Part shown: positions 1 through 64,000 of the stretch, piece after piece
How the letters are laid out: every line of letters begins with the position of its first letter
Position numbering within the stretch: the stretch's first letter is position 1
DNA from: an uncultured Polaribacter sp.
GTDB lineage: Bacteria; Bacteroidota; Bacteroidia; Flavobacteriales; Flavobacteriaceae
Reading direction: 5' to 3'
DNA length: 64,000 nt
NCBI GenBank assembly: GCA_913047375.1
Contig: CAJWTV010000001.1
Coordinates: 124,001-188,000 of the forward strand
Notes under the pieces: model-generated
Seen by the model: only the letters and a program-made list of their open reading frames with translations
What the model was told of the DNA's origin: nothing
Database searches by the model: none
Program-made: the position numbers and the translations under genes

Positions 1-1053
1 ACTGGAGGTAAATTTAATGAAGAAGGGATGACTGAAATTGCTATCTACAAATTCGACGGTCATACTGTTGTTGATCAGTTTATTAGCCTAATAAATCCCG
101 AGCGAGAAATTCAAGAATTTGTTGTAAAACTTACCGGAATAAATAGTAAAATGTTAAGAAATGCTCCTAAGTTTTTTGAAGTAGCTAAACGAATCATAGA
201 AATCACTAAAGATTGTATCATAGTTGCTCATAACTCTTTGTTTGATTATAGAATTTTACAAATTGAATTTTCAAGGTTAGGATTTAATTTTGACAGAAAT
301 ACAATTTGTACTGTAGAATTAAGTAAGCAACTTATTTTAGATGAACCTTCATATAGTCTAGGTAAACTTGTGAAATCTTTAGGAATCCCAATTACTGATA
401 GACATCGTGCAAATGGTGATGCATTAGCAACAGTTCAATTATTTAAGCTACTATTACAAAAAGATACAGAGAAAAAAATATTACAAAAGACAATAAAATA
501 TTTTGACAAAAGAACTGAAAAAGAAAAAATTGAAAAAATATTAAATGAATTACCTACTTCTCAGGGTGTATTTTATATTCACAACCTAAAAGGATTAATA
601 ATTTATATGGGTAGAGGAATTAATATAAAATCTGAAGTAAATAAATTATTCACAAAACAAACCAAAAGAACTTTAAAGATCCAAGAAAAGACGGAAGCTA
701 TTAGTTTCAGTAAAACAGGTAACTATCTTTTTACTAAGTTAAAATATTATTCAGAATTAGATTCATTATCTCCCAAGTATAATTTTAAGAAAAACATAAA
801 GTTATCGAAAGAAAATTTCAATAATGATGATTTTATAATTATTGAAAAAGGTCGAGAAATAGAAGAAAATGCTATTATTTTAATTGAGAATAACCAAGTT
901 ACTGGTTATGGGTATACTAACTTAGCCTATCAAGAGAATAATCTAGAAATTCTAAAGAAAGTATTAACTCCTTTTGATAATTCAGCAATATCTAAAACTA
1001 TTATTAAAAACTATTTAAAGAAAAATAATGTTCAAAAAATTATTCGCTTATAA
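1..1053 (+). CDS. DnaQ-like DEDDh 3'-5' exonuclease with C-terminal GIY-YIG-like domain; truncated at left edge of window
   Basis: Reading frame is open upstream of the ATG at 28 to base 1 (T-G-G-K-F-N-E-E-G-M-T-E-I-A-I), matching the residues that follow DIETT in DnaQ proteins; ExoII-like AHNSLFDYRIL and ExoIII HRANGD; GIY-YIG-like GVFYIHNLKGLIIYMGRG. Confidence 0.85.
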   Translation, partial: TGGKFNEEGMTEIAIYKFDGHTVVDQFISLINPEREIQEFVVKLTGINSKMLRNAPKFFEVAKRIIEITKDCIIVAHNSLFDYRILQIEFSRLGFNFDRNTICTVELSKQLILDEPSYSLGKLVKSLGIPITDRHRANGDALATVQLFKLLLQKDTEKKILQKTIKYFDKRTEKEKIEKILNELPTSQGVFYIHNLKGLIIYMGRGINIKSEVNKLFTKQTKRTLKIQEKTEAISFSKTGNYLFTKLKYYSELDSLSPKYNFKKNIKLSKENFNNDDFIIIEKGREIEENAIILIENNQVTGYGYTNLAYQENNLEILKKVLTPFDNSAISKTIIKNYLKKNNVQKIIRL

Positions 1054-1094
1054 AATAAAAAGTATAATTTAGTTACTGATATAAAAATAGAAAA

Positions 1095-1919
1095 TTGAGC
1101 AAGCAACCAAATAAAATCACATGGAAAGAACGTCTTCATGAAATTATCTATGAAGCAGATACAAAAGAAGGTAAACTTTTTGATGTAATCCTTTTAATTA
1201 CCATTATTGCTAGTATAATATTAGTTATGCTCGAGAGTGTTGAAAGTATAGATCTTAAATATCATACTTATCTAGACATATCGGAGTGGATTATTACAAT
1301 TCTTTTTTCTATTGAATATATTTTACGAACTATTTCAATAAAAAAGCCATTAAAATATATTTTTAGCTTGTATGGTTTAATAGATTTACTCTCTACAATC
1401 CCAAAATACTTATCTCTGATTTTTATTGGTTCTCATCATTTAGTTGCCTTAAGAGCATTGCGCTTATTAAGGGTCTTTAGGATACTAAAGCTCACTAGAT
1501 ATGTAGGTGCTTCAAATAATTTAATAATTGCGCTAAGAGCTAGCAAAGCCAAGATTGCTGTCTTTTTATTTTTTATGGTAATTGTCTGTATTATTTTAGG
1601 TACAGTGATGTATATGGTAGAAGGAGAAGAAAATGGCTTTACTAGTATTCCACGAAGTGTTTATTGGGCAATCGTAACGTTAACGACCGTTGGATTTGGA
1701 GATATTGCACCACAAACACCACTAGGACAATTAATTGCAAGTGTTATTATGATTCTAGGGTATGGAGTTATAGCTATTCCGACAGGAATTGTAAGTTCAG
1801 AAATCTCTAAAAGCTCAAAAAAAATAGATGATAACACACAATCGTGTCCAAATTGTTTAAAAGAAGAGCACAAAAATAATTCTGATTTTTGCTATAATTG
1901 TGGTCATCTTTTAAATTAA
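1095..1919 (+). CDS. Voltage-gated-type potassium/ion channel with C-terminal zinc ribbon
   Basis: S4-like ALRALRLLRVFRILKLTR, selectivity filter TLTTVGFGD, C-terminal CPNC...CYNC; TTG start. Confidence 0.85.
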   Translation: MSKQPNKITWKERLHEIIYEADTKEGKLFDVILLITIIASIILVMLESVESIDLKYHTYLDISEWIITILFSIEYILRTISIKKPLKYIFSLYGLIDLLSTIPKYLSLIFIGSHHLVALRALRLLRVFRILKLTRYVGASNNLIIALRASKAKIAVFLFFMVIVCIILGTVMYMVEGEENGFTSIPRSVYWAIVTLTTVGFGDIAPQTPLGQLIASVIMILGYGVIAIPTGIVSSEISKSSKKIDDNTQSCPNCLKEEHKNNSDFCYNCGHLLN

Positions 1920-2845
1920 TGGAAAACTCACAGAATATCCTAATCACTATAGTTGGACCAACAGCTATTGGTAAAACAAAGCTAAGTATTTTATTAGCAA
2001 GTCATTTTAAAAGTGATATTATCTCATGTGACTCTAGACAATTTTATAAAGAAATGAAAATTGGAACAGCTGTCCCAGAAGATTTTGAATTATCTGCTGC
2101 AAATCATCATTTTATTCAAAATAGGAGTGTTTTTGATGATTACAATGTTGGTCAATTTGAAAGAGATGGCATAAAAAAACTGAATAAACTATTTACAAAA
2201 AACGCTATTCAAATAATGGTAGGTGGGAGTGGTTTATATGTTAACGCTATTTTAAATGGGTTAGATCAATTTCCAGAGGTAGATCCATCGGTTAGAGAAC
2301 AATTAAATTTAGAATTAGCAGAAAATGGATTATGCTCACTTCAGAAAAAACTAAAAGAATTAGATGCTGAAACTTATAAAGAAATAGCAATTGATAATCC
2401 ACAACGAGTTATTAGAGCTCTAGAAATAACGATTGGTAGTGGGTTACCCTTCTCTACTTTTAAAAATAAACCAAAAGAAATAAGAAATTTCAAATCTATA
2501 AAAATAGGTTTAAAAGCAGATAGAGAAATATTATATAATCGAATTAATAAGCGGGTAGATATTATGATTAAAAATGGCTTATTAGATGAAGTAAAAAATC
2601 TTCACAAATACAAATATTTAAATGCACTGCAAACGGTAGGATATAGAGAGCTTTTTTCTTTTTTAGATGGCGATATTACAAAAGAATTTGCAATTTCAGA
2701 AATAAAAAAAAATTCAAGACGTTTTGCAAAAAGGCAACTAACTTGGTTTAAAAAGGATCAAGAAACTTTATGGTTTGATTATCAATTTGATGTAGACAAA
2801 ATTACTTCCATAATATCTAATAAGATTAATTCTTTTAAACGTTAG
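1919..2845 (+). CDS. miaA: tRNA dimethylallyltransferase
   Basis: GPTAIGKTKLS P-loop, SCDSRQFYKEMKIGTA, VGGSGLYV; likely ATG at 1919 overlaps the channel stop (TAATG); the track start at 1898 is 7 codons too early. Confidence 0.95.
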   Translation: MENSQNILITIVGPTAIGKTKLSILLASHFKSDIISCDSRQFYKEMKIGTAVPEDFELSAANHHFIQNRSVFDDYNVGQFERDGIKKLNKLFTKNAIQIMVGGSGLYVNAILNGLDQFPEVDPSVREQLNLELAENGLCSLQKKLKELDAETYKEIAIDNPQRVIRALEITIGSGLPFSTFKNKPKEIRNFKSIKIGLKADREILYNRINKRVDIMIKNGLLDEVKNLHKYKYLNALQTVGYRELFSFLDGDITKEFAISEIKKNSRRFAKRQLTWFKKDQETLWFDYQFDVDKITSIISNKINSFKR

Positions 2846-2898
2846 TAATTTTATTAAGTCAATCCTTTTTTTTTATCTTTACCCAATAAATTTTAACT

Positions 2899-3423
2899 AT
2901 GAAATTAAAAACATTCTTCTTAATTGCTATTTTAATTAGTAATATATCTATTGCACAATCTAAAGTTGGAACAGTTAATAGTGATTATGTATTAAGTATT
3001 ATGCCTGAGGGTAAAAAAGTAGTAGAACTGACTAAAGTTTATGCAGAAAGATTAGACTCTCTTTTTTCGATAAAAGTTATTGCCTACCAAAAAAAATTAG
3101 AAGAATTCAAAAGCATTAATGACACAGTAAATCAAGACTTTAAGACTAAAAAATTTACCGAATTGCAAATATTAGAAACAGAAGTAAATAAATCTAAACA
3201 AAAAGGATCTCAACTAATGCGATTAAAGGAAAATGAATTGATGAAACCTTTGTATAAAAAATTAGGAGAAGCTATTTCTGAAGTTTCTAAAGAAAATAAC
3301 TACACACAAATTTTAACTGTTCAAGGAAATGAATTTGCTTATATAGATAGGAATTTTGACATTACTGACTTAGTCATAGCAAAATTAAATATTAATAAAT
3401 CCATATTGAACAAAAAAGAATAA
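2899..3423 (+). CDS. OmpH/Skp family periplasmic chaperone
   Basis: Signal peptide, KVGTVNSDYVLSIMPE start, charged coiled-coil body. Confidence 0.8.
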   Translation: MKLKTFFLIAILISNISIAQSKVGTVNSDYVLSIMPEGKKVVELTKVYAERLDSLFSIKVIAYQKKLEEFKSINDTVNQDFKTKKFTELQILETEVNKSKQKGSQLMRLKENELMKPLYKKLGEAISEVSKENNYTQILTVQGNEFAYIDRNFDITDLVIAKLNINKSILNKKE

Positions 3424-3429
3424 TCTTTT

Positions 3430-3448
3430 ACTAAATTTTCTATTTAGT
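3430..3448. terminator. Possible weak bidirectional terminator hairpin
   Basis: ACTAAAT-TTTCT-ATTTAGT between convergent gene ends (3423 and 3459); AT-only stem, weak. Confidence 0.3.
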
Positions 3449-3458
3449 TAGACCTGTA

Positions 3459-4328
3459 TTAAGCTGTTTTCTGTTGGTAAATATCAAAATAAATTAGAAC
3501 AGTAGCAATTAATGTAATCGAATGTAATAAAAACTGTGCAGCACTTACTAAAACATTTAAAAAAATATAAATTGGATCAGAAAACATCGTTAACGAAATT
3601 GTTGAGTTTTCAGGATTAATTAGTGATAAACTTTCAGTCAATATTTGATTTGATTGATAAATTAATACTGGTGTTGAGATCATAAAACCTAGAATCGAGA
3701 CTATAAAACTAATAACTATAAAAACTCCAAAGGTTTCCCACCAATGTCCTTTTACAAAATTAAAACTATCTCCTATAGCTTGTGAAACTGACTTGTTTTC
3801 AAATACTAAGAGACTTGAAGCTAGAGATAAAACTACACTGGTATATATCACTGGAAGAATAAACAAAAAAACACTAACAAAAGTGATAACAGCCGTTAGG
3901 ATTCCTAGTCCAATAAAAGCCCAAAATTTCTCATCGGCTTGCCTCTTTATTTCTTCAAAGTTTACAATACCTTTATTTTCAATATAAGATTTTACATAAT
4001 AAAGAGAACTTATATTAACAAAGACATAGGCTATTAAGTATAGAGTCGTCAGTAGAAAGGAAGAAAAAAATAATTCACTAGAATTTGAAAAAAAAATCTC
4101 AGAAGTAAATGTTGTTGGATTTAAAAAATCAATGGAGGAGAAAAATTTTGAAGATTCATATGTATAATAAATCATAGCAGCTACGGCCAATAAAATTGGA
4201 ATAATAGCTATTTTGAATACATAACCAAAAAAAGGCTTCCATTCTAGTCTTAAGAATTTAAAAGTATCATTAATTATAGACCCTATATCTCTTTGCTTTT
4301 TAAAAATAATATAATTATTATTTTCCAT
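3459..4328 (-). CDS. Multi-pass membrane protein, conserved hypothetical
   Basis: About 6 hydrophobic segments in a 289-aa ORF; no motif recognised. Confidence 0.6.
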   Translation of the reverse strand: MENNNYIIFKKQRDIGSIINDTFKFLRLEWKPFFGYVFKIAIIPILLAVAAMIYYTYESSKFFSSIDFLNPTTFTSEIFFSNSSELFFSSFLLTTLYLIAYVFVNISSLYYVKSYIENKGIVNFEEIKRQADEKFWAFIGLGILTAVITFVSVFLFILPVIYTSVVLSLASSLLVFENKSVSQAIGDSFNFVKGHWWETFGVFIVISFIVSILGFMISTPVLIYQSNQILTESLSLINPENSTISLTMFSDPIYIFLNVLVSAAQFLLHSITLIATVLIYFDIYQQKTA

Positions 4329-4331
4329 ATA

Positions 4332-5807
4332 TTATCTTCTACTATAATTAGGTGCCTCTTTTGTAATAGCTACATCATGAGGGTGACTCTCGTTAATTCC
4401 ACTTGATGTAATTCTTACAAACTTACCGATTTCCTTTAAAGTCTCAATATTTTTAGAGCCACAGTAACCCATACCTGCACGTAATCCTCCGATGAATTGA
4501 TGTATACTTTCATCTAAATCTCCTTTGTAGGGAACTCTACCTACAATGCCCTCAGGAACTAATTTTTTAATATCTGCCTCTACGTCTTGAAAGTAACGAT
4601 CTTTAGATCCTTGTTTCATAGCCTCAACAGACCCCATACCTCTATAAGATTTAAATTTTCTACCCTCATAGATAATAGTTTCTCCTGGTGATTCTTTCGT
4701 TCCAGCTAGAAGAGAACCTAGCATTACTGAATCTGCTCCAGCTGCAATTGCCTTAGGAATATCACCAGTATAACGAATACCTCCATCTGCGATTACAGGA
4801 ACTCCACTTCCTTTTATAGCAGCTGCAACTTCTAGGACTGCAGAAAATTGAGGAAAACCTACTCCTGCAACTACTCTAGTTGTACAGATAGAACCTGGTC
4901 CAATACCTACTTTAACAGCATCAGCTCCAGCTTCAACTAAATATTTTGCTGCTTCAGCAGTTGCTATATTTCCAACTACAACATCTAAATTTGGAAATTT
5001 TGATTTAACTTGCTTTAAAACAGTTACTACTCCTTTTGTATGGCCGTGAGCAGTATCTATAATTACAGCATCTACTCCTGCTTTTACTAAAGCATCTGCT
5101 CTAAGAACGGCGTCGGAAGTAACACCTAGTGCAGCGGCAACTCTTAACCTTCCAAAAGAATCTTTATTTGCAAATGGCTTTTGTGTTACTTTAGTAATAT
5201 CTCTAAAAGTTATTAATCCTTTTAGATTATTATTATTATCAACAATTAACAATTTCTCAATTTTATTTTTTTGAAGAATTTTTTCAGCATCTTTTAATGA
5301 AGTTCCAACTGAAGCAGTAATTAAGTTTTCACTTGTCATTACCTCAATAATTGGTCTTTTATTATCATGTTCAAAACGTAAATCTCTGTTAGTAACAATA
5401 CCTTTTAGAATTCCATTTTCATCAACAATAGGAATACCACCAATACTATGTTCTTTCATGTTAGATTTTGCGTCTAACACTACTGCATTTAAAGGAAGAG
5501 TAACAGGATCTAAAATCATACCTGACTCTGCACGTTTTACTTTTCGAACTTCTTGGGCTTGCTGCTCAATAGTCATATTCTTGTGCAAAACACCAATCCC
5601 TCCCTCTCTAGCTATAGCAATTGCCATAGAGGACTCTGTAACAGTATCCATTGCTGCAGATATAATTGGAACATTAATAGTAATGTTTCTTGTAAATTTT
5701 GTTTGAATATTAACTTCTCTTGGAAGTATATCTGAAAAAGCTGGGACTAATAAGACATCGTCATATGTTAAGCCTTCTCCTATAATTTTATTGTTGTGTG
5801 CTATCAT
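4332..5807 (-). CDS. guaB: Inosine-5'-monophosphate dehydrogenase
   Basis: [20 protein letters not shown] pair, GPGSICTTR active-site loop, [11 protein letters not shown]; start taken at the second Met (5807). Confidence 0.97.
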
Positions 5808-5832
5808 GATGCAATTAAAGTATAATTGCATG

Positions 5833-5840
5833 CAAATTTA
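5833..5840 (-). promoter_or_regulatory. Candidate Bacteroidota -7 element for guaB
   Basis: TAAATTTG (TAnnTTTG), followed by CA, on the minus strand. Confidence 0.4.
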
Positions 5841-5916
5841 CAAATATTTATTGAGTTTTACTATAAAATAGAATAGAGCTTAATACTTTAATATAAATCT
5901 AATAAAATATTAATGA

Positions 5917-7461
5917 TCAATTATCAATATTTTTTTTTGTGATAAATTTTAAATACTCTAATACAGCTAATCTAATATCAAAGGCTAATTCTTTTTCTTT
6001 TGGTTGATAGATAGAAAATACCTCTTTATTCTTATTTGATAAAAAAGGTATATCTAATCCTTTTAATAGATAATCTGAAAATGCTACTTTATAAATTTTG
6101 TCAAGATTTAATTCTTTGCCTTCAATCTGCCATTTATAGTCAACTTTTCTTGCATTAAAATACTGAAGATACGCTCCGGTTCCTTTTGCTAATAAACCAT
6201 AATCTAAAACTCGTTTTAATAAAAAACCTTTAATCTCTACTCTTATTACTGAACCTCCAAAAGGCAAGACTCTAAAAATATCTATTGGAGAAATAGCTCC
6301 TTCTAATTCATCATCAATTCTTATCGATCCACCATTTACAATTGCACAATCTACTTCATCATTATATGAAAAGGACATAGATTTAGTAATAATTTGTCCT
6401 AAATTAGTTTGCTTGCTCCTAACAGATTTATCTCTTCCATCCAAAGGTTTTTTTGTGGTATAAATAATTTCTTCAGGATTAGATACAATTTCTTTAATTT
6501 TAGTCTTCAAAACTTGTTGCCATTTTTCAACAACTGCTCCTACTTGCTCATCTGCTTTGATAGAGTTATTTATTTCTCTTAATTCTGATTTTATTATAGT
6601 TTCCTTCGTTTGTTTATCAAAAGAAATTCTATGTATGTAAACTGTTTTCGCATTAGCATCTGCTTTAGTAATTACTGAATTACCTACAGGAATAGACATA
6701 TTTTCGTGTTCATGACCTCCCATAATTAAAGGTATATTAGGTAATAACGCTGCAATTTTCTTATCATGTGTAATTTCTGCGTGAGTTAAACCGAAAACTA
6801 CATCTACATTATTTTTTATAGAATTATAAGTAGTTTTTGCTTGATCAAACATATCTGAATATTCAACGTATTGCTTAGGGTTTGAAGGGATGCAAATACT
6901 AATAAAACCTATCTTAATTTTTGTACCATCAGTATCTTCTAAATGGAATATATAAGTTGGAGATATCGCTGATTTACCATAACTAGTTTCTTTGTAAAAC
7001 GACATTACTTTTCCATTTGATCTTAACTTTGTATTTCCTGTAATCCAAGGAAAACTACTTTCATTTAAACGTTTTTGAAGAGATTCCTGTTTTAAATCAA
7101 ATTCATGATTTCCAAAGGCTACTAAATCAAAATTCATAGAATTCATTACATCAATCATATGCTTTCCTGCTATACGCTCACCATCTACTTTTAATGCTCC
7201 TAGCAATGAAGGGTTTAAGAAATCTCCAGCCATGAATAAAAGCGTATTATTATTTTCTTTTAATAATTCCTTGTGAACGGTTTCAACTCGAGCCATACCC
7301 CCTAAAGTTCCACCTTGAATTGGCGCTATCTCATAAACATCATTTAGTTGTAAAAAAGTAAATTCTATTTTCCTATCATCAATTATATTAACTGTTGAAG
7401 ATTTACAAGCTATAAAAATCACTATTAGTAATAAGTAAGGGAGATTCTTTAATATTTTCAT
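5917..7461 (-). CDS. 5'-nucleotidase/UDP-sugar hydrolase family metallophosphatase lipoprotein
   Basis: Lipobox FIAC, QLNDVYEI, GNHEFD, GGHEHE, IVNGGSIR. Confidence 0.85.
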   Translation of the reverse strand: MKILKNLPYLLLIVIFIACKSSTVNIIDDRKIEFTFLQLNDVYEIAPIQGGTLGGMARVETVHKELLKENNNTLLFMAGDFLNPSLLGALKVDGERIAGKHMIDVMNSMNFDLVAFGNHEFDLKQESLQKRLNESSFPWITGNTKLRSNGKVMSFYKETSYGKSAISPTYIFHLEDTDGTKIKIGFISICIPSNPKQYVEYSDMFDQAKTTYNSIKNNVDVVFGLTHAEITHDKKIAALLPNIPLIMGGHEHENMSIPVGNSVITKADANAKTVYIHRISFDKQTKETIIKSELREINNSIKADEQVGAVVEKWQQVLKTKIKEIVSNPEEIIYTTKKPLDGRDKSVRSKQTNLGQIITKSMSFSYNDEVDCAIVNGGSIRIDDELEGAISPIDIFRVLPFGGSVIRVEIKGFLLKRVLDYGLLAKGTGAYLQYFNARKVDYKWQIEGKELNLDKIYKVAFSDYLLKGLDIPFLSNKNKEVFSIYQPKEKELAFDIRLAVLEYLKFITKKNIDN

Positions 7462-7503
7462 TTATTAATTTTAAAATTTATACTTTTTTAAAAATAGAAC
7501 TAT

Positions 7504-8370
7504 TTATTCAAAAATATCTAGGGCTTTATTATAAGCACTTTCAAAACTCATTGGTTTTAGAAGTGTAGAAACTTTTTGAGTGGTGAAATAGGATAATAAT
7601 TTTTCTGTTGGCATGTTTCCTGTTAATTCATCTTTTGCCATAGGACATCCTCCAAAGCCTTTTATTGCACCGTCAAAACGATTACAACCCGCTTTAAAAG
7701 CAGCATCGACTTTTTCATGCCACTTATCTGGTGTTGTATGTAAGTGTGCTCCAAACTCTATCTCTGGATAAAGTGGTATTAGATTAGAAAATAAGTAATC
7801 TATAACATCGGGAGTAGAACTACCTATTGTATCGGAAAGAGATAAAATTTTAATACCCAAATTAGAAAGTTTTTCTATCCATTGTCCAACAATTTCAATA
7901 TTCCAAGGGTCTCCGTAAGGGTTTCCGAATCCCATCGATAAATAAACTACTACTTCTTTTTTTGACTTATCAGCAATGTTTAAAACAGCCTCTAAAGTTG
8001 AAATTGATTCAGTAATCGTTTTATGTGTATTTCGCATCTGGAAGTTTTCTGAAATAGAAAACGGATAACCAAGATAATTAATTTCTTCAAATTGAGATGC
8101 ATCGTTTGCACCTCTTATATTAGCAATAATTGCCAATAATTTACTATTTGTATTAGAAAGTTCTAACCTGGATAAAACAGCCTCAGTATCTCGCATTTGC
8201 GGAATTGCTTTTGGTGACACAAAACTCCCAAAATCTATAGTATCAAAACCTACCTTTAGTAGAGAATTAATATATAATGCCTTTTTTTCTGTAGGAATAA
8301 AATGAGACTTTATACCCTGCATTGCATCACGAGGACATTCTATGATTTTGACTTTTCTCATCATAATCAA
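7504..8370 (-). CDS. Hydroxymethylglutaryl-CoA lyase family protein
   Basis: IIECPRDAMQGIK start, FGSFVSPKAIPQM, SLSDTIGSSTP, GAHLHTTP, FDGAIKGFGGCPMA. Confidence 0.9.
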   Translation of the reverse strand: MIMMRKVKIIECPRDAMQGIKSHFIPTEKKALYINSLLKVGFDTIDFGSFVSPKAIPQMRDTEAVLSRLELSNTNSKLLAIIANIRGANDASQFEEINYLGYPFSISENFQMRNTHKTITESISTLEAVLNIADKSKKEVVVYLSMGFGNPYGDPWNIEIVGQWIEKLSNLGIKILSLSDTIGSSTPDVIDYLFSNLIPLYPEIEFGAHLHTTPDKWHEKVDAAFKAGCNRFDGAIKGFGGCPMAKDELTGNMPTEKLLSYFTTQKVSTLLKPMSFESAYNKALDIFE

Positions 8371-8416
8371 AGATAAACAAACATATTAATATCAGATAGA
8401 TTAAAACTATTGAAAA

Positions 8417-9034
8417 TTACAAAATAATAAATATAGATATTGAAACAAAAACAATAATTTGAGACCATTTTAGGTACAAACCTATATTTTTATTGGTTGC
8501 TAAATAATTGGAAATAGTACCACCAAGAAATGCTATTAATCCAAAAACAATAAAAGAAACTATAATAAATAATATACCTAAAACGTAAAACTGAAAAATT
8601 TCAGAAAGATCGTTTGAAAACAAAAACTGAGGGAAAAAGGCAAAAAAGAAAATTGTCACTTTAGGATTTAAAACATTCATTAAAAATCCTTTCCAAAATA
8701 ATTCTAAAGATGATCTTTTTATTATATTTTTTGTAGAAAAAATAATTTGAGATTCTTTAGTATACACTTTGTATGACAAATACAATAAATAACTTGCTCC
8801 AAAGAGTTTAATTAAAAAAAATAAATTTTCATGCTGTTTAATAATTTCTGATACTCCAAAAGCAACTAGAGTTGTATGAAACAAGCACCCTAACATAAGA
8901 CCAAATACAGTGGCCAAACCTGCTTTTGCACCATTTACAAGGCTTTGAGTAAGAACAAATATATTATCAGGGCCAGGAGAAATTGCTAAAATCGTTGTAG
9001 CTAAAACGAAAGAAATAAGTGTTTCTAAAACCAT
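8417..9034 (-). CDS. LysE/RhtB family amino-acid exporter
   Basis: SPGPDNIFVLTQSL motif near N-terminus, FLMNVLNPKVTIFFFAFFPQF, multi-TM. Confidence 0.9.
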   Translation of the reverse strand: MVLETLISFVLATTILAISPGPDNIFVLTQSLVNGAKAGLATVFGLMLGCLFHTTLVAFGVSEIIKQHENLFFLIKLFGASYLLYLSYKVYTKESQIIFSTKNIIKRSSLELFWKGFLMNVLNPKVTIFFFAFFPQFLFSNDLSEIFQFYVLGILFIIVSFIVFGLIAFLGGTISNYLATNKNIGLYLKWSQIIVFVSISIFIIL

Positions 9035-9056
9035 AAAATGAGTTTAACCATCTCGA

Positions 9057-10091
9057 TTATAGATTTTTTAAAATGGCTTTGTTTATCTTTTTGATCAAAC
9101 CTGGACCTTCATAAATAAAACCTGTATATATCTGTACTAAATTTGCTCCCGCTTTTATCTTTTCTAAAGCGTCTTTTGCTGAATGTATACCACCAACACC
9201 AATTATTGGAAATGATTTATTCGATTTATCTGATAAATACTGAATCACTTTTGTGCTTTGATTCTTTATTGGCTTTCCACTAACCCCTCCATTACCTATA
9301 TGATCTAATCTTGATTTTGATGCTTTCAAATTATTTCTTGAAATAGATGTATTAGATGCTATAACACCATCAATTTTAGTTTCTGAAATCAATTCAATTA
9401 TTTCATCTAACTGATAATTATTTAAATCTGGAGCGATTTTTAGTAGAATAGGTTTTTGTTTGTCTTCTTTGTTGTTTAACTCCTGACAAGCAGAAATTAA
9501 TTCGATTAAATAATTCTTATCATTTAATTTAGCATGACTATCAACATTTGGACAACTAACATTTAAGACAAAATAGTCTACATAAGGATGTAATCCTTGA
9601 AAACAAATTTTATAATCACTAGTATAATTTTCTTCGGAAGTTTGAGTATTTTTTCCAATATTACCTCCAATTATGAGTTTTCCTTTATTTTTTTTTAATT
9701 TTAAAATAGCAGCTTCTAAACCTTCATTATTAAAACCCATTCTATTTATGATACCCTCATCATCTTTCAAACGGAATAATCTTTTTTTTGGATTTCCTGA
9801 CTGACCTTTAGGGGTTACTGTACCAATTTCTATAAAACCAAAGCCAAAGTTTGCCAACTCATTATATAAAACAGCATTTTTATCAAATCCTGCCGCTAAA
9901 CCTACTGGATTTTTAAAAGTTAATCCAAATAATTTTTGTTCTAACCTTTTGTCATTTACTTGATATAGATATTTAAAAACTGAAGGAACAAAAGGAATTT
10001 TACATAAAAATTTAATTAGCGAAAATGTAAAATAATGAATTTTTTCTGGATCAAATTGAAATAAAATTCTTCTAATTATTAATTTATACAT
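9057..10091 (-). CDS. pyrD: Dihydroorotate dehydrogenase (quinone)
   Basis: [60 protein letters not shown]. Confidence 0.96.
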
Positions 10092-10143
10092 GTTATTATC
10101 TTACTTTTTGAAATAAAAATTCACTTATAATTAAATATTTAAA

Positions 10144-12570
10144 TTATCTTAATACTGCCTCTAGATTCTTTTCAAATATTTGTTGAAGCTTTTTCATTGT
10201 TTTGTCAATTTCTTTATCCGCTAATGTTTTTGATTCATCTTGTAACAAAAAACTAACTGCATAAGATTTTTTACCTTTAGGTAATTTATCACCTTCATAT
10301 ACATCAAAAAGATCTACTTCTTTCAAAAGATGTTTTTCAGACTGAAAAGCTAAATTATATATTTCCTTGAACTCAATTTTACTATCTAATAAAAGTGCTA
10401 AATCACGTTTTACGGGTGGAAATTTGGTTAGTTCTGTAACTTTCATATTCTTATTTCCAGTAATTTTTAAAAGATTATCCCAATTAAAATCTGCAAATAA
10501 AACTGATTGTTTAATTCCAAATTCTTTTAAAATACTTGATTTTATAACACCAAATTCTACTAATTTAATTTTACCTAAACTCATCGTTACCCCTTCAGAA
10601 AAAACATCTTGTTTAATTGGGGTTGTTTTTAATGCATCAACACCCAGTCTATTTAATATATTAGTAATCAAACCTTTAATATAAAAGAAATCTGATTTTT
10701 TATGTATTATATTCCAGTTTTCTTTAGACCTATTTCCTGTTACAAGTAGTGATAAGTGCTTATCTTCTTGATATTTATCATTATATTTATGATATGTTTT
10801 ACCGAACTCATAAAACTTTAAAGAATTATTTTTTCTATTAATATTATAAGCAACAGATTCTAATCCACTAAATAATAGTGATTGACGCATAACCTTCAAG
10901 TCACTACTTAAAGGGTTTAACATTTCTACGTTTGCAGCTACATTAATATTTTCTGATAAATTAGTATAGTAGGGTTTTGTTAGAGAATTTGTCATGGTCT
11001 CATTAAAGCCTAATGAAGATAATTGATTTGCAATGATATTCTCAATCTTGACTTTTTTATTAGAATCGAAAGAAATTGAAGTATTTAGTTTATGGGAAAA
11101 TTCAATATTGTTATAACCATAGACTCTCAAAATTTCTTCAATAATATCTGCTTCACGCTGAACATCTGTTCTATAAGAAGGTATTGTTAAGCCTAATCCT
11201 CCTTCTGTTTCACTGTTAATTTTAATTTCTAAAGAGGCTAAAATATTTTTTATAGTTTCTTTTGGAATTTCTTGTCCGATTAATCTATACGAGTTTTCAT
11301 ATGATAAAAAAACTTGAAACTCCTCAATTTTTTCTGGATAAAAATCAGAAATATCTGATCCCATTTTACCCCCTGCATATTCTTCAATTAATAAAGCAGC
11401 TCTTTTCAAAGCATACTTAGTCATATTGATATCAATACCTCTTTCAAAACGAAATGAAGCATCAGTATTCAAAGCATGTCGTTTAGCTGTTTTACGAACA
11501 GAAACCGGATTAAAATAAGCACTTTCAAGGAAAATAGAAGTTGTGTTTTCTGTAACTCCAGAATTTAATCCCCCAAAAACTCCTGCTATACAAAGAGGAG
11601 TGGAATCTGCATCACAAATCATAATATCTTCTGAGGATAGTTCTCTTTCAATTTTATCTAAAGTTGTGAACTTAGTACCCTTAGCTAAATTTTTAACTAA
11701 AATTTTATTTCCTTTGACTTTCTGGGCGTCAAAAGTATGTAAAGGTTGACCTAATTCATGCAATACATAATTAGTAATATCTACAATATTATTCTTAGGA
11801 GTTATACCTATAGATCTTAATCTATTCTGAATCCATTCTGGAGAATCTTTCACTATAACATCTGTAATGGAAATCCCACAATACCTTAAAGTTTGTTCCT
11901 TATCATCTACTTCTACATCTATTCTTAATGTTCTTTCATCTACATGAAAATCGCTAACAGATGGAGATATTAATTCTAACTTAATATTTTGCTGCATTAA
12001 GCCTGCTCTTATATCTCTAGCTACTCCAAAATGACTCATAGCATCAGACCTGTTCGGAGTTAAACCAATTTCAAAAATCTGATCTAATTCTATATTAAAA
12101 ACATCTGAAGCTTGAGTTCCTACTTTTATTTTTTTGTCTAAAATTAAAATACCTTCATGGCTTTCACCCAGACCTAACTCATCTTCAGCGCAAATCATAC
12201 CATAACTCTCTTCTCCTCTTATTTTACCTTTTTTTATTTTAAACTCCTCACCATTGTCATCATACAATATAGTTCCTATGGTAGCTACAGGTACTTTTTG
12301 ACCTATGCCAACATTAGGGGCACCACAAACAATTTGCAATGGTTCAACTAGTCCTATATCTATAGTTGTAACTTTTAGTCTATCTGCATTCGGGTGCTGT
12401 ATACATGTTAAAACTTCACCAACAATAATACCTTTTAAACTACCCTTTATTGATTCTTTAGTTTCAATACCTTCTACTTCCAATCCTAAGTCAGTTAACA
12501 ATTCTCCAGTTTTGATTGCATCCCAATCTATTAGTAAAAATTGTTTAATCCAATTGTACGATATTTTCAT
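10144..12570 (-). CDS. pheT: Phenylalanine--tRNA ligase beta subunit
   Basis: MKISYNWIKQFL start, tRNA-binding NADRLKV...IVCGAPNVG, B5 and FDX-ACB regions; full length 808 aa. Confidence 0.97.
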   Translation of the reverse strand: MKISYNWIKQFLLIDWDAIKTGELLTDLGLEVEGIETKESIKGSLKGIIVGEVLTCIQHPNADRLKVTTIDIGLVEPLQIVCGAPNVGIGQKVPVATIGTILYDDNGEEFKIKKGKIRGEESYGMICAEDELGLGESHEGILILDKKIKVGTQASDVFNIELDQIFEIGLTPNRSDAMSHFGVARDIRAGLMQQNIKLELISPSVSDFHVDERTLRIDVEVDDKEQTLRYCGISITDVIVKDSPEWIQNRLRSIGITPKNNIVDITNYVLHELGQPLHTFDAQKVKGNKILVKNLAKGTKFTTLDKIERELSSEDIMICDADSTPLCIAGVFGGLNSGVTENTTSIFLESAYFNPVSVRKTAKRHALNTDASFRFERGIDINMTKYALKRAALLIEEYAGGKMGSDISDFYPEKIEEFQVFLSYENSYRLIGQEIPKETIKNILASLEIKINSETEGGLGLTIPSYRTDVQREADIIEEILRVYGYNNIEFSHKLNTSISFDSNKKVKIENIIANQLSSLGFNETMTNSLTKPYYTNLSENINVAANVEMLNPLSSDLKVMRQSLLFSGLESVAYNINRKNNSLKFYEFGKTYHKYNDKYQEDKHLSLLVTGNRSKENWNIIHKKSDFFYIKGLITNILNRLGVDALKTTPIKQDVFSEGVTMSLGKIKLVEFGVIKSSILKEFGIKQSVLFADFNWDNLLKITGNKNMKVTELTKFPPVKRDLALLLDSKIEFKEIYNLAFQSEKHLLKEVDLFDVYEGDKLPKGKKSYAVSFLLQDESKTLADKEIDKTMKKLQQIFEKNLEAVLR

Positions 12571-12592
12571 AGTAATTTTCTGTTAACTAGTG

Positions 12593-12600
12593 CAAATTTA
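12593..12600 (-). promoter_or_regulatory. Candidate -7 element for pheT
   Basis: TAAATTTG followed by CA on the minus strand, upstream of ATG. Confidence 0.4.
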
Positions 12601-12677
12601 ATGAAATTTCTACTTTTTATAACTGCTTTTCACCTAAAAAAAACGGAGTAATTACTCAATATTAAATTCTAGTAATT

Positions 12678-13925
12678 CTAACCCATTGATGCAGCAATCT
12701 TCTTATAAGTTCCATTTTCTAGTAATTTTCTAATTGCTATAAAAGCAGTTATAGTTTGATCTATATCTTTTTGCGTATGATTAGTAGTTGGTATCAATCT
12801 TAAAATTATTAATCCTTTAGGTATGACTGGATAAGCTACAATAGAACAAAATATTTGATAACTTTCACGTAAATCGTTAACCATCGCCATTGCCTCTAAC
12901 ATTTCACCTTTTAAAAATACAGGGGTAATACAAGTTTGTGTAGTTCCTAAATCAAATCCTGCATTTCGCAAACCAGATTGTAAAGCACGTGTATTCTCCC
13001 ATAATTTATCTTTTAATTCCGGAGAATTTCGTATAATATCTAGGCGCTTAAGAGCACCTTTCACCATCGCCATTGGGAGTGATTTAGCAAAAGTTTGAGA
13101 ACGTAAATTATATTGTAAAAATTTAATCACATCTTTATCTCCAGCTAAAAATGCACCAAAACCTGCCATAGACTTTGCAAATGTAGCAAAATAGACATCT
13201 ATATCATCTTGAATACCTTGCTCGAATCCGGTACCTCTTCCGTTATCTCCAAGAGTTCCAAATCCGTGAGCGTCATCCACTAATAATCTAAAATTATATT
13301 CTTTTTTAAACGCCACAATTTCACGAAGACGACCTTGTTCTCCTCGCATTCCAAAGACACCCTCGGAAATCACCAAGATCCCTCCTCCTGTTTTTTTAGC
13401 CATCCTAGTAGCACGTTTAATGTTTTTTTCAAAACTTTCCATATCATTATGACGATATACGAAACGTTTACCTGGATGTAATCGAACTCCATCTATAATA
13501 CAAGCATGGGTGTCCATATCGTAAACAATAATATCATTTTTGGAAACCAAAGCGTCTATTGCTGACATTATACCTTGGTAACCAAAATTTAATAAATATG
13601 CTTTTTCTTTGTCAACAAATTCTGCGCATTCACGTTCTAATTGTTCGTGAATTATTGTGTGTCCAGACATCATTCTTGCACCCATTGGATAAGCCATGCC
13701 AAATTCTAAAGCAGCTTCCCCGTCTACTTTTAAAACCTCTGGATGATTTGCCAACCCTAAGTAATCATTAATACTCCAAGTAATTACTTCTTTTCCATTA
13801 AAAACCATTCTATTAGAAATTGGACCTTCTAATTTGGGAAACACATAATAGCCTTCACCAATCTCTGCCCACTTTCCAAGCGGTCCTTTATCTTGAGTAA
13901 ATCTTTCAAATAAATCTTTCGCCAT
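12678..13925 (-). CDS. Alpha-oxoamine synthase family PLP enzyme (serine palmitoyltransferase-like)
   Basis: DDAHGFGTLGDNGRG, PLP-Lys region FATFAKSMAGFGAF, AOS fold features. Confidence 0.8.
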   Translation of the reverse strand: MAKDLFERFTQDKGPLGKWAEIGEGYYVFPKLEGPISNRMVFNGKEVITWSINDYLGLANHPEVLKVDGEAALEFGMAYPMGARMMSGHTIIHEQLERECAEFVDKEKAYLLNFGYQGIMSAIDALVSKNDIIVYDMDTHACIIDGVRLHPGKRFVYRHNDMESFEKNIKRATRMAKKTGGGILVISEGVFGMRGEQGRLREIVAFKKEYNFRLLVDDAHGFGTLGDNGRGTGFEQGIQDDIDVYFATFAKSMAGFGAFLAGDKDVIKFLQYNLRSQTFAKSLPMAMVKGALKRLDIIRNSPELKDKLWENTRALQSGLRNAGFDLGTTQTCITPVFLKGEMLEAMAMVNDLRESYQIFCSIVAYPVIPKGLIILRLIPTTNHTQKDIDQTITAFIAIRKLLENGTYKKIAASMG

Positions 13926-14202
13926 TTTTTTTATTTTAAAACTAGCAATAAAATCAAAGTTAAGGAATATTAATAATAGTCTAAATATTCAAATATTATG
14001 ACTCTTTTTTTTGATTTATTTAAAAAACTCCATGTTACATAAAATACTCACTATAAATATTATTCACATAAAGTGAACCATAATTTAGAAAAATTAAAAT
14101 TACAAAACTATTCTTATTGAAAAATTCATTTTATTACACAGCGTAGACGCTTGCACAACTATTCCTGAGGTATATCAACAAAAAATAACTTCTTTTTTAG
14201 AA

Positions 14203-16302
14203 TTAATTATTTAATTTGTTTTCTAAAGCTAAAAAAAAAGTATATTCTTTAGCTGTTTCTTTTAAAGCATCAAATCGACCAGAAGCACCACCGTGTCCAG
14301 CATCCATATTTGTATTTAGGAATAATAAATTATTATCAGTTTTTAAATCTCTAAGTTTAGCAACCCATTTTGCAGGCTCCCAATATTGTACTTGAGAATC
14401 AAAATAGCCAGTTGTTACTAACATATTAGGGTAACTTGCAGCTGATATTTGATCGTAAGGTGAATAAGATTTAATATAATCATAATATTCTTTAATATTC
14501 GGATTACCCCATTCATCATACTCACCAGTCGTTAAAGGAATACTTTCATCTAACATCGTAGTAATTACATCTACAAAAGGAACTGCTGCTATAACACCAT
14601 TATATAGCTCTGGATTCATATTTACTATTACTCCCATTAATAAACCTCCTGCAGATCCTCCCATTGCATATAAATGCTCAGATGAAGTGTAGTTGTTTTC
14701 TATTAGATATTTAGAACAATCTATAAAATCGGTAAAAGTATTTTTCTTTTGCAACATTTTACCATCATCATACCATTCTCTTCCTAAATATTGACCACCT
14801 CTGACATGAGTTAATGCGAATACAAAACCTCTATCTAATAAACTCAAACGTGTAGTAGAAAATCCATCTGAAATTGTATAACCATATGAACCATAAGCAT
14901 ATTGCATTAGAGGAGTTTCGTTATTTAATTTAGTATCTTTATGATAAACTAAAGATATTGCAACTTTTTTGCCATCTCTAGTATTAGCCCATATACGTTT
15001 ACTTACATAGTTTTCTTTTTGAAACTTACCCCCTAATACTTCCTGTTCTTTTTTAATATCTTTAGATTTATTAGTCAAGTTAAAGTCAATAACAGAAGCA
15101 GGAGTGGTCATAGAGTTGTATGAGTATCTAATAATATCTGTGTCAAATTCAGGGTTAGCATAAACTCCTACGGAATAAGTTTCTTCATCGAAAGGCAAAT
15201 AATAGTCTTCTTTATTATCCCAACGTTTAATTCTTATTTTATTTAAGCCATTATTACGTTCTTCCAAAATTAAATAGTCTTTAAAAATTGAAAAATCTTC
15301 TAATAAAGTATCTTTTCTATGTGGTATAACATCTATCCAATTTTCTTTTCCGCTACTATTTATGGGCGTTTTCATCAATTTAAAATTAGTAGCACTATCT
15401 TTATTGGTTAATAGATAAAAGTCGTTTTCATAATGCGCAACACTATATTCTAAATCTCTAACTCTAGGCTGTAACATATTAAAATTACCAGTAGGATTAT
15501 CTGCATCTAAAAATTGAGCTTCTGAAGAGACAGTATTGTAAGAACCAATAATAATAAATTTGTTTGATTTTGACTTTGTTACATAAGTCCCAAATGTCTC
15601 ATCTTTTTCATGAAAAACTTCAACATCTTCAGATGCTGATGTTCCTAATAGATGCCTGAAAATTTTCTCACTCCTTAGAGTAACTGGATCTTTTTTTGTA
15701 TAAAATATAGTTTTATTATCATTAGCCCAAACAGAACCACCAGTTGTATTCTCTATAATATCTTTATATATCTCACCCGTTTCAAGATTCTTAACTCTAA
15801 GAGTATATTGCCTTCTACTTATAGTGTCTGTTGCAAAAACAACTAATTTATTATTTTCAGATATATTTAGTCCACCCAATTGATAATAATCAAAACCTTT
15901 TGCCATTTGATTAACATCAAAAATTATTTCTTGATTAGCTTCTAAACTATCTTTTTTTCTACTATAAATTGGATATTGATTTCCTGTTTTATAACTTGTT
16001 ATGTAATAATAACCGTTATCTTTATATGGAACAGAAGAATCGTCTTCTTTAATTCTTCCTTTCATTTCTTGAAACAATACTTCCTGAAAGTCTTTGGTAT
16101 AAGCACTAACTTTTTCGTAATAAGTATTTTCTTCATTTAAATAATCAACAACATTTAATGTTTGTTCATCTTTTAATTCAGCTTTTTTTTGTTCATCAGA
16201 CAACCTCATCCAAAAATAATCATCAATTCTTACATCTCCATGTTTCTCTAATTTAATGGATTTTTTGTCCGCTATAGGTGCGTTTGCATCAGTACTTTTC
16301 AT
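14203..16302 (-). CDS. S9 family prolyl oligopeptidase / oligopeptidase B-like
   Basis: GGSAGGLLMG nucleophile elbow, YAYGSYGYTI, GHGGASGRF; start set at MKSTDANAP because upstream codons overlap a terminator. Confidence 0.9.
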   Translation of the reverse strand: MKSTDANAPIADKKSIKLEKHGDVRIDDYFWMRLSDEQKKAELKDEQTLNVVDYLNEENTYYEKVSAYTKDFQEVLFQEMKGRIKEDDSSVPYKDNGYYYITSYKTGNQYPIYSRKKDSLEANQEIIFDVNQMAKGFDYYQLGGLNISENNKLVVFATDTISRRQYTLRVKNLETGEIYKDIIENTTGGSVWANDNKTIFYTKKDPVTLRSEKIFRHLLGTSASEDVEVFHEKDETFGTYVTKSKSNKFIIIGSYNTVSSEAQFLDADNPTGNFNMLQPRVRDLEYSVAHYENDFYLLTNKDSATNFKLMKTPINSSGKENWIDVIPHRKDTLLEDFSIFKDYLILEERNNGLNKIRIKRWDNKEDYYLPFDEETYSVGVYANPEFDTDIIRYSYNSMTTPASVIDFNLTNKSKDIKKEQEVLGGKFQKENYVSKRIWANTRDGKKVAISLVYHKDTKLNNETPLMQYAYGSYGYTISDGFSTTRLSLLDRGFVFALTHVRGGQYLGREWYDDGKMLQKKNTFTDFIDCSKYLIENNYTSSEHLYAMGGSAGGLLMGVIVNMNPELYNGVIAAVPFVDVITTMLDESIPLTTGEYDEWGNPNIKEYYDYIKSYSPYDQISAASYPNMLVTTGYFDSQVQYWEPAKWVAKLRDLKTDNNLLFLNTNMDAGHGGASGRFDALKETAKEYTFFLALENKLNN

Positions 16303-16331
16303 AGTTTTATTTTGACAATATGACTTTCTAT

Positions 16332-16371
16332 AAAAATAAAAAAGAGCGGTAATCACGCTCTTTTTATTTTA
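16332..16371 (-). terminator. Intrinsic terminator downstream of rocD
   Basis: AAAAATAAAAAAGAGCG-GTAATCA-CGCTCTTTTTATTTT hairpin 17 bp past the rocD stop. Confidence 0.8.
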
Positions 16372-16388
16372 TAAAATTATATATTTTC

Positions 16389-17630
16389 TTATTTCTTAAA
16401 ATGAGAAATTGTGTTTTTAATAATATCTAAACAATCCATTAGTTGATCCTCAGTAATTACTAATGGTGGTGCAAAACGAATAATATTTCCATGTGTTGGT
16501 TTCGCTAATAAACCATTATCTCTTAATTTTAAGCAAATATCCCAAGCAGTTGAACTTTCTTCTGAATCATTAATAATTAGGGCGTTTAATAAACCTTTAC
16601 CTCTTACAGAGGTTACTAAGTCATTTTCTTTTGAAAAAGCAGAAAGTTCAGCTCTAAAAATAATTCCTAATCTTTCTGCATTTTCAGCAAGATTTTCTTC
16701 TACAGCAACTTTTAATGCTGCCAAAGCAACTTTACAACCTAATGGATTTCCTCCGAAGGTTGATCCATGCTCTCCCGGTTTAATAGTCATCATTATTTCA
16801 TTATCTGCTAATGCTGCTGAAACTGGAAATACTCCTCCAGATAATGCTTTACCTAGAATTAAAATATCTGGTTTAACTCCTTCATGTTGACAACAAAATA
16901 ATTTCCCTGTTCTAGAAATTCCTGTTTGAACCTCATCTGCAATAAATAATACATTTTTTGACTTACATAAATCATAAGCCTTTTTCAGATAACCATCGTC
17001 AGGGACCATTACACCTGCTTCACCTTGAATAGGCTCTACCATATATCCAGCAACATTAGGATCATCTAATGCCTTTTCTAAAGCCTCTAAGTCATTGTAT
17101 TTAACAATTTCAAATCCCGGTAAATAAGGGCCATAATCTTTATAGGCACTTGGATCAGTAGATGAGGACACAGCTGCTAAAGTTCTACCCCAAAAATTAT
17201 TTTCTGCAAATAAAATTTTTGCTTTATTTTCTGGAATCCCCTTTACTTTATAAGCCCACTTCCTACACAATTTTATTGCTGTCTCACCACCTTCTACACC
17301 AGTATTCATTGGTAAAACCTTATCATAACCAAATAAATTAGTTACATATTTTTCATATTCACCTAAAACATTGTTATGAAATGCACGAGATGTCAAGGTT
17401 AAGATACTTGCTTGTTGCTTTAATGCTTCTATAATTTTAGGATGACAATGCCCCTGGTTTACTGCTGAATATGCAGATAAAAAATCATAATATTTTTTTC
17501 CTTCAACATCCCAGACATATACGCCTTCACCTCTACTTAACACCACAGGCAATGGATGATAATTGTGAGCTCCATACTTGTGTTCCAATTCAATCGCCTC
17601 ATGCGATGTAAGTTCTTCTAAAACAGCCAT
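16389..17630 (-). CDS. rocD: Ornithine--oxo-acid aminotransferase
   Basis: [55 protein letters not shown]. Confidence 0.96.
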
Positions 17631-17705
17631 TTTTATTATTTTATATTTATAACTAAAAATTCCTATTCTACCTTTATCTTTTCGAAAAAAAAGCGAAAAT
17701 TCAGC

Positions 17706-17788
17706 GTGGGAGAGAAATCATCCCTAAAGTTTTACAAAAGTAATAAAAAAATTTGATGTTATTTTTTAATAGTTTGGATGACTCCCAC
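17706..17788. promoter_or_regulatory. Imperfect inverted repeat in rocD/rlmD divergent region
   Basis: GTGGGAG(AGAAA)TCATCC at 17706-17723 versus GGATGACTCCCAC at 17776-17788. Confidence 0.4.
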
Positions 17789-17806
17789 AAGTTTTTCCTA
17801 ATTTTG
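17773..17806 (+). promoter_or_regulatory. Candidate Bacteroidota promoter of rlmD
   Basis: TTTG at 17773-17776 and TAATTTTG at 17799-17806, 22-nt spacing; ATG at 17828. Confidence 0.5.
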
Positions 17807-17827
17807 CAAAAGAATAAATAAAATAAA

Positions 17828-19282
17828 ATGCCAAGTAGAGAAAGAAATAAATTTGTAAAAAAGAATCAAGTACTAGAATTAAAAATTGAAGATTATGCTT
17901 TTGGAGGGAAAGGAATTGCTAGAATACGAAATGAAGAAGGTGATTTTGTTGTGTTTGTACCAAACACATTGCCTGGTCAATTAGTTAAAGCTCAAATTAA
18001 TAAATCAAGTAAAAAATACGCAGAAGCAAAATTAATTGATGTACTAGTACCGTCAGAAAATGAAGTTGATGTTCCTTTCCAAGATATACCAGGTGCACCA
18101 TACATACAATTACCAATTGACTTACAACACAAATACAAAAAAGAAAGTACGCTCTCTTTATTTAAAAGAATTGGAAAAGTTGAAAATATTGACGATTTAT
18201 TTGATGAGTTTGTTACTTCCCCTAACCTGTTCCACTATAGGAATAAAATGGAATACGGTTTTTCAGCTATTGGTTACGACAGAATTACTAAAACGGATAA
18301 AGACGAATTCACATTAGGTTTTAAAAGACGTGGTGTTTGGTGGATGGGAGACAACTTAGATAAAGATTCTGGTTTATTTGACAAACAAATGGAAGATAAT
18401 CTTAAAAACATCCGTAAATACTGTTTTAATTCAGGTCTTGACCCCTGGCACGGTCCAAAAAAAACTGGTTTTTTCAGATACTTTGTAGTAAGAAAATCTT
18501 TCAAAACAGACGAGTTATTGTGTAATTTAGTTACGACTTCTGTTGATTTAAATAATTTTGATTTACAAAAGTTCGCTACATTTTTAAAAAATATTTTTGG
18601 AAAACGTTTAGCGGGATTAATACATACTATAAATGATGAAGTTGGTGACAGAACTATAGCAACATCTGGAAGTTTAAATTTAATTTATGGAAAAGATAAA
18701 ATCGTTGAAAAACTTCTAGATTTAAACTTTGAAATCAGTATGAAAAGTTTCTTTCAAACTAACCCTAAATGTGCAGAAAAACTATATAATAAAGTTATAG
18801 AATACGTTTTAGAAGATAAAACAAAAGTCGATAATACAATAATTATGGACTTATTTTGCGGTACTGGTACAATAGGACAAATAGTCGCTTCAAAAAGTAA
18901 TAATACTCAAATAGTTGGTGTAGATATTGTTGCTTCTGCAATTGAAGATGCAAAAGAAAATGCAAAAAGAAATAATGTTAATGGTTTAAAGTTTTATTGT
19001 TCTGATGTAGGAAAATTTTTAATTGCACATCCTGAATATCAAAATAAGATAAAGACTATAATTTTAGACCCAGCTAGGGCTGGAATAGCTCCTAAAACAT
19101 TACAAAAAATAATAGCATTAAATGCAGATAGAATGGTATATGTATCTTGTAACCCAGCTACACAGGCAAGAGATACTGAAATATTGAGAGATGCTGGTTA
19201 TTTAATTAAAAAAATTAGCTTAGTAGATCAGTTTCCTCATACATCACACATAGAAACTGTAGTGTTATTTGAGAAAAGTTAA
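17828..19282 (+). CDS. rlmD: 23S rRNA (uracil(1939)-C(5))-methyltransferase
   Basis: TRAM-like N-terminus, DLFCGTGTIGQ, LDPARAGI, VYVSCNPATQARD. Confidence 0.95.
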   Translation: MPSRERNKFVKKNQVLELKIEDYAFGGKGIARIRNEEGDFVVFVPNTLPGQLVKAQINKSSKKYAEAKLIDVLVPSENEVDVPFQDIPGAPYIQLPIDLQHKYKKESTLSLFKRIGKVENIDDLFDEFVTSPNLFHYRNKMEYGFSAIGYDRITKTDKDEFTLGFKRRGVWWMGDNLDKDSGLFDKQMEDNLKNIRKYCFNSGLDPWHGPKKTGFFRYFVVRKSFKTDELLCNLVTTSVDLNNFDLQKFATFLKNIFGKRLAGLIHTINDEVGDRTIATSGSLNLIYGKDKIVEKLLDLNFEISMKSFFQTNPKCAEKLYNKVIEYVLEDKTKVDNTIIMDLFCGTGTIGQIVASKSNNTQIVGVDIVASAIEDAKENAKRNNVNGLKFYCSDVGKFLIAHPEYQNKIKTIILDPARAGIAPKTLQKIIALNADRMVYVSCNPATQARDTEILRDAGYLIKKISLVDQFPHTSHIETVVLFEKS

Positions 19283-19355
19283 ACAAGTATTAAACTTTAT
19301 GAATATTTAGTTTAATATTAGGAATGATTATATATTTATAGTGAAAAAACAAAAT

Positions 19356-19646
19356 ATGAAAAAATTAACAGATTTTGAAATAGAAAAAAAATTAGAAGCT
19401 CTTCATGATTGGGATTTCTATGACAATGCTTTACATACAGATTTTGAATTTGATAATTTTAAAGACTGTATGTCTGCAATGAATAGAATCGCTTTTGAAT
19501 GCGAAGCATTAAATCATCATCCAGAATGGACAAATATCTATAATACTTTAGATATAAAGCTTACAACCCACGATGCTAATGGTGTCACATTACTAGATTT
19601 TAAATTAGCAAGTATTATAAATCAAATAGTAGAAGTTGAAGAATAA
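19356..19646 (+). CDS. 4a-hydroxytetrahydrobiopterin dehydratase (pterin-4a-carbinolamine dehydratase)
   Basis: W-x-x-Y core, FECEALNHHPEWTNIYNTLDIKLTTHDANGVT; likely ATG at 19356. Confidence 0.92.
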   Translation: MKKLTDFEIEKKLEALHDWDFYDNALHTDFEFDNFKDCMSAMNRIAFECEALNHHPEWTNIYNTLDIKLTTHDANGVTLLDFKLASIINQIVEVEE

Positions 19647-19686
19647 ATTAATTATTCTTTAAACTTTTTATTTATAATTATTTTTT

Positions 19687-20172
19687 ATGAAAAGAATAAT
19701 AATCATTTTCACCTTATTTTTAAGTGTTTTTTATAGTTGCGAAAAAGATGATTTCTGCACTAAAAACCCTGTTACACCAATGTTAATTATTCGGTTTTAT
19801 GATAATATAGAGAGAAGTAATTTAAAAAATGCCGAGCTATTATCTGTTTGGGCTGAAGGAAAAGATACTATCTCAGAATATAAAAGTATCACAAAAGATA
19901 GTATTGCAATACCTTTAAATTCGACTGCATTAGAAACTATATATCATTTAAAAATCAATAGTTTTGATGGTAATTTGGCGAGTAATCAAACTGAAACTTT
20001 TACAATACAATATACCCCAGAAGAAAAATTCGTATCTAGATCCTGTGGTTTTAAAGTTATTTTTAATGACGTTACTTTTACTACGAACAATAATTGGATA
20101 GACGACTTCACCCCTTTTAACCTGACGTCTATTGAAAATCAAAGCGCAGCACATGTCAAAATATATCACTAG
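19687..20172 (+). CDS. Conserved flavobacterial lipoprotein (DUF6452-like)
   Basis: Lipobox FYSC, EKDDFCTKNPVTPMLIIRFYD; immediately before a DUF6048-like gene. Confidence 0.65.
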   Translation: MKRIIIIFTLFLSVFYSCEKDDFCTKNPVTPMLIIRFYDNIERSNLKNAELLSVWAEGKDTISEYKSITKDSIAIPLNSTALETIYHLKINSFDGNLASNQTETFTIQYTPEEKFVSRSCGFKVIFNDVTFTTNNNWIDDFTPFNLTSIENQSAAHVKIYH

Positions 20173-20857
20173 CCTTTTTTTGTTCTTAGCTTTTACAGTT
20201 AGTTTTTCTCAAGAAAAAGAACTCGGAGATTCAGTTATTGAAAACGATTCTATAGTTTATAAAACTCCATATGGTTTGAGACTTGGAATAGATATTAGTA
20301 AACCGATAAAATCTAGTCTAAATAATTCTTTTTCAGGGTTTGAATTAGTTGCAGATTATAGAATATCTAAAAGGATATTTATTGCAACAGAAATAGGGTT
20401 TGAAAAAGAAAATACTATAGAGGATTTCACTAACTCAACTTCTAGAGGAAATTATATTCGAGTTGGTTTAAATTTTAATGCCTACGATAACTGGTTAGAT
20501 ATGAATAATGAAATATTTACTGGTTTTAGGTATGGACTAGGACTCTTCGATCAAACATTAAATAGCCATACGCCTAACGTAAATAACTTATATTTTCCAT
20601 CAGAAGTAATAAATATATCTTTAACAGAAAGTGATTTAACTGCACACTGGACAGAGTTTGTCGTTGGCATAAAAGCAGAAACTCTCAAGAACTTATTTGT
20701 TGGTGCAAGTGTTTCTTATAAAATTCTTTTAAGTATAAATGATCCCACTAACTTTAAATCTCTTTTTGCTCCTGGTTTTAACAGAATTTTTGAAAGTGGA
20801 ACTGGCTTTGGATTCAATTATACAATATCATACTTGATTCCATTCACTAAAAAATAA
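20153..20857 (+). CDS. Outer-membrane beta-barrel-like protein (DUF6048-like)
   Basis: Signal peptide MSKYITSLFLFLAFTVSFSQ, YGLRLGIDISKP, GNYIRVGLNFN; overlaps the previous gene. Confidence 0.65.
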   Translation: MSKYITSLFLFLAFTVSFSQEKELGDSVIENDSIVYKTPYGLRLGIDISKPIKSSLNNSFSGFELVADYRISKRIFIATEIGFEKENTIEDFTNSTSRGNYIRVGLNFNAYDNWLDMNNEIFTGFRYGLGLFDQTLNSHTPNVNNLYFPSEVINISLTESDLTAHWTEFVVGIKAETLKNLFVGASVSYKILLSINDPTNFKSLFAPGFNRIFESGTGFGFNYTISYLIPFTKK

Positions 20858-20914
20858 ACCTTACATAATTATTTTTTGTAACTTTAAAACATCTTTTTAT
20901 TAAAACTTTAATTT

Positions 20915-21862
20915 ATGAATAAAATACCTAGTGTAAATTTAGCTGACTTTTTATCTGATGATAAATCGAGAAAAGAAAAATTCATTAATGAAATTGGTAA
21001 TGCATATGAGAATATTGGGTTTGTCGCTTTAAAAGGACATTTTTTAGACGATACTTTAATAGACAATTTATACTCAGAAATTAAAAAATTTTTTGACTTA
21101 CCTATAAATATAAAAGAGCAATATGAAATCCCTGGTATTGGAGGACAAAGAGGTTATGTTTCTTTTGGTAAAGAATCTGCAAAAGGAAAAAAAGAAGGAG
21201 ATTTGAAAGAATTTTGGCATTTTGGACAATATGTATCTACAGATTCTAAATATGCTGATGAATATCCTAAAAATGTTAATGTAAATGAATTATCAAAATT
21301 TAATGAAATAGGTAAAGAAACCTATCAAATGTTAGAAAAAACTGCTAAATATGTATTGCGATCGTTAGCGCTTCATTTGAGTTTAGAAGAAACATATTTT
21401 GATGACTTTATCAAAAACGGAAATAGTATTCTTCGACCAATACATTACCCACCAATAGAAACAGAGCCGAGAGGAGCTGAAAGAGCTGCTGCACATGGAG
21501 ATATTAATTTAATAACACTACTAATGGGAGCTCAAGGAAAAGGTCTACAAGTACAGAATCTTGAAGGAGATTGGATAGATGCTATTGCTGAACCAAATGA
21601 AATAATGATAAATGTTGGTGATATGCTATCTCGCCACAGTAATAATAAGTTAAAATCTACTGTTCATAGGGTTACTAATCCACCAAAAGAAATGTGGGGA
21701 ACATCTCGTTATTCAATTCCCTTTTTTATGCATCCAATATCAGAAATGAAATTAGATGTTTTAGAAAACTGTATAGATGAGAATAATCCAAAGCAATTTG
21801 AAGATATAACAGCAGGTGAATATTTAAATCAACGTTTATTAGAATTAGGCTTAAAAAAATAA
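20915..21862 (+). CDS. Isopenicillin N synthase-like 2OG-Fe(II) oxygenase
   Basis: IPSVNLADF, AHGDINLITLLMGA (HxD), STVHRVTNP (distal His), RYSIPFFMHP. Confidence 0.92.
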   Translation: MNKIPSVNLADFLSDDKSRKEKFINEIGNAYENIGFVALKGHFLDDTLIDNLYSEIKKFFDLPINIKEQYEIPGIGGQRGYVSFGKESAKGKKEGDLKEFWHFGQYVSTDSKYADEYPKNVNVNELSKFNEIGKETYQMLEKTAKYVLRSLALHLSLEETYFDDFIKNGNSILRPIHYPPIETEPRGAERAAAHGDINLITLLMGAQGKGLQVQNLEGDWIDAIAEPNEIMINVGDMLSRHSNNKLKSTVHRVTNPPKEMWGTSRYSIPFFMHPISEMKLDVLENCIDENNPKQFEDITAGEYLNQRLLELGLKK

Positions 21863-21865
21863 TAC

Positions 21866-22189
21866 ATGGATTTTAAGGAGCAACTTAAAAATTTATTTCC
21901 AGATCATAAAGAAAGTCCTGAAACTATAGAAAAGAAAACTAATATATGTTTACAAGACGAACCAATTATTTGTAAATACGAAAAAAGAAAAGGAAAACCT
22001 ATTACAATTATAGAAGGTTACTCTGGAACTACTCTAGATTTTAAGATTTTAGCAAAAGAAATAAAAACAAAACTGAGTGTTGGTGGAGGTTTTAAAGAAA
22101 ATAAAATTATAATTCAAGGAGATTATCGAAATAAAATAATGATGATACTTTCTGAAAAAGGATTTAAAGTAAAACGTGTTGGAGGATAA
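21866..22189 (+). CDS. SUI1/eIF1-like (YciH family) translation factor
   Basis: RKGKPITIIEGYSGTTLDFKILAKEIKTKLSVGGGFKENKIIIQGD. Confidence 0.9.
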   Translation: MDFKEQLKNLFPDHKESPETIEKKTNICLQDEPIICKYEKRKGKPITIIEGYSGTTLDFKILAKEIKTKLSVGGGFKENKIIIQGDYRNKIMMILSEKGFKVKRVGG

Positions 22190-22198
22190 TAAAAATAT

Positions 22199-23068
22199 AT
22201 GGCAATAAAAGAGTCCGAATTAATATTAAATAAAGATGGAAGTATTTATCACCTGAATTTAAAACCAGAGAATGTTGCAAAAGATATCATTTTTGTTGGT
22301 GATCAAGATAGAGTTAATATGGTTACCAAGCTATTTGACTCTATTGAATTTACTACTCAAAAAAGGGAATTTAAAACGACTACCGGTTCCTATAAAGGTA
22401 AAAGAATTACGGTTATATCAACTGGGATTGGTCCAGATAATATAGACATAGTTTTAAATGAGTTAGATGCTGTAGTGAACATCAATTTAAAAACTAGAGA
22501 ATTAAAAAAAGAATTAACTACTTTAAATATTATACGAATAGGAACGTCAGGTTCTCTCCAAAAAAATATTCCAGTAGATTCCTTTTTAATGAGTTCTTAT
22601 GCAATAGATTTAAATGGTATGCTTCATTCTTATCAAATTGATGATGTTTCAAACCTGGAAATTGAAAATGCTTTTACAAAACAAACTAATTGGAGTGACA
22701 AAAAATCAGCTCCTATAGTTATTAGTAATAGTACTTATTTGGAAAAAAAATTAATCTCCGAAAAAATTCATAAGGGAATGACTGCAACTGCCGGTGGATT
22801 CTATGCACCTCAAGGTAGAGTTCTACGTTTAGGACTTCAAGATTCGGAAATAAACAGTAAGATTAATAAATTTAATTATAAGGGTATTAAAGTATCTAAT
22901 TTAGAAATGGAGACTTCTGCAATTTATGGTTTATGTAAATTATTGGGACATAACGCATGTTCTATGAACGCTATTATTGCTAATCGAACAGACGGAACTT
23001 TTAGTAAAAATTACCAAAAAGTTGTGAATGATTTAATATTATATACTCTAAATAGATTAGTAGATTAA
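22199..23068 (+). CDS. Nucleoside phosphorylase (uridine phosphorylase-like)
   Basis: FVGDQDRV, STGIGPDNIDIVLNEL, IRIGTSGSL, NLEMETSAIYGL. Confidence 0.88.
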   Translation: MAIKESELILNKDGSIYHLNLKPENVAKDIIFVGDQDRVNMVTKLFDSIEFTTQKREFKTTTGSYKGKRITVISTGIGPDNIDIVLNELDAVVNINLKTRELKKELTTLNIIRIGTSGSLQKNIPVDSFLMSSYAIDLNGMLHSYQIDDVSNLEIENAFTKQTNWSDKKSAPIVISNSTYLEKKLISEKIHKGMTATAGGFYAPQGRVLRLGLQDSEINSKINKFNYKGIKVSNLEMETSAIYGLCKLLGHNACSMNAIIANRTDGTFSKNYQKVVNDLILYTLNRLVD

Positions 23069-23140
23069 ATAATTTCTATCAAAAAAAAAGGAATAATTTT
23101 ATTAAATCATGTACATTGTAACCATAAAAAATTAATCATA

Positions 23141-23278
23141 ATGAAAAGAGCACTTTATATAGTAATTTTAATTATTGGGATGGTAGGTTTATCTTCTTGT
23201 AGAAGTACTTCATCATCATGTGGTTTAGCAGAAAACTCTACAAATCAGTCAAATTATCAACAAATACAGTTAGTATAA
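23141..23278 (+). CDS. Small 45-aa lipoprotein
   Basis: Manual translation MKRALYIVILIIGMVGLSSCRSTSSSCGLAENSTNQSNYQQIQLV*; lipobox LSSC; not in the ORF track. Confidence 0.7.
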   Translation: MKRALYIVILIIGMVGLSSCRSTSSSCGLAENSTNQSNYQQIQLV

Positions 23279-23285
23279 TTTTATA

Positions 23286-23306
23286 TATTCAAATAGACTT
23301 TGAATA
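23286..23306. terminator. Hairpin between convergent small lipoprotein and ung
   Basis: TATTCAAA-TAGAC-TTTGAATA. Confidence 0.5.
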
Positions 23307-23313
23307 AGAAGTT

Positions 23314-23979
23314 TTACCAATTTATCTCTTTTTTACCTAAAGATTTTAAAATTTTATTTGTCTTAGAAAAATGTTTGTTACCAAACCAATAACCTCTATT
23401 AGCACTTAACGGAGAGGGATGTCCAGAGTTTAGTACAGAATGTTTTTTTATATCAATTAATTTTATTTTTTTCTTTGCATATCCACCCCAAAGTAAAAAA
23501 ACAATATCCTCTTTTTTATCAGAAATTTGTTTAATAATTGCATCAGTAAAAGTTTCCCATCCTTTTTTTTGATGACTTCCCGCTATACTTTCTCTTACTG
23601 TTAAGGTGGCGTTTAGTAATAAAACTCCCTGTTTAGCCCATCTTTCTAAATTTCCATTTGAAGGATGATCTACTTCTAAATCTGTTACGACTTCTTTAAA
23701 AATATTAATTAATGAAGGTGGAATTTTAATTCCCTGTTTCACTGAAAAGCAAAGTCCGTTCGCTTGTCCTGTTCCATGATAAGGATCTTGACCAATTATT
23801 ACTACTTTTAGATTATTGAAAGGACAGATATCAAACGCTGCAAAGACTTCGTTTTCTTTTGGAAAACATTTGTAATTGGAATATTCTGAATCTAAAAAAA
23901 AAGTTAAATCATTAAAGTAGTTTTTTTCAAATTCTATTTGAAGAATATTTTTCCAGCTATCGGGTATATTTACCTTCAT
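23314..23979 (-). CDS. ung: Uracil-DNA glycosylase
   Basis: VVIIGQDPYHGTGQANGLCFSV, GVLLLNATLTV, GHPSPLSANRG. Confidence 0.98.
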   Translation of the reverse strand: MKVNIPDSWKNILQIEFEKNYFNDLTFFLDSEYSNYKCFPKENEVFAAFDICPFNNLKVVIIGQDPYHGTGQANGLCFSVKQGIKIPPSLINIFKEVVTDLEVDHPSNGNLERWAKQGVLLLNATLTVRESIAGSHQKKGWETFTDAIIKQISDKKEDIVFLLWGGYAKKKIKLIDIKKHSVLNSGHPSPLSANRGYWFGNKHFSKTNKILKSLGKKEINW

Positions 23980-24102
23980 TGTTTCTTATTTTTACAATTA
24001 AATTTAGATTAAAAATAATTATAAATCTTATTTTTGAGAATTAATTTTTTTCGTAAATAATATTACAATAACTAATAGAAATAGAAAATCAAAATTACAA
24101 CA

Positions 24103-26310
24103 TTGAATACTAACATTTCAAATAAAACATTACAAGATTTAGAGTTTACAACTGTTTTAAATCATATTGCAGATCATTGTATATCTAGCTTGGGAAAGGA
24201 GCGTGTTTTAGAAATAACTCCTATTAATTACAAAAAAGGGCTATTTAAAGAACTTAATTTAGTGAACGAATACCTTTCTTCCTTTCAAAGTGAAAATAGA
24301 ATTCCTAATCATGGATTTGATAATGTCATCAATAATGTCAAGCATTTAAAAATTGAGAATAGTTTTATAGAAACAGAGGCGTTTTTAAGGTTAGCTTCGA
24401 TGTCATTAACTGTAAATGAACATATTAAATTCTTTAAAAAGTTTAACATTCAATTTCCTACTTTTTTTGCTGTATCTCAAAAAATAGAATTCACGACATA
24501 TATAGATGATGAAATTAAAAAAATTATCGAATTAAGTGGTGAAGTAAGAAATAATGCATCTCCAACATTAAAACAAATTAGAAAAGATATCAATCATGTA
24601 AGAGGGAAAATTGGTGCCAGTTTTACTAGTGCACTATCGAAATCGATTGGTGCTGGTTTTTTAGATGACATTAAAGAAACCGTTGTAGACAATCAAAGAG
24701 TTTTAGCTGTAAAGGCAATGTATAGAAAAAAGATTTCTGGGAGCTTATTGGGGTCCTCAAAATCTGGTGGAATTGTATATATCGCTCCTCAAGCTACCCT
24801 TTCTTATAGTAGAGAATATCAGAATCTAGTATATGAAGAAAAACAAGAAGTTGTTAAAATATTACGAGAGTTAGCGACAGTAATTAGACCTATGGCAACT
24901 CTTTTAGAGGAATACCTTGAATTCTTAATTCATATAGATTCAATAGGGGCTAAAGCAAAATATGCTAATGAAATAAATGCCATTTTACCTAAAATTTCAT
25001 CAGAAAAAACTATCTACTTCAAAAATGCTATGCATCCTGTATTATGGAGAAAAAATAATATTCAAGAAATAGCTACTATTCCACAAACTATAGAATTAAA
25101 TGAAAATCAACAAATTATTGTAATATCTGGACCAAATGCTGGAGGAAAAAGTATTACTCTAAAAACGATTGGCTTATTACAAATAATGATACAAAGTGGT
25201 ATTTTGATTCCTGTTGGCGAAAAGAGCAAAACGTATATTTTTGAAAATATACTTACAGATATTGGAGACAATCAATCCATAGAGAATCAATTGAGTACAT
25301 ACAGCTATCGTTTGAAAAATATGCGTTCGTTCTTAAAAAAATGTAATTCAGAAACGTTATTTTTAATTGATGAATTTGGTACAGGCTCTGATCCTGAATT
25401 AGGGGGAGCTTTAGCAGAGATTTTCTTAGAGGAATTTTACAATAAGGAGGCTTTTGGTATAATTACTACCCATTATTCAAATTTGAAAGTATTGGCTAAT
25501 GAATTAGATAACGTTACTAATGCTAATATGCAATTTGATGAACGTTCTTTAGAGCCTTTATATAAATTATTTATTGGGCAAGCTGGTAGCTCATTTACAT
25601 TTGAAGTAGCTCAGAAAAACGGTATACCTTTTAGTATTATAAACAAAGCTAAAAAGCGAGTTGAAACAGAAAAAATCCGACTAGACAAAACCATTTCTAA
25701 ATTGCAGAAAGAAAGAAATAGACTACATAAGAATTCTGAAAACCTCGAGAAACAAAAAGTTAAGGAACAAGAACATTTAGTCAGTCTAGAAGAAAAGGAA
25801 ATTAAAATACAGGCTAAATTAGCTGGTTTTCAGGAATTATATGATAACAATCAGAAAATGTTATCTTTAGGAAGAAAAATAAATGAATTATTAAATAAAT
25901 ACTTTCAAACCAATAATAAAAAAGAACTTACAACGAATTTTAATAAGTGGATCGCAGATGAAAAAGTTAAACGAGCTAAAAAAAATCCAATAGGCCCTAA
26001 AACAAAAACTCAAAAACAGAAAGCTAAGGTTGTAGAAAAACAAATACAGCAAATCATTGAGAAAGTAGAAAAAGAAGTTTTAGAAAAAGTTGTAGAAGTT
26101 AGAAAAGAGAAAAAAGTCGCTAAAGAAAAAGTTGCTAAAGAAAAATCTGAATATGACTATAAGACAAATGATAAAGTTCGAGTCATAGGTTCAAATTCAG
26201 TGGGAACTATCGATAAGATAAATAAGAAAAAAGTTGATATTAATTATGGTTTCTTTACAACGAAAACTACTTTGGATAAATTAGAATTAGTAGAAAAATT
26301 CAAAAAATAA
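24103..26310 (+). CDS. mutS2: MutS2 family ATPase, apparently without Smr domain
   Basis: SGPNAGGKSITLKTIGL Walker A, LIDEFGTGSDPELGGALAEIFLEEF; TTG start. Confidence 0.88.
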   Translation: MNTNISNKTLQDLEFTTVLNHIADHCISSLGKERVLEITPINYKKGLFKELNLVNEYLSSFQSENRIPNHGFDNVINNVKHLKIENSFIETEAFLRLASMSLTVNEHIKFFKKFNIQFPTFFAVSQKIEFTTYIDDEIKKIIELSGEVRNNASPTLKQIRKDINHVRGKIGASFTSALSKSIGAGFLDDIKETVVDNQRVLAVKAMYRKKISGSLLGSSKSGGIVYIAPQATLSYSREYQNLVYEEKQEVVKILRELATVIRPMATLLEEYLEFLIHIDSIGAKAKYANEINAILPKISSEKTIYFKNAMHPVLWRKNNIQEIATIPQTIELNENQQIIVISGPNAGGKSITLKTIGLLQIMIQSGILIPVGEKSKTYIFENILTDIGDNQSIENQLSTYSYRLKNMRSFLKKCNSETLFLIDEFGTGSDPELGGALAEIFLEEFYNKEAFGIITTHYSNLKVLANELDNVTNANMQFDERSLEPLYKLFIGQAGSSFTFEVAQKNGIPFSIINKAKKRVETEKIRLDKTISKLQKERNRLHKNSENLEKQKVKEQEHLVSLEEKEIKIQAKLAGFQELYDNNQKMLSLGRKINELLNKYFQTNNKKELTTNFNKWIADEKVKRAKKNPIGPKTKTQKQKAKVVEKQIQQIIEKVEKEVLEKVVEVRKEKKVAKEKVAKEKSEYDYKTNDKVRVIGSNSVGTIDKINKKKVDINYGFFTTKTTLDKLELVEKFKK

Positions 26311-26334
26311 TTAGAAATTCAAAAAACCCAAAAA

Positions 26335-27846
26335 ATGATTACAAAAATTTTCATACTCGCCATTTATGTTTCTATATTATTTTTAATAGGAATTATTGCC
26401 TCACGAAGAGTAAATAGTATGAGTGATTATTATGTAGGTGGTAAAAAAATGGGTTTTTGGGCAGTTGCTTTTTCTGCAAGAGCAACTGGCGAATCTGGAT
26501 GGCTTCTAATTGGTTTAACAGGAATGGGAGCTATGGCTGGTTATTCGGCATATTGGGTTGTTCTTGGAGAATTACTTGGAGTTTTTATTTCGTGGCAATT
26601 TATGGCCAAATTATTTAAAAATCGTTCAGATCAATATAAAGCGATCACTATACCTGATTACCTTCAGAGTCACTTTAAATCATCCACAAATAGTCTTCGA
26701 ATAATCTCTGCAACCACACTAGTTATTTTTGTAGTTATTTATGTGGCATCTCAAATGGATGTAACTGGTATTGCTTTTGAATCGATGCTTAATATTGATT
26801 ATAAAATTGGTGCGCTTGTTGGTTTTATTATTGTTCTGATCTACATTTTTATTGGTGGATTTGTTGCTGCCGTTTGGTCTGATATGTTCCAAGGTATTTT
26901 AATGTTTTTTGGATTAGTTTTATTACCTATTGTTGTCTGGTTTTCTATGGATCATGGAAGTGGTGTTACAGATAGCTTGAATGCTATTGATCCGACACTA
27001 ACACAAATAATGGGAAGAAGTAATGATTGGTTAATGAATCTATTTACAATTCTAGGTTTTTCTATGATTGGATTAGGGTTCTTGGGATCTCCTCAGGTTT
27101 ATGTTAGATTTATGTCTATTAAAAGTGAACGAGAAATTGATAAAGGAAAATGGGTTGCACTTCTTTTTACACTTTTAACAGACGCTGCTGCTGTTACTAT
27201 TGGAATTCTCGCACGAATTTATTTCACAAGTGAAGGACAAGATCCTGAGCTAGTTTTAGGTAATGGTGGAGAGAACGTTTTAAGTATGATTACAAATGAA
27301 TTTTTGCCAACAATTCTAGTGGCAATTTTTATAGCTATCGTTCTTTCAGCAATTATGTCAACAATTGATTCGCTTCTAATACTTGCTTCTAGTGCTATTA
27401 CTCGTGACTTTTATCAAAAAATATTCAGACCTGATTTAAAAGATGAAGATCTTACAAATTTTTCAAGATTAGTTACAGTTGCTATGGCGATAATTGCTCT
27501 TGGAATTGCTATTCTCTTATATAATTTATATCCTGATAGACAAGTCTTTTGGATTATGATTTTTGGTTGGTCCGGAATTGCTGCTACCTTTTGTCCAGTA
27601 ATAATTCTTTCACTATTCTGGAAAGGCTATTCTGAAAAAGGAGCTATAGCATCAATGATTACAGGTTTTGCTTCAGTAATATTTTTTAAATTTGTAGTGA
27701 TTAATATTGAAGGTATAGGTCCCTATTTTAAAGAACTTGACGTTTTAGCACCGTCTTTTTTGATGGCTATTATAATTGGTTATTTAGTGTCGAAAATATA
27801 CCCACCAGATAATTCTGAAAAAGATCAATTGAATAAAATTGAATAA
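26335..27846 (+). CDS. putP: Sodium/proline symporter (SSS family)
   Basis: ASRRVNSMSDYYVGGKKMG, ARATGESGWLLIGLTGMG, multi-TM. Confidence 0.9.
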   Translation: MITKIFILAIYVSILFLIGIIASRRVNSMSDYYVGGKKMGFWAVAFSARATGESGWLLIGLTGMGAMAGYSAYWVVLGELLGVFISWQFMAKLFKNRSDQYKAITIPDYLQSHFKSSTNSLRIISATTLVIFVVIYVASQMDVTGIAFESMLNIDYKIGALVGFIIVLIYIFIGGFVAAVWSDMFQGILMFFGLVLLPIVVWFSMDHGSGVTDSLNAIDPTLTQIMGRSNDWLMNLFTILGFSMIGLGFLGSPQVYVRFMSIKSEREIDKGKWVALLFTLLTDAAAVTIGILARIYFTSEGQDPELVLGNGGENVLSMITNEFLPTILVAIFIAIVLSAIMSTIDSLLILASSAITRDFYQKIFRPDLKDEDLTNFSRLVTVAMAIIALGIAILLYNLYPDRQVFWIMIFGWSGIAATFCPVIILSLFWKGYSEKGAIASMITGFASVIFFKFVVINIEGIGPYFKELDVLAPSFLMAIIIGYLVSKIYPPDNSEKDQLNKIE

Positions 27847-27861
27847 AACATCTGTTTTAAA

Positions 27862-28086
27862 TTATTCGTATTGTCCAATCTCTTTATCATAAAAAGCGCC
27901 AGCTTTATCCATTAAACTAGCTAATTCTGTCGCTATGTCTTCCTCATTTTCTCCTGTTAGATCTTCAAACCATTCTATTTGATCGTCTTTTAAATTAATT
28001 AAAAAGCGAGGATAATTTGTATGTAGGATGAAGATGTCATCTGGATAATTACTGTTATCTGCTAATAAAAATTCAGGAAGTTCCAT
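27862..28086 (-). CDS. Small acidic conserved hypothetical protein (74 aa)
   Basis: Intact acidic ORF in its own slot between two genes, no competing frame. Confidence 0.6.
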   Translation of the reverse strand: MELPEFLLADNSNYPDDIFILHTNYPRFLINLKDDQIEWFEDLTGENEEDIATELASLMDKAGAFYDKEIGQYE

Positions 28087-28128
28087 GTATTAATTTTTTT
28101 TGTGATATTATAAGAATCAAATGTAGGG

Positions 28129-29508
28129 TTAATTATGTTGCTCTCTAATTAGTTTTAACGTTAAATAATTAAAACGTAAGAATAATAAGATAGCAGCTGT
28201 AGATAAACCTGCCAGTAACCCTAGCCAAATACCAAAACTACCATAAACGTCCTCTTTTCCTAAAAAATAACTAACGGGAAATCCTATTACCCAATAAGAA
28301 ATAAATGTAATTATAGTAGGTATTTTTACGTCTTGTAAGCCACGTAAGGCACCCAAGACTAAAACTTGAATAGTATCTGATATTTGAAAAATAGCCGCTG
28401 CAAATAATAATTGAGATGCGATTTCAATTACTTCTAGATTGTCTGAATAATTTTTAACATCATTAAGATCAACATATATTTTAGGTAAACTTTTATGAAA
28501 TAGAAAGAAAATGGCACCGAAGAAAATCGCCAATAAAAGCCCAAGTAAAAAAATTGAAAAGGCAATTCTCCTCAACTCTTTAAAATTTTGTAATCCTTTT
28601 TGATTACCTACTCTTACCATTGAAGCCACACTTAATCCCATTGCTACCATAAAAGTCATAGAAGATAAATTTAATGCAATTTGATTTGCAGCTTGAGGAT
28701 TTTTACCCAAGAGTCCACTAAGCCAAATCGCAGAAGTAAAAATAGCCACTTCAAAAAACATTTGCATTGCACTGGGAGTTCCAAGATTAATTAGCTTTTT
28801 CAACATTAATTTATCTAATACAAAGAGTTTAATATTGGTAACTAAGGCTCTTGATCGCTCTTTATTAGCTAATAACCACCATAAATAAATAAGCATTATA
28901 ATTCGTGAGAGCAGAGTACCATAAGCAGCACCCACAATTCCTAATTCTGGAAAACCAAATTTTCCAAAAATTAATAAATAATTTAAAATTACATTAGAAA
29001 TATTTGCTAATAGAGTTGCATACATTGGATATCTAGTCATGGACATACCATCACTAAATTGCTTTAAAGCTTGAAAAATAACCAAAGGAATTAGAGAGAA
29101 TGCTACAAGATCTAAATAAGGAATTGCTAATTCTACAACCTGCTCTGGTTGTTTCATTAGATACATTAAAGGTTTTGCGAAAAATACAAATAGGTATAAT
29201 AAAATACCAAGAACTGTACATAAGAATAATCCGTGTTTAAAAGTAGACTTAGCACTATTAAAATTATTTGCACTGTCAGCCTCAGCTATTAATGGTGTAA
29301 TAGCGGTAGAAAAGCCAATACCGATAGACATTGCTATAAACATAAAACTATTTCCTAATGAAACAGCCGCTAGCTCTGCTGTTCCTATTTGACCAACCAT
29401 TATGTTATCAACAAAACTAACAAAAGTATGCCCTAGCATACCAAGCATAACGGGGGCAGCTAGTTTCCAATTATATTTAAATTCTGAAGTATATTGAGTA
29501 ATATTCAC
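28129..29508 (-). CDS. MATE family efflux transporter
   Basis: LAAPVMLGMLGHTFVSFVDNIMVGQIGTAELAAVSLG, 12-TM. Confidence 0.95.
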   Translation of the reverse strand: MNITQYTSEFKYNWKLAAPVMLGMLGHTFVSFVDNIMVGQIGTAELAAVSLGNSFMFIAMSIGIGFSTAITPLIAEADSANNFNSAKSTFKHGLFLCTVLGILLYLFVFFAKPLMYLMKQPEQVVELAIPYLDLVAFSLIPLVIFQALKQFSDGMSMTRYPMYATLLANISNVILNYLLIFGKFGFPELGIVGAAYGTLLSRIIMLIYLWWLLANKERSRALVTNIKLFVLDKLMLKKLINLGTPSAMQMFFEVAIFTSAIWLSGLLGKNPQAANQIALNLSSMTFMVAMGLSVASMVRVGNQKGLQNFKELRRIAFSIFLLGLLLAIFFGAIFFLFHKSLPKIYVDLNDVKNYSDNLEVIEIASQLLFAAAIFQISDTIQVLVLGALRGLQDVKIPTIITFISYWVIGFPVSYFLGKEDVYGSFGIWLGLLAGLSTAAILLFLRFNYLTLKLIREQHN

Positions 29509-29598
29509 TTTGTATATCTAGTTTTCTGAACGCGAAGATATTTATAATAATTGAAAATATTAACAAAATAGAAACAGTTTAAATTCATCAAAAAAATG

Positions 29599-29606
29599 TA
29601 TTTTTG
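29599..29606 (+). promoter_or_regulatory. Candidate -7 element for tpx
   Basis: TATTTTTG 20 nt before ATG. Confidence 0.4.
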
Positions 29607-29626
29607 AATGTATTAAAAAAATAAAA

Positions 29627-30124
29627 ATGGCAAAAATTACATTAGGGGGAAATCCAATAGAAACAATAGGAAATTTACCAAACATAAATGAAAAAGCACC
29701 AGATTTCAAACTAACTTCACTGGATTTATCTCATAAAAGTTTATCTGATTTTGCTGGTAAAAATATTATTTTAAATATTTTCCCAAGCATAGATACTGGT
29801 ACATGTGCAAAATCTGTAAGAGAATTTAATAAAAAATGTTCAACGATAGAGAATACTATAGTAATCTGTATTTCTAGAGATTTACCATTTGCTCAAGCTC
29901 GATTTTGTGGTGCAGAAGGGATAGATAATGTAGAAATGTTGTCAGATTTTGCTTCAGGTAGTTTTGGTAAATTATACCAATTAGAAATTATAAATGGCCC
30001 ACTTGTAAATTTACATTCTAGAGTAATTATAGTAATAAATACTAAAGGAGAAGTAGTTTACACGGAACAAGTTTCCGAAATTGCAAATGAGCCTAATTAT
30101 GAAGCTGCATTAAAGTCACTATAA
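29627..30124 (+). CDS. tpx: Thiol peroxidase
   Basis: Peroxidatic Cys region IFPSIDTGTCAKSVREFN, LSDFASGSFGKLY. Confidence 0.94.
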   Translation: MAKITLGGNPIETIGNLPNINEKAPDFKLTSLDLSHKSLSDFAGKNIILNIFPSIDTGTCAKSVREFNKKCSTIENTIVICISRDLPFAQARFCGAEGIDNVEMLSDFASGSFGKLYQLEIINGPLVNLHSRVIIVINTKGEVVYTEQVSEIANEPNYEAALKSL

Positions 30125-30128
30125 ATCT

Positions 30129-30509
30129 ATGAAAAATCATAATGACAGTTTTTTAAAAGGTAGAATACGTGGGGTTAAATTTGCTCTTAAGGGGATGTGG
30201 CTTTTAATTACAACAGAGGATAGCATTAAGATTCAATTATTTTTTGCATTTGCAATAACTAGTTTAGGGTTATATTTTAATATCTCTACCTTAGAATGGA
30301 TGATACAGTTTATTGTTATTGGGATGGTATTAGTCGCTGAAGGTTTAAATACTGCTGTTGAAAAATTAGCAGATTTTATACATCCCGATTTTAATAAAAA
30401 AATAGGATTTATTAAAGATGTTGCTGCTGGTGCTACAAGTTTTGCAGCTTTTACTTCAATGATTATAGCTTTTTTTATTTATGGTAGTAGAATTATTAAA
30501 TTATTTTAA
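30129..30509 (+). CDS. Diacylglycerol/undecaprenol kinase family
   Basis: GMVLVAEGLNTAVEKLADF, KDVAAGA. Confidence 0.93.
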   Translation: MKNHNDSFLKGRIRGVKFALKGMWLLITTEDSIKIQLFFAFAITSLGLYFNISTLEWMIQFIVIGMVLVAEGLNTAVEKLADFIHPDFNKKIGFIKDVAAGATSFAAFTSMIIAFFIYGSRIIKLF

Positions 30510-30549
30510 TAATATGTATATTTAATCTTCAAAATTTTAACATTTATTA

Positions 30550-32964
30550 ATGGTTAAGAAAGTATCTAAAAGTTCAAGTGATATGGATAAGAAAACACCA
30601 TTTTTCTCATTTCTAAAAACAAGACAGGCGCAAACTGTTATTGCTACATTCTTAATTCTATTTGCCTCATTTTTAGCAATAGCTTTTGTGTCGTTTTTTT
30701 TCAATTGGCAAGAAGACCAAAGTTCCCTTTTAAAATTTACGGATAAAAATGTTTTAAGTGAGAACTTATTAGGCAAAATTGGAGCAAAATTAAGTCATTT
30801 TTTCATCTTTGAAGGGTTTGGTATTGCTGCATTTATCATTGTATTTCAAGTTTTTATTACTGGTATATATTGGCTTTTTAAAAAGAAAATAGCTAAAATT
30901 ATTATTTCATGGAATTGGGGACTATCTATTATGCTTTGGCTCTCGATCGTATTTGGTTTTTTAAATTACGAGTCTGCTATATTATCCGGAACTATTGGTT
31001 ATGAATTAAATGATTACCTCCAACGCTTTTTAGGAAAAACTGGTTTAGCCTTAGTATTATTATTCTTCTTAATTTCATATTTAGCTATTCGTTATAAGCT
31101 TACTGCAGATAAAATTATTGAAAAGTTAAAAAGGAGAGAAGTTAAAGAAATTGAGGTAGTCTTAGATAAAGAAGATAATGAGTTTTCTCAAGAGGTAATT
31201 CATAAAAAAGAAGACTTTATTATTGGAAATAAAGATAAATCTGAATTTGAATTATCATTAGAAAATTTACAACCTACAATTTCTAAATATTCTGGGGTAG
31301 CTCTAAATAAGGAAGAGATTCCTCTTAAAAAGGAAACAAATGAAAAAACTATTTTAAAAAACGATAATGACAATACTGTAGAGATAGAGGTTGAAAAAAT
31401 TGAAGAAGAGAAAAGTGTTACCGAAAATCTATCTGATAAAATTTTAAAAGATTTCGGAGAATTTGATCCAACTTTAGAGTTATCTAACTTTAAGTTCCCA
31501 ACATTTAATCTACTCAAGCAATACAATGAGACTATTTCTATTGATCCAGAGGAATTGGAGGCTAATAAAAATAAAATTGTAGAAACTTTAAAAAATTATA
31601 AAATTGGTATTGCCGAAATTAAAGCTACTGTTGGACCAACAATCACCTTATATGAAATAGTGCCAGATGCTGGAATTAGAATTTCAAAAATTAAAAACTT
31701 AGAAGATGATATCGCATTATCTTTATCTGCGTTAGGTATTCGTATTATTGCCCCAATTCCTGGTAAAGGAACCATTGGTATTGAAGTTCCTAACAAGAAA
31801 TCTACAATTGTTTCTATGCATTCTGTGATTGCTTCTAAGAAATTTCAAGAATCACCAATGGAATTACCAATTGCTCTTGGAAAAACAATTTCTAATGAAA
31901 CTTTTGTTATTGATTTAGCAAAAATGCCACATTTATTAATGGCAGGTGCTACTGGACAAGGAAAATCTGTTGGTTTAAATGCCGTTTTAACTTCCTTGTT
32001 ATATAAGAAACATCCTGCAGAGGTAAAGTTTGTTTTAGTCGATCCTAAAAAAGTAGAATTAACTTTATTTAATAAAATTGAACGTCACTATTTAGCAAAA
32101 CTTCCTGATACAGATGAAGCTATTATTACAGATACTACTAAAGTAGTTCATACATTAAATTCTCTTTGTATTGAAATGGATAATCGTTATGATCTTCTTA
32201 AAAATGCAATGGTTCGTAATATCAAGGAATATAATATAAAGTTTAAAGCACGTAAATTAAATCCCAATGAAGGACATCAATTTCTGCCATATATTATTTT
32301 GGTGATTGATGAATTTGCTGATTTAATTATGACAGCTGGTAAAGAAGTAGAAACACCAATTGCCCGTCTAGCTCAGCTTGCTAGAGCAATTGGTATTCAT
32401 TTGATTGTTGCAACACAAAGACCCTCAGTTAACGTAATTACAGGTATTATTAAAGCTAATTTCCCTGCTAGAATTGCTTTTAGAGTAACATCTAAAATAG
32501 ATTCAAGGACAATTTTAGATGCTGGAGGTGCAGATCAGTTAATTGGTCGTGGTGATTTGTTATACACTAACGGAAATGAAATTAATAGAATTCAATGTGC
32601 TTTTGTAGATACCCCTGAGATTGAAAAAATCACTGATTTTATTGGTTCACAAAGAGCTTATGCCGAAGCATATTTATTGCCAGAATATGTAGATGACGAA
32701 AGTGGAGTAACTATTGACATGGATATTTCAGATAGAGATAAACTGTTTAAGGATGCAGCAGAGATTATTGTTGTTGCTCAACAAGGATCAGCTTCATTAT
32801 TACAAAGAAAATTGAAATTAGGCTATAATAGAGCAGGTAGACTTATAGATCAATTAGAAGCTGCGGGTATTGTTGGTGGTTTCGAAGGAAGTAAAGCTAG
32901 AAAGGTTTTAGTGACAGATCTTGTGGCTTTAGATCAATTATTAGAAGATGAAAAGAAATTATAA
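30550..32964 (+). CDS. ftsK: DNA translocase FtsK
   Basis: N-terminal TM region, MAGATGQGKSVGLN, VDEFADLIMTAGKEVE, C-terminal gamma winged helix. Confidence 0.96.
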   Translation: MVKKVSKSSSDMDKKTPFFSFLKTRQAQTVIATFLILFASFLAIAFVSFFFNWQEDQSSLLKFTDKNVLSENLLGKIGAKLSHFFIFEGFGIAAFIIVFQVFITGIYWLFKKKIAKIIISWNWGLSIMLWLSIVFGFLNYESAILSGTIGYELNDYLQRFLGKTGLALVLLFFLISYLAIRYKLTADKIIEKLKRREVKEIEVVLDKEDNEFSQEVIHKKEDFIIGNKDKSEFELSLENLQPTISKYSGVALNKEEIPLKKETNEKTILKNDNDNTVEIEVEKIEEEKSVTENLSDKILKDFGEFDPTLELSNFKFPTFNLLKQYNETISIDPEELEANKNKIVETLKNYKIGIAEIKATVGPTITLYEIVPDAGIRISKIKNLEDDIALSLSALGIRIIAPIPGKGTIGIEVPNKKSTIVSMHSVIASKKFQESPMELPIALGKTISNETFVIDLAKMPHLLMAGATGQGKSVGLNAVLTSLLYKKHPAEVKFVLVDPKKVELTLFNKIERHYLAKLPDTDEAIITDTTKVVHTLNSLCIEMDNRYDLLKNAMVRNIKEYNIKFKARKLNPNEGHQFLPYIILVIDEFADLIMTAGKEVETPIARLAQLARAIGIHLIVATQRPSVNVITGIIKANFPARIAFRVTSKIDSRTILDAGGADQLIGRGDLLYTNGNEINRIQCAFVDTPEIEKITDFIGSQRAYAEAYLLPEYVDDESGVTIDMDISDRDKLFKDAAEIIVVAQQGSASLLQRKLKLGYNRAGRLIDQLEAAGIVGGFEGSKARKVLVTDLVALDQLLEDEKKL

Positions 32965-32998
32965 TTCTCTTTAAAAAGAGAAACTAATTAATGAAAAA

Positions 32999-33658
32999 AT
33001 GAAAAAATTAGGAACACTTTTGTTAACCTTTTTAATAACATTGAATATTTTAAGTCAAAGCTCTAAAAAAGCAAAAATAATATTAGATGACGTTTCAATA
33101 AAAATGGGAGCCTATGACAATATGGTCCTAGAATTTAGTCAAACTTTAATAAATGAAGATGCAGGGATTAAAGAAGGTGATGAGTTACCTATAATAGGAA
33201 GTATTGCACTACAAAAAGAAAAATACAATCTTGATTATCAAGGAAATAAGTTGATTTTTGATGGGCAAAAGATGTATGTCATAAATAATGATGAAAAAGA
33301 AGTAACTGTATCTGATGATGACATGGATGGTGATGATGGTTTTATTTATCCATCAAAATTATTAACTTTTTATAAAGAAGGATATACTTATGAGCTGGGA
33401 GAGATCAAAGTATTTAATGGTCGAAAAACACAATTCATTAATTTATACCCAATGGATAGTGAATCTAACATCAGTAAAGTACAATTAGTGATTGAAATTA
33501 GAACAAAACATATTTACCAATTGATTCAAATTGGAAAAAATACTTCAAAAACAACTTTTACAATAACAAGCTTTAAGAGTAATCAAAAATTATCAAACAA
33601 ATTATTTTCTTTCGATCCAGAAATATATTCTGAAAGGAATGGATATATTATAGACTAA
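32999..33658 (+). CDS. LolA-like outer-membrane lipoprotein carrier protein
   Basis: Signal peptide; position between ftsK and an LptF/G permease; DGQKMYVINNDEKEVTV. Confidence 0.85.
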   Translation: MKKLGTLLLTFLITLNILSQSSKKAKIILDDVSIKMGAYDNMVLEFSQTLINEDAGIKEGDELPIIGSIALQKEKYNLDYQGNKLIFDGQKMYVINNDEKEVTVSDDDMDGDDGFIYPSKLLTFYKEGYTYELGEIKVFNGRKTQFINLYPMDSESNISKVQLVIEIRTKHIYQLIQIGKNTSKTTFTITSFKSNQKLSNKLFSFDPEIYSERNGYIID

Positions 33659-33703
33659 TAGTTCAATTAACAGAAATTAATAGCATCTTATACAATAAGA
33701 AAC

Positions 33704-33711
33704 TACTTTTG
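33704..33711 (+). promoter_or_regulatory. Candidate -7 element very close to lptF/G start
   Basis: TACTTTTG followed by CAACA then ATG (33717). Confidence 0.4.
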
Positions 33712-33716
33712 CAACA

Positions 33717-35159
33717 ATGAAAATTCTTGATAAATACATACTCAAAAGTTTTTTAATACCTTTTTTCGCGACATTTCTTGTAGTCTTATTTGTCCTTGTA
33801 ATGCAAGCTTTATGGCAGACTTTCGAAAATATTGCAGGTAAGGGAATAAGTTTGGCTTTTATCTTTAAGTTTTTGTATTACACAACCCTAGCTATTATTC
33901 CACAAGCATTACCTATCGGTGTTCTTCTTTCATCTATAATGGCTCTTGGAAGTCTGGGTGAAAATTATGAATTTGCTGCTGCTAAATCTGCAGGGGTTTC
34001 TTTACAAAGATTAGTAAGGCCACTTGCTATATTAGCTATTTTTTTAAGCGGTATTAATTTCTTATTTCTTAATAATGTATACCCTTATGCAATATTTAAA
34101 CAATTAAACTTAAAACAAAATATAAAAAAGAAGCAACCAGCAATGGCATTGATTCCCGGTAGCTTTAATACAGAGATTCCTAATTATCAAATAAAATTTG
34201 AAGAAAAATACGGAGAAGAAGAAAATCTTTTAAAAAACGTATTAATTTATGACTTGAAAAGCAGAAAAGGAAATCAAAAAGTAATCACGGCAAAAAATGG
34301 TAAAATTATTTCAGAAGAAGGAAGTAAGTATATGACATTCATTTTATATGATGGAAATTATTATGAAGAACATATTAAATCGGGGTCATCATTATCAAGA
34401 AGAAAACGAATGCCCTCTTCAAGTGCTACTTTTAAAGAATATGAATTGAATATTGATATTTCTTCTTTATCTGATCAAGATCTAGATGATGAAAAATACA
34501 AAGGATATCATAATATGTTAAGTATTCGTCAAATAAAAGATACATTACCCGATTTAAAAACTAGTTATGACGAATATGTTGGTTTGAGAGCAAAAAGCTT
34601 AAATTCTATTATAAAAGTGGCTAAATTATATGAATATCCAGATTCAATAAAAGTAAAAAATACTTCTACAAATCTTTTAGATAACTTTAATTTAAATAAT
34701 AAAATTAATATTATTAATAATTCTATTTCAGTAATTGGAAGGGCGAAAAATAATGTAATATCTAATAAGAAAACATTTAAATTTAGAAGGAAAACTTTGA
34801 ACCTATATGATACAGAATATTACAACAGAATTGCATTTTCTCTATCCTGCCTATTATTATTTTTTATTGGAGCTCCACTAGGATCTATTATTAGAAAAGG
34901 TGGTTTTGGTTTACCTATGATTTTAGCAATCTCTATTTATGTTATTTATTTTTTCACCAATACTTTTGGTAAAAACTTAGCTGAAGAAAGTTCTGTTTCT
35001 GCATTATTAGGCGGTTGGATTTCCGTTTTAATGATGTTGCCAATAGCTATTTTATTAACACGAAGAGCAACAAAAGACAAAGGGCTATTTAACATAGATA
35101 CATTTATACAACCCATTATCGTTATTTTTAAAAGACTTTTATCAAAAAAAACAAATTAG
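33717..35159 (+). CDS. LptF/LptG (YjgP/YjgQ) family permease
   Basis: MKILDKYILKSFLIPFFATFLVVLFVLVMQALW, C-terminal FFIGAPLGSIIRKGGFGLP. Confidence 0.93.
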   Translation: MKILDKYILKSFLIPFFATFLVVLFVLVMQALWQTFENIAGKGISLAFIFKFLYYTTLAIIPQALPIGVLLSSIMALGSLGENYEFAAAKSAGVSLQRLVRPLAILAIFLSGINFLFLNNVYPYAIFKQLNLKQNIKKKQPAMALIPGSFNTEIPNYQIKFEEKYGEEENLLKNVLIYDLKSRKGNQKVITAKNGKIISEEGSKYMTFILYDGNYYEEHIKSGSSLSRRKRMPSSSATFKEYELNIDISSLSDQDLDDEKYKGYHNMLSIRQIKDTLPDLKTSYDEYVGLRAKSLNSIIKVAKLYEYPDSIKVKNTSTNLLDNFNLNNKINIINNSISVIGRAKNNVISNKKTFKFRRKTLNLYDTEYYNRIAFSLSCLLLFFIGAPLGSIIRKGGFGLPMILAISIYVIYFFTNTFGKNLAEESSVSALLGGWISVLMMLPIAILLTRRATKDKGLFNIDTFIQPIIVIFKRLLSKKTN

Positions 35160-35163
35160 TTAT

Positions 35164-36306
35164 ATGACACTTATAAGAAATAAAAATATTGAACTCAATA
35201 GTATAGAAGATGCCATAGAGGATATAAGAAATGGGAAAATAATAATAGTCGTTGATGATGAAAATAGAGAAAATGAAGGTGATTTTTTAGCAGCAGCAGA
35301 AATGGCTACACCAGAGATGGTGAATTTTATGGCAACACACGGTCGAGGTTTAATTTGTACTCCTTTAACTGAAAATCGTTGTAGAGAATTATCTTTAGGA
35401 ATGATGGTTCAAAATAATACAGACCCTATGGAAACAGCATTCACTGTTTCAGTTGATTTAAGAGGAAAGGGAGTTACTACTGGAATTTCAGCTTCAGACA
35501 GAGCATTAACTATTAAATCATTAGTTGATAAAGAAACCAAATCATTCGATTTAGCAAGACCTGGCCATATATTTCCTTTAAAAGCTAAAGAAGGTGGTGT
35601 TTTAAGAAGAACAGGGCATACCGAGGCTGCTATAGATTTTGCTAGATTAGCTGGCTTACAACCAGCCGGAGTGATTGTCGAGATAATGAATGAAGATGGC
35701 ACCATGGCTCGTTTACCTCAACTTATAGAAGTAGCTGAAAAATTCGATATTAAAATTGTTTCTATAGAAGATCTAGTAGCTTATAGAATGGAGCACGATT
35801 CTTTAATAAAAAAGAAAGAAGATTTTATGTTACAAACTCGTTTCGGTGAATTTCGAGTAAGAGCATATCAGCAAACTACAAATAATCAAGTTCACTTAGC
35901 ATTAACTAAAGGAACTTGGTCAAAAGAAGAGACTGTATTAACAAGGGTAAATTCAACACTTGTCAACAATGATATTTTAGGAACATTAACTAACAATGCA
36001 GATAAAAAATTAGATCGAATGTTTCAAGTAATAAATGATGATGGAAAGGGAGCTATTTTATTTATCAATCAGCAAAATCAATCTCAAAATTTATTAGGCA
36101 GATTAGAAATCTTAAAAGAGAATCAATCAAACGGAAAATTAAAAGCTCCTGTTATCGCTATGGATAATAGAGATTTTGGAATTGGCGCTCAGATCCTTCA
36201 TGATATAAACGTTAATAAATTAAAGTTAATTACTAATACAAAGCAAACTAAGCGGGTTGGAATGATTGGCTATGGTTTAGAAATAATAGATTATGTAAGA
36301 TATTAA
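35164..36306 (+). CDS. ribB: 3,4-dihydroxy-2-butanone-4-phosphate synthase with degenerate GTP cyclohydrolase II-like C-terminus
   Basis: VVDDENRENEGDFLAAAE, THGRGLICTPLT, GHIFPLKAKEGGVLRRTGHTEAAIDF; C-terminal domain lacks the Cys zinc ligands. Confidence 0.93.
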   Translation: MTLIRNKNIELNSIEDAIEDIRNGKIIIVVDDENRENEGDFLAAAEMATPEMVNFMATHGRGLICTPLTENRCRELSLGMMVQNNTDPMETAFTVSVDLRGKGVTTGISASDRALTIKSLVDKETKSFDLARPGHIFPLKAKEGGVLRRTGHTEAAIDFARLAGLQPAGVIVEIMNEDGTMARLPQLIEVAEKFDIKIVSIEDLVAYRMEHDSLIKKKEDFMLQTRFGEFRVRAYQQTTNNQVHLALTKGTWSKEETVLTRVNSTLVNNDILGTLTNNADKKLDRMFQVINDDGKGAILFINQQNQSQNLLGRLEILKENQSNGKLKAPVIAMDNRDFGIGAQILHDINVNKLKLITNTKQTKRVGMIGYGLEIIDYVRY

Positions 36307-36322
36307 TCTGATAATAAATTAA

Positions 36323-36772
36323 CTACCCTAACTTGGGTTGCTTAAAATATTTAAAAGGGACAAATAGCATTCCAAAACATTGACTTTCTTCCTTAGCCAT
36401 ATTCTTATGATGTATTTTATGTGCTTTTCTTAATCCTCTTAAATAGGGATTATTCGTGTTTTTAAACCATTTAAACCTTTGATGTATTAGAACATCATGA
36501 ACTAAGAAATATGCTAGTCCATAAAATAAAATACCTAAACCTATAAAGAATAAATATGTTTGAGGGGTATAACTTCCAAAATAGAACAAAGCGATACTAG
36601 GAATAGCAAATACAACAAAGAATGCATCATTTTTCTCAAAACCATTATATTTTGGTTGATGATGATCTTCATGAAGATACCAACCAAAACCATGCATAAT
36701 ATACTTGTGTGTACACCAGGTTACACCTTCCATTATTATAAAAACTCCTAAAGTAATTAATACGTACATCAT
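36323..36772 (-). CDS. crtZ: Beta-carotene hydroxylase
   Basis: THKYIMHGFGWYLHEDHH, VLIHQRFKW, HKIHHK histidine clusters; start overlaps the crtB stop. Confidence 0.92.
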   Translation of the reverse strand: MMYVLITLGVFIIMEGVTWCTHKYIMHGFGWYLHEDHHQPKYNGFEKNDAFFVVFAIPSIALFYFGSYTPQTYLFFIGLGILFYGLAYFLVHDVLIHQRFKWFKNTNNPYLRGLRKAHKIHHKNMAKEESQCFGMLFVPFKYFKQPKLG

Positions 36773-37614
36773 TATATTATATTCAATTTGTATTTCACGT
36801 AGCTCCTAGCTAGAAGATTAATTTTCATTGGATCAGAAATACGAATTCTTGTATCCATAATTTTTTCGGAAGGAACTTTATTTAATTTTTTTAATAATCT
36901 TCTATAATATCTATAAGCCATATATACTCCAAACTTTGCTTCTACAGGTAATTTCAATATACCATTAGAGAATGCATACTCAAAATCTGCTTCTATTTCA
37001 TCAATAATTAAATCTTTTGAAGCTTTATCTAATTTACCTAAATCTATATTTGGAAAATAAGAACGATTTAAGACCTCAAAATCATCTTTCAGATCTCTTA
37101 AGAAATTTACCTTCTGAAATGCAGAACCTAATCGCATAGCTGCATCTTTTAAGTCATCAAACATTTTATCATTACCGTTTACAAAAACCTTTAAACACAT
37201 TAAACCAACAACGTCAGCGGAACCATAAATGTATTCATCATACTCTTGTTTAGTAGTATATTCTGTTTTATGTAAATCTGCCTTCATACTCTTTAAAAAG
37301 GCTTGCACCATTTCATCAGGTATATTATATCTACTTACAGTTTGTTGAAAAGAATTTAAAATAGGGTTTAAACTGATTCCCTGTTCTTTAGATGTATAAT
37401 AATCTTTCTCAAAGTGAGCCATTAACTCTTCTTTGTTATATTCATGAAATGTATCTACAATCTCATCCGCAAAACGAACAAAAGCATATATATTATAAAT
37501 ATCTGTTCTAATTTTTGTTGACAGCATATTTACGGCAAGAGAGAATGATGTACTATATTTTTTAGTAACTAATTTGCTACAATCATTAGAAACATCATCA
37601 AATAATTCTTTCAT
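36772..37614 (-). CDS. crtB: Phytoene synthase
   Basis: YAFVRFADEIVD, GSADVVGLMCLKVF, AFQKVNFLRDLKDD. Confidence 0.95.
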   Translation of the reverse strand: MKELFDDVSNDCSKLVTKKYSTSFSLAVNMLSTKIRTDIYNIYAFVRFADEIVDTFHEYNKEELMAHFEKDYYTSKEQGISLNPILNSFQQTVSRYNIPDEMVQAFLKSMKADLHKTEYTTKQEYDEYIYGSADVVGLMCLKVFVNGNDKMFDDLKDAAMRLGSAFQKVNFLRDLKDDFEVLNRSYFPNIDLGKLDKASKDLIIDEIEADFEYAFSNGILKLPVEAKFGVYMAYRYYRRLLKKLNKVPSEKIMDTRIRISDPMKINLLARSYVKYKLNII

Positions 37615-37616
37615 AC

Positions 37617-39086
37617 TTATAACTGTTTTTTTATAATTAATTCTGATGCAATCTTTCCCGAGATTAATGCAGGAGGTACTCCAGGACCAGGAACTGTTAA
37701 TTGACCTGTAAAATACAAATTATTAACTTTACCACTTCTAATTTTTGGTCTTAAAAAAGCAGTTTGTAAAAGTGTACTAGCCATACCATAAGCATTTCCC
37801 TTGTAAGAGTTATATTCTTCTTTAAAATCTTTTACACAAAAGGATTTTTTGAATATAACACTTTTTTTAACTTCTTGATTTGTTAATTTTTCAAACCTAT
37901 CTATTATTTTATGGAAGTATTCCTCTCTTAATTCTTCTGTATCTTCAATTCCTGGTGCCAAAGGAATTAAGAAAAAACCAGCTTCTTTGCCCTCTGGAGC
38001 GGAGGTTACGTCTGTCATGGAAGTGAAATTAGCATAAAATAACGGCTCTGTTGGCCATTTGGGGTTATCATAAATTTCCTTTGCATGCAAATCAAAATCA
38101 GTATCAAAAAATAACGTGTGATGACTTGCATTAATAATTTTTTTATCAAAACCCACCCAAAACAATAAAGAAGAGGGTGCTAATATTTTTTTATCCCAAT
38201 ATTTTTCAGAATATTGTCTAGAACTTTTATCTAACAATGTTTCTGTGTGATGATAATCTGCTCCACTTAAGACCAAATTAGTGTCAATATTTTTGCCATT
38301 TACAAGCAAACCAGAAACATTATTTTGTGGGTCTGTTAGAATTTTCTCTACGTTCGCATTTACCTCAAAATTCACTCCTAAAGAGCTCGCCAATGAAACC
38401 ATCCCTTCGATGACTTTATACATTCCTCCTCTAGGATGCCAAGTACCTAATCCAAAGTCTGCATAATTCATAAAATTATAAAAACCTGGAGTATTATCGG
38501 GTTTTGCGCCTAAAAATAATACAGGAAATTCTAAAATTTTAATTAGCTTAGGACTCTTAATATTTTTTCGAACCTGTTTTCTAATAGTAGTAAAGAACTG
38601 ATTAACTCTAGCGACTGTTTTGGTTGTAACTAATTCTAATGGAGAAATTCCTGGCATTTTATATACTACATCTACAACGGCTATTTCATAATTTGCCTTT
38701 GCAGAATCTAAGAAAGATTTTAGGTGCTTTGCACTACCCTTTTCTTCTTTTTCAAACATTTTATAGATATCTTCTAAGTTTTCAGAAACTTTTAAAGAAG
38801 AATTTTCACCAAAATACACTTCATAACCCGGACTTAATTTATCTAGTATATAGTAATCTGAGGGCTTCTTCCCAAAATCTGCAAAAAAGCGTTCAAAAAC
38901 ATCTGGCATCCAATACCAAGATGGTCCAATATCAAATGTAAAACCATCTTTTTTATATTGTCTTGCTCTTCCTCCTAAAGTATCATTTTTCTCAAGCACA
39001 GTTACATTGTAACCTGCTTTTGCAAGATAACAAGATGCAGAAAGGGAGGAGAAACCAGATCCTATAATATAAATATGTTTTTTCAT
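37617..39086 (-). CDS. crtI: Phytoene desaturase
   Basis: IIGSGFSSLSASCYLAKAGYNVTVLEKNDTLGGRA, YFTGQLTVPGPGVPPALISGKIA. Confidence 0.95.
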   Translation of the reverse strand: MKKHIYIIGSGFSSLSASCYLAKAGYNVTVLEKNDTLGGRARQYKKDGFTFDIGPSWYWMPDVFERFFADFGKKPSDYYILDKLSPGYEVYFGENSSLKVSENLEDIYKMFEKEEKGSAKHLKSFLDSAKANYEIAVVDVVYKMPGISPLELVTTKTVARVNQFFTTIRKQVRKNIKSPKLIKILEFPVLFLGAKPDNTPGFYNFMNYADFGLGTWHPRGGMYKVIEGMVSLASSLGVNFEVNANVEKILTDPQNNVSGLLVNGKNIDTNLVLSGADYHHTETLLDKSSRQYSEKYWDKKILAPSSLLFWVGFDKKIINASHHTLFFDTDFDLHAKEIYDNPKWPTEPLFYANFTSMTDVTSAPEGKEAGFFLIPLAPGIEDTEELREEYFHKIIDRFEKLTNQEVKKSVIFKKSFCVKDFKEEYNSYKGNAYGMASTLLQTAFLRPKIRSGKVNNLYFTGQLTVPGPGVPPALISGKIASELIIKKQL

Positions 39087-39092
39087 GGAATT

Positions 39093-39128
39093 AATTGTTT
39101 AACAAATATACTTATATATTAAACAATT
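39093..39128. promoter_or_regulatory. Perfect inverted repeat between carH-like gene and crtI
   Basis: AATTGTTTAA (39093-39102) - 16 nt - TTAAACAATT (39119-39128). Confidence 0.5.
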
Positions 39129-39148
39129 TTTGATATTTGAACAGAGGT

Positions 39149-40042
39149 TTATAGAACGTTTAGTAAATCTTTAACAGATTCGTATAAGTAAATATTGGAT
39201 TTAAAATCTAACTCTTTTACATCAGCAGTTTTTTTACCTATTGCAATTAAATTATGTTTAGATTGTTTTAAGATATCGTCTATTTCATTAAAATAATCAA
39301 CAATTTTGTCATTATAGGGTCTTATAGTCATAGATGTTACAAAAGATAATTCTCTTTCAGTTTCGAAAAAATAACTCAAATTATATAGTGGCAGACTCTG
39401 TCCCAAATATATTGTATGATTTCCTCTTAAAACTAATTCATAATTTAAATATAAAAGTCCTAGCTCATGGATCTCATTTTCGGGCAGAAATAAAACATAG
39501 GTTTTTTTAGGGTTAGTAACAGTATATTGTAATTTCTCTGTGTTTATTTGAATTTTCTGAGCTATTAAATTTGATATAAAATGCTCGTGTGCTGGAAGCA
39601 GTGTATCTGTGTGCCACAACATTCCAATTTGCTCTAAAAATGGGATAAATACATCTTTAAAGATGTCTCTAAATGTTATTTTATGAAGTAACTTGTTATA
39701 AGTCTCATTAAATAATGATTTATCAAATTGGAACATTGACAATTTAAAAGAATTAATGGCTTCATCATTTACCGCATGGCTAAAAGCAAGATCTCTAGAA
39801 GCATCTGTAATAGCTTCATCAGACATTTCAGCAATTTTAGAAATTTTAATATTGTTATTATTTAATAAAACAATATTTAATAACTTAGTTAAATTTTGAT
39901 GCGAATAATATCTAATATTCGTTTCCGTTCTTTTGGGCTTTAATAAGTTATATCTTTTTTCCCAAATCCTAATAGTGTGGGATTTGATACCGGATATGTT
40001 TTCTAAATCTCTGATCGTGAAATTTTGCTTAATATTGTTCAA
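39149..40042 (-). CDS. MerR-family regulator with B12-binding domain, CarH/LitR-like
   Basis: MerR HTH (FTIRDLENISGIKSHTIRIWEKRYNLLKP), Wx9EH (WHTDTLLPAHEH), ExHxxG (ENEIHELG); TTG start. Confidence 0.9.
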   Translation of the reverse strand: MNNIKQNFTIRDLENISGIKSHTIRIWEKRYNLLKPKRTETNIRYYSHQNLTKLLNIVLLNNNNIKISKIAEMSDEAITDASRDLAFSHAVNDEAINSFKLSMFQFDKSLFNETYNKLLHKITFRDIFKDVFIPFLEQIGMLWHTDTLLPAHEHFISNLIAQKIQINTEKLQYTVTNPKKTYVLFLPENEIHELGLLYLNYELVLRGNHTIYLGQSLPLYNLSYFFETERELSFVTSMTIRPYNDKIVDYFNEIDDILKQSKHNLIAIGKKTADVKELDFKSNIYLYESVKDLLNVL

Positions 40043-40162
40043 ACTTTTTCAATTTTTTTTAAACAAAGATAATTGTTTTTAATAAAAAATAAAATTTTGT
40101 TTAGAAAGTTGTAACATTATGGACAGTTTTACATCTAATAATTAAAAAGAATTAAATAGGTA

Positions 40163-40654
40163 TTGAAAAATTTAGAAACTAAATTTTTATTAGATTTTGA
40201 AAATAATCAAAATATTGTTCACAAGGTTTGTAGAATATATACGACTGACAGTGATGCTCACAAAGATTTATTTCAAGAAATTACCATTCAACTTTGGAAA
40301 AACTATTCTAAATTTCGTGGCGATTCAAAATTTAGTACCTGGATGTATAGAGTTGCATTAAATACTGCAATTTCATTATATCGTAAATCTTCCAAAAGAA
40401 TTAAGACGGAAGACTATAGCGATATAGAATATAAAATTCAATCCGTTGAATATGATGATAATCAGGAGCTACAATTAAAGGCTCTTTATGCTGCAATTCA
40501 TCAATTAAATGATATAGACAAAGCATTAATATTTTTATACTTAGAAGACAAACCGTTCAAAGAAATATCTATAACATTAGGTATTTCTGATATAAACGCA
40601 AGAGTAAAAATGAACAGAGCAAAGGAAAAATTAAGAACTATTTTATTATCATAA
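40163..40654 (+). CDS. ECF-type RNA polymerase sigma factor
   Basis: DLFQEITIQLWKNYSKFRGDSKFSTWMYRVALNTAISLYRK, C-terminal sigma4 region; TTG start. Confidence 0.92.
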   Translation: MKNLETKFLLDFENNQNIVHKVCRIYTTDSDAHKDLFQEITIQLWKNYSKFRGDSKFSTWMYRVALNTAISLYRKSSKRIKTEDYSDIEYKIQSVEYDDNQELQLKALYAAIHQLNDIDKALIFLYLEDKPFKEISITLGISDINARVKMNRAKEKLRTILLS

Positions 40655-40656
40655 TT

Positions 40657-41310
40657 ATGGATTTATTAGACAAATACAAAAAAACTTGGGGTCTTCAACC
40701 TAAGAATATTGATAAAATTTCTTCAGAAGAAATTTATAAAATGGCGCGTTCTAAATCTATATCTATTGTAAAATGGATTTTTATTTTAGGCCTTATAGAG
40801 TTTTCAATTGGAATTATTTTTATGCTTTTTAACACCTATCAAAACCAAAATTATGATATGTTAGCCACGGATTTGTTAACCAGAAAATATTTATTATATC
40901 TATCATTTTTAACAGTTCCATTTTTATTATATTTTCTAAATATGTTTTATAATAACTACAAAAACATATCTGTTACAGATAATACTAGGGTATTAATGGA
41001 AATGATTAAAAAAACCAGAAGATCTGTTCGCAACTATATATTATTTAATTTAGCTGTAATAGTATTAGGTTCAATTATTATAACTTTTATTTCGTTAAAA
41101 AACTCTACTAGAGATATTATTCTTCGAAATCAAATCATTAATTTTAAATTAAATTTTGATGATGATGAATCGATAATTATAATAATGGTAATTATCACAG
41201 TAATCATCTTAACAGTAATTTCGAGTTTTTACCAGCTTATTTATGGTAATTTATTAAAAAAAATAAATAGAAATTATAAAGAATTGAAAAAATTAGATAA
41301 CGATTTATAA
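40657..41310 (+). CDS. Membrane protein, 4-TM hypothetical, co-encoded with ECF sigma factor
   Basis: 2-nt gap after the sigma gene; four hydrophobic segments. Confidence 0.65.
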   Translation: MDLLDKYKKTWGLQPKNIDKISSEEIYKMARSKSISIVKWIFILGLIEFSIGIIFMLFNTYQNQNYDMLATDLLTRKYLLYLSFLTVPFLLYFLNMFYNNYKNISVTDNTRVLMEMIKKTRRSVRNYILFNLAVIVLGSIIITFISLKNSTRDIILRNQIINFKLNFDDDESIIIIMVIITVIILTVISSFYQLIYGNLLKKINRNYKELKKLDNDL

Positions 41311-41312
41311 AT

Positions 41313-42332
41313 CTAGAAAAAAGTTAACTCATTTAAAAGGATCTCATGCATTTCCTTTGTATAATCTAAATGAGTTACTATTCTAATTCTTCCTTCACCC
41401 ATAGGAATTAAAAGGATATTCTTAGCTTTCATTTTTGCAATAAAGTTATCAGCACCTATCTTTTTATCTACATAAAAAATAATGATATTGGTTTCTATTG
41501 GTTCTACTTTAGTTACATAAGATACCTTTTGTAAAACTTCCCCTATCTCTTTAGCCCTAGAGTGATCTTCTGCTAATCTTTCTATATGATTATCTAATGC
41601 ATAAATAGCTGCTGCTGCTAAAAAACCTGTTTGTCTCATAGCACCACCAAATAATTTACGTATCCTTAAAGCTTTTGCTATATGTTCTTTGGATCCTAAT
41701 AAGATAGAACCAATTGGTGCCCCCAACCCTTTTGACAAACAAATAGAAATAGTATCAAATAATTTTCCGTACTGATGGGGGGTTTCATTTTTTGCCACCA
41801 AGGCATTAAACAATCTTGCACCGTCTAAGTGAAATGCTAAATTGTTCTCTTTAGTGATTTTTTGTATTTTTTCTAACTCAGAGAAATCCCAACAAGCTCC
41901 ACCTCCCTTGTTTGTAGTATTTTCAACACAGACTAAACTTGAATACGGAACATGAATATCTGATCTTCCAGCAACAGCTTCTTTTAATTGTTCTGCTGAA
42001 AACATGCCTCTATCTCCATCAATTAATTTACAGGTAACACCAGAATTAAATGCAGCTCCTCCTCCTTCATAATTATAAACGTGAGCATATTTATCACAAA
42101 TTAATTTGTCTCCAGGATTAGTATGTAATTTAATAGCTGTTTGATTTGCCATTGTTCCGGAAGGAAAAAATAAGGCATCATCCATCCCAAACATTTTTGC
42201 AGCTTTCTCTTGTAATGCATTTACTGTCGGATCCATTTTAAAAACATCATCACCAACTTTTGCTTTGACCATTGCATCCATCATTTTTGACGTAGGCCTT
42301 GTAACTGTATCTGAAATTAAATCTATAATCAT
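41313..42332 (-). CDS. Low-specificity L-threonine aldolase family
   Basis: IDLISDTVTRPTSKMMDAMVKAKVGDDVF, AFHLDGARLFNA, CLSKGLGAPIGS. Confidence 0.95.
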   Translation of the reverse strand: MIIDLISDTVTRPTSKMMDAMVKAKVGDDVFKMDPTVNALQEKAAKMFGMDDALFFPSGTMANQTAIKLHTNPGDKLICDKYAHVYNYEGGGAAFNSGVTCKLIDGDRGMFSAEQLKEAVAGRSDIHVPYSSLVCVENTTNKGGGACWDFSELEKIQKITKENNLAFHLDGARLFNALVAKNETPHQYGKLFDTISICLSKGLGAPIGSILLGSKEHIAKALRIRKLFGGAMRQTGFLAAAAIYALDNHIERLAEDHSRAKEIGEVLQKVSYVTKVEPIETNIIIFYVDKKIGADNFIAKMKAKNILLIPMGEGRIRIVTHLDYTKEMHEILLNELTFF

Positions 42333-42389
42333 CTTATTTTTTATTAATGGATTCTACCTAAAAACTTATATTTAGGTAATTAGAACTGA

Positions 42390-44807
42390 TTAATGATTTC
42401 CAATAGGAGAACCATCTGGTATTTTTGGTGATAAAAATTTCTTAAACGATTTTGGATTTTTCTCAAAATTATCAATCTTTTTAATCATTAACAAATCATA
42501 TATTTTTTGAGTGCCTAAAGATTTTCTATTGATTAGATGTTGCTTAATTTCCTCTAATTTAAAATCAATAATTGCATTTACTTGAATGTATTGATTTTTA
42601 ACTCTTGAAAGATAGAACAATTGTTCTATTACTGTATAATTAATCGTGTTTTGTAATTCTTGATAATAGCTATCTTTATGTGACTTTTTAATAGTTTTAA
42701 AAATCAATTCATCTAACAACTCATCTAACCCTAGTTGCCCTTTATTTAAACTCTTATACGCAATTAATCTTGATGCTCGTTCAGGGTGTAATAATAGACT
42801 TAGAGTCATTTCTGAGGCTGTTTCTACTGCAGAAAAAGCATCAAAAGCAACACCTAATTTAGTGCTAAAAGATTCTCTAGTCCTATCGTATCCCATCGCC
42901 CTTGGTGGAAATAATTTTAATTTCTCTTTCGGAATTGCAATTTCATCAACACTTAGAGTTTGTAAAACTGCTTGTAATGCAATTCTTTCAGAGATACCAG
43001 ATACTTGCTTAACAATAGTTTGATTATCTCCTTTAACAGCATAATTATACTCTAATCCTCCAATGAGTTTTACTGTTGCTTCTGTCTGATATCTATGAAA
43101 GAAATATAAAGGCACAAAGAGGTCTTCTAAAACCGAATAGGGTTCGTCCAATTTAATATTATCTACGGAAAAATTTTCAATTGCCGTTTTTCTTATTTTT
43201 AAAACATTATATAATTCATCATAAATACTACCTCCGTTATCCCATAAGTGAGCAGATATACTGGCACTTCCTTTGGGTCTAGCATCTGAGTCAGATAAAT
43301 ATTTCAATCCATCTAAAGTAGCCTTTTCTAAGATTGACTTCAATCCTTCATCTTCCTCTTTTTTTGATGGAAAATCTTGATAGAAATAAGCTACAGTCAC
43401 TTTGTCCCATGCTCCTATTTTTGTATCATATACATTTGAAAAATCTATTTCACCCTCTTTCAAAGAAAATTTAGGGTGCGGGTAATCCATCACAGAGGAT
43501 CTACCATTAGTACTTGCCGCAAAATTATGAGCAAATCCTAATGTATGGCCAATCTCGTGAGCTGATAATTGTCTTATTCGTGCAATCGCCATTTTTAAGG
43601 CAAAGTCATCATTAATTGAATCATTTTTATAAGATGCTTTTAAGGCTTGAGCTATTAAAAAGTCTTGACGTATTCTTAAACTTCCTAAACTCACATGTCC
43701 TTTAATAATTTCACCAGTCCTGGGGTCAGATATACTTGCACCGTAACTCCAACCTCGTGTAGAACGATGAACCCATTGTACCATATTATACCTTATATCT
43801 AAAGGATCTACGCCTTGAGGAAGCATTTTCATTTGAAATGCATTTTTATAACCAATAGACTCAAATGCTTGATTCCACCATCGACCACCATCAAGTAAAG
43901 CAGAACGAACGGGCTCTGGAGTTCCTCTATCTAAATAATAAATAATTGGTTCTTTAGCTTCCGAAATAATGGAATTAGGATCCTTCTTTTCTAAACGATG
44001 TCTATAAATATATCTTTTTTTAATCGATTTGTTAATGGGTGTCGCATAGTCTAAATAAGACATTGAATAACCTCCTGAGCGTGTATCAAATTTCCTAGGT
44101 TGATAACCCTTATCTGGCAATTCGATGAAAGAGTGGTGTTGATTTACAGAAACTAAACTAGCATTTGGTGACACACTTCGAATGTCATAACTCTTTGGCG
44201 TACCCTTAAAAGTCAGTAAAACATCGAATTCTACATTCTTAGGAAATGCCTTAGTCCTATCTATATTGAAGGCGCTTTTACTTATATCTAAACTATAGCT
44301 ACCCTGCTTTTTTGTAGCTAATATTTTAGAAACTCCATGAGCATCTTGCATAAAAAAATTAGTGGCATCAACTAAATAAAAGCCGTTTTTTTGTTCTTTA
44401 ATAATAAAACCGTGTAATACTGACTTAGCGAATGCTTCTTTTACAGATTTTTTTTCTTCTATATTATCCGTAATCGCTCTATAATCCTGATTGGGTTGAA
44501 TCAATAAGATTTTATTTCCAGTTTTTTTAAAATAAACAACTACTCCTCCACCTAATTGACCTCGATCTAAGCCAATGTCATTTGAACCTATGCCTTCAGA
44601 GAGTGATCGCATATATAAAAATTCATTTTCTAATTTATTTATCTGTAAAAAAATTTTATCAATATTTTCATCATAGTAAAAGTCTAAATAACCTTCATAT
44701 TTGGTTATTCCTTTTTGTAATTTATTATTTAATTTATCAGTAAAAAACTGTGAAAAACCATCAAAAGAGATTGAAATAAATAATAAAATTAATAATGTTT
44801 TTTTCAT
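42390..44807 (-). CDS. Secreted zinc-dependent metalloprotease (HEXXHXXGXXH)
   Basis: Signal peptide; SAHEIGHTLGFAHNFAAS motif. Confidence 0.9.
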   Translation of the reverse strand: MKKTLLILLFISISFDGFSQFFTDKLNNKLQKGITKYEGYLDFYYDENIDKIFLQINKLENEFLYMRSLSEGIGSNDIGLDRGQLGGGVVVYFKKTGNKILLIQPNQDYRAITDNIEEKKSVKEAFAKSVLHGFIIKEQKNGFYLVDATNFFMQDAHGVSKILATKKQGSYSLDISKSAFNIDRTKAFPKNVEFDVLLTFKGTPKSYDIRSVSPNASLVSVNQHHSFIELPDKGYQPRKFDTRSGGYSMSYLDYATPINKSIKKRYIYRHRLEKKDPNSIISEAKEPIIYYLDRGTPEPVRSALLDGGRWWNQAFESIGYKNAFQMKMLPQGVDPLDIRYNMVQWVHRSTRGWSYGASISDPRTGEIIKGHVSLGSLRIRQDFLIAQALKASYKNDSINDDFALKMAIARIRQLSAHEIGHTLGFAHNFAASTNGRSSVMDYPHPKFSLKEGEIDFSNVYDTKIGAWDKVTVAYFYQDFPSKKEEDEGLKSILEKATLDGLKYLSDSDARPKGSASISAHLWDNGGSIYDELYNVLKIRKTAIENFSVDNIKLDEPYSVLEDLFVPLYFFHRYQTEATVKLIGGLEYNYAVKGDNQTIVKQVSGISERIALQAVLQTLSVDEIAIPKEKLKLFPPRAMGYDRTRESFSTKLGVAFDAFSAVETASEMTLSLLLHPERASRLIAYKSLNKGQLGLDELLDELIFKTIKKSHKDSYYQELQNTINYTVIEQLFYLSRVKNQYIQVNAIIDFKLEEIKQHLINRKSLGTQKIYDLLMIKKIDNFEKNPKSFKKFLSPKIPDGSPIGNH

Positions 44808-44878
44808 AATAAATATATTTTTTATAAATCTATAAAATAACTCTCACCTTTTAAAAGAAGAAATCATAAAAATTCATT

Positions 44879-44886
44879 TATTTTTG
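44879..44886 (+). promoter_or_regulatory. Candidate -7 element abutting prfB start
   Basis: TATTTTTG ending 2 nt before ATG (44889), 8 nt before ATG (44895). Confidence 0.35.
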
Positions 44887-44888
44887 TA

Positions 44889-45986
44889 ATGCTTATGATT
44901 ACACAAGACCAACTTAAAGATATATCAATAAGAATAGATAAGTTAAAATCTTACTTAGAGATTGATAAAAAACTTATTGAAATCACAAATGAGGAAGAAA
45001 AAATAACAAATCCAGATTTTTGGAATGATCCAAAGAAAGCTGAATTGGTAATGAAAGATCTTAGATTCAAAAAAAAATGGGTTGAAGATTACAAAAAGGT
45101 GATTTCTTTAAATGAAGATGTTAATGTATTGTATGATTTTTTTAAAGAAGGTGAGGTTGACGAGAATGAAGTTATTGAACAATTTGAAAAAACAAGTGTT
45201 TTTTTAGAGGATATTGAATTTAAAAATATGCTCTCTGAGGAAGGTGATTCTTTATCTGCCACAATACAAATATCTGCTGGTGCCGGTGGAACAGAAAGTT
45301 GTGACTGGGTAGAAATGTTATCTAGAATGTATAGTATGTGGGCAGATAAACAAGGCTTTAAGCTAAAGACTCTTAATTATCAAGCAGGAGATGTCGTTGG
45401 AATAAAAACAATAACTATAGAGATTGAGGGAGATTATGCCTTTGGTTGGTTAAAAGGAGAAAATGGAGTTCATAGATTAGTAAGAATTTCACCTTTTGAT
45501 AGCAATGCAAAAAGACATACAACATTTGGTTCTGTATATGTTTTTCCTGTAGTAGATGATTCAATCGAGATTGATGTAAACCCTGCAGATATAGAAATTG
45601 TAACCGCTAGGTCTAGTGGAGCTGGAGGCCAAAATGTAAATAAAGTAGAAACTAAAGTTCAGTTAACCCATAAACCATCAGGAATACAAATATCTTGTTC
45701 TAATTCTCGCTCTCAGCATGATAATAGAGCAACTGCAATTAAAATGTTAAAATCTCAGTTGTACGAAATTGAATTACAAAAACAACAAGCAGCAAGAAAC
45801 GATATTGAATCTAATAAAATGAAAAATGAATGGGGAAGTCAGATTCGCAATTATGTAATGCATCCTTATAAGTTAATAAAAGACGTAAGAACTGCTCATG
45901 AAACAGGAAATGTAGATTCAGTCATGGATGGAAACATTAATGCTTTTTTGAAGTCTTATTTAATGTTAAATGGACAAAAGAAATAG
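44889..45986 (+). CDS. prfB: Peptide chain release factor 2, uninterrupted ORF
   Basis: [19 protein letters not shown] (GGQ), [15 protein letters not shown]; single 365-aa frame. Confidence 0.96.
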
Positions 45987-45995
45987 TTTAAATAA

Positions 45996-46337
45996 ATGAT
46001 AAAAATATACCATAATCCACGTTGTTCAAAATCTAGAGAGGCTTTAACTCTTCTAGAGAATTCTAATGTAGCGTTTGAAACGATAAAATATTTAACCGAT
46101 CCTTTATCAGTAAAAGAATTGACAGAAATAATCAAACTTTTAAAAATTGATCCAATTGATTTGTTAAGGAAAAATGAAAAAATTTGGAAAGAAAATTTTA
46201 AAGGAAAAAAATTATCTGACAAAGAAATTATTTCTATTATGGTCGATAATCCTAAATTAATTGAACGCCCTATTATTATAAATAAAAATAAAGCAATTAT
46301 TGGTCGACCTTCAACTAAAGTAGATTCAATAATCTAA
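45996..46337 (+). CDS. ArsC-family arsenate reductase / thioredoxin-fold protein
   Basis: MIKIYHNPRCSKSREALTLLE, ERPIIINKNKAIIGRP. Confidence 0.92.
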   Translation: MIKIYHNPRCSKSREALTLLENSNVAFETIKYLTDPLSVKELTEIIKLLKIDPIDLLRKNEKIWKENFKGKKLSDKEIISIMVDNPKLIERPIIINKNKAIIGRPSTKVDSII

Positions 46338-46390
46338 AGGAATAATATTTTCTTTAACTTTTCTTTAACTAGGTGAAATCAAACTTAAGA

Positions 46391-46398
46391 TAACTTTG
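46391..46398 (+). promoter_or_regulatory. Candidate -7 element for outer-membrane receptor
   Basis: TAACTTTG 28 nt before the TTG start. Confidence 0.35.
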
Positions 46399-46426
46399 CC
46401 TGGTAAATTAAATAGTAAATAACATT

Positions 46427-48889
46427 TTGAATAAAACAGCATTATTACTCATTTTTTTCTTTTTTTCCATAACCTTTTTATTTGCACAAAAAACAAATAA
46501 TGAAAATACGATTAACATAACTGGTAAGGTTATAGATAAGCAAACCAATGTCCCCTTAGAATATGCTACGATTATTTTAAAGGAAGCTAAAACTAAAAAT
46601 ATTTATGGTGGAATTACAAATGACAAAGGGATATTTGATATCAAAATTCCAAAAGGAAACTACAATATAAATATTGAATATATTTCTTTTAAAACTATAA
46701 AACTACCAAGACAAAGTTTGTCCTCGAGTAAAGACTTTGGAACCATTAAACTTTCAGAGGATACCAATAGCTTAAACGAAGTAGTTATAATTGCAGAGAA
46801 ATCAACTGTAGATATACGATTAGACAAACGTATCTATAATGTTGGAAAAGATATGACGGTAAAAGGAGGAACTGCTTCGGACGTTTTGGATAACGTTCCA
46901 TCTGTAAATGTAGATGTTGAAGGAAATGTAAGTCTAAGAGGAAACGAAAATGTACGTATATTAATTGATGGGAAACCCTCTGCTTTAGTAGGCTTAAGTG
47001 GAGCTGATGCGTTAAGACAATTACCTTCTGACGCAATAGAAAGAGTTGAAGTTATTACCTCCCCTTCTGCAAGGTATGATGCGGAAGGAACAGCAGGGAT
47101 TTTAAATATAATTTTAAGAAAAGGTAAAGCTTTAGGTTTTAATGGCTCTACAAATACAACTATTGGAAGCCCTGATCAATTTCAATTAGCTACGAACTTA
47201 AATCAAAGAGGTGAAAAAACGAATCTATTTTCTAATATCGGATATAGCTTAAGTGATGGTCCAGGAAACTCTTTTACAAATTTAAGAAACCTTACAAACG
47301 GAATAATTACTAATTCGAGAGTTGAGGATGTAAATTGGTCACGTAAAAGAAAAAGTTTTAATGCTAATGTAGGTCTAGAATATTTTTTAACTAAAGAAAG
47401 TTCATTAATAGGAACTGTTTTTTATAAAACGACTAAAGGAAAAACTTTTTCAGAAAATAAGATTAATGAATTTGATGAAAATATAAATCTTACCGATAGT
47501 GCTACTAGGCTACAAGATGAAAACTCCAATGATCAAACAGTTCAATATTCTTTAAACTACACAAATAACTTCAATAAAGAAGGTCACAAATTAACAATAG
47601 ACCTTCAGTATAGTGACAGTAAAGAAAATGAAGAAGCAATTAATATAGAGACAGGTTTTAATAATGAGAATAACACAACAGACGAATCCTCAACAAGATC
47701 ATTAGTTCAGGCTGATTATGTTTTACCAATTGGAGAGAATTCTCAATTTGAAGCTGGGTATCGTGGTGATTTTCAAAATTTAAACTCAGCATTTTTAGTG
47801 ACACCAATTACTGACCCTGATTTTAATCCTTCTAACAGCCTAAATTTCGAACAGAACGTCAATGCGTTTTATACACAATATGGTAATAAATTTAATAAAT
47901 TTTCAATTCTTTTAGGTCTACGTTTAGAAACGACAAATGTAAAAGTTAGATTATTAGATACTAATGAAAATAATGATTTTTACTATGCTGAATTATTTCC
48001 AACTTTAAATATTGGTTATGAAGCTACCGAAAAACAAAGTTTTACATTGGGGTATAGCAGACGTTTAAGAAGACCTAGATATTGGTATTTAAACCCTTTT
48101 GAATCAAGAAATAGTCAAAATATTATCTATAAAGGAAATCCAGCCTTAATTCCAACCTTCACAAATTCATTCGATTTAGGGTACTTAAACAGAATAGGAA
48201 AATTGACTTTAAACTCATCAATTTACTATCAACATTCTATTAATAATATAAGTAGAGTTAAAAGGCAAGAAATAAGAGAAATTAATGGTAATGATGAATC
48301 AGTATTAATCTTAGAACCAATTAATTTAGCTTCAGAGGATCGCTATGGATTTGAATTTACGGGTAATTATAATACCTCTAAAACAATCCGTTTTGATGGT
48401 AGCTTTAATTTCTATAATTCAAAAACAGAAGGTAGCTATAGCTACAGTTTTTTAGATCCAATTACTAATATTTCGTCAATAATTACTAATAACTTAAGTA
48501 ATAGTAATACAAGTTGGAGGGCTCGTTTTAATTCTAGAATAACATTACCATATAAAATAGAATGGCAAACTAGACTGTCTTACAGGGGACCAAGTGAAAG
48601 TGCACAGAGTATTTCTAAAGGAATTTTCTCAGCAAATTTAGCTTTCAGCAAAGATATTTTAAAAGAAAAAGCGACTTTAGTCTTAAATATAAGTGATGTG
48701 TTTAATTCTAGAAAAAGGAACTCATTGAGTTATGTTCCAAATAGAGATAATCCAACTAATATTTCTGATCAAACTTTTCAATGGAGGATGCGTCAAATAT
48801 CTCTAAATTTCACTTATAGATTTAACCAACAAAAAAAAGAGCAAAGGAACGATAGAAATAATGGTGATGGAGAAAGTTATGGAGGATAA
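46427..48889 (+). CDS. TonB-dependent receptor-like outer-membrane beta-barrel protein with CarboxypepD-reg-like domain
   Basis: Signal peptide, GKVIDKQTNVPLEYATIIL, plug VSLRGNENVRILIDGKPSALVG, C-terminal barrel. Confidence 0.9.
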   Translation: MNKTALLLIFFFFSITFLFAQKTNNENTINITGKVIDKQTNVPLEYATIILKEAKTKNIYGGITNDKGIFDIKIPKGNYNINIEYISFKTIKLPRQSLSSSKDFGTIKLSEDTNSLNEVVIIAEKSTVDIRLDKRIYNVGKDMTVKGGTASDVLDNVPSVNVDVEGNVSLRGNENVRILIDGKPSALVGLSGADALRQLPSDAIERVEVITSPSARYDAEGTAGILNIILRKGKALGFNGSTNTTIGSPDQFQLATNLNQRGEKTNLFSNIGYSLSDGPGNSFTNLRNLTNGIITNSRVEDVNWSRKRKSFNANVGLEYFLTKESSLIGTVFYKTTKGKTFSENKINEFDENINLTDSATRLQDENSNDQTVQYSLNYTNNFNKEGHKLTIDLQYSDSKENEEAINIETGFNNENNTTDESSTRSLVQADYVLPIGENSQFEAGYRGDFQNLNSAFLVTPITDPDFNPSNSLNFEQNVNAFYTQYGNKFNKFSILLGLRLETTNVKVRLLDTNENNDFYYAELFPTLNIGYEATEKQSFTLGYSRRLRRPRYWYLNPFESRNSQNIIYKGNPALIPTFTNSFDLGYLNRIGKLTLNSSIYYQHSINNISRVKRQEIREINGNDESVLILEPINLASEDRYGFEFTGNYNTSKTIRFDGSFNFYNSKTEGSYSYSFLDPITNISSIITNNLSNSNTSWRARFNSRITLPYKIEWQTRLSYRGPSESAQSISKGIFSANLAFSKDILKEKATLVLNISDVFNSRKRNSLSYVPNRDNPTNISDQTFQWRMRQISLNFTYRFNQQKKEQRNDRNNGDGESYGG

Positions 48890-48923
48890 ATTTTATTTTG
48901 TTTAGATTAAAAAATTAACACAT

Positions 48924-48961
48924 AAAAATCCTTATTCAATAATAATGAACAAGGATTTTTT
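48924..48961. terminator. Bidirectional intrinsic terminator
   Basis: AAAAATCCTTATTCA-ATAA-TAATGAACAAGGATTTTTT-type hairpin between convergent genes. Confidence 0.8.
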
Positions 48962-48983
48962 ATTTTATGTAATTTTAATAAAA

Positions 48984-49811
48984 TTATTTCTTCTTTCTAA
49001 GCATTAACCAGATTCCCAATAATACTAATGGAATACTCAATACTTGTCCAGTATTTAAAGGACTAAACAACCATTCCTCTCCTCTTTTTTGGACTTGAGG
49101 TTCCTTTATAAACTCTATCATAAAACGTAAAGACCATAAAACTGCTGTAAACAAGCCAAAGAGATACCCTACTTTTTGTTTCTTATCTGTTTTCCAATAT
49201 AAATACCACATTACTAAAAACAAGGCTAGGTAGCTAAATGCCTCATATAATTGTGTTGGGTGTCTTGGAGTTGTTTCTCCTGCTGCCTTAAAAATAACTC
49301 CAAAATTAGAACCTGTCTCTTTACCGTAAATTTCTGAATTAAAGAAATTACCAAACCGAATAAAGAAACCAGCTAAAGCAACCATAATTGCTAACCTATC
49401 TAAAATAAAAAGCCAGGGTTTTTGCAAATGCTTTTTAGCATAAAAATATAATGCGATTGGTATTCCTATTGCTGCACCATGACTAGCAAAACCAGTATAA
49501 CCAGTGAACTTCCAGCCACCGATAGATTTTTTAAAAGGCAAGATAATTTCTAATAAATGGTTCTGATAATAATCCCAACTGTAAAAAAATACATCTCCTA
49601 AACGCATACCAATTAACATAGATAAAAAGGTGTACATAAAAAGTGGATCTACCTTTTCAACAGGTATTTTGTCTTCAATATAGATTTTTTTCATGAATCG
49701 TATCCCTAACAAAAAAGCTGTTACAAACATTAAACTATACCAACGAATTGTAAAATAACCAAATAAATCTATTCCTAGGGATGGGTCCCAGTCAATTGCT
49801 AAAAAGTTCAT
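48984..49811 (-). CDS. lgt: Prolipoprotein diacylglyceryl transferase
   Basis: IRWYSLMFVTAFLLG, GFFIRFGNFFNSEIYGKET, RHPTQLYEA. Confidence 0.97.
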   Translation of the reverse strand: MNFLAIDWDPSLGIDLFGYFTIRWYSLMFVTAFLLGIRFMKKIYIEDKIPVEKVDPLFMYTFLSMLIGMRLGDVFFYSWDYYQNHLLEIILPFKKSIGGWKFTGYTGFASHGAAIGIPIALYFYAKKHLQKPWLFILDRLAIMVALAGFFIRFGNFFNSEIYGKETGSNFGVIFKAAGETTPRHPTQLYEAFSYLALFLVMWYLYWKTDKKQKVGYLFGLFTAVLWSLRFMIEFIKEPQVQKRGEEWLFSPLNTGQVLSIPLVLLGIWLMLRKKK

Positions 49812-49838
49812 ATGTGTATTAAAATTTAATTATTTAAA

Positions 49839-50078
49839 TTATTTATTATTCTTTATTTCTGGAACGGGATCATAACCACTTCCTCCCCATGGATTACAAC
49901 TGAAAATTCTTTTCAAAGCTAATAGTCCGCCAAAAAATAGACCATGTTTCTTAAGTGATTCTATCGTATAATGAGAACATGTTGGACTATATCTGCAAGT
50001 TGAAGATGTGAATGGAGATATTGCTGTTTGGTAAAACCGAACTAGTAATATAAATGGATATGAAAATATATTTTTCAA
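49839..50078 (-). CDS. yidD: Membrane protein insertion efficiency factor
   Basis: [44 protein letters not shown]. Confidence 0.96.
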
Positions 50079-50079
50079 A

Positions 50080-51558
50080 TTAATTTATTGAAAATGTTGT
50101 TCCTTCTCTACCGTCTTTTAATTGAATTCCCAAAGCTATTAATTCATCTCTTATTTGATCTGATAACGCCCAGTCCTTATTTTCTCTTGCTTGTTTTCTT
50201 AATTTTATTAACAACTCTACAACACCGTTTACTTTCTCTACATTGTCTTGAGTAGATTCATTTAATAAACCTAAAATATCAAATACAAATGCATTCATTG
50301 TCTTTTTTAATTCGGATAAATCATCAATTGTTAAAGTTGCATTTTGTTCTTTTATTTGATTAATAATTTTAACTGCTTCAAATAAATGTGATATTAAAAT
50401 TGGAGTATTAAAGTCGTCATTCATTGCAGAATAGCAATCGCTTTTCCATTTTTGAACATTAAAAGTGGACACTTTTCCTGGCTCTAATTTATCTAAAAAT
50501 GAAACAGCTCCCATTAATTTTGAGTGTCCTTTCTCTGATGCTTCTAATGCTTCACCGGAAAAGTCTAAAATACTTCTATAATTAGCTTGCATATTAAAAA
50601 AGCGAACTACACTTGCTTTAAATGGTTTGGGTAAAATATCATTTTCTCCACTTAAAATCTCATTTGGTAAAATGAAATTTCCTGTAGATTTTGCCATTTT
50701 TTGACTATTTAATAATAGCATATTAGTATGCATCCAATAATTTACAGGTTTCAAACCGCTACAAGTTTTTGATTGAGCAATTTCACATTCGTGGTGTGGG
50801 AATTTTAAATCCATTCCTCCTCCATGAATATCAAACTGATTACCCAAATATTTTGTACTCATTACAGAACATTCTAAATGCCAACCCGGAAAACCATCAG
50901 ACCAAGGAGATGGCCAACGCATAATATGCCTTTCATCTGCTTTCTTCCATAGGGCGAAATCTTGAGGATTCTTCTTATCAGATTGTCCATCTAAAGCTCT
51001 CGTATTATGAATTAAGTCTTCTACTTTCCTTCCTGATAAAATTCCATAATGACTATTTTTATTATATTCTAAAACATCAAAATAAACAGATCCGTTGACC
51101 TCATAAGCAAAGCCTTTTTCCAAGATTTCTTTAATCATTTCAATTTGCTCTACGATATGACCTGTAGCAGTTGGTTCTATGCTTGGTGGTAGAAAATTAT
51201 AATTTTTTAAGACATCATGAAAATCTACAGTATATCGCTGAACGACTTCCATCGGTTCTATTTGTTCTAAACGTGCTTTTTTAGCTATTCTGTCTTCTCC
51301 TTCATCTGCATCATTCTCTAAATGTCCTGCATCAGTAATATTACGGACGTAACGAACTTTATAGCCCAGATGTAATAAATATCTATATACAACATCAAAA
51401 AACATAAAGGTTCTAACATTACCCAAATGTGCATTGCTATAAACAGTTGGACCACATACGTACATGCCTACATATCCATCTGTTATAGTTTTAAAATCCT
51501 CTTTGTTTTTAGTGAGAGAATTATATACTTTTAATTGATTATTCTTATAGAGCTCCAT
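50080..51558 (-). CDS. cysS: Cysteinyl-tRNA synthetase
   Basis: [38 protein letters not shown]. Confidence 0.97.
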
Positions 51559-51672
51559 TAAAAAATTGAGTTTTTATAGTTGATAAATATAGGTACTTTA
51601 TTAACAATAACGAAATAGAATTTATAGTAGATATTATTATAATTTTTTTTTAAAATTGGAGAAGTATTACAA

Positions 51673-51703
51673 TAATAACAAACTAAATGAATCTTTGTTA
51701 TTA
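51673..51703. promoter_or_regulatory. Perfect inverted repeat in cysS/meaB divergent region
   Basis: TAATAACAAA - CTAAATGAATC - TTTGTTATTA. Confidence 0.35.
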
Positions 51704-51751
51704 CAGAACTCATAAAGTTTTAATTTTTTATACTTAAATTTACTCATTATA

Positions 51752-52819
51752 ATGAAGAATGAAAAAACAGCATTAAAGGAAAATCAAGGTGTTTCTAAAC
51801 CAGGGACAACCAGTAAAAGTGCTGCAGAAAAAATAAAAAAAAATAGAGTTAAACAAAATTCTGTTGATGAATTTGTTTCAAGAATATTAGATGGAGATAT
51901 TACTTTTTTAAGTCGCGCTATTACACTGGTTGAAAGCACCAATAATAAACATCAACAAAAAGCAAATGAAATTCTAGAGCGTTGTCTACCATTTGCAAAT
52001 AAATCTATTAGAATTGGTATTACTGGTGTACCTGGGGTTGGTAAAAGTACTTTTATTGAAGCTTTTGGAAAGTATTTAACCTCTAAAAAAAGCAAAGTAG
52101 CTGTATTAGCCGTTGACCCTAGTAGCACTATAAACAAAGGAAGTATCTTAGGAGACAAAACTCGAATGGATCAGTTAGTAACAGATCAAAATGCATTTAT
52201 TAGACCCTCTCCTTCTGGAAAATCTTTAGGAGGTGTTGCTCAAAAGACTAGAGAAAGCATTATCCTTTGTGAAGCAGCTGGGTTCAACACTATTATAATA
52301 GAAACTGTTGGTGTTGGACAATCTGAAACAGTGGTTCACTCAATGGTAGACTTTTTTTTATTATTAAAATTAGCTGGGGCTGGTGACGAATTACAAGGCA
52401 TTAAACGTGGAATTATAGAAATGGCTGATGCAATCGTAATTAATAAAGCAGATGGTGAGAATAAACAAAATGCCCAAATTGCAAAAGTTGAGTTTAATAG
52501 AGCACTACATTTATATCCTTTAAAGGAAAGTAAATGGCAGCCAAAAGTTTTAACCGCTAGTGCTATAAATAATATTGGGATTTCTGAAATAGATCAAATG
52601 ATTTCCGACTACATAATTCAAACAAAAGAAAATACTTATTTTGACTTTAAAAGAAATCAACAGAATGAGTTCTGGCTTTTGTCTACAATTGAACAGCAAT
52701 TAAAAAATAACTTCTATAATAATTCAAAAATAAAAGATAGATTATCTATAGAAGTTAGTAATTTAAAAAAAGGGAAAACAACTCCATTTAATGCTGCAAA
52801 AAGACTTCTGAATCTTTAA
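51752..52819 (+). CDS. meaB: Methylmalonyl-CoA mutase-associated GTPase (MeaB/ArgK)
   Basis: GITGVPGVGKSTFIE, VDPSSTINKGSILGDKTRM, IIETVGVGQSE. Confidence 0.94.
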   Translation: MKNEKTALKENQGVSKPGTTSKSAAEKIKKNRVKQNSVDEFVSRILDGDITFLSRAITLVESTNNKHQQKANEILERCLPFANKSIRIGITGVPGVGKSTFIEAFGKYLTSKKSKVAVLAVDPSSTINKGSILGDKTRMDQLVTDQNAFIRPSPSGKSLGGVAQKTRESIILCEAAGFNTIIIETVGVGQSETVVHSMVDFFLLLKLAGAGDELQGIKRGIIEMADAIVINKADGENKQNAQIAKVEFNRALHLYPLKESKWQPKVLTASAINNIGISEIDQMISDYIIQTKENTYFDFKRNQQNEFWLLSTIEQQLKNNFYNNSKIKDRLSIEVSNLKKGKTTPFNAAKRLLNL

Positions 52820-52830
52820 AAAATAGTTAG

Positions 52831-54129
52831 TTATTCCTTAATAAATTTGATAGTTCCAACTGCTTTATTTATTGTATATTTTAAAATATAAATACCTGAA
52901 TTTAAATTAGATATATCTATAACTTCTTCCTTTTTATTGATATTAGTTTTAAAGACTTTTTTACCCAATAAGTTATAAATAATTATATCATCTATGATCT
53001 CTTGAGCACTTATTTTTAAATCATTTAGCGCTGGACTTGGAGATAAACTTATATTAAATAAGTTATGAGTATCTAAACTAGCAGTAGCATCTCTGTAAAC
53101 ATAAATATTATCTAAGTATACTATTCCTAAATCAGAAGTAATTATAAATTCTTTTATAGCTTCTCTATCAATTACACCGTTTGCTGCTGCTGCTGTAAAA
53201 CTTGAAAAAGGAATATCATAAGACATCCAGTTTCCTGGGTTAGACTCAGGTAATACAGGGGTAGATGCATTATTTGTAACAAACTGAATAGCACTGGTTT
53301 CTCCAGCTGAAGCTGCATGATTTGAAAATTTATGAATAAAGCTTTTATTTGCAGTTGCAGTTGCAGTCCAAACATCTATATGTAGATATGTAAAATTTGT
53401 AAGGTCATAGTAATCAGATAAAATAACACCTAAAAAATTAACAAACTGGACTTTTTTAACATTATCACCAACGATTTCTAGATCACTAATATCTGAATCA
53501 TCCCAAGTGGCACTCCATTCAGTATCAGTAATATCAGTATAAACATCACTAAATAGAGAAATCACATCCCATGAATTTCTCTCTGGTGGTGAAGGAGCTG
53601 CAACAGTTGGTGCTTCATCTACTGGTGGTGATGAGTTTGTAGCACCTGCTATATCATCAATTAAATATACATCTGTGGCTGCACTATTAGCATCAGTAAA
53701 TATTACCAAATCAGAGTAGTTTCCAAGACTTGAAGGGAAATCTAAACTAATATCTTGCCAATCTGTACCAGTGGTAGTAAATGCTAATTCCTGGTTAGGA
53801 CCTGTATCTGCTTCACCTTCAAATTTTAATAAATGATTTCCAGATCCAGTACCATTTATAGGCTTTATTCTAAAAGTTATTGTATTATTATTATTATCGC
53901 TTAAATTAACATTCAACTCTAAGTATGCAATTATATTATCCCACGTACCTGATTGACCTTCAACTTGTAAAACTTTATTAGATGCGTCGGTTGGGTCTTC
54001 AATTACAGTTCCAACACTATTATTTGATGTAAATGGATTCTCTCCGTCTTCAAAATCAAAAGGAAGTGCGACTTGAGCATTGATTAATGATGATAAGATT
54101 AAAACTAAAATTAAAGTATACTTTTTCAT
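52831..54129 (-). CDS. Secreted T9SS substrate with two carbohydrate-binding-like beta modules, no catalytic domain recognised
   Basis: Signal peptide, jelly-roll-like segments, C-terminal NLFNISLSPSPALNDLKIS...VFKTNINKKEEVIDISNLNSGIYILKYT sorting domain. Confidence 0.8.
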   Translation of the reverse strand: MKKYTLILVLILSSLINAQVALPFDFEDGENPFTSNNSVGTVIEDPTDASNKVLQVEGQSGTWDNIIAYLELNVNLSDNNNNTITFRIKPINGTGSGNHLLKFEGEADTGPNQELAFTTTGTDWQDISLDFPSSLGNYSDLVIFTDANSAATDVYLIDDIAGATNSSPPVDEAPTVAAPSPPERNSWDVISLFSDVYTDITDTEWSATWDDSDISDLEIVGDNVKKVQFVNFLGVILSDYYDLTNFTYLHIDVWTATATANKSFIHKFSNHAASAGETSAIQFVTNNASTPVLPESNPGNWMSYDIPFSSFTAAAANGVIDREAIKEFIITSDLGIVYLDNIYVYRDATASLDTHNLFNISLSPSPALNDLKISAQEIIDDIIIYNLLGKKVFKTNINKKEEVIDISNLNSGIYILKYTINKAVGTIKFIKE

Positions 54130-54197
54130 GAGCATTTGTTTTTCGTAATTAAATTATTATCTGCGTTTATTTTTACTCTTTGATTAAAAAAAAGGGA

Positions 54198-55622
54198 TTA
54201 ATTATTTTTTTTATTTTTTAATAATGCTGTTACCTCTGAAGCTTTTTCTTCAGATAAGTCATAATCTCTCATTACATACATCGCGATTAATGTTCCTAAA
54301 ATCGGTAAACCTGAAAAAGAAAATCGTAACCAAGTCATTGTTTCTTCTGGCTGAGTCAGTGCGCCAGATTTGAAACCTATTACTGATAAGATCAAACCAC
54401 TTAATCCCCCTGCTATACCAAAACCAAATTTCACCATCCACCAATAAATAGCTCCAAAAACACCTTCTCTTCGTTCTCCCGTATTTAGTTCATCTAAATC
54501 TATCACATCTGCAGTCATAGACATCATAAGTGTAAATAAACTTCCAATACCAAAGGAAAAGAATGGTAAAGCAAAAAGGAACATATAAGGTTTACCAGGA
54601 ATAAATAAGAACCATAATAAGACATAACCAATAATAGAAATTCCTTGTGACAAAAGAAAAGCTCTTTTTTTACCCATTTGCTTTGCCATATAAGCTACAA
54701 TTGGAATCACAATAAATGATGTTATAGTAGCCCCAACACATCCGAAAAGTGTAGGCCATATCCAAGCACCATCATCACCAGTAACCCCATCAAACAAATA
54801 ATATAAAATTATAAAAAAAGTAAAACTAGCCACAGTGTTAAAAGCGTTAAAAACTAAAAAAGTAGCAACACATAGTTTTCTAAATGGTTTAATTTTAAAT
54901 GCTTCACCAAAATTTACTATAAATATTTTATGCAAAGAACTTAATATGTTTTTACTAGTTATAGATTCATAATTTTCGTTTAAAGTTGACTTATCTTTTA
55001 TGAAAATAGCGGGTACCATTGCAAAAATCATACATACCAACCCAACCCAAATAGCGAGCTCCCTAACTGCTTCATCTGCAGATTCAAACCAACCTTGGTC
55101 ATACATTATAACCCAAAACCAAGGTGCAATTATCCATGCCCATTGTCCAATAAATTGAGCTACAGCCATAATATTAGTTCTTTCGTGAAAATCATTACTC
55201 ATTTCATAACCCATAGCTACATAAGGAACACTAAAAATCGTTAGGCCTAAATAAAAAGCAAATGACCAGAGTAGAAAATACATAAAATTATAATCGAGAC
55301 CACTTACTTCATAAAGTTGCCACATCATTATAAAAGATATAGCCATAATAATGGCTCCAATAAAAACATACTGCCTGCGTCTTCCCCATTTAGACTTAGT
55401 ATTATCAGAAATAAAACCCATTATTGGATCAGTAATAGCATCGAAAAGTCTTGGTACTAAGGATAAAACTCCCCACATCCATCCTGGAAATCCTAAATCT
55501 TGAACTAAAACTACGATAAAAATACCAAGAACAGCAGGGAACATTTGATTAGCAAGCATCCCAATACCAAAGGCTATTTTCTTACCCATAGGTACTTTAA
55601 TTGCAATATTTAAATTTGACAT
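54198..55622 (-). CDS. GPH-type sugar:cation symporter (MFS)
   Basis: SLVPRLFDAITDPIMGFISDNTKSKWGRRRQYVFIGA, 12-TM. Confidence 0.93.
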   Translation of the reverse strand: MSNLNIAIKVPMGKKIAFGIGMLANQMFPAVLGIFIVVLVQDLGFPGWMWGVLSLVPRLFDAITDPIMGFISDNTKSKWGRRRQYVFIGAIIMAISFIMMWQLYEVSGLDYNFMYFLLWSFAFYLGLTIFSVPYVAMGYEMSNDFHERTNIMAVAQFIGQWAWIIAPWFWVIMYDQGWFESADEAVRELAIWVGLVCMIFAMVPAIFIKDKSTLNENYESITSKNILSSLHKIFIVNFGEAFKIKPFRKLCVATFLVFNAFNTVASFTFFIILYYLFDGVTGDDGAWIWPTLFGCVGATITSFIVIPIVAYMAKQMGKKRAFLLSQGISIIGYVLLWFLFIPGKPYMFLFALPFFSFGIGSLFTLMMSMTADVIDLDELNTGERREGVFGAIYWWMVKFGFGIAGGLSGLILSVIGFKSGALTQPEETMTWLRFSFSGLPILGTLIAMYVMRDYDLSEEKASEVTALLKNKKNN

Positions 55623-55627
55623 ATATT

Positions 55628-57124
55628 TTATTTATTTGATATAATAATCGTTTGTAATGCTTGCGCATTAATTTTAATTGAAGTTTGTTTTTCTCCTAGG
55701 CGTAATTTAAAATTTTTCACTTGTTTTCCTTCATTAAAAACAACTACCGCTATTGAACCATCAGTATTCTGAGCAGCAGTTACTAATAGCTCTTTGTCAG
55801 TATTATTAAGATCTATAACTTTTGCTTTTGGTCTAATGAATTTACTAAAGTGTGCCATCGTATAATATAATGGTGTGAAATATACTTCATCCTTTTCTAA
55901 GTCAACAATTACCGGTGCTACACACCAATTTTTAAACCAATTTGGACCACCCTGCCTATCTAAAACCATATTCCAATCTATCCAACCATCTACCCAATTA
56001 TTTAGACATCCTATAATATCTCTTGCATATCTATTTACCGGAGCATATTTTGGATGTAAATATTTATTTTTTTCTTGTGCCCAATCCCATCCCCAGTCAG
56101 TTGAGTTTTTAGACCAATACCAAGCATCATTTTTCCATTCTGGAATTTGAGAATCTATACACCCTTCTGTTTCTATTAAATATTTATTTGGAGCTTTGTT
56201 ATGAGCATATTGTAATTCATCTGGAAACACCTCGTAAGTACTTTCATACCAATGAATTGCAGTTCCATCATAATATTTTGATGAACTTTCAGAAGCATAC
56301 ATGACATCTACCCATTCTTTTATACCTGCTCTATTTTGGTCGTAGCCTAGGATAATTTTATCTCCATAGCCATCTGCTTCTAATTTAGGTCCTAAATGAT
56401 TTTGAACAAAAGTTGTCATTTCTTCTGGTGAATAAAGCATACTTTCCCAACTATTACCATTTCCGTGAGGTTCATTCTCTACCGTAAATCCCCATAAATC
56501 GATACCTTCTTCTTTGTAAGCGGTTAAATACTTAGAAAAGAATAATGCCCAAGTATCATAGTATTTTGGTGATAATTTTCCACCAACCCATTTTTTGTTA
56601 TCCTTCATCCAAGGGGGGGCTGTCCAGGGAGATGCTAAAATTTTAAATCCATTTTCAGATACTTTGAGTGCATCTTTTATCATAGGAATAAGATCATCTT
56701 TATCTTCTTTAATTGTAAAATTATCTAAATCCATATCATCTTCAACCGGGGAGTAAGAGTATTGAGATAAAGAAAAATCACATGAATTCATATGTGTTCT
56801 TGTTAAAGAATAATTAGCACCCCCTTTAGCAAAATATGCTTGGATTATAGTATCTCTACTTTTCTTACTAAGATTATTTAATAAATATGCTGATGATTCT
56901 GTAAAAGCTCCGCCAAAACCCGTAATAGTTTGAAAAATTTTTGAGGGGTTTAAAGTAATTTTTGACATACTTTCTACTGAAGGAATTTCAGTTATTTTTG
57001 TAAGTTTATTTCCAGATGAAGAGGTTTCATAAATAGTAACTTTAAGGTTTTTTTCTTTTTGAACACAACACATCATAGATGTTGAAATTAATAGGAAAAA
57101 GAAGTATTTTATTATTTTATTCAT
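55628..57124 (-). CDS. GH30 family glycoside hydrolase lipoprotein
   Basis: ITGFGGAFTESSAYLLNNLS, SPWTAPPWMKDN, acid/base TVENEPHG, nucleophile region YLIETEGCID. Confidence 0.92.
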   Translation of the reverse strand: MNKIIKYFFFLLISTSMMCCVQKEKNLKVTIYETSSSGNKLTKITEIPSVESMSKITLNPSKIFQTITGFGGAFTESSAYLLNNLSKKSRDTIIQAYFAKGGANYSLTRTHMNSCDFSLSQYSYSPVEDDMDLDNFTIKEDKDDLIPMIKDALKVSENGFKILASPWTAPPWMKDNKKWVGGKLSPKYYDTWALFFSKYLTAYKEEGIDLWGFTVENEPHGNGNSWESMLYSPEEMTTFVQNHLGPKLEADGYGDKIILGYDQNRAGIKEWVDVMYASESSSKYYDGTAIHWYESTYEVFPDELQYAHNKAPNKYLIETEGCIDSQIPEWKNDAWYWSKNSTDWGWDWAQEKNKYLHPKYAPVNRYARDIIGCLNNWVDGWIDWNMVLDRQGGPNWFKNWCVAPVIVDLEKDEVYFTPLYYTMAHFSKFIRPKAKVIDLNNTDKELLVTAAQNTDGSIAVVVFNEGKQVKNFKLRLGEKQTSIKINAQALQTIIISNK

Positions 57125-57133
57125 ATTTATATT

Positions 57134-58411
57134 TTACTTAATATATTCTGTATTTGGGACTAAAGTGGTTTGCATTAAAGCTTCTTTATCACCTTTAAAG
57201 GTTTTAATTATAGAATTACCATTTCTGGTTAAACCTATGAAATTTTTATTATCCACTAAATTCCAAATAGAAAATTTAGCCTCCCCATCAAGGTTAATCA
57301 AACCAAAATTATTTTCTGACCCTTTTGGGTTATTAGAATCTTTCCATTGCTCATCAAAAGCTTCAAAATAAAAACAAGTTATATTATTCTTATTACTCCA
57401 ATTACGAACTGATTTATAATATAAACCTTGTTTATATTCGTCTGTTGCTCTTGATCCATTTGCTCCATAATGGCCATTTGAAATGGTAGCCCAACCAGTC
57501 TCTCCTATATGAATAGGCTTCTTTACCCCTATACTTTTAACATAATCTGAAACTGCTTTATATTGATTTTTAGTAAAATTTAAAGCTCGCAACATAGCCT
57601 GATCAATTTTCTCTTTATCAGTATCATTTTTTATATCATTTGGAGTTTTCCAAAAAGCTGGATTATAATGAGTATTATGGTATGGATAAGTATGCATAGA
57701 AATATAATCAACTGCTTTTATCAAATCTTCTAGATCTTCAGTATGATATATTGAATCTCCTCCTCCCCAAGAAGAAAAATCGTCTGAACTTGTAATCCAT
57801 AAATCTTTGGAAAGCTCTCCTCTAACCTTTAAGTCCTGTAGATGATTTACCCATTTTAATATAACTTTGGGTTGTACAAAGTAACTACTAGCCCATTTTA
57901 CCATGGCCTCATTACCAACAGCTATTACTTTAACAATATCTGGATATTGTTTCGCTAACATTACTGCTCGCTCAATCTCGTTTGAATTCTGTAAACTTTC
58001 AAGTTCATGATTTGGTTTCTTATTTGTCCATGCGTTTAAACAATCAATCCAAGCACCTAGCATCACATACATCTCAAAGCCTGAGTCTTCTTTTTTAAGT
58101 TCACTTATCGCTTTTAGAACATTTGATGCATGCGGTAATTTTGCTTGAACATTATAGGTTCTTATAATTTTAATCCCCATAGCAGAAAGAATTCTCATAT
58201 CTTCTTTGAGTTGACTTATAGTGGGTTGAACATCTCTTGATATTTCTCTGTAACCGCCATAAGATATAGCTAGAAAATTAGGATTACCTAAAATTTGTGC
58301 CGCTGTTAATATTGCCTTTGGCTTAGACATCTCTACTTTCTTAATTTTATTGCATGCAAGATTAAAAATCATTGAGAAAAGAGCGGAAATAATTATAAAA
58401 TTTGCTTTCAT
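57134..58411 (-). CDS. GH17-like glycoside hydrolase lipoprotein
   Basis: Lipobox LAC, MGIKIIRTYNVQ, VIAVGNEAMVKW, YISMHTYPY, IHIGETGWAT. Confidence 0.85.
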   Translation of the reverse strand: MKANFIIISALFSMIFNLACNKIKKVEMSKPKAILTAAQILGNPNFLAISYGGYREISRDVQPTISQLKEDMRILSAMGIKIIRTYNVQAKLPHASNVLKAISELKKEDSGFEMYVMLGAWIDCLNAWTNKKPNHELESLQNSNEIERAVMLAKQYPDIVKVIAVGNEAMVKWASSYFVQPKVILKWVNHLQDLKVRGELSKDLWITSSDDFSSWGGGDSIYHTEDLEDLIKAVDYISMHTYPYHNTHYNPAFWKTPNDIKNDTDKEKIDQAMLRALNFTKNQYKAVSDYVKSIGVKKPIHIGETGWATISNGHYGANGSRATDEYKQGLYYKSVRNWSNKNNITCFYFEAFDEQWKDSNNPKGSENNFGLINLDGEAKFSIWNLVDNKNFIGLTRNGNSIIKTFKGDKEALMQTTLVPNTEYIK

Positions 58412-58436
58412 TTTTTTGATTCTTAAATCTTACTTG

Positions 58437-61400
58437 TTATATATTATTTATATAAACAATAATTTTTTCTACCTCACTTGTTCTTTCAAATATTTTTTTA
58501 CTTGTTTTAAAATCTATTTTTAAAAAATCAAATTCTTTATTTGAATCATCATTATAAAATAGTTTGACACCCGTTTTTTTAGATATCTGATAAACAACTG
58601 GAATTTGACAATAGGTAAAACAAAAAGTACCTGAATCTAGAACTAATGTTTTTTTGACTCCATCAACATCTATGTATTTAAAGTCTTTTGAGTCAGTTAA
58701 GAACTCTTCTTTTCTTAATAATCTTGGGTTAAACTGTAACTCTCCTTTTTTAACAGAAACGCCAATCTCACCAAATCTAGCTAGAATATCTTCTTTAACT
58801 TGACCTGTCATGCCTGGTTGTTGAGCTCCCTTTCCAGCAGGGGTATGCGAGTATGGATCTGTTGGGAATGCTCCATATAATTCTGGAGACTTATGCGCTC
58901 CTATCCCTTCATTTATCTCATAATAATGCTCAAATAATCTACCTATTACTTCTTCGCTTTCATTAGATTTTATTGCTAATAAGCAATTTTCTTGAGTCGC
59001 TACAAGAAGCTTAGAAACCATGTGCCAATAAATAGAGCCTAAACCTTCATATCCGAAAAAAGTTCCAGATCTTCCTGTAAAGGACTTATGATCAAACATT
59101 TCTTCGTATATATCTAAAATAAGTTTCTCCTCTTTCTTTATTAATAATTGATAATTATCGGGAAGTCTATGTAATGCTTCTTTTAAGGGATTTGCATTAT
59201 TGAAACCTGCGTTAAAATGGTATTTACCTATAATATCTTTTTGGATTATTTGAGTATTTCCATCAGCTAGTAGTTGTAGCAATAATTTAGATTTTTTTAC
59301 AGAAATAGAAGGAATTATATTCTTATTTGTAAATCTTGGTAAATTTTTATTTGGATATAAAATATAACTGTACTGATCTTCTCTAAATAGTGGACTAGAT
59401 TTTAATGCATCCAAAACAGATAATGCTTCTTTTGCTGATAAATAACCAGAACTTAAGACGGCAACTTGACCTTCTAACATTTCTGGTAAATAAGAAACTG
59501 ACACCTCGCTGTTACTCCCTACTGACATTAAGTTATATGCATGATAAAGATTATCTAAACGCTTATTGGCATCGATGGTATGTTCAACATATTTTTTTGT
59601 GATTTCAAAAAAGTTTAGCAAGTCAATTTTTGTAATTGCTACTTTTTTATTTTTAAAGCCATCTTTATAGATTGACATTCTAAACTTACTTCCAGCTTCT
59701 CCAACACCATCTAAAAATATTTTTCTTTCTAAGTTTGATACTTTTCCAGATATAATTGCTTTATTATCATTTAAAGTAGCTAATGTTTTATTGAAAAATT
59801 CTGCTAATTCATCTGAAATTAGAATAGTATCTATTTCTGATTTTTCTACTACAGATTCAAAGAAATTAATAAACCTTTGAAGATAGCAAAGTGTAACCAT
59901 AGAAACTCCGTTTCCAACTAGAGCATTATTTGCATCATTCCATTCTGGTCTTTGTGTATTTAGCCAAATTCCCCCTTCTGGAATAAAGTTAGAAACTTTA
60001 GCCAAAACGGTAGCCAATAATTTCTCTATTAAATTAACTCTGTAAATAGAATTATTTTGATCTCTAAGCAAGGCACCATCTGCACCTAATTCGGATCTTT
60101 GTTTATCAATCTGATCATTTAATTTATAATCAAAATCTATAGTATCTTTAGGATTAATTAGTGTTTCCTGGTAACTTTTTATTTTATAAGGTACATTAGC
60201 ATAGACAAAAATGTCTTGATCGAAATTTTTAGCCAATTTACCAGGATAATAGTTTTCTATAAATTCTAAAAACTTTAATAAATAAATGATTTGGTGATCT
60301 CCCCAGTAACCAATATAAGACCATGGATCATTCTCTTCAATTATTTCCCAGTCAAATCCACCTTTAGTAACTCTATATGGGTTATAACCATCGAAAGTAG
60401 TAGCATTTAAAAACTTATAAATCATTCCTTCTATAAACTCAGGATAAGAATGTGCTAATGCTTCCCAGTTTTGAAAAATATCCCTCCAGTTCCCTTCATA
60501 GTCTAATATTTTAGAACCATCAATTTCACTTCTTGTATTAATAGAGAACTTATTCCAAGGTCTACTTGGGTCTCCGTGTCTTCTACTAAATTTTAATGGT
60601 AAATATTCTAAACAGAGTCTTTTAAAATCTTCATTATTATCTAAGTCTGCTAAATGCTTAATCGTATTTACTGAGAAGATTTCAGGTAAACTATTAAGTA
60701 AATCTAGTTTTTCGGAAAAAATATTTTTATTAGCTGTAGAAAAATATTTTATAAAATCAATTTTTTCAATTTGATAGTTATTATCAAAAATACCTCCTCG
60801 CATAATGTTGAAAAGTGTATTTGCAAAATGTCTTGTGTTTCTTGTTTGATCATCCCCAAGCTGTAATCCATCTGATGCAGCGACTAAATGGACTAATTTT
60901 TCTGTCCCAGCTTCAATAGAAAAATTAATTACCGTAGAGAGCTCTGAATTATTTTTTACTTTTTCTTGGATTTCTTGTATAGAATTTATGTCTTGATTTA
61001 CATTTGCAATCAACATCCAAGAGTCTTTGTTATTAGATTCTAAAGTGAGGTTTTGAACTGTAAAATAAGCTCCTTTTTCAGCCTTTACATCCTCTTCTTG
61101 GTGAATCTGCTCCCCTTTTCTGAATGCATTTAACTGCAAAGAAGAAATTAAATAAGTAGGATTTGTAACTCCTAAAGACCATACAGTATTTGCTTTCAAA
61201 GCTTCACTTGGTTCTGCTTTATCAACTATAACTGCACTTAAAGCGAAAATCCCGAAACCTGTTTCTTTCTCTAATTCACATTTCTTATATGCGTCAACTA
61301 AATTACTAGTACTGTTCTGGAAATCTGCCGCAATACCATAAGGAAGTATATTTTGAATTCCATCTAAAATAGTAACATCTACTTTTGTTGAAGTGTTATT

Positions 61401-61898
61401 TAATAAAGTTGATTTTTTTACAAAACCGAATTGATTACTAGTATTCCATTGGTACTGAAAAGTAAGTCCTAAATCTTCATTAATTTCTTCAAAAATTATT
61501 TTATTCCCATAATTATTTTTGTATAAATTTCTTTTAATAGCATAAACTCCTTCATATCTATCTGAAAAAGGTTCCCAAAGAAATGTTTTATCATCTTTAT
61601 GAACTTGAACGATAGTCTTACTTCCTGTTATTTCAGATGATTCTGTTATTTTGTCATCTGTATAATATGGAAAAAATGAGTTTTCAGAATTTTTTCTACC
61701 AGCAGATAACCCACCATTACTAGAAATAAACATCCAATGATTAGAATTACTAACAAGACTTATGAAGAAAGGTCTCATTTTATTACTGTTAGTTATCTTG
61801 TAATATACTTCGTCATTAATATTCACCTGTTCTCCTTTAACTTCTAAACTAGGATTGTAGGCTTTATTTTTACCTAAAAAAATGGTATTTTTTGTCAT
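58437..61898 (-). CDS. Large cytosolic glycoside phosphorylase, probable GH149-like beta-1,3-glucan phosphorylase (GH94-related)
   Basis: 1153 aa, no signal peptide, N-terminal SSNGGLSAGRKNSENSFFPYYTDDKI as in GH94-type phosphorylases, RPEWNDANN resembling the GH94 DWND catalytic segment; next to GH17/GH30. Confidence 0.7.
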   Translation of the reverse strand: MTKNTIFLGKNKAYNPSLEVKGEQVNINDEVYYKITNSNKMRPFFISLVSNSNHWMFISSNGGLSAGRKNSENSFFPYYTDDKITESSEITGSKTIVQVHKDDKTFLWEPFSDRYEGVYAIKRNLYKNNYGNKIIFEEINEDLGLTFQYQWNTSNQFGFVKKSTLLNNTSTKVDVTILDGIQNILPYGIAADFQNSTSNLVDAYKKCELEKETGFGIFALSAVIVDKAEPSEALKANTVWSLGVTNPTYLISSLQLNAFRKGEQIHQEEDVKAEKGAYFTVQNLTLESNNKDSWMLIANVNQDINSIQEIQEKVKNNSELSTVINFSIEAGTEKLVHLVAASDGLQLGDDQTRNTRHFANTLFNIMRGGIFDNNYQIEKIDFIKYFSTANKNIFSEKLDLLNSLPEIFSVNTIKHLADLDNNEDFKRLCLEYLPLKFSRRHGDPSRPWNKFSINTRSEIDGSKILDYEGNWRDIFQNWEALAHSYPEFIEGMIYKFLNATTFDGYNPYRVTKGGFDWEIIEENDPWSYIGYWGDHQIIYLLKFLEFIENYYPGKLAKNFDQDIFVYANVPYKIKSYQETLINPKDTIDFDYKLNDQIDKQRSELGADGALLRDQNNSIYRVNLIEKLLATVLAKVSNFIPEGGIWLNTQRPEWNDANNALVGNGVSMVTLCYLQRFINFFESVVEKSEIDTILISDELAEFFNKTLATLNDNKAIISGKVSNLERKIFLDGVGEAGSKFRMSIYKDGFKNKKVAITKIDLLNFFEITKKYVEHTIDANKRLDNLYHAYNLMSVGSNSEVSVSYLPEMLEGQVAVLSSGYLSAKEALSVLDALKSSPLFREDQYSYILYPNKNLPRFTNKNIIPSISVKKSKLLLQLLADGNTQIIQKDIIGKYHFNAGFNNANPLKEALHRLPDNYQLLIKKEEKLILDIYEEMFDHKSFTGRSGTFFGYEGLGSIYWHMVSKLLVATQENCLLAIKSNESEEVIGRLFEHYYEINEGIGAHKSPELYGAFPTDPYSHTPAGKGAQQPGMTGQVKEDILARFGEIGVSVKKGELQFNPRLLRKEEFLTDSKDFKYIDVDGVKKTLVLDSGTFCFTYCQIPVVYQISKKTGVKLFYNDDSNKEFDFLKIDFKTSKKIFERTSEVEKIIVYINNI

Positions 61899-61975
61899 AA
61901 AATTAATATTAAAACACTTTAAATTATTGTGTTTTCTTGTTTAATTGGGTTACTATTAAATTAAAATTGAACTAA

Positions 61976-63271
61976 TTAATTCTTAATCAAAATATTGTTT
62001 TTTTTTGCTCTTAAAACTCCGTCTTTTAGGCTGATGTTAGAAAAATATTTAACTAAAGAGTTCTTTGCGTCAGATTCAAAAGGATTAAAACTATGAACTT
62101 GCTTTAACGAATAATATGCAGCTCTTGGATATAATGTATATGAACCCGAAGGGTTAGTTGGTCCTTTAGCACATATACCAAACCATTCTTCATTCATGTT
62201 GTTGTTATTCTTTTCTTTATTAATATCAAGATAATAGCCTCCATTATACCAAGAAGCATTATTATCATGGATATCTAAGTTTTTAATTTGAGCATATTTC
62301 CACCAACCATCACTAAACTGAAATGTAAAACCACCTAATGAATTTTCATACTTACCTAGTCCATAAACATTTAAATAAATTTCTTTCCAGTTTTCAACCA
62401 TAAAAAAAGATTGCATTTTTTGGTCTTCAGTATTTGTAACAGCATTGTAGGCATCAGAACCAAATTCTGTAAATAAAATTGGCATATTCAATAAATTTTT
62501 CACTCTTTTAAAAGCATCTCCAAAAGATTTTCCTCTATACATATTGGTGCCAAAAATATCAACATCTTTACATTCTTTAGCTATAAGATTTAAGAAACCT
62601 AAATCTCCATTACACATAGCTATTGGATGGGATTTATCAATACTTTTCATTTCTAAAGCAGCTTTATTAAACATTTTATATAAATATTTAGCCGCAACAG
62701 AATAATCACCTTCGTTTACTGGAATATCTTCGGTTTCTGCACCTTTCCAAACTAAACCATAATTATTTTCATTTCCCAGTAAATAAAGAAGTAGACCTGG
62801 AGTGTTTTTATATTTATTAGCTAAATCAGTTACTTCCTTTAGTAATATTTTTTGAGTTTCAGAATTAGCATAATTAGTTTTTGCTATCCAAGTTCCATTA
62901 ACCATAATCCCATACCTTCCAAAAGAATGATTCAACATGGTGTAAATACCAAATGTTTCGTAGATGTAAGTTATCCATTTAGGTTGTATACCGGTATAAA
63001 CTCTAATTGTATTCACCCCCATATTCTTAAGTAATCCCATTTCTTTATCTAAAGCTTGTATTATAAAATCTTCAGATTGGGTCCATAAACTATAAGAATA
63101 ATTAGTACCTATCGGAAAGTAATCCCAATTCATACCATTAATAATAAAATCATTTCCATTAACTACTAATTTCATTCCTTGCTCATTTTTCACGACAATA
63201 ACATGATCGGTTTGAGCAAAAAAACTTATAGAGAGTAGTAGGAAAAATAACCTTAAAAACTTGTTTCTCAT
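61976..63271 (-). CDS. Secreted clan GH-A (TIM-barrel) glycoside hydrolase, family unassigned
   Basis: Signal peptide, INGMNWDYFPIG, MGVNTIRVYTG, LLGNENNYGL (acid/base NE), ILFTEFGSDA (nucleophile E). Confidence 0.8.
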   Translation of the reverse strand: MRNKFLRLFFLLLSISFFAQTDHVIVVKNEQGMKLVVNGNDFIINGMNWDYFPIGTNYSYSLWTQSEDFIIQALDKEMGLLKNMGVNTIRVYTGIQPKWITYIYETFGIYTMLNHSFGRYGIMVNGTWIAKTNYANSETQKILLKEVTDLANKYKNTPGLLLYLLGNENNYGLVWKGAETEDIPVNEGDYSVAAKYLYKMFNKAALEMKSIDKSHPIAMCNGDLGFLNLIAKECKDVDIFGTNMYRGKSFGDAFKRVKNLLNMPILFTEFGSDAYNAVTNTEDQKMQSFFMVENWKEIYLNVYGLGKYENSLGGFTFQFSDGWWKYAQIKNLDIHDNNASWYNGGYYLDINKEKNNNNMNEEWFGICAKGPTNPSGSYTLYPRAAYYSLKQVHSFNPFESDAKNSLVKYFSNISLKDGVLRAKKNNILIKN

Positions 63272-63454
63272 TCTTTATTCATTTTCAATTATAAATGAAA
63301 TTCAACACTAATTTGAATAGCATAATAAAATTTTACTTGGATATAAGTGCTAATTTTTGTTTTTTATAAATTTATGTTTATTTTATTATTATATATAAAA
63401 AAAGACCTTTATAAAAAACATACAAAATAAAAAATTATTTTTTTCTTAGCTATA

Positions 63455-63477
63455 TATATATTAGGCGCTAATATATA
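63455..63477. promoter_or_regulatory. Candidate operator upstream of beta-glucan locus
   Basis: TATATATTAG-GCG-CTAATATATA, perfect 10-bp arms. Confidence 0.4.
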
Positions 63478-63717
63478 ATTTTTAAAAAAAAAACAAATGA
63501 TTAATGTTGTGGTTTTGTTGTGATAATTTTTACACTGATGTGGTAATTAAAGTCAACTAAAAAAATAGCGCGGAAGTGAAAACTAATTATCAGGTATTTG
63601 CTGTAGAACTAAATAGAAAATTTTTAAGTAATTTTTATAAACTGAAAATATAATCTGTATGGTATGTTTTTAAATAAAAAAATTCAACTTTAAGTCTAGT
63701 GTTTATGTTATTAAATG

Positions 63718-63751
63718 AAAAAAGCAGTAATCATATGATTACTGCTTTTTT
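63718..63751. terminator. Perfect palindromic bidirectional terminator
   Basis: AAAAAAGCAGTAATCAT|ATGATTACTGCTTTTTT. Confidence 0.85.
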
Positions 63752-63774
63752 TATTATTTAGTGAATGAGAGTAA

Positions 63775-63948
63775 TTATTTACCCTCTGATGCTTTCTTTG
63801 CTTCTCTTTTTAGCTTGAAATTTTCCCAAATAGTTCCACCTATCCAATATGGTACAACAAATGTTAACAAGAATATCAACAACCAAAATCCAGCTGTTAA
63901 AATAAACATGAATAAAACTAATCCTGAAAATTGAGAAAAATCTAACAT
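63775..63948 (-). CDS. Small 57-aa single-pass membrane protein
   Basis: Manual translation MLDFSQFSGLVLFMFILTAGFWLLIFLLTFVVPYWIGGTIWENFKLKREAKKASEGK*; terminator directly downstream; absent from the ORF track. Confidence 0.7.
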   Translation of the reverse strand: MLDFSQFSGLVLFMFILTAGFWLLIFLLTFVVPYWIGGTIWENFKLKREAKKASEGK

Positions 63949-64000
63949 TTGTATCTATTTAAAAATTTATTAAAGCAAAAATAATACATATTTTCATATT

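Follow-up and report, generated by a model that had tools for sequence, protein, structure and literature searches.

The MerR-type regulator encoded upstream of the carotenoid genes in the window (a stretch of 64,000 nucleotides from an uncultured Polaribacter sp.) is probably a repressor of the CarH/LitR type that acts in the dark on a light regulon shared across the family, a reading to which we give about two chances in three. Protein family and fold, motifs, operator, spacing, genome-wide distribution, and target genes were all computed. From here, we infer operator binding by the CarH-type protein, repression as the effect of this binding, release of the protein by light, and adenosylcobalamin (AdoCbl) as the chromophore.

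The genes carH, crtI, crtB, and crtZ all lie on the minus strand and are tightly packed, with junctions of +62, +2, and -1 nt, as the first-pass annotation had described (Table 1). Their order was found to be syntenic throughout the Flavobacteriaceae when the loci of relatives were compared. The product of crtI reached 715 bits against the CrtID model in the NCBIfam profile search (cut-off, 640). A convergent gene does follow crtZ, but its Pfam domains identify it as ribBA and not as ribB alone. Similarly, the reported lack of crtY is true locally but has no bearing on the pathway because of an assembly break. Some relatives carry this gene linked to the locus (the complete congener has the CrtYcd type), and the nearest ones have it unlinked, beside truB/uppP. 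The contig of the window's MAG (68% complete) ends exactly at the truB/uppP place of crtY; its absence was therefore rejected as a pathway clue. On the other side of carH, the divergent ECF sigma factor gene is kept in Polaribacter-type loci and absent from that place in most other genera. Its product could conceivably be part of the carH system, with CarQ-like control. The hydrophobic protein encoded after it had no Pfam match.

Table 1. Coordinates of the features at the carH-crt locus, as positions in the window.
Feature	Position	Strand	Basis or remarks
CarH-type MerR regulator	39149..40042	-	297 aa, TTG start; profile, structure, relatives' alignment
crtI, phytoene desaturase	37617..39086	-	NF058655 CrtID, bifunctional phytoene/3,4-desaturase, cut-off passed
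crtB, phytoene synthase	36772..37614	-	SQS_PSY (Pfam)
crtZ, carotene hydroxylase	36323..36772	-	FA_hydroxylase superfamily (Pfam)
ribBA, convergent, marks end of crt unit	35164..36306	+	DHBP synthase and GTP cyclohydrolase II
ECF sigma factor, divergent from carH	40163..40654	+	Pfam/NCBIfam, neighbourhood comparison
Hydrophobic protein after sigma gene, possible anti-sigma factor	40657..41310	+	
crtI operator, TTGTTTAA-N16-TTAAACAA, exact	39095..39126	-	Overlaps crtI promoter
crtI -7 element, TATATTTG	39103..39110	-	Within operator, overlapping right arm
carH operator, TTGTTTAA-N16-TTGAACAA, 1 mismatch	40035..40066	-	
carH -7 element, TATCTTTG, TAnnTTTG type	40064..40071	-	Sequence

In Pfam searches, the regulator matched MerR_1 (PF13411, E=1.9e-15) and B12-binding_2 (E=5.5e-9), and its top NCBIfam match was TransRegCarH, at 69.6 bits, far under the 400-bit equivalog cut-off of that model. 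Thermus CarH was the top PDB match both by sequence (E 1.8e-13 with the single sequence, 6.7e-21 with the profile) and by fold, where ranks 1 to 12 were all full-length TtCarH. The MerR HTH spans residues 8-75 and contains RxWEKRY; the RxWERRY-like recognition helix residues R25, W27, E28, R30, and Y31 are invariant in 52 sequences. The four-helix bundle carries W143-x9-E153-H154 (conserved among relatives in 73/73, 73/73, and 68/73, respectively), and the Rossmann domain carries E190-I-H192-EL-G195, the ExHxxG motif of the lower Co ligand (73/73, 72/73, and 71/73). Thus, both CarH hallmarks that had been read from the window are present and kept in 68 to 73 of the 73 relatives; this conservation and the top PDB matches show that they do not occur by chance.

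AdoCbl is a plausible chromophore, and B12 binding plausible with it, because the motifs of the four-helix bundle and of the His ligand are both preserved. The genome itself also encodes a PduO-type adenosyltransferase (PF01923) and methylmalonyl-CoA mutase, AdoCbl-dependent mutases having been found in the genome search. The reservation comes from the Rossmann part, which in four members gave no match to Pfam B12-binding (PF02310) up to E=5, a Rossmann fold being predicted nonetheless, and which lacks the GG motif. The second B12 motif, x41-SxT/V (PMC9304148), is present as S237-M-T239, exactly 41 residues past G195, with the Ser found in just 38/73 relatives. The third, x22-27-GG, is absent: a single G269 stands 29 residues past T239 and is followed by K, and relatives show G-K/R/Q/H at this position. 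From the SignatureFinder set for CarH, consisting of GxxW, EH, GxxH, and GxxxP (PMC11796333), the regulator has GxxW (G140), EH, and GxxxP (G214-P218), and GxxH reads NxxH (N189). In the window, H144 is the equivalent of TtCarH H132, the His after Trp of the bis-His light state. This position is Gln in 64/73 relatives, and His is thus no clade feature; according to FastTree only, the upper-ligand His has at least four parallel origins among Polaribacter.

The same features bear on the possibility of a B12-independent LitR like that of Pseudomonas class II, in which another photoreceptor (a LOV, BLUF, or cryptochrome protein) would govern the same regulon and a degenerate B12 domain would serve only to oligomerise the protein. 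A B12-binding_2 match next to an unmatched PF02310 is the pattern reported for PmlR/PplR, and the lost GG motif would fit as well, as would the similar Pseudomonas regulon (phrB, cryB, folE, SDR) with its operator of two spaced half-sites. In addition, no adenosyltransferase or methylmalonyl-CoA mutase was detected in G065, a near-complete 1.7-Mb genome that nevertheless keeps CarH with intact motifs and one operator. Class II is defined by a four-helix bundle as the sole remnant, with no B12 ligand motif. However, the His-ligand motif and the predicted Rossmann fold are there, and a non-binding domain would have no need for a nearly invariant Wx9EH and ExHxxG. The parallel gains of the upper-ligand His, with the limitation given above, the co-occurrence of PF01923 with carH (118/122 carH genomes vs 21/29 without carH), and the lack of any partner photoreceptor encoded beside carH also make this explanation unlikely.

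Two 8-bp arms in inverted orientation, separated by N16, make up the operator, which at crtI can alternatively be described as 9-bp arms TTGTTTAAT/GTTAAACAA around a 14-nt spacer. The 62-nt carH-crtI gap contains it together with its own -7 element, both missed by the first-pass annotation, as was the second operator copy over the carH start codon. In this second copy, the right arm coincides with the start of carH (TTG AAC AA = Met-Asn-Asn) and the left arm abuts or overlaps the -7 element. Among relatives, TAnnTTTG occupies the carH -7 place in at least 60 of 62, and the right arm falls exactly on the start codon in 59/63 loci. With up to 3 mismatches, the carH-crtI operator was found in 56/92 loci vs 22/1840 shuffles, and the spacer measures 14 nt in 55 of those 56; in the nearest relatives of the window, the arms are degenerate at both carH and crtI. 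Inspection by eye found no classic -33 TTG at N19 upstream of crtI, and the promoter claim at this gene is limited to the -7 element. The half-site core TAAACA conforms to TnnACA, as seen in known CarH operators (PMC9304148). These cores are arranged as an inverted repeat in no 11-bp register, not as tandem 11-bp direct repeats.

The operator is present in 98/151 related genomes. Its exact N16 form occurs 203 times in the 151 family genomes, compared with a total of 30 for eight other spacings and 3 for the reversed control. The exact site was found in 94/112 genomes with this CarH type (type I), being missing in 18, vs 2/29 without CarH; after subtraction of one site for each carH genome, the figures are 57/112 vs 2/29 (p=1e-5). 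If the operator belonged to another transcription factor, the CarH-like protein would merely neighbour one site, and binding of this protein to the sites is itself inferred here. The two carH-less genomes with exact sites, G080 (81% complete) and G149 (73%), would agree with this explanation, as would the retention of carH in the nearest relatives despite their degenerate arms. It is nonetheless very unlikely, given the sites on both sides of carH and over its own start codon, their co-occurrence with the type across 112 genomes, and the match of the RxWE(K/R)RY recognition-helix residues and the TnnACA half-site to known CarH.

Beyond crt, the genes behind the operator include photolyase/cryptochrome, folE, proteorhodopsin//blh, fasciclin, which is the commonest target, and DUF2867-SDR. 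In the window's own genome, two more copies with 1 mismatch each lie at the head of the two operons that form a photorepair island, two such sites in this 25-kb contig vs 0.025 expected. Sites with 2 mismatches in the same genome were set aside (15 vs 14 in the reversed control), and a 1-mismatch match within a coding gene (G000:C5:32026) was taken as chance. The putative regulon also holds stress genes, namely peroxiredoxin L225 and htpG, to which the own-genome island adds glutathione peroxidase and trxB. Together with the prominence of fasciclin and the ECF sigma/membrane-protein pair divergent to carH, they would suit a repressor that senses photo-oxidative or redox stress, or carotenoid/retinal intermediates, and not light directly, as in M. 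xanthus CarA, relieved via a separate pathway. Nevertheless, the Trp of Wx9EH, whose loss is a CarA hallmark (PMC9304148), is kept in all the relatives, and the crt unit showed no gene of CarS or CarQ type, so we regard such sensing as improbable.

Under the CarH-type reading, the protein would be bound in the dark to paired TTGTTTAA/TTAAACAA half-sites covering the -7 element and the 5' gene start, keeping its own gene and crtIBZ low, and would exert the same repression through the two slightly weaker sites at the operons of the DNA-photorepair/pterin island. Light would most likely act by photolysis of AdoCbl held by H192 from below and W143/E153 from above; H144 could provide the bis-His light state, and release of CarH would turn the regulon on. 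That a CarH-type protein represses crt under the control of light, as proposed from the window, is well supported at the sequence level by the operators on crtI and carH and the shared regulon, but the two motifs could not be upheld as functional proof. With somewhat less confidence, at slightly better than even odds, we propose that the flavobacterial CarH-type clade governs a family-wide sunlight regulon via the inverted-repeat operator, including the proteorhodopsin//blh divergent promoter in some genera. In that case, the building of the light pump, pigments, and DNA photorepair in marine flavobacteria would be timed by a B12 (or modified-B12) photosensor.

Our literature search found no paper that links CarH to the control of proteorhodopsin or to light regulation in flavobacteria. 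Proteorhodopsin-bearing flavobacteria differ in light response, the switch being unknown (PMC3587595), and light-induced flavobacterial carotenoids were reported in Chryseobacterium lacus (Flavobacteriales), with transcripts from a similar crtI-crtB-(hypothetical)-crtZ-cyclase layout, in a study that detected no car/lit gene and assigned no regulator (PMC7064467). Now that an operator is defined and a repressor named, both questions become directly testable (one gene, one 32-bp site, B12). If true, the proposal would tie vitamin B12, which many marine bacteria need to import, to the way an abundant group of the ocean responds to light, and photochemistry would gain naturally occurring CarH variants with either Gln or His at the key ligand position.

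Among known systems, Pseudomonas class II LitR (PplR/PmlR) resembles the flavobacterial one in its regulon, its two spaced half-sites, and B12-binding_2 as the sole Pfam match in the sensor part. However, its operator, TGTACA-N12-TGTACA, differs in half-site sequence and spacing, and it is reported to be B12-independent, acting with a short LOV protein, whereas the flavobacterial side keeps the His ligand, Wx9EH, and crt linkage and targets proteorhodopsin/blh and fasciclin. CtMerR of Chloracidobacterium thermophilum (8JBS) has a CarH-like B12 domain with the upper-ligand residue altered to Arg (Gln in most flavobacteria) and still binds AdoCbl, passing from tetramer to monomer in light; it comes from another phylum and has the full GxxW/EH/GxxH/GxxxP set, unlike the NxxH of flavobacteria. 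Finally, CarH of Thermus thermophilus, Bacillus megaterium, and Myxococcales (class I LitR) has in common the MerR HTH, four-helix bundle, and Rossmann architecture, Wx9EH, ExHxxG, the His after Trp (in the window only), TnnACA-type half-sites, adjacent crt genes, and an operator over promoter elements. In contrast to this class, the flavobacterial protein lacks GG and GxxH, leaves PF02310 unmatched, and mostly has Gln at the His132 position; its operator is an N16 inverted repeat instead of tandem 11-bp direct repeats, with the right arm fused to the start codon, and its putative regulon reaches photorepair and proteorhodopsin.

The carH-crtI-crtB-crtZ unit was located in the window sequence as the first-pass annotation had stated, with four minus-strand genes, their junction spacings and both motifs, Wx9EH and ExHxxG. 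Domain searches assigned MerR_1 and B12-binding_2 to the regulator and a CrtID-type desaturase, a phytoene synthase and a carotene-hydroxylase-type ORF to the crt unit; they also revealed that the convergent neighbour is present but encodes a bifunctional ribBA, not ribB alone. CrtI scored above the cut-off for bifunctional phytoene/3,4-desaturases (CrtID), which hints at a 3,4-desaturated (saproxanthin/myxol-like) product. LitS/CarQ-type sigma factors occur near litR/carH elsewhere, and the ECF sigma gene pair beside carH, putatively linked to it and conserved in Polaribacter-type loci only, recalls these factors.

Features of the carH locus and loci of the fasciclin-associated sites
Feature	Window position	Orientation	Loci
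CarH-type regulator (297 aa)	39149-40042	minus	
crtI	37617-39086	minus	
ECF sigma factor and hydrophobic 217-aa protein	40163-41310	divergent from carH	
Fasciclin-domain site loci			L137, L139, L145, L149, L152, L196, L200, L206, L209, L212, L217-L219, L228, L229

As annotated initially, no crtY follows crtZ in the window, but its absence is uninformative, because the assembly breaks where the nearest relatives carry the gene: in the five nearest, crtY is unlinked, beside truB/uppP, and contig C2 of the window's assembly starts inside truB. In Polaribacter septentrionalilitoris, crtY lies after crtZ, and a complete congener has a CrtYcd-type gene within the crt locus.

The W, E and H of Wx9EH and the E, H and G of ExHxxG were conserved in 68-73 of 73 sequences. 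Among proteins of solved structure, Thermus CarH and other, related cobalamin photoreceptors came closest, and the twelve best PDB matches of the AlphaFold model (pLDDT 87.9) were all Thermus CarH. Over the full length, TM-scores were low (0.50-0.57) and the rmsd was large owing to domain placement, whereas CarH cobalamin-domain chains gave target TM-scores of about 0.74-0.81. PF02310 gave no match to the regulator even at E=5, and the CarH signatures are partly lost, the GG motif being G-K and GxxH being NxxH. The residue after the Trp is Gln in most flavobacterial relatives and His (H144) in the window; in a FastTree tree, His appeared in four separate Polaribacter lineages, including the window's, nested among Gln forms. 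The equivalent His is the upper cobalt ligand in light-adapted Thermus thermophilus CarH, whose H132A variant mostly remains tetrameric in light (PMC10442372). However, CtMerR, with Arg at this position, still dissociates (PMC11796333), so Gln does not exclude function.

A homologue search for CarH matched 124 of the 151 family genomes, a few of them through the HTH only; after reading the homologue list, 112 genomes carried the window type (type I), 10 a diverged type II and 29 none. The carH-crtI-crtB-crtZ order was syntenic in nearly all type-I loci, and this synteny and the family-wide presence make the protein an old resident of the family, not a local oddity. Type II, with W-G replacing W-Q/H, is usually not directly upstream of crtI; the type-II loci L087-L097 (about ten genomes) lie near crtI, mostly without the N16 operator described below.

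The carH-crtI gap contains TTGTTTAAC-N14-GTTAAACAA, surrounding the -7 element TATATTTG. This operator (N16 when described with 8-bp rather than 9-bp arms) was found at up to three mismatches in 56 of 92 loci versus 22 of 1840 shuffled sequences. Since the motif was derived from these same sequences, the mismatch count carries less weight than the fixed spacing (14 in 55 of the 56 matching loci) and the genome-wide tests. A second operator, TAnnTTTG-TTTAA-N16-[T/A]TGAACAA, lies at carH, and in 59 of 63 loci its right arm begins precisely with the start codon; this overlap accounts for the conserved Met-Asn-Asn and TTG start, the latter present in the window and in 47 of 73 relatives. In both copies the operator spans the -7 element together with the transcript start, positions that would suit a repressor. 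The window's nearest relatives (L031, L032, L033, L042, L065) showed degenerate arms at crtI and carH (3-7 mismatches), which may mean that their crt genes have been rewired or freed from light control; one of them, G155, retained a 1-mismatch site at a folE-type island.

Across the 151 family genomes, the exact N16 operator occurred 203 times, versus 30 copies for eight other spacings combined and 3 for the reversed N16 control. It was present in 94/112 type-I, 2/10 type-II and 2/29 CarH-less genomes, the last two being incomplete assemblies. When a single site was deducted from every carH genome to account for crt, 57/112 versus 2/29 remained (p=1e-5, a value that overstates independence, as the genomes share ancestry). 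Of the 55 sites outside crt that we read, 54 were exact N16 and one was N17; a few were assigned by neighbourhood alone. The commonest neighbours were fasciclin genes (15 sites), often divergent to mnmA; 11 sites preceded photolyase/cryptochrome genes and about 4 a folE/DUF2805/SDR cluster. Three sites each lay before DUF2867-SDR genes, before htpG//fabH or TetR genes, and between proteorhodopsin genes and divergently oriented genes for beta-carotene dioxygenase (blh), the last in three genera (L150, L201, L223). Single cases included a GHMP-kinase/UbiA pair, a desaturase and a peroxiredoxin, and 13 sites adjoined genes secreted or without assignment.

The window's own assembly (1.48 Mb, 68% complete) showed one exact site, at crtI, and four 1-mismatch sites, three of them informative: one at carH and two on the 25-kb contig C20 (L231/L232), where 0.025 were expected. 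The latter lie ~30 bp before two gene runs, each putatively one transcript: TetR-ABC1 kinase-flavin reductase-DUF2867-three photolyase/cryptochrome-type genes, and a 140-aa gene-DUF2805-folE, with SDR-glutathione peroxidase-TspO-SRPBCC-photolyase farther along. The AdoCbl enzyme methylmalonyl-CoA mutase is also encoded on C20, and a gene for a PduO-type adenosyltransferase lies on a different contig.

The near invariance of the ligand motifs and the co-occurrence of adenosyltransferase with carH (118/122 carH genomes versus 21/29 without it) make AdoCbl the most probable chromophore. The strongest counter-case is G065 (L086), a streamlined, near-complete 1.7-Mb genome with an intact-motif CarH and one operator, in which no adenosyltransferase or methylmalonyl-CoA mutase was detected; it might import AdoCbl, or its protein might not need it, and it offers a natural test of the B12 requirement.

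In conclusion, the initial proposal of a CarH-type regulator holds as a sequence-based prediction and widens to a putative light regulon, with its operator and target genes, new in operator and motif loss. CarH has been described as a dark repressor released by light (PMC4557120); by analogy with CarH and class II LitR, the flavobacterial protein would most likely repress in the dark and be released by light. In contrast to the 11-bp tandem repeats bound by Thermus and Bacillus CarH, its operator is an inverted repeat whose half-site centres are separated by 24 bp, which requires an assembly on DNA different from theirs.
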